Positions 1-64,000 of a DNA stretch of 64,000 nucleotides are shown piece after piece (position 1 is the first letter of the stretch; every line of letters starts with the position of its first letter). The notes beneath the pieces are model-generated. The model searched no databases, was not told where the DNA came from, and worked only from the letters and a program-made list of their open reading frames with translations. The position numbers were made by a program, and so were the translations under genes. Origin of the DNA: Membranipora membranacea. Lineage: Eukaryota; Bryozoa; Gymnolaemata; Cheilostomatida; Membraniporidae. Where the stretch lies: contig OU612069.1 of assembly GCA_914767715.1 (NCBI GenBank), positions 6,138,001 through 6,202,000 of the forward strand, in the 5' to 3' direction.

Positions 1-103
1 TATGTGGTATGAGATAAGTCACATTAAGTATTTGCCACAGTAAATATTTCAACCCTTAGGCGCAACTATTCCTTAAAAGTTGTTCTATATTTGTTTTGTT
101 CAG

Positions 104-1270
104 TTGAGGTGAGTTCAAGGCCATCTAAAAACCGAGAAATCAAGGTGAAGGAATCCTCTGTGGAGAAGATAACTGCTAATGCAAAAACTTGCTGTCCCTC
201 AGCTACAAGCAAAATGTCGACTGCAACAAGCAAGACTCCAAAAACTAAAACACCAGGTAATGAACTGTATTTTTTATGATAAGATAAGAATTTATTGAAA
301 CTCTCGCAGAAACTATTCGGTAGTTTTGAACGAAGAAAAGGAAAAAAAATTAAAAAATGATGTTATTATAAAAAGGTATTGGGGCAGGGAGGGGAGGGGT
401 CTTTGAAGAGACTAATGCCATAATTGATATGATATTGTTACCGGCATGAAACCTGCCAAAAGTTTCGTTTCGATTTATTAGCTGGTGATCCCTCATTTTC
501 ACAATTTTTAGCATGATGTTTCAGATTCAGGTTATCGCTCAGTGAGGAAGCTGTACAACGCTAACTCAGGATACAGACTAGGTAGTGATGATGATCTGAG
601 TCAGACTTCTACATGTAGTAGTTATCCTAATCAGGGTACGGGACGCGGGTGTAGAGCCCTCAAATATAACAAGAAATCCAACAAGCTCAGGTAATTATAC
701 ATATTCTAGTCAAGGTAAGGGACGTGGGCGTAGAACCCCTACATATTAAAAGAAATTCAACAAACTCAGGTAACTATACTTATTCTAGTTAAAGTACAGG
801 ACCCAGGTGTTGAGCCCTCAAATATAACAAGAGGATTAACAGACTCAAGGAATTGGAACTTCTTACAGCATGCTGTGCTCTTATAGGCTTGTATCACTAC
901 AATGTAAAATAAAGATATATCAATGTCTTACAACGCTATAATTTTACAGTGTTGAGTTGTCAATATTTTGAATGATGATCCGATGTAGCAGTGGCAAGTA
1001 AGTCTGATCACAAGAACTTTTGGTACAAATTATCAATGACTCAACACGTCTAATTATCGTCATGTCCTTAGCATGGGTCAGCATCTTTGATCTGTATGCT
1101 GGGTAGTGATATGGAGTTGTCTCCACACAAAACAAGGGAACCTAACTTCTAGTTATTATCAAATTTGAAATGTTGTATCTGCAAACTATATATACTCACT
1201 TTACAGTAAGAAGAGAACTCTCGCTACACCATCGAAACTGAAGAAGATTATGAATCTGATCAAGTTGTAA
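104..1270 (+). CDS. 3' end of an unrecognised gene, three exons
   Basis: Three exons join in frame: 104-256, 525-690 and 1207-1270. Each intron starts with GT and ends with AG, and the phases agree (1 at the first junction, 2 at the second). The frame ends at a TAA at 1268-1270. The visible C-terminal region is about 127 residues, polar and basic, rich in Ser, Thr and Lys. It contains a TSKTPKTKTP run, a SGYR motif used twice (DSGYRSV and NSGYRLGSDDD) and a basic end (SKKRTLATPSKLKKI). No catalytic domain is visible, and it looks like a disordered tail with possible phosphorylation or nuclear-localisation motifs. The 5' part lies left of the window. The gene converges with the minus-strand caspase gene. 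I do not recognise the family. The model rests on splice-site and phase consistency, not on homology. Confidence 0.55.
612..849 (+). repeat. Three tandem ~79-bp units across an exon-intron boundary
   Basis: Copies lie at about 612-690, 691-769 and 770-849. The first is the 3' half of exon 2 of the plus-strand gene. The second and third lie wholly in the next intron. Each copy ends in a CTCAG or CTCAAG block; the first two are followed by GTAA, so the 5' splice site was copied with the exon. In the gene's frame a TAA follows at once after the first donor, so extension into copy 2 would truncate the protein. Confidence 0.7.
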
Positions 1271-1591
1271 AGCCTGACTATCCTACCATCAAGCTACGGC
1301 ACTGGGTCATTATCAGTGTTAGCAGTTATTATCTTTTTGTTGATGACCCTGATTTACTATACCTTTTTTTCATACCTTGATGTCTGAGAAAGGGCACACA
1401 ATCACAAACACGTTATTTTGATGTATTTTTTCATTGATGACTTTTTTTTGTTTATTCAAATTGTTTGTTGACTTGTTGACATATTTTTTGGTATTCGTAA
1501 TTGGTAATTTGTATTCGGATAATAATATTATTTTTCCCTGTCCAAATAATGTTAACAACTGTTGTTTCTAGTTTTTATCAACCTGTTTCAA

Positions 1592-1597
1592 ATTAAA
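1592..1597 (+). terminator. Possible polyadenylation signal ATTAAA
   Basis: An ATTAAA hexamer lies about 320 bases after the stop codon of the plus-strand gene, followed by T-rich and GT-rich sequence. It is the best candidate in the 3' flank, but such hexamers are common in AT-rich DNA. Confidence 0.25.
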
Positions 1598-1939
1598 GAT
1601 TGTATTTGATAATACCATACAAATATCCAGGCATCCTATTAGGTGTACTGTAAAGTCTGTGTTGTGCAACAAACAGCTCAAAAATTAGTTTGAAAGTATG
1701 CAGCAACTACCTAGCTGGTCTTAAAAGGCGTCTAGTCATCATAATCATTGATATAGTGGCATATAATCAACACTTGGTTTTTTTCTTTCAACACACATAC
1801 ATCATAGCTATCTTATTTTTATGTGGCAACTGTTGGATACAACTTCAACATTGTGCAGTAACTGAGGACAGGGAAATTAGGAATATTCAACCCCAAATCC
1901 CTGCTGAAAGTAACTGTACACATAATCATTCACCTAGAC

Positions 1940-2447
1940 CAGGGGTGCCCAACCTATGGCTCATGAGCCACCTCGGCTCTTTTTGGGTGGCTCATTTTAA
2001 TATTTGCAAATTTCACGCGCTTTTTGGCGCGAATTTCATGCGTTCAATTCATGCATGTACAATGTACATTAAATGTATGTATAGTGTATACAAGTTCATT
2101 GTACTGGGTGCCTGCATTGTAATATGTGTGTAGAGTTGTCTTCTTGCAGACTTGCCAACCTAAATTTTCCAAAATGCTTACAAAAATTTGCAAAATGCTT
2201 AAAATGCTTACAAAACTCCAGGGTGCCTTATATGACCAGAAATTGCCTCAACAATTTTTTCGCGCTACGCGCATAATCTCACACAATGACTTTGCTTTGG
2301 AATTTTTGCCAACACTTATACATGAATGAATATGATACATATATATCACTGACTGTTTCCATGTTGTCTGCATGCGACGTGGTCAGCTCATTTGGTTCAA
2401 TTGATTTTTGAAATGGCTCATGTGAGAGAAAAGGTTGGGCACCCCTG
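1940..2447. mobile_element. hAT-type MITE
   Basis: A 508-bp element with 15-bp perfect terminal inverted repeats (CAGGGGTGCCCAACC and its complement). It is flanked by an identical 8-bp duplication, ACCTAGAC, at 1932-1939 and 2448-2455. Eight-bp target duplications and CAGGG-type ends are hallmarks of the hAT superfamily. No transposase is encoded, so it is non-autonomous. The 147-residue open frame that begins upstream and crosses the left end is not a gene. Confidence 0.92.
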
Positions 2448-2455
2448 ACCTAGAC

Positions 2456-4190
2456 CTTATTGAGCTGAAGTGAGGCACTTTTTAATCTTGGGGTGACATA
2501 AAGCAGTTGTGTTGTGCAATAGCAATGATGTACGTTATCATTGATTGGGAAATCAAGGTTTTGTTGATTATATTTGTCAGTTTCAATGATAAATGCAATT
2601 CAATTATAACCATAGATATAAAAACTGGTTTTATATCAATGATTATAACACTATTGCTTCTGAATAATTGAATGTTGTTACTTTACTATCAAATGACGCG
2701 TTCGATACTATGGCACCATATAGTGTCTTCTCTAGGATTATTACTAGGCCTATGAGAATAACCAAACTTCACTGTTTCAGTAAAATACCATCGGCTTCCA
2801 GAGAACAACATAATCACAGGATTCAAAGTGTACACTCTGAACACTCCCTTGTAATGATTCAAGGTTACAAATAAGATAAGATGGTAAGAAGTTTATTGAG
2901 TTGAATGATATACATTTCTTAACTGATAAATCAAACCCACCAAAGACTCAAGTACTTAGCATAAAACAATTTATCTGCAGTATGATGTATCTCCTGTTGT
3001 CATGGTGATTCTGACGCGGAATGTTCAATTCTTGCATTTTTTTTCTACCCTATTGAGAAATCTAGAGAAGACAGAGCGCCCCTGCCACCCTTCTAGAACT
3101 TTGGGCTTGAATCCCTGATCTAACGATCAGATTGACTTACCATCGCGCTGATCTCCTGAGATTACAGATTTTCTAGCTGAAATTAAAACCAGTTCAGCGG
3201 TTGCTTCACATACTGACTCTCGTGATCTGACTGGGCATGTAGATCACTGATAAACTAGGCTATAGTTACCACAAAATAGATGTCGTAAGGCTAAGTATAA
3301 ATCATGCGTGACTTTAAATTGCGCATGTGCAAGAACAGTGAGTTTAGTCTAGGTTCTGAGAGAAAATTTGGTCAGGGAGAATGGGATAGCCCCTGCATGA
3401 ACTGCCAATCAAAATCAGCTAATAGTGACAAGAGAGAATAACTATCAATATCAATTCCGCACGCATCGAAGAGCATACCACCAGAGCAGGTAACCAATCA
3501 GATGGCTTCGGAATTCCGAGGCTCAATTTTGCAGAGATCAGCTCATGCCCAGAGCTGAGCATGCGCAGAATGGTTGCTTCACTCAATATAACACACTGCA
3601 CGCAATCTGTAAATGTCTATAATAAACACACTGAACACACTGACATTGAGACTACACTATTATCATGTTTATCTCTGATCGTTAGAGACGATTAAGAAAG
3701 AGTACCTAACTTGAACCCGCTGATGATGGTACTTCCCTGAACATACCTAGTGAATCAAATTGAAAGTAGAAATAAGCTATTTCAATAATCCATACTGTTC
3801 TGAAGGGGCACTTAAAACAGGTGCTGGCGAGGGGTGTTGTAAGGCCAGTGGCAGGTGCTATATTACAGCAGTGGATGTCTATATAGCAGTGTTGTGGTTG
3901 CTGTAGGGGCTGCATGAGTGCTGTAAAGCATGTCCCACATTATACAACAGTGGCCGTACCGGGCGAACATCGGTGTTGGATTGGAAAAAGTACCTAAAAT
4001 ATATCCTAGCATGCAATATGGACTGCACCAACGGATCCCTCCTCCAAACTGCTATCTCATATGACTGGATGTGATGCTGTATAACTTTGTCCATTATGAT
4101 GTCTACAATGCAGAGGCTATTCCCTTTATATAAAAACCATGTTACATGCTAGATGCCTCTGTAATTGCTCCCGATAATAAATTCATAAAC
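2456..4190. other. Intergenic DNA without recognised gene
   Basis: Apart from the tRNA-like piece near 3.1 kb I see no coding region, transposon ends or structured RNA. Short open frames on the minus strand near 3.4-4.1 kb lack splice context and family motifs. Confidence 0.4.
3098..3156 (-). mobile_element. tRNA-like fragment, possible SINE head
   Basis: Read on the minus strand, the stretch has an A-box-like GCGCGATGGTAAGTC and, about 30 bases later, a B-box-like GGGATTCAAGCCC within a short GGG/CCC stem. The spacing fits a tRNA-derived promoter. No full cloverleaf or acceptor stem is evident, so a SINE head or tRNA pseudogene fits better than a functional tRNA. Neither a poly(A) tail nor a target duplication was identified. 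Confidence 0.35.
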
Positions 4191-4399
4191 AACACAAACA
4201 AACATACGCAATAATGGTGACACAGGCTGGTGAAAGTTTACTCAGACTATGAGGGAAGCATGCAGTATATGGAAGATGAACTAGAAGACAAATTCCTGGC
4301 AAACCTATACACTGAAAACAGAGCACCTAAGAGAAACTGCTACAGCATGTCAATAGGTAAGGTACCTGAATATGATTGTAAAGATAAATAGCCAACGAG

Positions 4400-5400
4400 G
4401 CAACTGCGGCTGCTAAAAAGAAAAAAATTGTTTTGACTGTGATTGGTAATGAAACTCTGAACTTACTTATAAGCTTGAGCGTCCAAATCAAAGTAAAGGA
4501 TTCCACATTTGATGCTCTTGTTAAATTACTGGATCTACATTTAGAGCTGGAGTCAATGCGGTGTCGGTAGCTCTTAGGCTTGACATAAGAAATCAATTGC
4601 CTAATGAATCTGTTTCAAATTATATTGGAGCTTTATCAAAACTCAGCATGAATGCAGGGTTTGCTACAGGTAACTCTTCATACATCGTCTTCGTATTCAA
4701 CTGATTTGTGGCCTGCATGTAAGCAATATTGAAATTTGTGAGGCATTGTTTAAAGAGGGTGATGCATTAACCTCAATTATTGTGACATATATAGACATGA
4801 AAATTGGGTTGTGGCACATAAGCAACCCAGCTCAAAAAATAGCCAACCAGCAGCAAGCAGCAATTGCATACCGGCGTGAATAGAATGCGTCTTGAAGAAC
4901 CTCATGATAGTAGAGAAACACGCATTTGCTGGTCCCCACAAGGTTGATGACTGTCAAAATGAGCACATGGTCATGGTATGTAGAAATTGTTTTAAAAAAA
5001 GGTCATTTTCTAAATGCTGATGACAATGGCAAAAGTAGTAACGTGAGTGCTGTGGAGATGGTCTTCATGCTAGAAATCAACATCATGGCTGATCGTCGCA
5101 TACGAATCGACGTACAAATGAGGGTTGAAGGCAAATATGTCAATTTATAGTTGGATAAGGGGCGTTGTTGGAGTCTTTTATCATCAAAACTGTATATCGG
5201 TCAAAATTCAGTCATTGTAGGTTGTCCGCTTGTTTTGACTTGACATTAATTGATTATAGTGGCAATCCAGTGAAGGTTTTAGGTGAGCTTTCTTTGTTGG
5301 GTATCTATTGGGTTGTTGATCGAATTCCCAACCATTATTCTTAACTGACACTGTCCTTCTCTTCTACGGTTTCAAGCCAAAAACTGCATTAAACTGAACT
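4400..5400 (+). pseudogene. Decayed Ty3/Gypsy-type gag-protease relic
   Basis: Fragments in shifting plus-strand frames resemble the gag capsid region of Ty3/Gypsy retrotransposons. One block reads KKKIVLTVIGNETLN, with a following STFDALVKLLDLHL segment. After frameshifts come NQLPNESVSNYIGALSKL and LICGLHVSNIEICEALFKEG. A KKGHF block near 4.99 kb looks like the remains of a zinc knuckle that has lost cysteines. Near 5.10-5.20 kb a stretch resembles the start of the retroviral-type aspartic protease, but its catalytic D-T-G has become D-K-G. Many stops and frameshifts show it is dead. No LTRs, RT or integrase were found, so only the gag-protease part persists. Confidence 0.6.
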
Positions 5401-5884
5401 GATAACTCTAACAGAACCTTAGCCTGTCACAGAGAGTATAGTATCTACTGTTGAAGTCACAATAACAATGAGCTTAACAAAGTAAATAATCCGTCATTTC
5501 TGCATGTGGTTTGCCTCACATTGGGTCCTCATCCAGTGAAATAAAGGGACCTACTTGAGATAAAAAGAAATGCATAAAAGATGATTTTGCCTCTGGTGCG
5601 CAATGTCCCAGAATATAGAAATTGCCCTTCATGGGTGCTTCAGAGGTGTCTTTTAAACATTATTCAGGTATTCGTCCCAAAAAATCCTTCTCGAAGATGA
5701 TTATCACTTTTAACAAAATAGCACAACGCCATGACATGACGTCACGCTGAAACCATGATTTTCAGAATCAGTGTTTGATCAAATTTCCAATGATATATAA
5801 AATGTTCAAATCGGTCAATTGGAATCATAACCTCAACGCCACCGTGTTCTGCTCAAGTTATCCTCTAACTCTTACTTGAAACTA

Positions 5885-6065
5885 CAGTGCAGTTCACTTA
5901 ATTCAAATCTCTTGAGACTCAAAAAAATTTGTTCTAATTAAGCAGAGTTTTAAATAAGTGACATGAGAATGCATTGAGTTGAGATCTGACTATAGGGACC
6001 AATTTTCCTTGTCTGAATTAACAGGAATTTTGCATTACAAAGTTTGAATTAACCAGCTTACACTG
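5885..6065. mobile_element. Probable pogo/Tigger-like MITE, decayed
   Basis: A 181-bp segment has imperfect inverted ends starting CAGTG, each with TTAATTCAAA about 15 bases inside. Pogo-type Tc1/mariner MITEs have this kind of CAGT end and insert at TA. A TA precedes the left end (5883-5884), while the right flank reads AA, so one point change must be assumed. Nothing is coded. Confidence 0.45.
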
Positions 6066-6203
6066 AACTTTCTTTTTTTCTGACTCCTTGATAGGTTTAC
6101 AAAATTGACAGTATAACAAAGTCCTTCCCTGACCATTGAGTGTGTTGCAGGTAATATCCAGACTAAAGAATAATACTACAGAGACAAATTAACCCTGCCA
6201 CCA

Positions 6204-6209
6204 TTTATT
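6204..6209 (-). terminator. Possible polyadenylation signal for the ROCO-caspase gene
   Basis: On the minus strand this reads AATAAA, about 780 bases after the stop codon at 6990-6992. It was the nearest AATAAA I found downstream. A closer non-canonical site is possible. Confidence 0.3.
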
Positions 6210-6989
6210 TTGCATAATCTAGCTAGAGAAAAAGAAGAAGAATTAGAAATCGGAAAACATCATGTTTTAAAAAGAATCTAACTAGTGTATATGGTTAATA
6301 AAAAATGTTAAAATACTAAGTTTAAATACATATCTGAGTTCTGCCTGTCTATTAAACAAAGCATTCAAAACAACTAGAGAAAGGAACCCATCATAGAACT
6401 CTTCTTATCAAGTTAATGATAATAGTAATGTGTAGTAAGTAAAACATTAGTGGTTTGTAGAATGTCATGACAAACTTGTCATAGGGATGTCAGTCAATCC
6501 TTGAGCATCCTATTCAAAATAAGACATACGTTTGTGACATTATGTGTTACCTGCGGATGTATAAATATAAATCAAGACATTAACTCAAAGTATCCAATAT
6601 CTGATAGGGAAATAATCTAACCTTGTAAAATAACCTTAATCAAACTGAAGCATGATACACATGGGATTGCAGTGTAATATAGGAATGAAGCTCTACTGTC
6701 CACTCTAAGCATTATGTTGATAATAAGGTTCAGTGTGAATAGAAAATGTAAGGAGCAAAAAAACACGTGTAGACATTTTCTATATTAGTCATTACACCAA
6801 CTTGCTCCCTGAACTGATAGCAGCAGATTACTATAAAAATGGTAGAAAATATGTAGCATATGGGTGCCTTTTACGGTATAATGTTAGCTCATTGTAAGGA
6901 TGTGATTGAATATGATGATGGCGCGCTATTACATTCACCAAGTACCCTTGTCTTGTTGTATGAGTGCAACCACTGTGAGATGATGGTAG

Positions 6990-7072
6990 TTATGTATGTG
7001 TGACAGTCCACTTATAATACTCAGCAGATTGGACTACACGCCCCCCTCGTTTTATCTCTCTGACTTCTTTCT
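6990..7072 (-). CDS. Terminal exon, basic tail and stop
   Basis: An 83-nt exon after a polypyrimidine acceptor (TTTTTTTCTACTTGTAG). In the phase supplied by the previous exon it reads EKEVREIKRGGRVVQSAEYY and a short end, then TAA. No domain. Alternative: the transcript could end by read-through of the previous donor. Confidence 0.6.
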
Positions 7073-10000
7073 CTACAAGTAGAAAAAAATCTGATAACAA
7101 CAGATAGAGATTATTAAATTAGCAGATCAATTCTACTGACAGCATTCAGGATTATTTTGGATATAATTATATACATTATGAAGTTATCGTCAGATGCCCT
7201 GCTCATCCATAATAATATCTTTAACTTGCCTCATTTATAGTACTAGTACAGGAGTCAAAAATACAGTATCATATAAGCATCCAAATAAGAGGAGTGAGCT
7301 TACCTAGAAGTGGTTCAATCCTAGTAACCACCTGGTTTGCCACATTCGCAAACATCTCAGGTGAGTTCTGAATTTGGACTCCAGGTAGCAGATACAGTTT
7401 TCTCAGATTAGTGAATGTGCAGACAGTTTTAGGCATCTGAGAGACATAAGAGGCAGCAGTGGGAGCTGCAGCAGCACCTCTGTTCAGGTTCTGATCTGTT
7501 CTCTCCACTCCATATCTTGTCACTGATTCTCTTACCTGCAATTTTGATGGTTGAAAATGGTAATGCATCAGCTGTAAGAGTTTGAATGACTTCATGATTG
7601 GTTAAATGATTTCAGAGAGTGTAAGGTTGAATTATGTTTATGAAATATTAGAGGTGAGAATGACTCCGATCAAGAGATTTACTTCAATTGATGCATCAGT
7701 AGTTTAGAGTAAGTTGGGTTAGTCAGTTGCATTTATAGGCACTTAACCGTTTGTGTCCATGAAGAAATATCTCAATATAACAAGGAACTTATGCAAGACT
7801 TACTATTTCAGCCAGAGATACAACATCATGCCTATGTCCCAGGGTGTATAAGGTCGCCACCAAAGCCCTGATGAAGGGTGATCCAACGCCAGGGTTCCTT
7901 GGTGCAGCAAAAGCTACAATAGAAATTACTCTATGATACATAACAAATCCATTGACCCATTAATACCTAAGGTGGCTGTAGTTCTGCTGTAATTTTATTA
8001 TGGAAGAATTCTTGAAATAATCTTCAAATGATAATACGAGGGATAGTCCCCTCTAGTGCGATGGAATCATGACTGTACTGTACTGACTGTACTGTACAAC
8101 CCCAAACAACTGCCACTTCTAAACTTATATTGCTGTTTAAGCTGAATTTTTCTGCTGTTGAATACTCACAATCAAAGCTGGACTGCATAATGATCATATC
8201 TGATACAGATATGTCTTGTGTATCATTGTCCACTTCAAAGTCATTAGAACTCGGCATTGTCACAACTTGAGTGCTGCTATCAGTTTGGGGAGCTCTAACA
8301 GCTGCTGTTCCAGTAGTGAGGTCGTCTCTCAACATTTCCCGATTACCTTTTTGAAAAAACGCGGATATGATCATCAGCTGCAAGACTTAGTAGATATGCT
8401 ATAAGCCTGTACTGTATTGTATCAATTTCTTGATTTTATAAGCTAACTGTCTTGTTGTTTATGTCCTTTCAGTTTCAACTTCAGACATAATGTTATAAGC
8501 TACATTCTACTTAAAAACAAAATCTGGTGTTGCTGCCTGATATTATTTCTCATTCAAGTTTAACAATACTTACTGCCAGCACATGCTTGTATGATCACAA
8601 TCTTTGGTCGGCCTCTCATCACCGAGAAGTTCTTAGGAGAGAGTAGATTGTAAATATCCGTTAGTCTGATGAAGACTCTGTCAGAGCCAATAATACAGCC
8701 CTCGTCTCCATGACTGGTCAGAACGAGTACAAACGCCCCCATATGCTTGTGTACTGATTGACCGACTGGATCTGTTAACTGTGTCTCGTAGTGTATGGCT
8801 TCGATGATTTCCTAGTAAAAAAAAACTTACGTAAGTCCTCCATAAAAGGTTAAGTTTCTCAAATTATTGACTGAGATAGTTTACTGCATTGATGTCATAG
8901 AGCAATTACCCTGGAGCGTGGTCTGATATTGTCAAGGAGGGATGATTCTAAAGCCTGGTCATTCGTCACAATCAATCGTACATGTAAACAATTCACAGAT
9001 TGTAAATGTTCAGCTTACCCTTGCAGTGTAGGTTTTGTGTTCACCTACAGTAACAAACCCTAGTTTGTCAAGCATACACTTGATATTCTGATAGTCATGT
9101 TCAGAACCACTCCTAGTCTGGTTGTAGTCGTTAGAGACAATCAGAGCACGTCCTCGGCATTCTGTCATCTGGTAAACAGTCTGAAAATAATCAGAAAATG
9201 AAGCCTTGATGATATTTGAACTATTTTGTTGCCTCATAAGCTTTTAGATCTGAGAATTGTACCAAGGAACTTCCGAACCACAGCTGTAATTATTCACTTC
9301 ATAGACACAGCCTTCTAAGTTTGTGTGAAGACATGAAAATATCGATCAAAATCATAACAAAGTAGCAGCTTTATAAACCTGGCTTTCAGGGATTAAACTC
9401 TGATCTGCTTGTTGTGGTTCCATATCTATCTGGGGTTGCCTTCTTTTCATGATCTCCACTACATCCTGAACTTCGGACATCTGGATCTCTGGTATGCTCT
9501 GGCCAGGATCATCTGCTGTGAGAACAGGAGGAGGGTCAGGTTTCACATAGTGCTTATTAGAATTTGAATTTTCTCTGCCTGTTTTCTTTTTACCGTAGAA
9601 ACCAAGTTTCGCATGATTAATTCAGTAAAAGAGAGCTGTTGACTGACCTGATCCCGCAGTTGTCTCCTCCCTTCTTATGTAGTCATCAAGAATTCTGACT
9701 CCCTCCTCACTGATCTTAAGACCTGTTTGATACAACAGCAAAAATGGCAAGGTTAGCACCCCTATTGAAACAATCACTTGGTTAACATGCAATCCCGAAA
9801 GTTAATGCTACAAATGGTAACAAATGAATTAATCGGATCTGCTGAGGCAGATAATGATATTTTTCCATGAACTTACATGGATATCTGAGAGGTAGCGGGA
9901 CACGCCTCCTCCCATCGTTGGTGTCACATGGACAAGTCTCCTCTCCAGTGTAGGTGGTATGACGGGGCTCTGGCAGTTTGTATCTGACACGCCTGTTGAA

Positions 10001-11798
10001 CCACTCAGGATTGACAAATGTTGCTGGTGATGACTGTTTGGTCAGTAGGCAATGAGAGCAGTAGAAGACATGGTCATATCGAACTCCTTTCCACACAGAA
10101 TCCAATTCAGATGTAAGCCGCTTCATTGTTTCTAGTTGGGTCTTCCAAGCATCGCTGATAAGCCTGGCCGGTGTTTGCGTGATGAGTGTCACTTGTTTTT
10201 CCTTCTCATTATGCAATAGATACCGCAAGACTCCGTTCATCTCTTGCACACTCGCTCCATTTATACCAGCTTCAGGTGTGTTGAATGGATTGACGCATAT
10301 GTCTAGAAATCTTGCAGTGATTACATGATATACATATTGCGGAACGTTGAGGCCGTTCAGATACAGATCGACTCTCAGCTGAAGGTGATTTGTGCCTTCT
10401 GTTGGGTTTGGTATGTTCTTAGTGCTGAAGTAGGGAACGATGAACTTCTCACTGCCATCACTTTCTATAGGTCCACAGATCAGGTGAAATGTTTTCAGCA
10501 GCGTGATACCAACATCAACAGGTAGTTCCGATTCATTGCTGAGCAGATTGTGAAGTAATGCAGCTCTTATGATTCCTGTGGCTTTGAAATCATTGACCAT
10601 GCTGACATACTCTCTTCTGTCCACAGGTCTTTCCTTATATCTGTAGGGTCTAAATTTGGTTATGCGATGTTCCCATGCTTGAGCATCTGCATGATCGTAA
10701 AGTGTCCTTATGACATCAGCAAGAACTGAAGGGCGATGGAATAAATAGTCACTCAGCTTCTCAACGTCCTGAAACCACATTATTCTTCCTGCTTCTTTGA
10801 CGTACTGCAAAGCATGCTCACTGTGCTTACTGAAACCTTGTATGAAGTCAGTAACAGAAACATAAGGCTTTTGCTCTTCAGCAGTAAGCTTATTCAGCAC
10901 TTCATACCAACTACCGGGTATATCAGTGATCAGCTTAGCCCCTGCTTCCTTCAGTGCACTCTTTAGTGATTTGATATCCATCTTGCTCGATGAAGCCGAG
11001 AGCTCTAGTATTGTTGTGATCAGGGGCTGTGCTCTGTCGATGAAACATGTCATAGAGAAAAATGAGCTGTCAGGCATAGCAACACCCTCTTCTGATTGAA
11101 TTACATCTAAACGCAGCTTCTCTGTTGCTGATAAAAGCTGTTTCTTCCTCAGTTTGAGGGTCTCATTGCTAAGCAAATCACCATGAGTCAGTACGAGCAC
11201 TGGTCTTCCTAGGTTTGGTTGTGATGTATATAGGTGCGCTATCCACTGGAAGCATACATCCTGAGCTGCAGCCTCTACTCCATGCGCATGTACTAAACTG
11301 TCAAACTCTGCTATATCTACCACTAGAAGTGGTACAGATTGTACTTTGGCGTTCACTTGATAGGCAAGGTGATACACCTCATGCCCTCCCAAATCAGTGA
11401 ATACCAACTTCAATTTCTCATCAATGTCAGCCTCGCATACATTGAAGACACGTGTTGCCTCATCAAGCTTGATGTCGATATCGGAACGGGTTGTCAGCAC
11501 ACGCTGATCCTTCTGTACGCTCCTCACAATGCTTGTCTTTCCTGCTTTAGTCTTGCCTATGACTGTTACCGGAATGAGTCTGAAAATGTTATCTTTTTCA
11601 GCATGAAGATCATGCAGATACTTCCTTACAGCTTCTATACCCTGTATGCAGACAGCATAGGGAGGAGATACTAGTGCTTCGCAGTTGTAACATCCGAAGT
11701 TCTTTAGCGTGCTGATATTGAAGATACTTTCAGGTATAGAGGAGAGTGACCCGTTTCCTCTAATATCAAGTACTTTCAGTTTGGTGAGTTGCCCCAGG
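6990..11798 (-). CDS. LRR-ROC-COR-caspase protein, C-terminal nine exons
   Basis: Nine minus-strand exons, in transcript order, are 11798-9877, 9722-9648, 9578-9379, 9180-9019, 8811-8574, 8346-8170, 7913-7804, 7535-7304 and 7072-6990. All introns are GT-AG and the phases (1, 1, 0, 0, 1, 1, 0, 1) agree at every junction. The total is 3199 nt, giving about 1065 residues ending in TAA. Domains in order: terminal LRR, ROC GTPase, COR, a tail with paired cysteines, an acidic Pro/Gln linker, caspase p20, a variable linker, caspase p10 and a short basic tail. ROCO proteins are GTPases that dimerise through COR. Caspases are Asp-specific cysteine proteases activated by proximity. The fusion suggests an LRR-sensed, GTP-regulated protease, by analogy with sensor proteins of innate immunity. 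That role is inferred. The N-terminus is not in these exons. Two upstream LRR exons fit the same frame. Confidence 0.85.
7304..7535 (-). CDS. Exon: caspase p10, C-terminal part
   Basis: A 232-nt exon, phase 0 in and 1 out. VRESVTRYGVER continues the p10 helix. A poly-Ala loop follows, then SQMPKTVCTFTNLRKLYLLP, which matches the last beta strands of caspase small subunits (P-x-x-x-x-T-L-x-K-x-LxF). About 25 extra residues come after the usual end. Donor is CTAG|GTAAGC. Reading through that donor would stop about 10 codons later. Confidence 0.82.
7804..7913 (-). CDS. Exon: caspase p10 core with S1-pocket Arg
   Basis: A 110-nt exon, phase 1 in and 0 out. It encodes FAAPRNPGVGSPFIRALVAT, then TLGHRHDVVSLAEI. 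This is the small-subunit signature: a W-R-N-like element, here P-R-N, with the S1-pocket arginine (codon 7897-7899), then GS-x-FI-xx-L. The acceptor is TTCTATTGTAG and the donor ATA|GTAAGT. This exon is too short for a simple open-frame scan to detect and was found by following phase. Confidence 0.85.
8170..8346 (-). CDS. Exon: linker between p20 and p10, start of p10
   Basis: A 177-nt exon, phase 1-1. The first two thirds is a low-complexity Thr/Ser/Asp-rich linker with several candidate Asp cleavage points (for example NDFEVDNDTQD). It ends in VSDMIIMQSSFD, the beginning of the small subunit, where ordinary caspases have an ADxLxxxST strand. Auto-cleavage in this linker is the usual activation step in the family. 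Whether it happens here is not known. Confidence 0.8.
8574..8811 (-). CDS. Exon: caspase p20 with catalytic His and Cys
   Basis: A 238-nt exon, phase 0 in and 1 out, about 79 residues. FVLVLTSHGDEG contains the catalytic His (codon 8710-8712) in the family's SHG motif. IVIIQACAG contains the catalytic Cys (codon 8581-8583) in the QACxG pentapeptide. The usual QACRG Arg is Ala here. Spacing between His and Cys is normal for caspases. The donor lies just after QACAG. The acceptor is a pure T-run followed by ACTAG. Confidence 0.9.
9019..9180 (-). CDS. Exon: caspase p20, N-terminal part
   Basis: A 162-nt, phase 0-0 exon of 54 residues. It carries the first beta strand of the caspase fold, ECRGRALIVSNDYN. 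The Arg of the RG pair (codon 9154-9156) is the conserved p20 S1-pocket arginine. GSEHDYQNIKCMLDKLGF then matches the usual GS-x-D-xx-xL-xxLGF helix. It has a strong acceptor (TTATTTTCAG) and donor (AGG|GTAAGC). Confidence 0.88.
9379..9578 (-). CDS. Exon: Pro/Gln-rich linker before the caspase
   Basis: A 200-nt exon, phase 1 in and 0 out. It encodes a flexible, acidic and Gln/Pro-rich segment (VKPDPPPVLTADDPG, later QPQIDMEPQQADQSLIPESQ). Several Asp residues could be cleaved by a caspase. The donor (CAG|GTTTAT) is weak but gives the phase the next exon needs. Its place matches the prodomain-to-p20 linker of ordinary caspases. Confidence 0.65.
9648..9722 (-). CDS. Exon: helical linker after COR
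   Basis: A 75-nt exon, phase 1 in and 1 out, between acceptor ATCAAACAG and donor GATCAG|GTCAGT. It completes a cysteine codon with the previous exon and encodes LKISEEGVRILDDYIRREE and a short tail, probably helical. No domain is recognised. It is supported by splice sites and frame only. Confidence 0.65.
9877..11798 (-). CDS. Exon: terminal LRR, ROC GTPase and COR domains
   Basis: A 1922-nt exon, phase 2 in (acceptor ...TTTAAACAG) and phase 1 out (donor CCAT|GTAAGT). It opens with an LRR (LGQLTKLKVLDIRGN, then LSSIPESIFN) and the cap segment before the GTPase. ROC motifs: P-loop GKTKAGKTS at 11531-11557, switch-II DLGGHE at 11378-11395, and a base-recognition THGD at 11177-11188 in place of the TKxD/NKxD of Ras. 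The COR domain follows, spanning roughly 10.4-11.0 kb (FSKHSEHALQYV, IMWFQDVEKLSDYLFHRPSV). The last ~90 residues hold YCSHC and CPCD cysteine clusters. The Lys and Thr of the P-loop are present, so nucleotide binding looks intact. An ATG 56 bases upstream of the exon in the same open frame lies in the intron and is not a likely start. Confidence 0.88.
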
Positions 11799-11959
11799 CT
11801 GTTTAAAAGATGAAAAATATATTTACTTTCAATCATAATGAGCGTTGCCGACATGGGGATGAACTTTTAGTCATGACTAGACAAGTGCAAGGTACAGTGA
11901 GTGGTATGGTGGGTTGGCCAAGGTTGCACAAGAAGATACAAATGTGTTGAAATTTGGGG

Positions 11960-12560
11960 AAAATGGCGCAGTCATTGCAGCCTCGCCCTCAAGGCACACA
12001 CTATTTCGCCGCCACGGTGTGTTGAGTGACTAACCCTTGTGATTTTAACCAACATTTTTAAAGCCAACTAATGACTTACTACTAAATTGTGAGTTTGTTA
12101 CTTGCAACAGGGCCAAATGATATCCAGCATCACAACACCCGCTATCCCAGCAAATTAAAAAAAAAGTTTACTTTTATTTATTTTTCAATGTAATGCAATG
12201 TAATGTAGAATAATAAGTCATTCTTTCGTTTGTTATTTATCACTTCTGTTGTGACAGCTCATCCCCACCCTATTAATTTGATCAAAATTGTAGCGCTGAT
12301 TGTTTTTCATCCTTTTGCTAATATGCTAATCAATTTCAACCTAAGACCACCTCCAGTATGCAGTAAATTTATTACTTTGTGAGGCCTTACGTTGCATTCT
12401 AGGCTTTTGGGGTCGGGGTTACTCCCTGAACCCTGAATCGGGGGTGTGAATGGGGGGGGGGGGGGGCTTACAGCGCTTCTCCCAAAGCTGAGATTAATTG
12501 ATATTACTGTGCTGCACAGGATAGTCTACGATGGTGGCAGGTTCACATTCAAAAGCTAGA
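11960..12560. repeat. Beta-type duplication fragment with 15-G run
   Basis: Sequence near 12.08-12.13 kb (TTGCAACAGGGCCAA) and near 12.39-12.58 kb matches segments at about 19.63-20.0, 31.0-31.46 and 57.09-57.6 kb. A run of 15 G lies at 12452-12466, just before a CTTACAGCGC block shared by the copies. The other copies have shorter G runs. No coding sequence. Confidence 0.6.
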
Positions 12561-15500
12561 AGTCACTCCTGTTTAGGGAGCCCTGATCTGAGCAACCCTG
12601 ATTGTCACAATAAACAACATGGAAAATGAATTATGGTGATCTATTGACAATATTAGTAAAATTAGTAATTCAAAGATCCTTGAACTGAGGAAATTTTAAA
12701 TTTGATAGGCCACATAATCATGATAACAGCGTTATTTCGCTCTTTTTTTCAGTGACAAAGTTCTCTTATTCACTTGTAATCGGCTACATTTAGTTATTTT
12801 TACAGGATAATACACACTTGGCATCGTAACTTTCAACATAATCTTACTTGATAGAGTTGAAAGTCTCAGATTCTCACTATCAAAAAACTTGTCTTATTGA
12901 CTTACTGTACAAATTATTTTTATTTTAAATTGGTACACAGTTGATTTATTATTACATGAGGTGATGAGGACTAATTAATTTGCTAAATATAGTCTCATCA
13001 AACTGCATTTTTGTTCTGGTCGATTTTCTTGCTAATTGCCAAAAATAGATATAATTAATCAAATTAAAGGTTGCTCCAACATAATAAAATGATAATAATA
13101 ATAATGGAAATTTCGCTAGTTATAATAATGATATATGTTTGTATTATGCACATGTATTATTGGATTAATAAGTATTGCCCCTCATGTGAATGGAAGGAGA
13201 CAACTCAATGGAGCGATCAAGATTGATACAATATCTGATAGTTATTTTGTATCAAGTTTGCCCTGTAAACTTAACAAAGTTAGAAAAGGTTACAGTCCAG
13301 TAGACCTAGGATAGGTAGGATGTACTCCATCCCATAGAAAGCTAAGTAAAGTAGATATTTCATGTCAGCTTGGAAAAGCTCCTTTGGGGTATGTACTGAA
13401 ATGCCGATAAACTGAAAACCCAACATTAGGAGCATAGGGCACCATTGAAAAGTGCTGCTTTGCACCCTCAAGGATTATTACTTTCCCTAGATTTTTTATA
13501 GATCAGTTTTTGGGAATTGGCACCGGTATTGTGATATTTCAGACAGTTTAAATGACAAATAATATTATATCAAACCTAATTTCAATTCGGTAAATTGCAA
13601 TTCAAATCTGTATGCAGCATTAATTTGAAGAGTTTTAAGATATAACATCCTTTGCTGGTGTCTTGCTGAACATCGTTCCAGCTATGCATCTTCCAAAACA
13701 CTATTTCCAAGGTGGTATAGAAACATTGCGGCAGCAGAAATCATATCCCATTTCACTCATGCTATTTGTTGAGAGGACAATCCAATGCTCTAATATTATT
13801 GGAATGAAAAGTATCACCATTATGATGAGAGAAAGCAGTGAACGTTGTGACAGTTTTATGAAAAAACATTACCACAATGCATCTCATTTTGAACATTATC
13901 GGTGGCTATGAGGTGGTTGTCACAGCATAATAAAACAAACTTCATGAGATGATCATAAAATAATGCTGTAGTGATGGAAGAACTGCTATAACATTGTTAA
14001 AATTGAATACTTTTTGATAGCATGATCATAACATCATTAAAGTGCTAATAATTTATAAGCTGTTTTCTCACATTTAACAGTGATGTATCATCATGTCAAA
14101 AATAATGTTTGACTAATACTTAGAACCAAAAAATCTGCTATAACTGAATCTGAACATTGTGATGACCATTCTGTATCCAATTAGACAATAACCCAATCCT
14201 ATAATTTACACAGCATGTAATACTTTATAAATTTGTATGCAAAACGTTGGTACAATATTCACCGTTTGCTGGGTTTTTGACCTTCATTTTTTAACAAGAA
14301 GTCAAACAGTTTTTAGGTTATGGAATATAGGGATCACAAAAATTCCCAGGGATCAATATATTATTAGCATTTAACAACTTGGATTGTCAGCTTTTTGATA
14401 GGTAAACTATAAAGAATAATCTCTTTTTTTATATCTACTGGTAGGAACATATAACAATTGTCTCAAACAAACTGCTCACATGGATGTCTAGCATACTCTG
14501 CAAGTCCTCTTTGAAAAGGTGATAAAACTGCCAACACGGTCTCCAAAATTTAAATTCACACTTTTGATTTTAAATTTTATTAATCGGAGTCACGTAGATA
14601 TGTTGGTAGTTGGTTGTTAGACTGATCTAAACACAACAGCTTTATATTTAGTTTTTACGCTTTGTATATTTGGTATTTATTGCAGGTCATTGCCATCATC
14701 CTAAGGGCAAACCCTCCACATGTTCCATTTAAATATTTACAAACATATTCAACTGTCAACAAATAGTCCATTGAAATAGTTAAAGTGAATGATTTGAAAG
14801 AGTTCAAACAAGTTGCCAACTCTATAAATGGGGTGCAATCATAGACTTGATTATAAACCTAGACATGACAGAATATTATGGATATTGAGGCACTGAGGGA
14901 TTTATTTGAGGGCAACGTAACGTCATTGGAAGGTGTAGAAGCAATGATGTTATCATTGATTTTCTGTCCACAATCCAGGTCTTTTGTTCATAACTCGATC
15001 AATTTTGATCGGATTTTGAGTTTTAAAATTACAATAAATTTAGCAGCTTATCTCATTTCATTTTTGTGTAAATATTTCAACCAGAGTTGTTACCCACCAA
15101 ATTTGATAAACATATAAAAAGTCTTTTGTTCTGCTAAACAAAATCCACATGAAATTTAGAAGAATAGAAACAAAAGGCAGTGGACATTCTAATTTGTATC
15201 AACTGATGTGTCTTTTAATTGAAATCCCAGCAGTTTTGAATTCGACACCCTATACTAGAATTAAATGTAAATGCTAATTTCATGTATCCAATTTGGCCCT
15301 CTAATCGATTCCACACCGAGATATGGAAACATAGTGATTTTGAAATATAATTTCAATGGGCAAAAAATGTTGCTGAACTGAACTAATACTAAGCAAAGGT
15401 AAGTGAACTTTTGTAACTTCAATAAAATCCGAAAATTAACATGTGTTTTTATTAATACACACAATTAAATTTTATTTTGATTCTGCAAAGTTTTGGTAGC

Positions 15501-17820
15501 TTTGGTGATAGCCTTGTATGATATTTTTAAATATTTCTATCGTATATTATGCTCACTGAGTTAGAACTTTATCGGCAGAGGACTGAGAACTAGGAGGTAT
15601 AAAGTTTCCTTAGCAAAACTTTTCAAATTGATGATAATCCAGAGCGGCAGCATTTCACTCAGGATGGCAGCATTAGATCTGCAACAATTTAGTATCCAAC
15701 AGTTTCCTCTACTCTTTTATCTCTATGATACTTTTGAATTTCTTGTTACAAGCTTGTATTGCTGGTATGTCGGGTAGATTCAGTAGTGTTCTCGCCATAA
15801 AGGCTAGGGGACTTGACCCTACCAATTTTCAGCGTGTAAATTTTGAAAAACCTCTTTTTTTTAATTACCAGGTGCCCAGAGGGCCTCATTGTGAGATTGG
15901 TTGGAATTATGAATGGATTATGCTAGTTTACTTAATGCAATAGCCAATTACCATGATTTTCCCAATTGACTGCCCTTAAAAGAGGATCGCATCATGGAAT
16001 TCCTGTGACGTAGAATAGATGTCTTTCATATGTTTGTGCCTACAATCTGAGCAAATAACTATAGCCAATGTCATTAGGCACTGATTTTCTTCATCCTTGA
16101 TTTGGGTACACCAATGTACACATATTTGAAATTTAGACCAATAAAACGATGGTCTTTTATAAAAGACTCAGGCAATCAAATTTGAATCCATAATTGCAAA
16201 CAATTTGATATGGTCTTGTACAATATAGCTAATCTGCAGGAATGAACTCTCACTGCAGGAGTCATTGAATATTCTCAGAGTTGACAATAACAGGATAATC
16301 TCATTTATTGAACCAACAATACACAGACCATTTATAAGAGATTTTATAAACAAACATTACACAGGACACTTTTATGTGTAAATGCCTAAAGATAATAATC
16401 AGCATTCACTCCATTGTTCCTTGGGGGATGAGGCATCACATCCATTGTAAATTTAATGTAAATGATATTATTTTAAGAAGACAGGACACACCTATACTTG
16501 TTTAGATGAAAAAACTCAGAGTAGTTCTCACAGGATGATGTTGATGGCAATGCACAATATACAAAACATGTAAAAAATTTGTATTTAAGCGGTAATAGCT
16601 GAGAAGAAATTTATTTCCCTGATCTGACAAAACACTAGGGTGTAGAAGTTTTGAACTATTACAACATGTAAGATGGTCGAGCTCAATGCTTGGATGCTGC
16701 TTGAATTTGCTACTCTGTGACAGGGATTTGCGAGATCTAGTTTCTATTATCAGTGGTAATAGTGTTGCTTGATGCTTGACTCAAATGGCTTAGGTAAAAT
16801 AATGAATAAATCTGCCAGACCATGTTTGAGAGTCCCAATATTCCTCTGTCATGTGGAGGTTTTTAAAATTACTGGTTCTTCTATCATACCTAGGTACTTT
16901 TTGTATTCTGCTTTCACGAATAAATTTGGGTTCCGTAAATATATCTTGTTCATAAAACTGGTCACAGCTTCACAGTGTCACAATACACAAATTAGTAATA
17001 TTTACTTCTTAACTTATCCGTGATAATTTATAATCATTTAGGGACAAAAAATCACGCTGCTAGATATTTTGTTATCACTCGCACATACAAATCTTCTGTA
17101 AATAAGAGTAGGTATACTCTTAATCTTTACCAGTAGGGGATGATCTAATGAAGTAGGCCTAATGAGATTTTCCATCTCGGAATATTTTTCCATAATATAA
17201 TTGTTATTGTTATAATCACCTAACTATGGATGTAATTACTTCTTTTTATAAGAATAAAACGGAATCTTCAAGTGGGAGATGTGGGATGGAAGTCAACAAA
17301 AGTAGTTTGACTTAGAAAAACATATTATTGTGAGATTGTTATTAGAGTATTTTGAGCTATAGTAGGGCTTTCGATTTGACGATGTGTCTTTGCCATGTAA
17401 GCCTGCATTACAAGACTAAAATCCATTTTTTTACAGCACAATTGGAGCAATTGAATTTGTAAGAAGATAATTCCTAATTTAGCGGGATGTTGGTGTAGAC
17501 TTGTGAAACAGATATTGGTTTGAACTTGATCAGTGATGTCAAAAAAATGTATTTACTATGGTATTCATAAGCCTGTCTGCCAACATGTCTGACAAACAAA
17601 AAAACCCATAAGTTGGTAACAACTGTGAACATTATTACACAGGGTAAATTAGTCAAAAGATTGAATATTCCGCTCCATTTCCTTATTGCTCCAATGAATA
17701 TATTTGAAATAGTCCTAAGAGTGGATAACGGATGCTTAAGCATGACTCTCTCCTATTTCAATCTCAATTTTCTCAAACTAATTTTTCACGGCATGTCCTT
17801 CAAGCAGTCTTAAAAATCAA
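12560..17820. repeat. Alpha duplication copy 1
   Basis: Long direct homology to about 33.58-43.9 kb (copy 2), 45.71-55.0 kb (copy 3) and 61.7-64.0 kb (copy 4). Anchors: 14.83 kb pairs with 35.70 and 46.55 kb; 15.76 with 40.17 and 47.50 kb; 16.15 with 40.57 and 47.90 kb; 17.49 with 43.64, 54.71 and 63.75 kb. Copy 1 lacks about 1.4 kb present in copies 2-4 (junction near 16.93 kb). Short open frames shared by copies show no family motif. No cellular exon seen. Confidence 0.8.
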
Positions 17821-18140
17821 AATATTTGTAATTTTAGATACTTGTATGAATTTTAAATCCAATGTCAATGAGATTAAACGAAGCCCGACCCAATTATAGC
17901 AAACTTTGAAAGAAATTGTAAGTTTTCGCATGAAACCTTAGCTACAGTTTTGTGCACGGGGTAAATAAAACCAAAGATTGAATATCCCGCTGCATTTCCT
18001 TATTGCTCTAATGACTATATTTAAAATAGTCCTAAGAGTCGATAACAGATGCTTAAACATCATGAATCTAAATTGACTTAAAACTGTGACAAGGCAAGGC
18101 ATAGCAATTCCATCATCAAGTGGAACCGTTATTTATACCT
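17680..18140 (+). pseudogene. LINE reverse-transcriptase tail relic
   Basis: Broken plus-strand frames resemble the C-terminal part of LINE ORF2 after the RT palm, where a (F)KxLGVILD block is followed by FKSHVNEIK and later by a short helix before the 3' end. Here the first block is badly decayed, and parts near 17.87 and 18.1 kb are the clearest. Related relics lie at about 20.80-21.1, 23.52-23.68, 28.40-28.76, 29.12-29.49, 60.29-60.44 and 60.79-61.35 kb, all on the plus strand, because they are carried inside the beta duplications. Confidence 0.5.
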
Positions 18141-21100
18141 TGAACAGTTTTCAAATGTATATAAGTAATGATGTAATAATTGTTTGAAATAAGGTTGTAT
18201 CCCTAACCATGCGGATTCACATTTCTTGGGTAGATCTTAGGCTGTTGTGATTACTGTAATGTTGTAAGTGTGCACACCCAATTCAACCTGTTGAAGGCGA
18301 GAATTTGGCTATTATTCATATTGTGTAGCTTGCTGTATGGTCATAACCTTTGTGAGTGATACTACCATGGTTATGATGATTGTGTCTACATTTTTGTTTC
18401 TTATTTGCATATATTTTTTTATTCACGTGTTCTGCAGCTAGCTGCCTACCAAATCTGTTTCTAAGTTTGTACTTAACTTTGAGAAGCCTAGGTGATGACA
18501 ATGATATATAGAGTCATTTCTTCTAAAATCTTTCATTCAAGTAAGTTTGAGCAGAGAGCAAGTGTCGTTATAAATGACATTAATTTTTGTGATGTTTTAT
18601 TATGTTCTCTCAAGCAAAGTTTTACATGTTTGACTCTTTCACTTGAGCTTTTGAGCAGGCAATCTGAGAGTAGCCACATCTTTGTGTCTTGATCTTAAAT
18701 ATCTTTCACAGCACAAGGAGTTCCTAATTAATAATAAATAAGCCATAATCAAGAAATTTGCTTTGGCCATAAACAGAAGTCAAATTTATCCCTGTTGTCA
18801 GGGGAACACCACGGCCACTGGGATTTAATAAAAAATTGAAAAGCAATAAAGCTATTACAGAATAGGTACTCAATTAGTCTGTGTCCCAATCTCGTACAAC
18901 TCAGATGTTTCTGTCCAGTGACCAGCAATGCAATAGAAGTAACACCGAACAATACTTAATAACTCTGTCAAGGTATGTAGGCCTATTATGATACAATACA
19001 ATTCATTCTATATACATGTGGTACCCAGTCAATACAAAGTGAAATGAAGAGAAAATGTTATGTTTATCATTTGACATGTCAGCTCATTTTTGTTTGAACT
19101 CAAGCAAATTTTTTATGCAGTACATGCTTGTCACTGAGAATTTTACTCTGAATAATATCAGAAAATATGACTGCGTATACAGAAGCTTACTGTATTAGCC
19201 GAAGGATTACTAAAAATCTAATCTGTGACTTTCTCTTGTTCAAAGACAGCTAGATCTCGATAGTTGTATCATCCCAAGATGCAGTGGTGTTTCATAGATC
19301 AATAAATCATTGAAATACAGGCAGCTGAACAGAGTTCTAAATTGTGGATTTAAGGTGGATTTTATGATGAGATAGATCACACACAACCTCCTGAGGAATC
19401 AAACCCCGTGTCTTACAAAATCATGCTCATTTTCTACCTCAAGAGGTATTTTTCAATTAATCCTAATTAAAAGATGTTTCCTTGGGCTTCGCGAAAAATT
19501 AAGAGAATGAAAACAGAATTAAAATGAAATCACTGCAGTTGCCTAGAAATTCACATGTAAAGTTCATTCATGCAAAAGTGTACAAGGTCACTTTGCATTG
19601 AAAGTATGCCAACGACTAACCGAGTACTAAATTTTGAGTTTGTTACATGCAACAGGGACAACTACTACCAAGTTGCACTACAGCTGCTATCTCTACAAAT
19701 TCAATGCAAAGTTAATCAAGTTTCACCTACAACACGCATCGAAGACCCAGTTAATTTATTAATTTGTAAGGTCTTACATTGTTCTCTAGGCTTTGGGGAT
19801 GGGGCTCCGCCCTGAACCCCGTTTGGGGCATGAGGGGGGCTTACAGCGCCTCTCTCAAACCGAAAACCTTTATCTGTCAAACCCAAGAGTCCATTTGGGG
19901 TGACCCTGCGGTGCACAGGATATTCAACTATGACAGGATCACATCTGAAAGTTAGAAGTCCCCCCTGATTGGGAGGCCCTAACATGAGCAACCCTGATTA
20001 TCACAATAAACAACCTTTTAAATGATTTAGGGAGATATGTTTATAATCTTAGCAATCTTAGAAGTTGTGCCCATTTCGTGTTTTTTTTAAATTAGTACTT
20101 GATAGATCATTGAACTGAGGAAATTCTAAGTTGAGTTCTTTGCAGAAAAGGATGTCAAATAACTTTATTTTAGGGTACAAGTTTTCGTTTTTGATAGGAA
20201 TCGGCTACATTTTAATTATTACTACAGGATAATACACCCTTAGCATCATACTTTTGCGCTTAAGATAACTATATGGTATTGGAAATCTCTGATTATCTTA
20301 ATCTTCACCAAAAAGGAATGACGTAATTGGTTTGGCAGATCAAGCAAAATCAGGCTGGCCTAAACTGCCATACAGAGCAGCACCAACTTTTCTTGCACCA
20401 ATAAACAACGGCCAAAGGCTGTGAATATCATCCTGAAACTCTATTAATTTGATGACTGCTGGCCAAGTCATACCTAGGGTATAATGCTATGCAGGCCTAT
20501 TGAGATTTTCAATTGTTATTATTATAATTCCCAAATTATGGATTTACTTAGTTGTTTTTATAAATACAGAATTTTCAAGTGTTAGATGTGGAGTAGAAGT
20601 CAACACAAATTCCTGAATTGATATCGAAAATAACATTATTGTGCTGTGGTTAATAGAGTACTGTACGGCTTTCGGTTATTTATTATGACTGGTATCATTG
20701 TTATAAATTGATACCCAATGTATAAAATACAGATGTTATGACCATTTCCAATTTCAATAGCACAAATTGTCCCAAGTCATTCAAGCAGTCAGACAAATTA
20801 AATCATTTAGGAGTAATTTTAGATAAAATTATGAATTTTTAAACCCATATCAACGAGATTAAACAGAAACTATACCAAATCAAAGCAAATTTTTCAGAGA
20901 CAATGTAAGGTTCTGAATAAAACCTTAGCTGCAGTCTGATAGACACAGTTAACAAGACCGGACATTGAATATTTTGCTCCATTACTTCATTGCTCTAATG
21001 AACATTATTGAAAAAGAGTTGATAACCGATATTTAGAAATCATAGATCTAAATTGCCAAAAAGTTGAGAAAAGGCAAAAGAAATCACCAAGGGGTATTAT

Positions 21101-23519
21101 AATTTATCCTTTTGACATTTTTTCAACTGAAAACCGGATCGGTCTCAATTATTGATGCAAGTTTCATGACTGTTAACTTAGAAAGACACATAGGACTTGG
21201 TAAAAGTGAGGGTTTGATGCTATCTATAGACGAATACAGGTTCTCCCTTGTGATTTTTGCCAAAGAAATTTGTTATTATTTCAATTACCAAATTATAGAG
21301 TCACTTTGTTGTTTTTATAAATACAGAATTTTCAAGGGGGAGATGTGGAGTGGAGGTCAACATGAATAGTTTCCTGAATTGATATTGAAAACAATATTAT
21401 TGTTCTATGGTTATTAGAGTAATGTACGGCCTTGGGTTAGAAAATGTGTCGTTCCCTTATTTAAGCCTGCAGGACAAGAATAATAATACCATTTTTAGGA
21501 GCACGATCGTTGGAATTTGTAAGAACTCAATTTCTATTTCAGCAATATGTTGGTGTAGACTTGTGATACAGATAGTGGTGTGAACTTGATATGTGCTGCC
21601 CAAAATAATATTAATATAATTGTTATTTTTATTTATCGTGATATTCATTGTTTATTTGAGCCAATTGTTACATATTAAATACAATTATTTTCAGCTACAT
21701 AGATTATGAGCCTGCCTGCCAGCATGTCTGAAAATCAACAAACCTGATCAGGTGGTAACAACTGTGAGAATATTTAATTTCCTTTTTTTACTTTAGAGAA
21801 ATAAACTCCTTTAGCTCATACAATCGAGAAAGTGTTGTCTCGTATCTGACAGTGCATTTTACAATGAGAAATAGAGCTGTATTGAAACCTTCAGCAGGTA
21901 CTGATTTTGTATTTGATCACTCACTCACTGCAGCTGATGGAATTCCAAACTATCCACCTGTGTCCATGCGTTCTGTGCCCATCTGTTGGACACTGTTGGC
22001 GGGACAACCTGTAATGGACAGGTGTGGGCTGACGGGCAATGTTTTAATGGATGGACAGTTTTTTGCTGAATGGATAGACAAAACGGCATGGCCTATTTTT
22101 TCAGCTCCATCAACCTCTTCCGACTGGCGCTAAATAAAATTACTTATTTTTGGATTGATCAATTTAGCAAACCATCTGGGAAAGAGGTGTCTGTTGTGTA
22201 ATGCCCCTATACCAGGAGCTTGTTACATTTTTTTTATAGACACAGAGGGGCAACAAAAAATTACATAGTATACCACCTGTATTATTGGACCTTATGGGAA
22301 AAGACCTAAATAGACCTAGATGAACATGCATGCAATGGCTGGTTCATGCCACAAACTTAAAATTAAAAAACCGATCATTGCATCCTCATACTAACTATAG
22401 ATGTACTTCTTGTGTCACACTCATTGAGAGGATAATAGAGGAATGATTGACAATAACAGCAGATACTCATATTGATATGTCATAGGTCTGATCAGTTTAA
22501 ACATTCCTCCATCTCTAGTCAACATTTTGTGAAGCTCACTTCTTTTTGCAATCATTGATTACAGTTTCATATTTGTTGCGAATGCAACGTCAATCGAACC
22601 AGATCACAATATATTGAAGCAGTCTTTTAGAAACAGTTCTTTTGATTTGGTCAATCACGTATTTTCTCTTGACATACTCATTCGAGAACAAAATACTGTA
22701 GCCTGTCTAGCAATCCTGTATAAGGAGGGCAAGTTGTGATACTGTTGAGATTATTTGAATACTAAATGCATAAAAATGACAAAAAGAGAAGGCAATGTTA
22801 ATCATAAAATGTCCAGTTATGTCTATTCTCTTTACATGAGAGCTCCAATTCAGAGTCAATCAATGAAACTTAATAGATGATCAATTTTGAATTGTGTGCG
22901 TGATAAGTATTGCTAATATTGTTAAATTGTTAATAGTTGATCGTAATATAATTGCATATGTATGTGCTTTCAATTTCCTTACGCCTAATTAAATTGATGA
23001 TGCGACAACTAAATTATTTGCACTTAAAACCGGAGTTCCCAATTTAAGTTTTCCTCAAAGGAAAGTTATTGTAATGGGGTCAGACCAATGTTTTCCTGAC
23101 CTCTTTTAGCGTCGCTGTAGGGAAGCGCATCTCGGATAATCAGAGGTACTACTGTTGCAAGCATCTGACTCACATGTTTGTTTCAGATATTCATCGGTAT
23201 TTCTAGTGATGTAAGTTACGTGATTCAGATGTGAAACTCAATCTATAATTGCTTACAAAAAATATAGACTTAATATGTAAATATAAATGTTTAATAAATC
23301 TTGTTTTCTAGTGATGCATGCTCTGCGATTTAATTTATCAATCCATAGTGACTTTTTACTCCATCCATAAAAAATTTGGAATAATCACTAGCCTTAGCTT
23401 CTGACTGGTATGATTTTCATGCATTGATACTCAATGCGTCAAAGACAGATGTTATGACAGTGTCATATTTTGATTTTGAGTTGATTTTCTGTAACTAATT
23501 TTTTAGGGCATGTTTTCCT

Positions 23520-23680
23520 AAAACTTTCTGATAAACTTAAATATTTAGGAGTAATTTTAGATAACAATATGAGGTTTAAATCCAATGTCAATTAGATTGA
23601 ACAAAACCTAACCAAGTCATAGCAAACTTTAAGAGAAATAACCAAACGCAGAGGGAACAAACTAATTGTACAAAATGTCT
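23520..23680 (+). pseudogene. LINE ORF2 tail relic, clearest block
   Basis: One frame reads KYLGVILDNNMRFKSNVN before a stop, a good match to the post-RT block of CR1/L2-like LINE ORF2. It lies only about 30 bp from LRR exon A and is read on the opposite strand. The matching piece near LRR exon B (60.29-60.44 kb) is similarly placed. Confidence 0.55.
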
Positions 23681-23711
23681 GATATACTACTGTTTCAAGC
23701 ATCTGACTCAC

Positions 23712-23852
23712 CTGTCCGGAAGGCCAGTTAATCCACAGTAAATTGCATTTAGACTCTTCAATGATTGAATTTCCCCCAATCCTGCAGGTAATGTCTGTAG
23801 ATCCTTATTCCAACTAACATTTAACGACTCCAGTCTTGGCAGATTGCAGATG
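23712..23852 (-). CDS. LRR exon A, two leucine-rich repeats, phase 2-2
   Basis: A 141-nt exon between acceptor TTATTCACCACAG and donor GGACAG|GTGAGT. It encodes two LRRs of 24 and 23 residues: ICNLPRLESLNVSWNK, then LQTLPAGLGEIQSLKSLN, ending LTGLPD. Phase 2 at both ends is exactly what the ROC exon at 11798 accepts, and the junction gives LPDSLGQLTKLKVLDI, a seamless LRR. It lies 11.9 kb upstream on the same strand. It is most likely part of the ROCO-caspase transcript. A decayed separate gene is the alternative. It resides in a beta duplication copy. Confidence 0.75.
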
Positions 23853-26086
23853 CTGTGGTGAATAAATAACAGAATGTTAAAATGCCTTGCAGTACTGCTT
23901 GTTAGTTGATGGAGCAAAGACAATTGAGCAAACGAGTTAGACCTATCACATTTAGATTTTGCTGTCTGAATAAATTTGGGTTTCCTTTTAATGCAAGTAT
24001 CGGAGGAGATAATAGTAACCATAACTCAATTGAATTGCAATCTGACGTTTCAGATATGAATAAGTATTTATATTCAGTGAATTATACTTCTCAGTCCGAA
24101 TATGACCCTTAGGAGTTGTCTTTCCTAATTATTGTTAAATTTCCTACATCAAAATTACGCTCTCTCGTTCACAATTTGACCTGTGTTGACCTTAGAGTTT
24201 ATTAACATGATTGTTTAGGGTGTACAGTGTTCATCAATCAATTCTTCAACTGGTTTATTATCACGAACAAAAAGGACAATAGTTATGTCTCTCAAATAAT
24301 CACTATTGGTTGGAAGTGAACGCTTACTTTTTGCACTAAATACTAAGTCCATCCGGCAGACATATAATAACAGGAATTATGCAAACTGATAAAAAATTTT
24401 GTTATGATCAATCAAAAATTAAATGTCTCCAAATATCAGAATCTTTACACACATACAAGGTTATGCATGTACACAGTATTATTCCAATCTCAAAGCGCCA
24501 AGCAGAACAATCAATCCCGTCAACTTTGTTAAATAACTTTAACCCTATCACTAGCAAGATGGCAATAAAGAATTGCTGCCAGTGCAAGCAGTTAGACACA
24601 CGCTTGAATTACTTTTCACAGTCCAAATACAACGCTAGTGGCTCTGAATCAACCCACTTTATGCGTTATGTGTTCACAATTTTTATGAGTCAATGATAAC
24701 CACCAAACAATTGTAAAAGATTTTAATCTTAAGATACACACAAGAATTGCTGAAACCTGGCACTATCAAATTTCAAACAAGGATTAAGTGAGGACACAAT
24801 GTCTGTATTATTGAAGTTTGTCGAAGATTGTTGAAGATTATTGAAGTTTACTGGGGATGTTTCAAAAATTAATCACTGTCTCCAAAGCAAAATATTTTGG
24901 AATCGGTTGGGCAGTGCGATTGATTTTGGCAACATGAATTTGTCACTTTCAATCCCAAACACCCTTCCTCTAAGAAGCCCAAATAGTAGTAGTATTGTTA
25001 ATATGAAGACATTTATTACTCTGTATAATAGCTCAGTTTTTTCGTCACGATTTGATTATTATTAAGTAAACACCAGAGAAGGCATGAGGGATTTCACAGC
25101 TTAATTTGACCTTAATTTAGCATAGATTCATCATAATGGAATAACCAATAGCTTCTCAGCCATCAACAGCTTGAAGTCAATACGATTAGTTGGGAATCCA
25201 GAAGAAATCACAGTTTGAAAGGTATTAACTATGGTATCTACTGCCATGAGGATGTTGTTCACTGTTTGCTTGATTGTAGTGATGCTACACTGAGAGCAAG
25301 TGGTATCAGAGGCTGCATCCGTTGCCTATGATACTATTCAAAATTATATTGCGTTAGCCTTAGATTTAAGCCATCTTTTTATGAGCCCAATGCCACTAAT
25401 CATATTGTGTATGCCTACATGTAAAGAGAAGAGCACTGCATAGTAAGTCATTTGATTGTAGGACTAAACAGAGGGACATTGCGACAACGCAACCCAACGC
25501 AATTATGGGATTATGTTGACTAAATCTTTTCACCAAACACTAGCTAAAGCACCTGTGTAAAAAATTTTAATTAGCCACACAATTACACATTATATTATGA
25601 AAAGCAACACATGATAACACTCTCTGAGAAGAATGCTGTGTTAAATTGTAATTGCTAGCTGCGTTAAAATTTGTCCAGCTCCAATCATAAATCCCTAGGG
25701 ACAGTGTTGAGACCTATACATGTTTTGGTAACCTTCATATCATGATAGGTTCAAAGCAATTCAGTAATAATAGATCAGATTCTTGCAAAAATCTGTAATC
25801 AACAAGTAACCCATGTCTGCATATTTGACAAGCCTAGAGCCCAGCAGAAGCCTAACAACCGTTATCTCAGACACTTTTAATTTTCGTCAAATTTTAGGTG
25901 ACACCCAAATAACTGGCGAAACTACTCCAGGTATACAATTTGTCAATGGTCAAGTGTCCGTGAATTCTATCTTGTAGGGCAAAAATCCTGTCTTATTGGA
26001 TACTCCTGAGACAGGATCTAGACTAGTTCCCTTTAAATCAGTCAGCCAATAAAGAAAAATGGTTGACTACTAAACAAAATGGTTGG

Positions 26087-26450
26087 TTACATAAATGGTT
26101 GACCAATCTGAAGGGGTCTTATAGCGTGTGACATCCCAAAGCATGAGTGGAGTGTTATATTGGATGTCTTAAGGGCGAGGCTTCCATTCCTGCTTCCAGC
26201 GACCTCTCTGTTTGTATGCAGGTCAGAGCACATATATGGGCTACCCAAACCCATGACCGTCAATGCATGCTCGCTAAGTGAGTTACACTCTAAACCTATG
26301 CCACATTCTCCTAAATCCATCATATTTTTGTTAGCACTCCTAGCAAAGACGTATACCCATTTGTGTTGGCTAAATAAATCATCACAATACAGAGTCCCTA
26401 TATAACGAAGATCTTTCAGGACCGACAGAGCCAGTATATCGTGGAAGCAT
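26087..26450 (-). other. Unrecognised coding-like segment
   Basis: An open frame of about 120 codons whose part before the first ATG also reads smoothly (YIGTLYCDDLFSQHKWVYVF, ARSANKNMMDLGECGIG). It is cysteine-containing and not low-complexity. There is no clear splice acceptor upstream, where a TAA occurs. It may be a relic of a mobile element or a chance frame. I do not recognise it. Confidence 0.2.
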
Positions 26451-26730
26451 GTGTCAAATGAGATCCACAGTTACACTAGCTTGATAAGCGCTTCTAGATA
26501 GCTGGACTCAGGAGGCTCTACTCGTCTTAGACCAACTTTCCTCAATTGAATAGTATAAAACCCATTCACTTTCCTGACAATCAGATATATGACAAAGTTC
26601 AAGATCCTGAGTTAAATTTTGTGTGGATCCAAACTTTATCCACGGGTGATAAACATAATCTAGCTCAATATCTTGGGCATATACATTGAAATTACAACAA
26701 TTACATACTTGAATAAAGTTGTTAAGATAT

Positions 26731-26905
26731 TAAACATTGAAATAAGATTGGAAACCAACCAATACCAATTGTGCCTATTGTGCCAATTGAGCCCCACTGG
26801 GGGAGCTTTCATTGTTGATTGTTCCAGCCCCCAGCACCCTCGGGTGTATACCTCTCCTTAAACATTGAAATAAGATTGGAAACCAACCAAGACCAATTGT
26901 GCCTA
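26731..26905. repeat. 45-bp direct repeat around an 85-bp insert
   Basis: A 45-base block starting TAAACATTGAAATAAGATTG occurs at about 26731-26778 and again at about 26860-26905 with only minor differences. Between them is a more GC-rich stretch. This could be a local tandem duplication or a small insertion with a long duplicated target. Confidence 0.6.
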
Positions 26906-27005
26906 GGACTAATTTTCACTTTTGACTTTGCCTGTTGAGATTTTCTGGTAATTACCACATTTGAATCATCACCATTGATAATTTAGTTCTTGATCAGAAT
27001 ATTTT

Positions 27006-27368
27006 TTAAGATGTAGTATTAACAATGTTTAGTCTTTGGTAGTAACAGTATAAGGCTCCCTGTAGCGGATTATAATTGTACTTTTTGCATTTGGACATAG
27101 GATTATTGTACTTGACATCTTGATCGAATTGAAAGCTTGTCGTATAAGATGCTATGTTTAGACAAAAAGAGTAATCGAAAGCTATGCTCTCTGATGTATT
27201 GCGCAATTGTAAGTGTTCTGCAGTCCATTGACAAACATGTGAAATGTCTTCTTTGTACAATTCACATTGTAGCAAAAAACATAGCTTAATCAGGAAGTGA
27301 TAATCACTAAATTTTGTCGATACTTGAGGGAGGAATTTGACATGCTGAGTCAAGCTTGGCGCTATCAA
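27006..27368 (-). other. 120-residue open frame of unknown status
   Basis: An uninterrupted minus-strand frame with six cysteines in its middle and C-terminal part (CELYKEDISHVCQW, KCKKYNYNPLQGALYCYY). There is no signal peptide or recognisable domain. It lies in the low-copy block, so it cannot be tested against a paralogous copy here. It is longer than most chance frames in this AT-rich window, but that alone is weak evidence. Confidence 0.2.
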
Positions 27369-28229
27369 TTCGTAAGGTTCAACGCTAAGGGTTTATATTT
27401 GTAAGATGAGTGATCAAATTGGTGCAAAGCTATAGTATTATTACCTCGAGTGCAAAGACAGTTTTAACTAGATGTACGAGCGAATTTGTTGCCCTCAATT
27501 ATTTGTTGATTAAAAACTGGCACAAGCTGGCCCAGGATAGCAAATTAAGGTGGAAAAATGATAATTTATTTGAGCATCATGTTATGTCATCATTATCAAT
27601 GATTCTTCTATACATATGAGTTGTTGCAAAATAGTCAATATTAAACTCAGCTCAACTTAAATATTCATTGTTAGAGCTGCAGTGTGAGATAACAATAGCA
27701 GCCCAATGGCAATGATATTATTATCATTGAAATGTATAGACAGACAATGCCCTAAGACAATGGATGAATGTTATGTCTATTCATTGAATTGTAAGTTTGT
27801 CAGTCTAAACTAGGCCTCAACTAAAAGTATAAACTTCTTGAAATTAAACTTCTAAACTTCTAAATTGCTATAAAAATGTACTTTTTTTGCGATAACTCTT
27901 CTCAAAGAACAGAATCTATTTTAGTAAAAATGTATACCCAGCATCAACATGACGAATAAGTCAGTGAATTTTCGAGTTAACATGGTTATTTTTGACCCTA
28001 TATAACTTCATTGAAAGACAAAAAGTAATAAATGCATCAAAAAGTACCGTTTTTTTAGACTTTATGGTTATTTGTTTTAAGATTTAACAACATAAAACCA
28101 AAATAAACATAGTTGCAGGTTAATAGGAAGCTATGTGAGTTTTTGAAGAGTATAAGGCAAACTAAGTTTGAGGTAGGGAGAGATAACAAGGAAAGTGGGG
28201 GAGAAGTATAAGTCACTGAGTAATGATGC

Positions 28230-31200
28230 GATTCAATTGATCAGTTGATAGTGACATTTCACTCCATCCATAAAAAAATATAAAACATTGACTAGCCTTT
28301 GCTTCTGACTGGTATAATTGTTTTAAATTGTTATTCAATGCATCAAAGACAGATGTAATGACCTCATCCTATTTCGATACTGATTTGATTTTCTCAAACT
28401 TTTTTTTCAGGGCACGACCTTCAAGCGGTCTGACAAACAGAAACATAAATCAGTTTGAGAAAAATGAGATAAAAGTATGAAATTTAAATCCAATGTCAAT
28501 GAGATTGAACGAAACCTAACCCAATCAGAGCAAGCTTTGAGAGAAATCGTAAGTTTTTGAATGGAACGTTAGCTGCAGTCGTGTAGGCAGGGTAAATAAA
28601 ACCAAAGATTGAATATTCCACTCCATTTCCTTGTTTCCCTAATTAATATTTTTAAAAGAGATGCTTAAACACCAGGAATCTAAATTGGCATAAACCTGAG
28701 ACAAGACAAAGGCATATCAATTCCACCATCAAGTGGTTCCATTATTTATACCTCTCAACAGTTTTAATATATATATAAGTGATGATGAAATAATAGTTTG
28801 AATTAAGGTTGTATCCCTAACCATGTGGATTCATATTTCGTGGATTGATCTGTGGCTGTTATTTGAGATTACTGTAATGTTGTAAGTGAGCACACCTAAT
28901 TGAGCAGTTAAAGGCGATAATTTGGCTTTTATTCAAATTGTGTAGCCTGCTATATGTTCATAACCTTTGTTTGGGATAGCACCATGGTTAAGATAAGTGT
29001 GTATACATATTCAGTTCTAATTTATATCACATCGAAAACTTGTTGTAATAAATTGATACTTAATGCATCAACGACAGATTTTATGGCCTTGTCCTATTTC
29101 GATATTGATTTGAATTTCTCAATTTTTTTTTCAGTGAATGTCCTTCAAGCAGTCTGAAAAACTAAAACATAAAGCAATTTGGAGAAAAGTGAGATAAACG
29201 TATGAAATTTAATTCCAATGTCAATGAGATTGAACGTAACCTAACCCAATCAGAGCAAACATTGAGAGAAATCGTAAGTTATGAATGGAACGTAAGCTGC
29301 AGTCGTGTAGGCAGGGTAAATAAAACCAAAGATTGAATATTCCACTCTAATTCCTTATTGCTCTAATAAATATAGTTGAAGTAGTCCTAAGAGTCGATAA
29401 CAGATGCTTAAACATCATGAATCTAAATTAACATAAACCTGAGACAAGACAAATGTATATCGATTCCACCATCAAGTGGTACCATTAATTATACCTCTGA
29501 ACAGTTTTAAAATGTATATAAGGGATGATGAAATAATAGCTGAATTAAGGTTGTATCCCTAACCATGTGGTTTCAAAATTCTTAGGTGGACCCGTGGCCG
29601 TTTTTTGAGATTAATGTAATGTTGTTAGTCCGGAAACCGAATTCAGCCAGTTGAATGCGAGAAATTGGCTTTCATTCAAAACGTGTAGCTTGCTGTATTG
29701 TCATAACTTTTGTGCGTGATGCTACCATGGTTATGATAATTGTGTATACATTTTTCGTTTTTTATTAGGATATATTTTCTTATTTACGTGTTCTGCGGCT
29801 AGCTGTATACCAAACCTGTTTCTCGGTTTGAACCTAACTTTGAGAAGCCTAGGTGATGACTGTGATATATTGAGTTGTTTCTTCTAAAATCTTTCATTCA
29901 AGTAAGTTTTTGCAGAGAGCAAGTGTCGTTATAAATGACTTCTTAATTTTTGTGATGTTTTTATTACGTCCTCTCAAGCAAAGTTTTATTTGTTTTACTC
30001 TTTCACTTGAGCTTTTAAGCAGGCAATCTGAGAGTAGCCACATCTTTGCGTCTTGATCTTAAATATATTTCACAGAGCAAGAAGGTCCTAATTCATAATA
30101 AAAAAGCTATAATCAATAATTTGGCTTGCGCCATAAACAGAATCAAATTTATCCCTGTTGTCAGGGGAACACCACGGCCACTTGGATTTAATAAAAAATT
30201 GAAAAGTATTACAGAATAGGTGCTCAATTAGTCTGTGTCGCAATTTCTTACAATTCAGATGTTTCTGTCCAGTGACAAGCAATGTATTATAAGTAACACC
30301 AAACAATACTTAATAACTCTGTCGAGGTATGTAGGCCTATTACCATACAATACAATTCATTTAATATATGTGTGTTACCCACTCATTACGAAGTGCAGTG
30401 AAGTGAAAAAGGTATGTTTGTCATCTAACATGTCACCTCTTTGTTGTTTGATCTCAATCAAAATTTGAATGCAGTACATGCCTGGCACTTTTACTCTGAA
30501 TAATATAAGAAAATATGACTGTGTATACAGAAGCTTACTATATCAGCCGAATGATTACTGAAAATAACACAAAGGCTCTCAAAAATGATTGATCCTACTA
30601 ATCTGTGACTTCCACTTGTACAAAGACAGCCAGAGCTTGACAGTTGTATCATCACAAAATGCAGCGGTGTTTCTTATATCAATTAGTTATTGATATACAG
30701 GCAGCTGAATAGGGTGCTATATTGTGGATTTAAGGTTGATTGTATGATGAGACAGATCTTGACGAAAAACTTCCTGAGAAATTTATCCCCCTTGGTTTAC
30801 AAGATTGTGCCAATTTTCTACCTCAACAGGTATTTTTCAATTAATCCTTATTAATAAATGTTTTATTGGGCTTCGTGAAATATTAAGAGAATGAAAACAG
30901 GATTAACATGGAATCACTGGTTGCCAAGAAATTCGCATGTGAAGAGTTTTCATGCAAAAGTTTACAAGATCACTTTGCAGTGAGGGTAAGCCAACGACTA
31001 ACTGAGTACTAAATTGTGAGTTACTTGCAACAGGGTCAACTGGTACCAAGTTGCAGTACACCTCCCATCTCTACAAATTCAATAAAGATTTAGCTCGATT
31101 TGATTTTGATTCAGGCATGAACTGATTTTGGCCGACAACCGTAATATATCACTTTTGTTGTGGCAGCTCATGCCTGCCCATTTAATTGTTGATTGTTTTA

Positions 31201-33560
31201 TTCCTTTGATAATTTTCAAATCAAGTTTTACCTAAAACACGCCTTCAAGACCCAGTAAATTTAATAATTTGTAGGGCCCCGTTGGAGGGAGGGGGGGGGC
31301 TTACAGCGCCTCTTTCAAACCAAAAAAGCTTTATCTCTTTCACCCTAGAGTTAATTTGGTGTTCCACTGCGTTGCACAGGATAGTCAGTGATGACAGGAT
31401 CACATCTGAAAGCTAAAAATCCCTCCTGATTTGGAAGCCCTAACCTGAGCAACCCTGATTATCACAATAAACAACATTTTAAATGATTTATATTTAGATA
31501 TGTTTATAATCTTAGCAATCTAAGAAGTTGTACCCATTTGGTATTTTCTTAAAAAAATAGTAATTGATAGATCATTGAACTGAGGAAGTTCTAAGTTGAA
31601 TTCCTTGTTGAAAAGGATGTCAAATAACTCTATTTTAGTAAAAAGAGTCTTCGTACTTGATAGTTATCGGCTAAATTGTAGTAATTGCTACGGGATAATA
31701 CACCCTAGACATTTGTACTTTTGAACTTAATATAACTAAGTGGTGTTGGAAATCTCAGATTATCTTAATCTTTACCAGAAAGTCATGACGTAATGGAATC
31801 ATTTGCCCATAATCAAGTTATTGATGTTGCTAAACTGGTTTGGCAGATCAAGCAATATTTATCAAGCTGGTCTACATTGCCATACAGAGCAGCACCAACC
31901 TTCCTTGCACTAATTAACAACAGTCCAAGGCTGTGAATATCATCCATAAACACTATTGATTTGATGACTGCTGGCCTGATTCATACCTGGGGTGTATTGC
32001 TATGTAGGCGAATTGAGCTTTTCAATCCAAGAATATTTCTTGCCAAAGTTATTGTTATTATTATAATTACCAAATTAGGTAAATTCGCGACCTTGGTATA
32101 TATATTAAATAATCAATAAATAATCAATGGAAATCCCATTTCATTGGGCAATCCAACTGAATCTAACTTGAATTCAAGTTGTCTCCCTATTACCGATGAG
32201 GAGATAATTCTAAGTTTCATGTCAATATCATCGAAAAACCGTATACCTAATCATAAAGTCTATTCAGTTGGGTTTCCCCATGAAAATGATTATAATTAAT
32301 GATTATTTAATATAGATACCAAGGTCGCGAAGTTACCTATTATAGATTCACTTAGTTTTTTTTATAAATACAGGATATTCAAGTGAGAGATGTGGAGTGA
32401 AAGTCATCACACATATTTTCCTGAATTAATATAACAAAATATATTATTGTGATAAAATTATTGTTATTAAAGTACTGTACAACCATCGGTTAGAAACTGT
32501 GTCGTTTGCTTATTTAAGCCTGCATGGCAAGAATAAGTACAATTTTTAACAGCCTGGTAAGAGCGCTTGAATTTGTAAGAACAGAATTCCTAATTTGGCA
32601 ATACATGGGCGTAGACTTGTGATACAGATAGTAGTTTGAACTTGATCTGTGCTGCTCAAAATTACTTATTATTATTATTATGATTTATTATGATATTAAT
32701 TGTTTATTTGAGCCAATTGTTACATATTGAATGAAATTATTTTCAGTTCCACAAACTATGAGCCAGCCTGCCAGCGTGTCCGACAATCAACAAAACTAAT
32801 CAGGTGGTAACGACTGTGACAATAATTAATTTCCCTTTTTGTTTCCGGTATATACTTTTGAGAAATAAACTGCTTTATTTCATCAAATTAAGAAAGTATA
32901 GCCTCATATCTAACTGTGCATTAATACAATGCTAAATCGTTGATTATTATTTTTAAACACCCACCAGAGGTGTGGGGCTGATGGGATTCCAAACTGTCCA
33001 CCTGTGTCCATGTGTCCTTTGCCCATCTGTTGGACATATTTGACGGGACAACCTGTACTGAAAAGGCATAAGCAGATGAAAAACTTGTTTTCAGTGGACA
33101 CACAGTTTTACCTGGACAGATAGACCAAATTGAATGGCCAATTTTTTTTCAGCTCAATGACCTCCTCCCACTTGCTCTAAATTAAATGACATTGGCGGCG
33201 AAGCAATTTTGGACTGATCAATTTAACAATTCACCCGGGAAGGAGGTATGTGTTGGGTATACCATGAATTGGCTACAATTTTATAGAAACAGAGGGGCAA
33301 CAACAAATAACATAGTATACCACCTGTATTATTGAACCTTATCGGAACAGACCTAAATAGACCTAGATGAACATGCATGCAATGGCCACAAAGTAAATAT
33401 TAAAAAACCGCTCAATTCATCCTTATATTAACTAATATGGCACTTATATGTACTTCGTGTGACTCGCCTATTAAGACAATAATAGGGGAATGAGTGACAA
33501 AACAGCAAACTGATCAGTTTAAACATTGCTCCATCTCTAGCTCACATTTTGTGAGACTCA
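28230..33560. repeat. Beta duplication copy 2, with internal tandem duplication
   Basis: Homologous to beta copies 1 and 3 but without an LRR exon. Within it, about 28.30-29.03 kb and 29.03-29.75 kb are a direct tandem duplication of roughly 730 bp, each containing a LINE tail relic. The copy ends near 33.56 kb, where alpha copy 2 starts. Confidence 0.75.
32078..32337. mobile_element. 260-bp foldback MITE
   Basis: The ends GGTAAATTCGCGACCTTGG and CCAAGGTCGCGAAGTTACC are near-perfect inverted repeats, and the inverted match continues about 20 bases inward. Paralogous beta copies at 20.54 and 58.20 kb, and a related site at 21.29 kb, read straight across the site without it. The flanks allow a 2-bp TA or a 3-bp TTA duplication, so Tc1/mariner and PIF/Harbinger are both possible. 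Non-coding. Confidence 0.8.
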
Positions 33561-36550
33561 CTTCTTTTTGCAATCACTGTTTAGGGAGCCCTAATCTGAG
33601 CAACCCTGATTGTCACAATGATCAACATTGAAAATGAATTATGGTGATCTATTGATAATATTAGTAAAATTAGTAATTGAAAGATCATTGAACTGAGGAA
33701 ATTTAAAGTTTGATAGGCCAAATAATCATTTAATCAGAGTCATTTCGCTCTATTTTTCAGTAACCAAGTTCTCTTATTCAACGGTAATCGGCTGTATTAA
33801 GTTATTTTTACAGGGTATTACACCCTTGGCATCGTAAATTTTAACATACTATTACTTGATAGATTTGAAAGTCTCAGATTATCACTATCAAAAAACTTGT
33901 CTTATTGACTTACTGTACAAATTATTTTTATTTCAAATTGGTACAGAGTTGATTTATTATTACATGAGGTGATGAGGACTAATTGATTTGCTAAATATAG
34001 TCTCATCATACTGCATTTTTGTTCTGGTCGATTTTCTCGCTAATTGATTCAATATCCGATAGTTATTTTGTATCAAGTTTGCCCTGTATACTTTAGAAAG
34101 TTTGAAAAGGTTACTGTCCAGTAGATTTAGGATAGGCAAGATGTATTCCGTAGAAAGATAAGCAAAGTAGATATTTCATGTCAGCTTGGAAAAGCTCCAT
34201 TGGGCTATGTACTGAAATGCCGATAAACTACAAACCCAACATGAGGAGCATAGAGGACCATTGAAAAGTGCTGCTTTGCACCCTCAAGGATTATTACTTT
34301 CCTTATATTATTTATAGATCAGTCTTTGAGAATTGGCACCGGTGTTGTAATATTTCAGATAGTTTAAACGACACATAATATTATATCATACCTAATTTCA
34401 ATTCGGTAAAATCCCAATTCCAATCTGTATGCAGCATTACTTTGAAGAGTATTAAGAAACCACATCACTTGCTGGTGTCTTGCTGAACATTGTTCCAGAA
34501 TGTTGTTTATACATCTTCCAAAATACTATTTCCAAGGTGGTAGAGAGACATTGCGGCAGCAGAAATCATATCCCATTACAGTCATGATATTAGTTGAGAG
34601 GACAATCCAATGCTCTCATATTATTGTAATGAGAAGTGTCACCATGATGATGAGAGAAAGCACTGAACATTGTGACAGTTTTATGAAAAAACATTACCAC
34701 GATGCAACTTATTTTGAACATTATCGGTGCCTACTAGGTGGTTGTCACAGCATTATAAAACAGACTTCATGAGATGATAATAAAATAATGCTGTAGTGAT
34801 GGAAGAACTGTAATGCTATAAGATTGTTAAAATTGATTACTTTTTGATAGCATGATCAAAACATCATTAAAGTGATAATTATAAGCTGTTTTCTGGTATT
34901 TAACAGTGATGTATCATCATGTCAAAAATAATGTTTGACTAATACTTAGAACCAAAGACTCTGCTATAACTGGATCTGAACATTGTGATTACCATTCTGC
35001 GTCCTATTAGACAATAACCAAATCCCATCATTTTCACACCATGTAATACTTGATAACATTTTATGCAAAACGTTGTTACAATGTTCACCGTTTGCTTGGT
35101 TTTTGACCTGCATTTGTAACAAGAAGTCAAAAAGTTATAAGGTTATGGATTATAGGGATCACAAAAATTCCCAGGGATCAATATATTATCAGCATTTATA
35201 AACTTGGATTTTCAGCTTCGCGATAGGTAAACTATAAAGAATAATCCCTTTTCTTTTATCTCTGTTGGCAGGAAAATATAACAATTGTCTTAAACAAACT
35301 GCTCACATGGATTTGTAAATAAAAGGCAATATCACCGTGTCTAGCATACTCTGCAAGTCTTCGTCTAAAAGGTAATTAAACTGCCAACACAGGTCTCCAA
35401 AATTTAAATTCACACTTTGCTTCTAAATTTTACTAATCGCAGTCACATAGATATGTTGGTAGTTGGTTGTTTGACTGAACTAAATACAATATCTTTATTT
35501 TCAGTTTTAACGCTTTGTATATTTGGTATTTTTGCAGGTCCTTGCCATCATTCTAAGGGCAAATCCTCCACCTGCACCATTTAAATATTTGTAAATATTT
35601 GTAAACATATGTCAACAACAACAACAACTGTCAACAAATAGTCCACTGAAATAGTCAAAGTGAAAGATTTGAAAGAGTTCAAAAAAATTTTCACCTCTAT
35701 AAATGGGGCGCAATCATAGACTTGATTATAAACCTAGACATGACACTATATGGATATTGGGGCACTGAGAGACTTAATTGTGGGCAACATAACGTCATAG
35801 GAAGGTGTAGAAGCAATGATGCGATGATTGATTTTCTGTCCACAATCCAGGTTTTTTGTTCAATAACTCGATGAATTTTGATCGGATTTTGAGTTTGAAA
35901 AATACAATAGATTAAGCAGCTTATCTCATTTACGGCAAGAAAAGATTTGGAAGTCAGAGGTTTATATGGATTTTGTAGTTCAATAGCTGTAGGAATCATC
36001 ATCTCCTTATTTGTATAAATATTTAAACCAGAGTTGCTACCACTGCGTTTCATACCCAAGAATTGTCTGACAATTCTGTGCAATTCTAGAATTGTCAGAA
36101 ACTGACCTATATATCATTACCCAACCAGCAACCATTATTGTGTAATTAACCCTGCCTGCTAAATAAATTACTTTCATTATTGATATTGTATAGCCATAGT
36201 ATAAGCCTTTACAGTTCTAGTCAATATCATACAATTGGATTTGCTGTAATGAATAGATATTGCTGTGCAAGGTAGCATCAAAATCTATATTGCGGGAGGC
36301 TTTTCGTATCATCATGATGAAAAATGAAAGCATTCCATTTGAATAGTTGGCTCACAATTTTTGTAAGCACGGAAAACCCTTAGTAATGAGTATGATGACG
36401 CGACAAAATACTTATGTTCAACTCTTCTGTGTTGTACCATACCCTACGTTATATTTTGTGCAATCTGTTAATATTGGGAGCAACTGCATAAATAGAATAC
36501 ATCAGCTAAACTATGCTAGCAGAATTATCAGAAAACTTTGCTACTAATAA

Positions 36551-37077
36551 AAATGTACAACGTCGCTCCCAAGATGAGCGAGGAATTACTTTGTATCAAC
36601 TGTCCTACATGCCTAAGTGGAGAGAAGTGATATGTGAATGAGGCCATATTATCCACAGCACCACTGACTACTGAAAATATGCTGACTGATGCTAAAAAAA
36701 CTCAAACTTGGTGTCACAGCAAGTAGTATGAGTGCTGATTATTGGCATAGTCTAAATTACGCCCCTTGTGATTATTGAGAGTGAATGGCTTTCAGCTAGT
36801 TCTATTTGTTGGACAAAGATGCTCTGAGCATGGAGTTAGCTCTGAATGTTATGGTATGTGGGCTGAGGGAGGCAAAGGTAAATCAACTATCGTAAGCCTG
36901 GTATATATTCATTACCTGTCTACAAAGGAGCTCTTGATGTTTTACTATATAATTCTCAGCCATCTCAGTTATATGGTGTACAAGAAGCAATTCTGGCATA
37001 GTTCTGTCTCACTCTTGGATGGTAGTCCCCTAGTAGGTGTTGGCACTAGTACAGATAGTATTAAAATGTTAGACTAG
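36551..37077 (+). other. Exon-like sequence inside the transposon arm
   Basis: The left arm reads MSEELLCINCPTCLSGEK, a stop, and later RCSEHGVSSECYGMW and GGKGKSTI in open stretches. The right arm carries the same text in inverse orientation (minus strand, about 39335-38778), with Cys in place of the left arm's stop (EKCYVNEA). A second open stretch runs the other way (left arm minus strand 37209-37469, right arm plus strand 38412-38618): LSAAKDRKLGQLTMTP. I do not recognise these. Captured host exons or transposase remnants are possible. Confidence 0.3.
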
Positions 37078-37479
37078 TGGCAACACCGTTTAATGTAATA
37101 AATTTCAATCTGTCAGCTTGAGTGCCACAAGCAGGGAGATTGGCCAATAACAGGCATAATTACATAACTACCTTGATATCCTTGTTGTCAAATTTTTTAA
37201 TTCTCCAATTAAGTATAATTAATACTGTTTGTTAATCCTTCACACACATTCCATTGCACTTGTAACAAGTCATCATGACACACTTGTGGAATCAGAGAGA
37301 CAGGAGTCATTGTAAGCTGCCCTAACTTCCTGTCTTTTGCCGCTGATAATGACTGCCGTGAATTTTTAATTTCGCGAATATTCATTTTTATAATGATGGT
37401 TTGTTTGGGTGTAAGTGCAATCATGATCATTCTTTGACGGAAGAGTGAGGGGGCGGGAAGTTGTAACATTTTATGAAAA

Positions 37480-38356
37480 ATTCTATCAGGCAGATTAAAC
37501 AGTGCATTGTAGCCATTAATTGAATTTTATGGTATGTGGGTAGAGAGAAGCAAGAGTAAATCTAACAGGCCTATCATTCGATGACACAATAGAACTGTTT
37601 GTACAGAATGTCTGGTGGTCACTGAAATTCTAAATTTATCGATGCAGCCGATAATAATAATCTGAGAGCTTTGAAAGATTATCTGCCAAAAGGCTGTCCA
37701 GGCAATAATTTATCGCTTTAAAATTTAACAGCTGTAATGGCCCTGCAAGCCCCTAATCTGAATTTGTTGAAATGATTGGAATTTCAGGTTGATAGAACCT
37801 TTAACATACCAAACTCTTTGATGCATACAATTAATGGCTACAGTGTACAGTTTGATCATTTTCATTGAGATTAGCTTATTATTGAATTTGAACAAGATTC
37901 TCACAGTGTCATCTGCCAACTGTTTACCTTTCAATTAACATCAACATCTTAGCCAAGCATAATTGGATGTATCGTTGGTATCCAAGTTATTTACCCATGA
38001 AGTCATAATCAAGATAAGCCAGTAAGAATGTTAATTTTGTTTACACTGGCATTCATAGGCACCTTCACAGAACTTATGAGGTACCAGTAGATTTGTAAAT
38101 GAACCACCCTGTGGATAAACACACAGATTATCATATAATGCTGGCTCAACTCTTGAAGTTGACCAAGAAGCCCGGAATATCAATGAAAATTTTTTGCAAA
38201 TACTGGAGAATAAGGGCGCCAGAGAATTTAAGGTTTTTGCGAGGCAATCTCATTCTTGGCATAATAACTCTGTACAATGATCAGCTTTGATGCAGAGTTT
38301 GGTGAAATAATTTGATAAAAATATACAAATGGAATTTGGACAATTATCTAGTTTTT
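37480..38356. other. Spacer between the transposon arms
   Basis: About 880 bp of single-copy DNA between the inverted arms. Short open frames only. No recognisable domain. Confidence 0.5.
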
Positions 38357-41300
38357 TGCATAAAATGTTACAACTTCCGCCCCTCACTCTTCTGACAAAG
38401 AATGATCATGATTGCAATCACACCCAAACAACCATCTTTATAAAAATGAATATTCGCGAAATTTAAAACTCAATTCATTATCAGCAGCAAAAGACAGGAA
38501 GTTAGGTCAGCTTACAATGACTCCTGTCTCTCTGATTCCACAAGTGTGTCATGATGACTTGTTACAAGTGCAATGGAATGTGTATGAAGGATTAACAAAC
38601 AGTGTTAATTATACTTAATTTTACAATTAAAAATTTTGACAACAAGGATATCAAGGTAATTATGTAATTATGCTTGTTATTGGCTAACCTCCCTGCTTGT
38701 GGCATTCAAGCTGACAGATTAAAATTTATTACTTTAAACGGTGTTGCCACTAGTCTGACATTTTAATACTATCTGTACTAGTGCCAACACCTACCTAAGA
38801 GTGAGAGAGAAATATGCCAAAATTGCTTCCTGTACACCGTATAACTGAGATGGCTGAGAATTATATAGTATAACATCAAGAGCTCCTTTGTAGACAGGTA
38901 ATGAATATATACCAGGCTTACGATAGTTGATTTACCTTTGCCTCCCTCAGTCCACATACCATAACATTCAGAGCTAACTCCATGCTCAGAGCATCTTTGG
39001 CCAACAAATAGAAATAGCTGAAAGCAATTCAATCTCAATAATCACAAGGAGCGTAGTTTAGACTATGCCAATAATCAGTACTCATACAACTTGCTGTGAC
39101 ACCAAGTTTAGGTTTTTTTAGCATCAGTCAGCATATTTTCAGTAGTCAGTGGTTCTGTGGATAATATGGCCTCATTCACATAACACTTCTCTCCACTTAG
39201 GCATGTAGGACAGTTGATACAAAATAATTCCTCGCTCATCTGGGGAGCGACGTTGTGCATTTTTATTAGTAGCAAAGTTCTGATCTGAACCTGGGCCTCC
39301 CGCAATATAGATTTTGATGCTACCTTGCACAGCAATATCTATTCATTACAGCATATCAAATTGTATGATATTCACTAGAACTGTAAAGGCTTATACTATG
39401 GCTATACAATATCAATAATGAAAGTAATTTATTTAGCAGGCAGGGTTAATTACACAATAATGGTTGCTGGTTGGGTAATGATATATAGGTCAGTTTCTGA
39501 CAATTCTAGAATTGTACAGAATTGTCAGACAATTCTTGGGTATGAAACGCAGTGTACCCCACAAATTTGATATACATATAGTAAGTCTTTTGTTCTGCTT
39601 AATAAAATCCACAATGAATTTAGCAGGATAGAAACAAACGACATTGGATATTCTAGTTTGTATCAACCGATGTGTCTTTGATTGAAAGGCCAGCAGTTTT
39701 GAATTTGACACCCTATGATAGAATTAAATGTAAATGCTAATTTCATGTATCCAATTTGGCCCTCAAATCGAATCTACACCGAGATACGGAAACATAGTGA
39801 TTTCGAAATAGAAGTTCAATGGGCAAAAAATGTTGCTTAACTGAACTAATACTAAGCAAAAGTAATGGCTGAAATTTTATGCAGCAGCAGTGAATTTTTG
39901 TCAATTGTAACTTTAATAACATCCAATAATTAACAATTGAATTTGATTTTGATTCTGCAAGGTTTTGGTAGCTTTGGTCTTAGCCTTGTTTGATATTTTA
40001 AAATATGCCTATCGTATACCATGCTCACTGAGCTAGAACTTTATCGACAGAGCAGCAGCATTTCACTCAGGATGGCAGCATAAGAGCTGCAACAATTTAG
40101 TATCCAACAGTTTCCTCTATTCTTTTTTCTCCATGATACTTTTGAATTTCTTGCCACAAGCTGGTATTGCTGGTATGTCGGGTAGATTAAGTAGTGAATT
40201 CGCCCATACGGGCTAGGGGACTTGACCCTACCAATTTTCAGCGTGTCAATTTTGAAAAACCTCTTGTTTTTAATTACCAGGTGCCCAGAGGGCCTCATTG
40301 TGAGATTGGTTGGAATTATGAATGGATTACGCTGGTTTACTTGGTGCAATAGCCAATTAAAATAATTTTCCCCTTTGACTGACCTTAAAAGAGGATTGCA
40401 TCATGATATTCCTGTGACGTAGAATAATCTGTAATGTATTTCCTATATTTTTGCCTACAATCTGAGCAATTGACTATAGCCAACGTCACTAGGCACTGAT
40501 TTTCTTCATCCTTGATTTGGGTAAACCAATCTACACATATTTAAAATAAAGACCAATAAAACGATGGTCTTTTATAAAAGACTCAGGCAATCAAATTTGA
40601 GTCTATAATTGCAAACAATATGATATGGTCTTCTACTATATAGCTCATCTGCAGGAGTGAACTCTCACTGCAGGAGCCATCGAATATTCTCAGGGTTGAC
40701 AATAACAGGATAATCTCATTTATTGAACCCACCATACACAGACCATTTATAAGAGATTTTATAAAGGAACATAACACAGGACACTTTTTTGTGTAAATAC
40801 CTGAGATGATAATCAGCCTTGACTCTATTGTTTCTTTGGGGATTAGGCATCACATCCATTGTAAATTTAATGTAAATGAAATTATTCTAAGAAGACAGGA
40901 GATACCTATACTTGTTTAGGTGAACAGACTCAGAGTAGTTCTCACAAGATGACGTCTCAATAACAATAACAAACCCAGGTGAAATCACCAAGCAGGGTTT
41001 ATGGTTATGGTTAATCTATCACATTGGGCCTATTTTAAAACTGGCGATACACAGTATACAAAACATGTATAAAATTTGTATTTCAGTGTTAACAGCTGAG
41101 AAGAAATGTGTTTCCCTGATCTGACAAAAAACTAGAGTTTAGAAGTTATGAAATATTCCAACGTAACGCAGTGGAATTGCTTTGTGTGCCCCTGTGCGAT
41201 GTAAGATGGTTGAGATACAATGCTTGGATGCTGCTTGAAATTACTACTCTGTGACGGGGAGTTGCAATATCTAGTTTCTATTATCAGTGCTAATAGTGTT

Positions 41301-42142
41301 GCACGATGTGTAAATTTGCTGTAAGGTTATGATCTGGGCAAGATACTGAAACCTGGTGGGCTAAAGTTAGAAGAGGCAAGCTCAAAAGACTTTACAAGTT
41401 ATCTTATAGGTATTAAAATAATTAAGAGTGTACTGTGATCACATTAACCCCCCTCTTGTGTACTGACATGCCTTAGGTAAAATAATGCATAAATCTGCCG
41501 GTCCCTGTTTAAGAATCCCAATATTTCTCTGTCATGTGGAGGTTTTATAAAATTACTGGTTCTTCTATCATACCATGTACTTTTTATAATCTGCTTTCAC
41601 AATTAAATAAGGGTCCCATTTTCATATTAGGAACAATTATCTAAGTCGGCATTCAATACTCATAATCTGATATTATTTTAAGTGATGTCATGTTAGAAGA
41701 CAAGACTACAGGTTCACATCAAACCTTCATTGTGATATTAATATTGTATCATTGTATTATGCTGAGTGTCAGGCCTCTATACAATTCAATTCTATTCATT
41801 GTTTCAACTTTAAGTAAACAAAATAATCCTTTATATGCTGTGCCCTATTCTGTTCAATAGAGGATAAATGTAGCATGTCAGCTTGCATCCAAAGTTTATA
41901 TGAGATAGCTGAGAATAAAATTTGAAAAATTCTGCATTTAAAGAAGGGAAAATACGATGGAGTGACCCTAAATGATTCGTCTATTGGCAACGTCTCAACG
42001 TGGTCACACAACAGAATTGACGCTTCTAGCATTTGTAGAAGTGCAATTTAATGTGTCATCTGGTTAATTAAAGATAATTTTTTGCCAACATTTCATCATG
42101 TTGTACGAAATTCATGATTTTTTGCATTTATTTGTGGATTAA

Positions 42143-42640
42143 CCCATTAAGCCCTAAGCCTTTGTTCCAAAATTCACAAGCTAAGCCTAGGCTATTTTCA
42201 TGTATTCTTGTTTTCGAAATATGGCGCTACTTAAGATCACTTGTACAATTAAATTAAAATTAAATAAATTAATATAGCTACAGGCATCACTTAGAGCTCA
42301 TTAGAATACCAAGAAAACCCTCTATATCATGACATAATTACTTCTTCTCTTTCATTCAATTACCAATTCTAAAACTGACAAGTGGTTGATAATGAAATGC
42401 CTCTACCAGCATCTGAGCACTTAAACTACACATGAACACATGTTCTGATGATGTCATACACATCAGAAATGCAACCAGCATCCTCGATTTACCTAGAGCA
42501 CTTATGATTAGTCAGCTCAAAACAAAACTACTCTCACAATATAAAAGTTTTCCCACTACCTGGTAAACCCTAAATACTAGGGTTTAGGACATGGGGCAAG
42601 GGCAGACAACCCAATAATTTCGGGTTCAGGGCTCAATGGG
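42143..42640. mobile_element. piggyBac-like MITE
   Basis: A 498-bp insertion flanked by TTAA on both sides (42139-42142 and 42641-42644). It has imperfect inverted ends CCCATTAAGCCCTAA and TTCAGGGCTCAATGGG. The alpha copies near 49.21 and 62.73 kb lack it; copy 3 shows GTGGATTAAATAGTAATTAA, a single TTAA. A TTAA target with C-rich/G-rich termini is diagnostic of piggyBac. Non-coding. Confidence 0.85.
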
Positions 42641-43934
42641 TTAAAAAGCAATTAAACCACCAAGCCTGGACAATAACTTTTAATCATTTTGTGATGGTTT
42701 CTGCATCAAATTAAAAAAATGTAGGGGGAGATAAAGAGGAAGCCATATAAAGTCACTGAGAAGCAGAAAAAACATCAAGTTGATTACAAGATGCTGCTGT
42801 TTGGAAAGCAATTTTGAATTTCGTAATCCGAACAAAATAGATTGAGTTATGAACATAAAACCTGAATTGTTGACAGTAAATCAATGATAATATCATTTCT
42901 TACTACACCTTCCAATGACGTTGTGTTGCCCACAATTGAGTGCCTTACTTCAGCTATATGTAGTGTCATGTCTAGGTTTATAATTAAGTCTATGGGTGCA
43001 ATTGATTATGTTACAAAAATTAATAAGAATCATTATCGTTATCATATTTAAATTAAGGTGCAATAATCTAGTATTTACCCTAAAATATTCAGCCTATATC
43101 TTGCTCATTAAATTGGTCACAGCTTCACAGTGTCACAATACTCAAGTTAGTAATATTTACTTCTAAACTTATATCCGTGATAATTTATAATCATTAAGTT
43201 GAGGGACAAAAAATCATGCTGCTAGATATTTCGTTATCACTCGCACATACAAATCTTCTGCAAATAAGAGTAGGTATACTCTTTATCTATACCAGTAGGC
43301 CTATTGAGATTTTCAATCTCGGAATATTTTTCCATATAGTAATTGTTATTCTTATAATTACCTAACTATGGATTTAATTACTTCTTTTTATGAGAATAAT
43401 ACGGAATCTTCAAGTCGGAGAAGTGGGATGGAAGTCAACAAAAGTATTTTGATATAGATTAACATTTTAATGTGATATGGTCATTAGAGTATTTTGAGTA
43501 ATGGTAGGGCTTTCGGTTAGAAGATGTGTCTTTGCCCATTTAAGCCTGCATTACAAGACTGAAATCCCTTTTTTACAGCACAATTGGAGCAATTGAATTT
43601 GTAAGAACACAATTCCTAATTTCGTGATGTGTTTGTGTAGACTTGTGAAACAGATAGTGGTGTGAACTTGGTCAGTGCTGCCATAAAAATGAATTTACTA
43701 TTGTATTCATCGTATATATGTAGCAAATCGGTACATATTGAATTTAATTATTTCCAATAACTTTGACTATGAACCTGTCTGCTAACATATCTGACAAACA
43801 ACGAAACCAATAAGGTGGCAACAACAGTAATTATTTTGTCTTTTTGTAATGTGACAGTAATTATTTTCTCTTTTTGTTTTTGTAAACTTTCTTGATAGAG
43901 AAACTGCTTTAGTTCATAAAATTAAGAAAGTCAG

Positions 43935-45710
43935 CTCTTTGTTGTTTGATCTCAACCAAATTTTGTATCCAGTTCATGCTTGGCACTGAGAATTTTACTC
44001 TGAATAATATAAGAAAATATGACTGTGTATACAGAAGCTTACTGTGCAGGTCAAAACAAATACTTTCCTGAATTGATATTGTAAACAATATTATTGTGCT
44101 GATGTTATTAGAGTAATGTACGGCTTTCGGTTATAAAATGTGTCGTTCCCTTATTTAAGCCTGCATGACAAGAATTATAATACCATTTTTAACAGCATGA
44201 TTAGATCGTTTGAATTTGTAAGAACACATTACCTATTTGAGCAATATGTGGGTGTAGACGTGTGATAGAGATAGTGGTGTGATATGTGCTGCCCAAAATT
44301 GTATTCATATTTATTATTATTTTTATTTATCGTGATATTCATTGTTTAGTTGAGCCAATTGTTACATATTATGAGCCTGCCTGCCAGCATGTCCGACAAT
44401 CAACAAACCTAATCAGGTGGTAACAAATGTGATAATACTTAATTTCCTTTTTTTACGGTATATACTTTTGAGAAATAAACTCCTTTAGCTCATATAATCG
44501 AGAAAGGGTAGCCTAGTAGCTAGTGCATTTTACAAGGAAAAATAGAGCTGCATTGAAACCTTCAGCAGGTACTGATTTTCGTATTTGATCACTCACTCAC
44601 TGCAGCTGATGGAATTTCAAACTATCCACCTGTGTCCATGCATCCTGTGCCCATCTGTTGGACACTGTTGGCATGCAACCTGTACTGGACGGGTGTTGAC
44701 TGACGGGCAATATGTTTTAATGGATGGACAGGTTTTTGCTGGACGGATAGACAAAGAAGTATGGCCAATTTTTTTCAGCTCTTTCCACCTGTTCTGACTC
44801 GCGCTAAATAATATTACTTGGCGGCAAAGTGTCTTTAAACTAATCAATTTAGCAAGCCATCTGGAAAAGAGGTGTGTGTTGTGTAGTGCCCCTATACCAT
44901 GAGCTGGTTACATAGACACAGAGGGGCAACAAAAAATTACATAGTATACCACCTGTATTATTTGACTAGACCTTATCAAAAAAGACCTAAATTGACCTAG
45001 ATCAACATGGATGCAATGGCTGGTTCATGCCACCAACTTAAAATTAAAAAAGTGATCATTGCATCCATATATGACACTTAGATGTACTTCTTGTGTTTTA
45101 TATATTGCCAATGAAACGTCAATCGAACCAAATCACAATATATTGAAGCAGTCTTTTAGAAACAAGTCTTTGATTTGGTCAATCACTTATTTTCTCTTGA
45201 CATACTCATTCGAGAACGAAATGCTGCAGCCTGTCTAGCAATCCTGTATAAGGAGGGCTAGTCGTGATGGTGAGGTGATTGGACTGTCCACCTGTGTCCA
45301 TGTGTCATTGCCCATCTGTTGGACGCATTCGATGGGAAAACCTGTACCAAAAAGGCATAAGCAGATGGAAAATTTGTTTTAATGGAAGGACAGTCTTAGC
45401 TGGACGGATAGACCAAATTGAAAGGCCAATTTTTTTTCAGCTCAATGACCTCCTCCCACGTGCTCTAAATGAAATTACATTGGCGGCAATTTAACAAGCC
45501 ACCTGGGAAAGAGGTATGTGTTGGGTACACCATGAATTGGCTACATTTTTTATAGAAACAGAGGGACAAAAAAAAAATAACAAAGTATACCACCTGTATT
45601 ATTGAACCTTATCGGAACAGACCTAAATAGACCTAGATGAACATGCATGCAATGGCTGGTTCATGCAACAAAGCTAAATTTAAAAAACGCTCAATTCATC
45701 CTTATATTAG
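43935..45710. repeat. Partial beta fragments, two versions in tandem
   Basis: Matches the 21.4-22.9 kb part of beta copy 1 (44.05-45.25 kb), then a second, differently diverged version of the same part (45.27-45.70 kb, closest to 32.98-33.44 kb). It contains a GC-richer tract with short internal GGACAG/GGACGG motifs, and no gene. Confidence 0.65.
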
Positions 45711-48700
45711 TTATATGATAGCATGATCATAATATCATTAAAATGCTAATTATAAGCTGTTTTCTTGCATTTAACAGTGATGTATCATCGTGCCAAAAAT
45801 AATGTTTGACTAATACTTCGAACCAAAGATTCTGCTATAACTGAATCTGAACATTGTGAATACCATTCTGTATCCTATTAGACAATAACCCAATCCTATC
45901 ATTTACACACCATGTAATACTTGATAAATTTATATGCGACACGATGTTACAATGTTCACCGTTTGCTGGGTTTTTGACCTTCATTTTTTAACAAGAAGTC
46001 AAACAGTTTTTAGGTTATGGAATATAGGGATCACAAAAATTCTCAGGGATCAATATATTATTAGCATTTATAAACTTGGATTGTCAGCATTGTGATAGGT
46101 AAACAATAAAAAAATCCTTTTCTTTTATATCTACTGGTAGGTACATATAACAATTGCCTTAAACAAACTGCTCACATGGATTTGTAAACAAAAGGCAATA
46201 TCTCCTTGTCTAGCATACTCAGCAAGTCATCATGGAAAAGGTAATAAAACTGCCAACACAGGTCTCCAAAATTTAAATTCACACTTCCGCTTTTGAATTT
46301 TACTAATCGCAGTCACGTAGATATGTTGGTAGTTGGTTGTTTGACTGATCTAAATACAACAGCTTTATTTTCAGTTTTAACGCTTTGTATATTTGGTATT
46401 TATTACAAGTCATTGCCATCATCTTAAGGGCAAATCCTCCACCTGTACTATTTAAATATTTACAAACATATCCAACTGTCAACAAATAGTCCATTGAAAT
46501 AATGAAAGTGAAAGATTTGAAAGAGTTCCAAAAAAGTCGCCACCTCCATGTCTGGGGTGCAATCATAGACTTGATTATAAACCTAGACATGACACTATAT
46601 GGATAGTGAGGCACTAAGGGACTTAATTGTGGGCAACAAACGTCATTGGAAGGTGTAGAAGCAATGATGCTATCATTGATTTTCCGTCCATAATCCAGGT
46701 TTTTTAATCATAACTAGATCAATTTCGATCGGATTTTGAGTTTGAAAATTACAATAGATTTAGCAGCTTATCTCATTTACGGCAAAACAGATTTGGAAGT
46801 CAGTGACCTGTTACCCCACAAACTTGATATAGATATAGAAAGTCTTTCGTTCTGCTACACAAAATCCACAAGAAATTTAGAAGAAGAGAAACAATAGACA
46901 GTGGATATTCTAGTTTGTATCAACTGTTGTGTCATTTGATTGAAAGCCCAGCAAGTTTGAATTCGGCACCCTATACTAGAATTGAATGTAAATGCTAATT
47001 TCATGTATTTAATTTGGCCCTCAAATCGATTCCACACCAAAATATGGAAACATAGTGATTTTGAAAAATAATTTCGATGGGCAAAAACTGTTGCTAAACT
47101 GAACTAATACTAGGCAAAAGTAATGGATAAAAATTCATGCAGCAGCAGTGAATTTTTGTCGATTGTAGCTTCAATAACATCCGAAAATTAACAAGTGTTA
47201 TTATTAATCCACACAATTAAATTTCATTTTGATTCTGCAAGGGTTTGGTAGCTTTGGTCTTAGCCTTGTATGATACTTTTAAATATGCCTATCGTACACC
47301 ATGCTCACTGAGCTAGAACTTTATCGACAGAGGACTTAGGAATAGGAGGTATGAAGTTTCCTTAGCAAAATTTTTTGAATTGATGATAATCCAGAGTGGC
47401 AGCATTTCACTCAGGATGGTAGCATTAGAGCTGCGACAATTTAGTATCCAACAGTTTCCTCTATTCTTTTTTCTCTATGAATTTTTCGCCACAAGCTGGT
47501 ATTGCTGGTATGTCGGGTAGATTCAGTAGTGAATTTGCCATAAGGGCTAGGGGACTTGACCCTACCAATTTTCAGTGTGTCAATTTTGAACAACCTCTTG
47601 TTTTTAATTACCAGGTGCCCAGAGGGCCTCATTGTGAGATTGGTTGGAATTATGAATGGATTACGCTGGTTTACTTGGTGCAATAGCCAATTGCAATAAT
47701 TTTTCCCTTTGACTGCCCTTAAAAGAGGATTGCATCATGATATTCCTGTGACATAGAATAGTATGTAATGTATTTCCTATGTTTTTGCCTACAATCTGAG
47801 CAATTGAATATAGCCAACGTCACTAGGCACTGATGTTCTTCATCCTTGATTCGGGTACACCAATCTACACATATTTAAAATTAAGACCAATAAAACGATG
47901 GTCTTTTATAAAAGACTCAGGCAATGAATTTGAGTCCATTATTGCAAACAATATGATATGGTCTTCTACTCTATAGCTCATCTGCAGGAGTGAACTCTCA
48001 CTGCAGGAGCCATCGAATATTCTCAGGGTTGACAATAACAGGATAATCTCATTTATTTAACCCACCATACACAGACCATTTATAAGAGATTTAATAAAGG
48101 AACATTACACGGGACACTTTTTTGTGTAAATACCTAGAGATAATAATCAGCCATCACTCTATTGTTTCTCGGGGGATTAGGCATCAAATCCATTGTAAAT
48201 TTAATAAATGAAATTATTCTAAGAAGACAGGAGACACCTATACTTGTTTAGGTGAACAAACTCGGAGTAGTTATCACAAGATGATTTCTCAATAACAATA
48301 AGAAACCCAGGTGAAATCACCTAGCAGGGTTTATGGTTATGGTTAATTTATCACATTGGGCCTATTTTAATAATGGCAATACACAGTATACGAAACATGT
48401 ATAAAGTTTGTATTTAAATGTTAACAGCTGAGAAGAAATGTGTTTCCCTGATCTGACAAATACTAGAGTCTAGAAGTTTTGAAATTTTCCAACATAACGC
48501 AGTGGAATTGCTGTGTGTGCCCCTGCGCGATGTGAGATGGTTGAGATACGATGTGCTTATAGTGTTGCCTGATGTGTAAATTTCCTGTAAGGTTATCATC
48601 TGGGCAAGATACTGAAACTTGGTGGCCTGAAGCTAGAAGGGGCAAGCTCATAAGACTTGACAAGTTATCTTACAGGTATTAACGTAATCAAGAGTGTACT

Positions 48701-49696
48701 GTGATCACATTAACCCCCTTCATGTGTACTGACATGCCTTAGCTAAAATAATGAATAAATCTGCCGGTCCCTGTTTTAGAATCCCAATAATTCTCTGTCA
48801 TGTGGAGGTAATTGTATCATTGTATTATGCTGAGTGTGAGGCCTCTGTACAATTCAATTCTTTTCATTGTTTCAACTTATGGTAAACAAAAGAATCCTTT
48901 AAACGCTGTGCCTGATTCTTTTCAATAGAGAATAAATGTAGCATGTCAGCTTGCATCCAAAGTTTATATGAGTAAACTGAGAATAAATGTTAAGAAATGC
49001 TGCATTAAATGAAGGGAAAATACGATAGAGTGACCCTAAAAGATTTATCTATTCGCAACGTCACAACGAGGTCAGACAAAAAATTTGACGCTTCTAGCTT
49101 TTTTAGAAGTGCAATTTAATTGAGTCATCTGGTTAATAAAAGATAATGTTTTGCCAACATTTCATCATGTTTTATGAAATTCATGATTTTTTGCATTCAT
49201 TTTGTGGATTAAATAGTAATTAAACCACCAAGCCTGGACAATAACTTTCAATCATTTTGTGATGGTTTCTGCATCAAATTTAAAAAAATGTAGGGGAAGA
49301 TAAAAAGGAAACCATATAAGTCACTGAGAAGCAGATATAACATCAAGTTGATAACAAGATGCTGCTGTTTGTTAAGTAATTTCGAAATCCGATTAAAATT
49401 GATTGGGTTATGAACACAAAACCTGAATTGTTAACAGTAAACCAATGATAATATCATTGCTTACTACACCTTCCAATGACGTTGAGTCGCCCACAATTGA
49501 GTGCCTTACTTCAGCTATATGTAGTGTCATGTCTAGGTTTATAATTAAGACTATGGGTGCAATTGATTATGTTACAAAAATTAATAGAAATTTGTTATCA
49601 TATTTAAATTGTTGTGCGTGACATCGTGCTGACAAGCTGCTTGTGAAAATTTCTCTCTCTCTTGATTAAAAATTGTAAATAATCACTGGATATCAT

Positions 49697-51211
49697 ATGG
49701 AAGACAGTGCTTTAAATTCTAAAAAGCGGAAGCGAGATGACCAAGATGACGATCAGCAAGAAAACAAAAAAGAAATGCCGTATTATTTAAACAAACTCAG
49801 AGCACTTCAAAAAAAGCTGGACTCAACAACTCAAGACAACAGCATCGAAATCAAAGGTACTCTTGACAACATTCAAATCGTACTGGTGTGCAATTCTGCA
49901 ACATACGAGGTTGTCAAAGCTAACTTCCAGTCCTCGTTAAAAGAGCAAGGACTTTACACCTCTTTACAGACCAACAGGGATCAAACAAAAACAACTGTAG
50001 TCGCTGTAGTGGTCACAGTTAAAACCAAGAAGAAAGGAAAAAAATCTTTATACACTACGAACTTTTATAATACAACATCTACCATACTTGTCAATGGTAT
50101 TAAGGACAAAGATATTTTCCTTGACCACTACACTAAACTTATCAACGACATTCCTGAACATACTATAAATGCATTGAATGCCACCATTCAACAGAAATGT
50201 AAAGAATTCATTACATCCGAGCAAGGCATGAATGCGGCAGAAGTTCAACTACCAAGTCTGGAAAACGGCTACACGTCCAATCAAAGCTCCAGCACATCAG
50301 TTGCCATGGAAAGCACCAGCTCTCACAATGATCAAAGAACATCAGACAACACATGTGAATCATGCAGCAATATCCAAAGCCTCATCAGCGTCATGATGAG
50401 CAAAATCTCGGAGCTAGAAAAAAAAGTTAATCAACAAAGCACTTTAATACAGAAACTTGTTGACCAACAACCAATAACCGATCAAATACAACATCAATTC
50501 GACCAACTTGAAACCAGCATCAACAAACATCTAACAAGTAAATTGGAATGCGATTCAAATTCCTCACCACGTGAAAAAGTTTCTCCCAACAATCAGACAG
50601 CATCAGCACAACACTGGGCTAACTATAATCATCAGCAACTTAATCTGCCATCAACTTCCTCAACGAACAACAACAATCGAACCAGCATGAGAACACAACC
50701 CCCAAAAGAACAAAAAATAGACAACAGTTTCCGCCCTATAGACAATCTTGTCATAGATATTAAGAAGGACTCCATGACCTACAGCAACTTTAACCAAGAT
50801 ACCATCAGACGCACCCTCAACAAAACCTTTGGGCCAATCATAATAGAAAAGGTTACCAGATATAACTTCAATACAAACAAACCCAAAATTATGATACAGT
50901 TCAACCACCAAGAAACAAGAAACAACATCCTACGCAAATGGAACACTGATCTATTTGGTGGATCAAGTATACGCCAAACAATCGACCCGAGGTCCCTGAC
51001 AGAAAATATGGGTATGTTGAAAGGTGTCCCACTAGATGCTGAGGACAGCACTGTAATAAATGATATAAAAGTGCTCTACCCTCATGCTACGTCAGAAAGA
51101 ATTTTTAAGGAGGGCAAACCAATGAGAATGTTCAAAATTAAGTTCCATTCTCATGATGATTTTCTTTTTTCTATTAAAAATGGCATTTGTCTCCAATCAC
51201 AAAGTGTTTAA
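49697..51211 (+). CDS. LINE ORF1 protein
   Basis: A complete 504-residue frame. The N-terminus is very basic (SKKRKRDDQDDD). An alpha/beta region around residues 55-160 includes LYTTNFYNTTSTILVNG, a motif style common in CR1/L2 and related ORF1 proteins. A Ser/Thr-rich spacer follows, with a coiled coil near residues 230-265 (ISELEKKVNQQSTLIQKLVD). The C-terminal ~150 residues have an RRM-like pattern (KIMIQFNHQETRNNILRKW). It is expected to bind LINE RNA and act as a nucleic-acid chaperone. It ends 23 bp before ORF2, in another frame. No stops, so this copy is young or the frame was preserved. Confidence 0.85.
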   Translation: MEDSALNSKKRKRDDQDDDQQENKKEMPYYLNKLRALQKKLDSTTQDNSIEIKGTLDNIQIVLVCNSATYEVVKANFQSSLKEQGLYTSLQTNRDQTKTTVVAVVVTVKTKKKGKKSLYTTNFYNTTSTILVNGIKDKDIFLDHYTKLINDIPEHTINALNATIQQKCKEFITSEQGMNAAEVQLPSLENGYTSNQSSSTSVAMESTSSHNDQRTSDNTCESCSNIQSLISVMMSKISELEKKVNQQSTLIQKLVDQQPITDQIQHQFDQLETSINKHLTSKLECDSNSSPREKVSPNNQTASAQHWANYNHQQLNLPSTSSTNNNNRTSMRTQPPKEQKIDNSFRPIDNLVIDIKKDSMTYSNFNQDTIRRTLNKTFGPIIIEKVTRYNFNTNKPKIMIQFNHQETRNNILRKWNTDLFGGSSIRQTIDPRSLTENMGMLKGVPLDAEDSTVINDIKVLYPHATSERIFKEGKPMRMFKIKFHSHDDFLFSIKNGICLQSQSV

Positions 51212-51234
51212 TGTCAATTTGAGCAAATGAGATA

Positions 51235-52011
51235 ATGAATTCTGAATTTGCATTTTTGAATGTCCGTGGAATCACCAGCAAAATAGAGGAGATAAAATCA
51301 ATTTTGCATCAACGTAAATTCGCGATTCTAGGATTAGCAGAAACATTTTTGAATGAGCATGATGGTGTTGGTATTTATGCGGTGCCAGGTTATCAGGTGA
51401 TTAGGAGAGATCGGGGATATGGTTACGGTGGTGGTCTCATTGTCTACATACATGAATCCGTGCAATTCGAACATCTTGCAGATTTTGACAATAGCATGCC
51501 TGAGTCTATAACTATCAAAGTAAAGCCAAGTACAAATAAAAGTTGTTTAGTCTCATTTATATACAGACCTCCCAACTCCAAGTCCGCATGGTATGATCTT
51601 GCTTACGAATACTTTGAAAAAGCTTTTTCACTGTATAATGAAATTATTATACTTGGAGATTTTAACATCAACATCCTTGAACAAATAAGCAACAGAAAGT
51701 GGTTGAATATTGTTAAATCTTTTTCCTTCCGTCAATTGATCTCGGAGCCAACAAGAGTTACAGAAACATCCAGCACCCTGATCGATCACATATACACAAA
51801 TCTGCCCTCAGATATGTCAGAGAGTGGAATTATAAAATATGGAATGAGTGATCATTACTTAGTTTTCATTAAAATTTTATTTTCCGCATTAAAGGTAAAA
51901 GCAAAAAGAACATCATTTGAATTCAATGACTATTCCAAATTTACAAACCAGAATATACGTGACCTTTTTCAGGTCGTCACTTTAAGGATGTATTGTGTGA
52001 GAATACTGTAG
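51235..52011 (+). pseudogene. LINE ORF2, AP-endonuclease part (frameshifted)
   Basis: Begins ATGAATTCTGAATTTGC and encodes the APE-type nuclease that nicks target DNA: NVRG, GLAETFL (catalytic Glu), YRPPNS, ILGDFNI (Asp/Asn) and SDHYLV (Asp/His pair). All key residues are present. The frame is lost in a T5 run near 51965-51969, after which the RT frame continues in another phase. A single-base change explains this. Confidence 0.88.
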
Positions 52012-53384
52012 ACCGTATGTATACAAGATTTAATGACACCTATAGTTCATTAATCAAAACACTTGTCATCACCAAGAAAAGATTTGTAAAAACTGCTCAA
52101 CTGCCCAAATGGTTAGATGATGAGGTAAAATCACACATGCATTTGCGTGATAGATTGAAGAGAGAGGGCAAATGGGAAGAATACAAAATTCAACGCAATT
52201 ATGTTACAAATTTGATTAAGAAGAAAAAAAAATCGGTTATTTCAGATATAATTAAAAATAACAAAAATAACACCAAACCTGTTTGGGAAGCTTTAGGAAT
52301 CAATCAAACTAAAATTTCACCGATGGTCAATATTGGTGGTTTATCCCCTGATGAATTGAACAGACACTTTACATCGATTGCAAAATCCATAACCAAAGAC
52401 ATCCCTGATTCCCATGAATATAACATGATTAGACCAGTGACAACCCAAACGTTTTCTCAATTGACTCGCTTTACTCCAGAAATTTGTTTCAAATACTTAA
52501 AAAACATTTCTGACAATAAAGCAACTGGTCATGATGGTATATCTGTTAAGGTTTTGAAGAAAACATGGCCTTACATATGCGACATTGTAACTGACATGTT
52601 CAATAGAGCATTAATAGAGGGTGTATTTCCTTCACAGTGGAAAACCGCAAGAGTAATTCCTATTCATAAGGGTGGAGATATCAAAGATCCATCTAATTAT
52701 CGCCCTATATCAATACTTCCTGTGCTATCTAAGATTTTTGAGAAACATGTGAATTCCCAAATTCAAAAATATCTCACCACAAACAAACTTCTTCACAAAT
52801 TACAATGCGGATTTAGAGAAGGTTATTCCTGTGTTGATTCCCTACACAAACTCATTTCTGACTGTTTGTCAGCCAGATCAGATGGTCACTTTGTTGCTAT
52901 GATGTTTTTGGATTTCAAAAAAGCTTTTGACTGCGTCAACCATAAAATTCTTCTGAAAAAATTGACAATGTATGGTATAACGGGCAAACTGCACTCTCTC
53001 ATAAAATCTTTCCTAACAGATAGGACACAATTTGTAGCTATACAACAAGGTGCAAAAAGTTCAAAAATTCTTCCAATAGACATTGGTGTCCCCCAAGGCT
53101 CAATTCTGGCACCAAGTTTATTCCTCATATACGTCAATGATCTTTTATCCTACACATTACATTCCAAGGCATTTGCCTACGCTGATGATACAGTTTTCGT
53201 ATCAAAATCTGACAACTTTGATACACTTAATGATTTATGTGATACTGATCTACACTTGATAGAAAGTTGGTGTAGGAATAATAGGATGTTGATAAACATA
53301 AAAAAATCTCACTATATGCTTGTACAACCCTCTCATAGAGCCACATCTCTAGATTTAGATCTAAAAATTAACCATAAAAACTAA
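51993..53384 (+). pseudogene. LINE ORF2, reverse transcriptase part
   Basis: The frame reads back through 51.97 kb and covers the RT: DNKATGHDGIS, WKTARVIPIHKGGD, NYRPISILPVLSKIFEK, LDFKKAFDCVNH (first catalytic Asp), GVPQGSILAPSLF and the catalytic AYADDT. The palm residues are intact. It stops at 53384 just after a run of A's. The downstream C-terminal part continues in a different frame. Confidence 0.9.
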
Positions 53385-53989
53385 ACCGAAATGCCAATAC
53401 CAAACTCCTTGGTTTTACTTTGAATGACTCATTGACATGGGACGATCATGTAGACCAGATTTGCATCAAAATAAACAAAAGTTTGGCATTATTCCAGAAA
53501 TGCAGGGCATTCCTAGATAGTAAATCATCTCGTAACTTTTATTTCCAGTATGTCTTTTGTCATATGATATATGGCATCCGCATATATGGCAACCTATCAC
53601 CACAATATATTCTTGAAAGAATATACTTGCTCCAAAAGAGGGCTTTCCGCCTAATAGCAAATGTCAGCCACATACCATATCATCTAATACATACAAGAGA
53701 TTTACATACATCTCTTGGTCTGATTCCTTTTCCTCTCCTTGCTGGTCATTTCACCTGTATTTTTGGTTTCCAAATTTTGCATTTGATTGCACCTGACTTT
53801 CTTTTGGAAGGCTTTATTCCAGCTAGCTCTAAAACCTTTTTTAGAGACAGATACCTATTACATTATCACACTGATCAATTAAGACAAAAAATCACTACAA
53901 CTTTTAACTCTTTACCAATTCAGATACGCTCAGCAACCAAACTCACTCATTTTAAACAACAACTATCAAAGCACTTGATATCCTATTAA
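53375..53989 (+). pseudogene. LINE ORF2, C-terminal part
   Basis: From the second frameshift (near the AAAAAC at 53376-53382) the frame reads TKLLGFTLNDSLTWDDHVDQ, the usual post-RT block of CR1/L2-like LINEs. It then runs to LTHFKQQLSKHLISY and a stop. Its entry lies in another phase from the RT frame. The apparent TTG start at 53420 is not a true start. Confidence 0.85.
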
Positions 53990-56900
53990 TTCTTGTTACT
54001 TGAGTATTTTTTCTCTCCGCTTAAGTTTTTTCTTTTTTGTTCTGTCACTGCATGAAAAACATTCCTAAAGATGATGTAGAATGACAATAAAAGTATATAT
54101 ATAAATTAAGGCGCAATAGTCTAGTATTTACCCTGAAATATCTTGCTCATAAAATTGGTCTCAGCTCTAGAGTGTCACAATACATAAATTAGCAATATTT
54201 ACTTCTAAACCTATCTAATTTATAATCATGTAGTTGAGGGACAAAAAATAATTCTGCTAGATATTTTGTTATCACTCGCACATACAAATCGTCTGCAAAT
54301 AAGTGTAGGTATACTTTTAATCTTTACCAGTAGGGGATGATCTAATGAAGTAATTTGCCGAACAATCAAGTAGGCCTATTGATATTTTCAATCTTGGAAT
54401 ATTTTTCAATAAGGGAATTGTTGTTATTATAATTACCTAACTACGGATTTTATTACCTCTTTTTATAAAATTATTACGGAATCTTCAAGTTGGGAGATGT
54501 GGGATGGAAGTCCACAAAAGTATTTTGATATAGAAAAACAAATTATTGTGATATGGTTATTAAACTATTTTGAGCAATAGTAGGGCTTTCGGTTAGAAGA
54601 TGTGTCTTTGCCCATTTAAGCCTGCATTACAAGACTAAAATCCAATTTTTGCAGCACAATTGGAGCAATTGAATTTGTAAGAAGTTAATTCCTAATTAAG
54701 CAATATGTTGGTGTAGACTTGTGAAACAGATAGGTGTGTGAACCTGATCTGTGCCGCCAAAAAAAATGAATTTCCAATGGTATTCATCGTATATATGTAG
54801 CAAATCGGTACATATTGAACTTAATTATTTTCAACAACTTGGACTATGAGCATGTCTGCCAACATGTCTGACAAACAACAAAACCGTGGTAACAACAGTA
54901 ATCATTTTGTCTTTTTGTCCTGTGACAGTAATTATTTTCTATTTTTGTTTTTGTAAATACTTTTTAGAGAGAAATTGCTGTAGTTGATATAATTAAGAAG
55001 GTGCAGCGGAACATCTGGCAGTTCAATGATTCAATAAACAATCAAGCTGTGTTGATACCTTGAGTCGGTGTTGATTTTTATTTTTAAGCACTCACCACCA
55101 GGTAAGTGGCTGACAGGATACCCGATCGTCAGCCTCTGTCCATGCGGACACAGTTGGGGGGGACAACCTGTACTGGTACAGACGGAAGGGCAACATGTTT
55201 TAATGAACAGACCAATTTTGCTGAACAGGCGGATAGTCAAAACAGAATGCCAACTGCTTCAGCTTGATCTGAAGCCTTTACCGACTGGCCCCTAGTGCAA
55301 TTACATTATTGCTCGCATGGTGCCTAGTTGACATTATGCTGAGAACAGCTTGAATTAAGAGATTGTATGTCCCCGTCAAAAGTCTTCATCCACAAGAAGA
55401 GATGTTAGTGCCCGTGTAAAATTTACACAAATTTCGAGCAGTCCAGTGCTCTAAATAGCAAGATTGCTCTTGTATGATGACTGTAACGACTAAATACTTT
55501 AAAACACCACCTGTATTACTGACCCTTAAATGAGCAGTCCTAAATAGACCTAGATGAGCATGCATGCAATGACTGGTTCATGTTCTAGCTTGAATTTAAA
55601 AAACCAAGCATAGCAAGCAAGCATTTGCACATTTACTACACGGCACTTAGACGTACTTCTTGTGTTACACTTGTTTAGACAAAGAGGGGAATAAGTGACA
55701 ATAAAAGCAGGTAATCCCATTATTATGTCATAAGACTGATCGGTGTAAACATCCCTCAATCTCTAGCCCACATTTGGTGATGCTCACTTCCTTTTGCCAT
55801 TATTGATCTAAGCCAAGATCTTGCCAATTTGACGCTCATCGAATTAAGTCACAATATATCGAAACAGTCTTTTAGAAACCAATCTGATCAAACACCCGTT
55901 TTCTCTTGACATACTCATTTGAGAACAAACTACTGCAGCCCGTCTAGCATTCCTGTTTAAGGAGAGCGAGCTGTGAAACTGCATAAAAATGACAAAAAGA
56001 GGAGGCAATCTTACTTGGAAAATATCCAGTCTTGTCTTTTCTCTTTACATGAGAGCTCCAATTTAGAATCTAATAATCAAACTTAATGTAGACGATCAAT
56101 TGAAATGTGTGCGTGATGAATATTTGTAGAGTTTCCAAAAAAAATATATATTCGCAAAAGGAAGTTATTAAATATTAAATTAAAATCAGGATTCCCAATT
56201 TTAGGTTTTTATTCAAAAGACAGTTAGTCAAATTTATCCCTGTTGTCAGGGGAACACCACGGCAACTGAGATTTAATAAAAAATTGAAAAGCGATAAATC
56301 TATTACAAAATAGGTGCTCAATCAGTCTGTGTCCAAATCTCTTACAACTAAGATATTTCTGTCCAGTGACCAGCAATGCATTATAAGTAACACCAAACAA
56401 AACTTAATAACTCTGTCAATGTGTAGGCCTATTACGATACAATGCAATTAATTAAATATGTGTGTGGTACCCAGTCATTACGAAGTGCAGTGAAGTGAAA
56501 AGGTTACGTTTGTCATCTAACATGTCAGGTCTTTGTTGTTTTTTATGCAGTACATGCTTGGCACTTTGAATCTTACTCTGAATAGTGTAAGAAAATATGA
56601 CTGTGTATACAGAAGCTTACTGTATTAGCCGAATGAATACTGAAAAAAAGGCTCTCAAAAATTATTGATCCTACTAATCTGTGACTTTCCCTTGTACAGA
56701 GACAGCTAGAGCTTGATAGTTACATCATCACAAAATGCTGCGGTGTTTCTTAGATCAATAAATCATCGATATACAGGCAACTGAATAGAGTGTGGATTGT
56801 GGATTTAAGGTTGATTGTATGATGAGATAGATCTTGACGAGTAACTTCCTGAGAAATTTATCCCCCATATTTTACAAAATTGAGCCAATATTCTACCTCA

Positions 56901-57207
56901 ACAGGCATTTATTAATTAATCCTTATTAATAAATGTTTTATTGGGCTTCGTGAAATATTAAGAGAATGAAAAGAGAATTAACATGGAATCACTGGTTGCC
57001 AGGAAATTCAGATAAGAAGTTTGTTCATGCGAAAGTGTACAAGATCACTTCGCAGTGAAAGTAGGCCAACGATAAGCTGAGTAGGCTTACTAAATTGTGA
57101 GTTCAATACTTGCAACAGGGCCAACTGATACCAAATGTCACTATAGCTGCTATCCCTACAAATTCAAGACAAATTTAGCTTGAGATGATTTTTTTCAGGA
57201 ATGATCT

Positions 57208-57274
57208 CATCTTGGCCGACAACTGAAATGTAAAATGATAATATCATTTTACATATCAGTTGTCGGCCAAGATG
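57208..57274. repeat. Near-perfect 33-bp-arm hairpin
   Basis: CATCTTGGCCGACAACTG with the following 15 bases is answered by its reverse complement at once, with one mismatch and almost no loop. The paralogous site at 31.12 kb has one arm only (TTTTGGCCGACAACCG), so the second arm arose here by an inverted duplication. Confidence 0.8.
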
Positions 57275-60200
57275 TTATTCTTTTTTTCAGTTATCGCTTT
57301 TGTTGTGACAGCTCATGCCAGCCCAACTAATTGTTGATTGTTTTATTCATTTGATAATTTTCTAATCAAGTTTTACCTAAAGACCCAGTTAATTTATTAA
57401 TTTGTAAGGCCCCGTTGGAGGGGAGGGGGCGGGGGCCTACAGTGCCTCGGTCAAACCATAAAAGCTTTATCTCTTTAACCCAAGAGGGTATGTGGTGATC
57501 CACTGCGCTGCACAGGATAGTGAATGATGACTGGATCACATATGAAAGCTGAAAATCCCTCCTGATTAGGAAGCCCTAACCTGAGCAACCCTGATTATCA
57601 CCATAAACATCATTTTAAATGATTTAGAGTTAGATATGTTTATAATCTTAGCAATCTTAGAAGTTGGGCCCATATTCTCTTAAAAATTAGCAATTGATAG
57701 ATCATTGAACTTAGAAAGTTCTAAGTTGAGTTCCTTGTTGGAAAGGATGTCAAATAACTCTATTTCAGTAAAAAAGGTTTTCGTACATGGTAGCAATCGG
57801 CTACATTTTAGTAATTGCTACAGGATAATACACCCTAGGCATCGTACTTTTGAACTCAATATAACTTTATGGTATTGGAAATCTCAGATTATCTTAATCT
57901 TTACCAGAAAGTGATGATGTAATGGAGTCATTTGCACAATAATCATGTTATTGATGTTCCTAAACTGATTTGGCAGATCAAGCAATATTCATCAGGCTGG
58001 TCTACGTTGCCAAACAGAGCAGCACCAACCTTTCTTGCACTAATTAACAACAGTCCAAGGCTGTGAATATCATCCAAAAACTCTATTGATGTGATCACTG
58101 CTGGCCTGATTCATACCTGGGGTGTATTGCTATGTAGGTGAATTGAGATTTTCAATCAAAAAATATTTCTTGCCAACGTAATTGTGATAATTATAATTAC
58201 CAATAATTATAGATTCACTTAGGTTTTTTATAAACACAGGATTTTTAAGCGGTAGATGTGGAGCGAAAGTCATCACAAATATTTTCCTGAATTAATATCA
58301 AAAAATATATTATTGTGATAAAATTATGATTATTAATGTACTGTACAGCTATTGGTGAGAAACTGTGTCGTTTGCTTTTTTGAGCCTGCGTGACATGAAT
58401 AAGTACCATTTTTAACAGCATGGTAAGAGCGTTTGAATTTGTAAGAACAGAATTCCCAATTTGGCAATATGTGGGCGTAGACTTGTGATACAGATAGTAG
58501 TTTGAACTTGATCTGTGCTGCCCAAAATTACTCATTATTATTATGATTTATTATGATATTCATTGTTCTTTTGAGCCAATTGTTACATATTTAATGAAAT
58601 TACTTTCAGTTACATAGACTATGAGCCGGCCTGCCAGCATGTCCGACAATCAACAAAACTAATCAGGTGGTAACGACTGTGACAGTAATTAATTTCCCTT
58701 TTTGCTTGTGGTATATACTTTCGAGAAATAAACTGCTTTAGTTCTACAAATTAAGAAAGTATAGCCTCACATCTGACTGTGCATCGATACAATGGTAAAT
58801 TGTTGATTTTTATTTTTGAACACCCACCAGAGGTGTGCGGCTGATGGGATTCCAAACTGTCCACCTGTTTCAATGTGTCTTTTGCCCATCTGTCGGACAC
58901 ATTTGATGGGACAAGCTGTACTGAAAAAGCATAAGCAGATGGAAAATTTGTTTCAATGGACAGACAGTTTTAGCTGGACGGTTAGTCCAAATTGAATGGC
59001 CAATTTTTTCAGCTCAATGACCTCCTCCCACTTGCTCTAAATGGAATTGCATTGGCGGCAAAGCCTTTTTTGACTGATCAATTTAAAGAGCCACCTGGGA
59101 AAGAGGTATGTGTTGGGTATACCATGGATTTGACTGGTTCATGCCACAAAGTTAAAATTAAAAAACCATTCAATTCATCCTTATATTAACTAATATGGCA
59201 CTTATATGTACTTCTTGTGACACGCCTATTAAGAAAATAATAGGGGAATGAGTGACAAAACCACAGACTGATCAGTTTAAACATTCCTCCATCTCTAGCC
59301 CACATTTTGTGAAGCTCACATCTTTTTGCAATCATTGATTTAAGTTTCATATATTGCCAATACAACGTCAATCGAACCAAGTCACAATTTATTGAAGCAG
59401 TCTTTTAGAAACCAGTCTTTGATTTGGTCAAAACTAATTTCTTATAGTGACATAGACATATGAGAACAAACTACTGAAGCCTGTCTAGCAATCCTGTATA
59501 AGGAGAGCAAGTTGTGATACTGTTGAGATATTTGAATACTAGATGCATAAAAATGACAAAAAGAGAGGGTAATGTTAATTTTAAAATGTCCAGTTATGTC
59601 TTTTCTCTTTACATGAGAGCTCCAATTCAGTGTTGATCAATGAAACTCAATATATGACAAATTTTGGATTGTGTGCATGATAAATATTGCTAATATTGTT
59701 AAATTGTTAATATTGAATCGTAATATAATTGCATATGTATGGGCTTTCATTTTCCTTGCGCCTATTTGAAGCGATGATGCACTAACTAAAATTATTTGCA
59801 TTCAAAACCGGAGTTCCCTATTTTAAGTTTTCCTCAAAGGAAAGTTGGTGTAATGGGGTCAGACCAATGTTGTCCCGACCACTTTTAGCGTCGCTATAGG
59901 GAAGAGCATCTCGCTTACTCAAAGGTACAACTGTTGCAAGCATCTGACTCACATGTTTGTTCCAGATATTAATAGGTATTTCTAGTGATGCAAGTTACGT
60001 GACTTGGATGTGAAACTCAATTCATAATTGCTGACTAAAAATAAAGACTTAATATGTAAATATACATAATTAATCAAACTTGTTTTCTAGTGATGCATGT
60101 TATGTGATTCAATTCATCAATTCATAGTGACATTTCACTGCACCCATAAATAATGTGGAATATTGACTAGCCTTAGCTCCTGACTGGTATAATTGTGAAG

Positions 60201-60490
60201 CATTGATACTCGATGCATCAAAGACAGATGTTATGACAGTCTCCTATTTTGATTACGAGTTGATTTTCTCTAACTAATTTTTCAGGGCATGTTGTCCTCA
60301 AACATTCTGACAAATTTAAATATTTAGGAGTAATTATAAATAAAAATATGAGTTTTAAATCCCATGTCAATGAGATTAAACTAAACCAAACCCAGTCATA
60401 GCAAACTTTAAGATAAATCACCATACTTACAGGGCAGAAACTAATTGTACTAAAACTCTGATATACTACAGTTGCAAGCATCTGACTCAC

Positions 60491-60631
60491 CTGTCTGGAA
60501 GGCTGGTCAAGCCACAGCCACTCGCATCTATTATCTTCAATGATTGAATTTCCCCCAATCCTGCAGGTAATGTCTGTAGACCCCTATTCAGACTAACATC
60601 TAACGACTCCAGTCCTGGCAGTGTGCAGATG
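60491..60631 (-). CDS. LRR exon B, paralogue of LRR exon A
   Basis: A 141-nt exon, phase 2-2, with acceptor TTATCCACCACAG and donor AGACAG|GTGAGT. It encodes ICTLPGLESLDVSLNR, then LQTLPAGLGEIQSLKIID, ending LTSLPD. It matches LRR exon A at 35 of 47 residues. Flanking intron sequence is also homologous, so exon and introns were copied together. It could splice to exon A (36.6-kb intron) or directly to the ROC exon without changing frame. Confidence 0.72.
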
Positions 60632-61105
60632 CTGTGGTGGATAAATAGCAGAATGTTAAAATAGCATGCAATACTGCTTGTCAGTTGATGGAGCAAACAC
60701 AATTGAGCAATGCATTCTATTAATAGGAGAAAGTTTCAGATTGATCAATTAACCATGTAAGTTGTAACTATCAGATATAGATGTTAGATGATTAAATGTA
60801 TGTATTTTTAATCCCATGTCAAAGAGATCAAATGAATCCTAACTCAATCATAGCAAACATTGAGAGAAAACGTAAGTTTTTGAATGAAACCTTAGCTGCA
60901 GTCGTGTACACAAGGTAAATAAAGATTGAATATAACCTTATTGCTCTACTTAATATATCTAAAAAAGTCCAAAGAGTCGATTGCAGATGTTTAAACATCA
61001 TTAATCTAAATTATCTTAAATTTAGACAAGGAAAAAGCATATAAATTTCATCATCAAGCGGTACCATCATTTATACCTTTTAACCGTTTTCAAACTGACT
61101 TGAAT

Positions 61106-61230
61106 TGGTCACACTAGTGAACTTTGGTGCCAAATTATTTAATGACTTGCCTCTGACCATTAAGCTGTGCCCTGAGCTCAAATTTTTCAAGTTAGACATC
61201 CAAATCCACTTTTTTGTGCAGAATTATTAA
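61106..61230 (+). pseudogene. LINE ORF2 extreme C-terminal relic
   Basis: A frame reading LVTLVNFGAKLFNDLPLTIK and then LKFFKLDIQIHFFVQNY before TAA matches the usual end of LINE ORF2 (FG-x-K-x-x-N-x-LP ... F-K-x-x-x). Just upstream, another frame gives KFHHQAVPSFIPFN, the preceding piece. It is dead and frameshifted, and belongs to a different family from the 49.6-kb LINE. Confidence 0.6.
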
Positions 61231-61699
61231 ACTTTTCTACCTCATAATACTTGTATTTTTATTTTTCTTATTCTAAAAATTTCAACTGTAATCTCTATAT
61301 TTTTTACGTTTTGGTTTTCCTAGTAGTTCAAACACACTTTCATTTTTTATTCTTTTAAAAGAAATCATTGGTACCCAGGTTATGGACCATATTCCCTTGA
61401 CTTATTAATACTACCAGAATGAATATGGAATATATATAAGTGATTATGTGAGCATTGTTTTAATTAAGGTTGTATACTTGTTGATTCATATTACTTTTCA
61501 CAGGTTTCAAGATTATATATCACAAAGCTAGAAGATATCCCTAGATTGGTTCTCCCAAATGCCAATAATACTGATATATCTATGGCATAAAATAATTAAA
61601 TTAAAAACTCTGGAAATTGGTATTGCATATCTTTTCCAACACTCTGAATCATCAAAATCAAAAATATAGTCTGCTGTGGCTGGCCGGTGGCTTTATTTT

Positions 61700-64000
61700 T
61701 TTTTAGTGCCTGACAAAACACTAGGGTCAAGAAGTTTTGAAATATTACAACACAACGCAGTGGAATTGCTGTGTGTGCCCCTGAGCGATGTAAGATGGTT
61801 GAGATACAATGCTTGGATGCTGCTTGAATTTGCTACTCTGTGACAGGGATTTGCGAGATCTAGTTTCTATTATCAGTGCTAATAGTGTTGCTTGATGTGT
61901 AAATTTGCTGTAAGGTTATGATCTGGGCAAGATGCTGAAACTTGGTGGCCTGAAGTAAGAAGAGGCAAGCCCATAAGACTTGACTAGTTATCTTATAGGT
62001 ATCAACAAAATTTAGAGTGTATTGTGATCAGATTACCCCCCCTGTACTGAAGTGACTTAGGTAAAATAATGAATAAATCTGCCAGACCATGTTTTACAAT
62101 CCCAATATTTCTCTGTGATGTGGAGGTTTCTAAAATCACTGGTTCTTCTATCATACCTAGGTACTCTTTATATTCTGCTTTCACAATTAAACATGAGTTC
62201 CATTTTCATATTACTAATAAAAATCTAAGTCGGCATTCAATACTCATAATCTGATATTATTATAAGTGATGTCATGTTAGAAGACAAGACTACAAGTTCA
62301 CATCAAATCTTCAGTCTGATATTAATATTGTATCACTGTATTGTGCTGAGTGTGAGGCCTCTATACAATTCAATGCTTTTCATTGTTTCAACCTTTGGTA
62401 AACAAAAGAATCCTTTATATGCTGTACCTGATTCTTTTCAATAGAGGATAAATGTAGCATGTCTGCTTGAATCCAAAGTTTATATGAGGAAACTAAAAAT
62501 AAATTTTAAGAAGTGCTGCATTAAATGAAGGGAAAATATGATAGAGTGACCCTAAATGATTCATCTATTGCTAACGTCACAACGAGGTCACACAAAAAAT
62601 TTGACGCTTCTAGAATTTGTAGAAGTGCATTTTAATTGATTCATCTGGTTAATAAAAGATAATGTTTTGCCAACATTACATCATGTTTAATGAAATTCAT
62701 CATTTTTCGAATTCATTTCATTAATTGAATAGTGATTAAACCACCAAGTCTGGACAATAACTGTAAATCATTTTGTGATGGTTCCTGCATCAAAATAAAA
62801 AAATGTAGAGGGAGATAAAGAGGATACCATATAAGTCACTGAGAAGCAGAAATAAGATCAAGTAGTTGACAAGATGCTGCTGTTTGTAAAGTAATTTTGA
62901 AACTCGAAATCGAATCGATTTGATTGAGTTATTTATGGAAATGAAACTTGAATTGTTGACAGTAAGTAAATGATAATATAATTGCTTACTACACCTGCCA
63001 ACGACGTTGCGTTGCCCACAATGGAGTGCCTCACTTCAGCTATATGTAGTGTCCTGTCTAGGTTTATAATTAAGTCTATTGGTGCAATTGATTATGTTAT
63101 AAAAATTAATATAAATTTGTTATCATATTTCAATGAAGGCGAAATAATCTAGTATTTACACTAAAATATACAGCCTATATCTTCTTCATAAAAGTGGTCA
63201 CAGCTTTAGAGTGTCACGATACACAAAATAGTAATACTTTCTTCTAAACTTATCCGTGATAATTTATAATAATTTAGTTGGGGGACAAGAAGCCATGCTG
63301 CTAGATATTTTGTTATCACTCTCACATACAAATCTTCTGCATATAAGTGTAGGTGTACTCTTAATCTTTACTAGTAGGGGATGATCTAATTAAGTCATTT
63401 GCCGAACAATCAAGTAGGCCTGTTGTGATTTTCAATCTCGGAATATTTTTCCATAAAGTTAGTGTTATTATTATAATTACTTAACTATGGATTGAATTAC
63501 TTCTTTTTATCAGAATAATACGGAATCTTCAAGTGGGAGATGCGAGATGGAAGTCAACAAAAGTATTTTGATATAGAAAAACATATTATAGTGATATGGT
63601 ATGGAGTATTTTGAGCAATAGTAGGGCTTTCGGTTAGAAGATGTGTCTTTGCTAATTTAAGCCTGCATTACAAGACTAAAATCTATTTTTAGAGCACAAT
63701 TGGAGCAATTGAATTAGTAAGAAGATACTTCCTAATTTAGCGATATGTTGGTGTAGACTTGTGAAACAGATAGTGGTGTGAACTCGATCAGTGCTGCCAA
63801 AAAAATGAATTTCCTATGGTATTCATCGTATATATGTAGCATATTGGTACATATTGAATTTATTTATTTTCAATAACTTTGACTATGAGCCTGTCTGCTA
63901 ACATGTCTGACAAGCAACAAAACCAATAAGGTGGTAACAACAGTAATTATTTTATCTTTTTTTTTTGTAAATACTCTTGAGAGAGAAACTGCTTTAGTTC
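61700..64000. repeat. Alpha duplication copy 4 (runs off the window)
   Basis: Enters the alpha unit at the equivalent of 16.63 kb of copy 1 and continues to the window end. It includes the ~1.4-kb segment that copy 1 lacks. At 63.12 kb it has the LINE target region without insertion, though diverged (ATTTCAATGAAGG). No coding sequence. Confidence 0.75.

Follow-up and report, generated by a model that had tools for sequence, protein, structure and literature searches.

A ROCO-family gene of the bryozoan Membranipora membranacea predicted to carry a caspase after its Roc-COR core

In animals, death receptors are as a rule connected to caspases by death-fold adaptors. The locus described here, on the minus strand of a 64,000-nucleotide stretch of Membranipora membranacea DNA (the window; 35.4% GC), raises the question of whether an animal can instead keep sensor, GTPase and protease in one chain, as had been proposed when positions 11798 to 6990 were read as a single exon chain for LRR, Roc, COR and a complete caspase. 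The chain is as first read: it consists of nine exons (Table 1) forming one open frame of 1,044 codons with a single stop, all introns have GT-AG borders and measure 132-268 bp, their phases agree from end to end, and the predicted junction 9379/9180 keeps the frame. At the second p10 exon, use of the acceptor at 7571 instead of 7535 would add 12 residues (LMHYHFQPSKLQ) within p10; we preferred 7535 because P0035, a Watersipora protein described below, has no residues at that place. The limits 6990..11798 probably do not hold as those of the gene, since further LRR exons lie upstream. Taken together with the comparisons that follow, a ROCO-family protein with the layout LRR-Roc-COR-caspase is very probably the product of a single animal gene.

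Table 1. Exons of the predicted ROCO-caspase gene and LRR exons found upstream of it (positions in the window).
Feature	Position	Strand	Description
LRR exon B	60491..60631	-	141 bp, phase 2-2, two LRRs, AG/GT borders
LRR exon A	23712..23852	-	141 bp, phase 2-2, two LRRs
Exon with last LRRs, Roc and COR	9877..11798	-	LRRs aa 1-50, Roc aa about 70-290, COR aa about 291-600
Linker exon 2	9648..9722	-	aa 641-666
Linker exon 3	9379..9515	-	aa 666-711, no recognised domain
Caspase p20, first exon	9019..9180	-	aa 712-765: VYQM..RGRALIVSN and S1-pocket Arg734
Caspase p20, second exon	8574..8811	-	aa 766-845: His799 (SHGDEG), Cys842 (QACAG)
p20/p10 interdomain linker exon	8170..8346	-	aa 845-904
Caspase p10, first exon	7804..7913	-	aa 904-940: Arg909, GSPFIRAL
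Caspase p10, second exon	7304..7535	-	aa 941-1018: LRKLYLLPG; alternative acceptor 7571
Last exon with stop codon	6990..7072	-	aa 1018-1044

To judge from its sequence, the C-terminal module is a caspase of the p20-p10 type, with a His-Cys dyad, a QACxG motif and an Asp pocket. The Pfam profile Peptidase_C14 matched residues 720-980 with an E-value of 5.8e-28 (98.6 bits, cut-off 21.4), and the match spans positions 1-227 of the 233 in the profile, that is, a complete domain. Alignment to CED-3 located His799, Cys842 (QACAG), Arg734, Gln840 and Arg909, the last three at positions that we take to be the Asp-binding pocket. A full caspase is indeed present in the same predicted polypeptide. Solved chains matching the module numbered 157, with CED-3 as the best (49.7 bits), and the best 60 of the 157 were animal or ancestral animal caspases (presumably CED-3, caspases 1, 2, 3 and 8, an insect caspase and reconstructed ancestral caspases). 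Restricting a full-protein search to its caspase part left none of 7,990 scored candidates at E up to 1e-3; as not one caspase was returned, this result says little. In the interdomain linker exon, several Asp residues could be candidate processing sites.

With respect to CED-3, the module has QACAG for QACRG and Pro at two Trp positions, changes that may leave room for an altered activity or specificity of the predicted caspase. They are unusual among caspases, and they favour a reading in which the fusion is real and the caspase either is a non-proteolytic scaffold or regulator similar to cFLIP, or acts on its own receptor or a cytokine-like target, with no part in cell death. Pseudo-caspases, however, usually lose the dyad, which is intact here, and His799, Cys842, Gln840, Arg734 and Arg909 are all kept, in P0035 too; we consider such a role rather unlikely.

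The GTPase part was recognized directly by its P-loop (GKTKAGKTS), DLGGHE and THGD motifs and by the Pfam Roc profile (3.3e-6, 27.7 bits, cut-off 27), whereas the COR-A profile (9.1e-5, 22.8 bits) stayed below its cut-off of 35.3. Among the members of alignment A1, Roc was matched in 8/8 and COR-A in 6/8 at E <=0.01. A structure model of Roc-COR, of moderate quality (mean pLDDT 65.3) and unreliable at its end (581-640), matched LRRK2, LRRK1, CtRoco and MbRoco2 over residues about 69-596, and we regard the COR assignment as settled by this match despite the sub-cut-off COR-A score. The profile-HMM check of the predicted domains thus bore out Peptidase_C14 and Roc above their cut-offs, with COR coming from the structure model, and by profile and model the protein is assigned to the ROCO family, with COR directly after Roc. 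LRRK1 and LRRK2 share the LRR-Roc-COR core and the Roc-COR fold; they carry a kinase, in contrast to the caspase that follows COR here, and Pfam searches of the 1,044 residues (E up to 1) gave no match for a kinase after COR. The same searches, which cover the protein without the 5' end of the gene outside the window, gave no match for a death-fold domain such as the CARD or DED prodomain of an initiator caspase. DAPK1 has an N-terminal kinase, ankyrin repeats and a C-terminal death domain; that death domain has no match in the 1,044 residues of the window protein, whose N-terminus lies outside the window.

Support for the fusion came from Watersipora subatra, a cheilostome bryozoan. Its protein P0035 (1,219 aa; NCBI/UniRef), annotated as 'MFHAS1 homolog' (malignant fibrous histiocytoma-amplified sequence 1 homolog), has LRR, a Roc match of 26.2 bits that falls slightly short of the cut-off, and Peptidase_C14 (1.4e-36). 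It aligned co-linearly with residues 1-995 of the window protein, beginning with the last LRRs and passing by way of Roc-COR into the caspase (29% identity, E 3e-129), and the alignment reaches LRKLYLLPG/LRKRLYLFPG. A Watersipora protein nearly identical to that of the window did not turn up. The tblastn matches of P0035 followed in order, with E-values of 6e-103 for the Roc-COR exon and of 0.010 and 2e-9 for the two p20 exons; the LRR exons were weakly matched, and the p10 and linker exons were unmatched at E up to 1. In addition, the window caspase scored 68.0 bits against P0035 (phmmer), above the 49.7 bits obtained with the best solved caspase, which favours a common origin of the fused caspase. 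P0035 therefore has the like layout, LRR-Roc-COR-linker-caspase in one protein, and holds the nearest caspase found; it differs in a longer acidic linker and in a database name that is silent on the caspase. The combination of LRR-ROC-COR and caspase in a single gene is supported.

The alternative would be a pair of genes: one for LRR-Roc-COR, ending shortly past the COR exon, and another for the caspase, downstream on the same strand. In agreement with it, the frame of the caspase exon is open into the upstream intron and has an ATG there (stop-to-stop ORF 9010-9243), Met716 stands at the head of p20, and among the five annotated Watersipora homologues Pfam recognized C14 in only one. But in P0035 both parts belong to a single annotated protein, intron phases agree throughout, and the VYQ that precedes Met716 is aligned to caspase in both CED-3 and P0035. 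The linker also bears on this point. The donor of the Roc-COR exon splits a Cys codon (PC), and the same donor position was inferred in the homologues; in an ungapped comparison anchored by hand at this PC donor, the first 20 residues of linker exon 2 resembled the equivalent place in P0028, with a score reached in a fraction of 5e-5 of 20,000 shuffles, and weakly those in P0034 (0.015) and P0035 (0.033). We believe that two genes are a most improbable explanation and that the single fused gene is the one to retain.

The distribution of the caspase among relatives counts against this. Of the 32 proteins obtained with a profile of the exon family, one (P0035) had a precomputed C14 domain, and the remainder are mostly single-exon fragments. 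P0036 differs little from P0035 in Roc-COR (tree branch 0.048) and is without a caspase, and P0034 shows only the start of one before its model ends; this start was seen only with a profile combining the window and P0035 sequences (34.7 bits), and P0034 was not reported by plain phmmer with the window caspase. A Roc-COR tree was made with 32 rows, namely the window and 31 of the 40 fetched proteins (P0009, P0010, P0011, P0013, P0021, P0026, P0037, P0039 and P0040 were left out). On it P0035 was placed apart from the window, and the caspase-bearing rows did not form one group but required three changes, at least two of them forced, most C-termini being unseen. Either the module has sometimes been gained or lost, or the protein models are incomplete. 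The end motif was recognized in 24 of the 40 fetched proteins, 21 of which are unspliced ORFs, P0001 among them; after PC, 20 of these 21 read K, E or R, as expected when a GTRAG-type splice donor is translated, and one stops there. The residues past PC suggest that the Roc-COR exon probably continues into a further exon across the family. P0001 is a near-copy of the window exon in a separate 5,122-base contig (99% identical over 53% of the query). Homologous Roc-COR exons, 41-54% identical to that of the window, were also seen in P0002-P0007 and P0015-P0026, on contigs of 2.5-9.6 kb; their number suggests a large gene family in the species of the window or its kin.

The exon that starts at 11798 begins within an LRR and carries only the last LRRs, and the gene probably extends farther, since two more LRR exons were found (A and B, Table 1). 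The predicted junction of exon A with the Roc-COR exon falls in an AG|C serine codon (LPDS-LGQL), and exon B is in frame with exon A through a codon of the same kind. In tblastn, exon A weakly matched P0038 (E 0.001) and P0035 (E 0.13-0.22); exon B, in its full length, weakly matched residues 100-146 of P0035 (E 0.054). By phase and homology, these exons, 12 and 49 kb upstream, probably belong to the gene; exon B is probably an upstream exon of the ROCO-caspase gene, the alternative being a duplicate of exon A that is not used. The 5' end of the gene either lies past the window or went unrecognised. The two LRR frames are 77% identical over 74 residues, partly read from intron, and the exons sit in duplicated blocks (22336-23931 and 59131-60710, 85%). 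P0034 has six consecutive LRR units of exactly 47 residues each, the unit size of the 141-bp exons, and duplication of such a symmetrical exon, 141 bp for a double LRR of 47 residues, appears to be how the LRR part grows. Repeated LRR exons of equal length are known from the LRR-ROCO genes of the brown alga Ectocarpus, where they were read as exon shuffling in possible immune receptors (PMC4104024, citing Zambounis 2012); those are 72-nt exons with a single LRR, as opposed to the 141-bp double-LRR exons here, and the passage on Ectocarpus in the available text does not mention a caspase.

Positions 12000-64000 are a mosaic with 199 self-matches longer than 150 bp, 65.4-98.5% identical, and frames similar to those of a LINE-type retroelement (ORF1-, endonuclease- and reverse-transcriptase-like, judged by eye) were observed at 49679-53989 on the plus strand. 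The minus strand has 15 consecutive C at 12452-12466, within the intron that precedes the Roc-COR exon. Self-similar segments above 150 bp make up 77% of the 12-64 kb region, with both LRR exons inside, and none of the 1-12 kb region. Such a composition, with a retroelement nearby and a gene start that is not seen, could mean that the copy is decayed or mis-assembled, the upstream LRR exons and duplicated blocks being artefacts and the gene silent. We find this very unlikely, given that no disabling change was found across the 1,044 codons and the two LRR exons and that the near-identical Roc-COR of P0001 comes from another record. An intact gene remains the preferred reading.

Initiator caspases are activated by dimerisation. 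We lean towards an intracellular receptor of the ROCO family with a built-in caspase as the best reading of the locus, with a one-piece role in death or immunity. The LRRs would sense a ligand or a perturbed host protein, and sensing would shift Roc between nucleotide states and COR between monomer and dimer, by analogy with LRRK2 and CtRoco (the Roco protein of C. tepidum). The C-terminal caspase domains, brought together, would then activate by induced proximity as initiator caspases do, and the active caspase would start cell death or an inflammatory-type response. By analogy, activation of the fused caspase by COR dimerisation is plausible. As far as the available text of PMC6320773 goes, LRRK2 is reported to be active as a dimer and GTP binding is reported to cause monomerisation of CtRoco, so that the Roc switch could act in either direction (PMC6320773). 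The layout, which is also that of P0035, suggests a one-piece death or immune receptor without adaptor proteins. More tentatively, and with slightly less belief than doubt, we propose that bryozoans, and perhaps their relatives, possess one-piece death receptors as an expanded family, with the caspase attached directly to a dimer switch that the GTPase gates. In this view the diversity of the sensor would arise by duplicating a phase-symmetrical double-LRR exon, and the receptors would correspond to the apoptosome or inflammasome but work without adaptors, with ROCO as their base instead of NACHT/NB-ARC.

The closest comparisons among animals concern proteins with death-fold domains. P0012 and P0014, distant relatives presumably of animal origin, have the LRR-ROC-COR core and a C-terminal domain of cell-death type; they end in a Death domain, whereas the window protein has the protease itself attached. 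No CARD, DED or Death adaptor would be needed by the latter, because the protease occupies the place of the Death domain of P0012 and P0014. P0009 and P0010, from a contig of 2,563,861 bases, are distant Roc-COR-Death relatives without a Pfam LRR match. For Placozoa, ROCO proteins bearing CARD or death domains have been published (available part of PMC4104024); they have the Roc-COR core in common with the window protein, with those domains in place of a protease. Like P0012 and P0014, they would recruit caspases through the death-fold domain. MFHAS1 (MASL1), the name given to the Watersipora relatives, has the LRR-Roc-COR part in common with the window protein and, in the same text, consists of LRR plus ROC-COR only, with no further C-terminal domain where the window protein has a caspase (PMC4104024). 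Proteins like P0035 can thus sit in databases as MFHAS1, with the caspase unnoticed.

It had been claimed that no described ROCO ends in a metazoan caspase. In the literature searched (mostly without subscription papers, figures excluded) we found no report of an animal ROCO ending in a caspase, nor does one occur in the available parts of PMC9334734, PMC7159879, PMC5094078, PMC6321704, PMC6320773, PMC8998645, PMC11480708, PMC13326412, PMC8195603 and PMC4104024. The claim was too strong in other respects, since an equal order is in print for bacteria (PMC8195603), placozoan ROCO with CARD or death domains are described (PMC4104024), and the Watersipora protein was already deposited as MFHAS1. 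As far as searched, the LRR-Roc-COR-caspase layout is unreported for animals and has a bacterial precedent. The bacterial LRR-AP-GTPase-COR conflict proteins bear, according to the accessible portion of PMC8195603, at least 24 types of C-terminal domain, caspase included; they resemble the window protein in domain order and differ in being prokaryotic, the caspase of the window being of the animal p20-p10 type. Animals would thereby gain an equivalent of this bacterial conflict architecture. With a caspase bound covalently to Roc-COR, the question of whether Roc-COR is a dimerisation device, open for LRRK2, could be tested directly through a simple protease read-out.

In prokaryotic genomes, sampled with a bias toward loci with two short peptide patterns, at least 580 stretches matched and 252 were confirmed as relatives, the best 80 of which were kept. 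These 80 were 22-33% identical, mostly over Roc only, and the top segment (33%) covered residues 1-159. C-termini were scanned in 71 of the 80, from 300 codons past the match start to the stop, and Pfam C14 was found in 0/71. The loci left out were L002, L021, L026, L038, L041, L044, L053, L063 and L069; eight of them have a short frame after the match start (21-411 aa), L063 running off its contig, and L041, whose frame of 621 aa is still open where its contig ends, could have been included. Viral contigs gave 73 pattern matches and no relatives. Other effector-type C-termini were seen among the 71 scanned prokaryotic LRR-ROC-COR loci (TIR_2 in eight, CHAT in one), and in animals TIR is paired with Roc/COR in anemone and Aplysia proteins, as given in the available text of PMC5094078 and PMC9334734.
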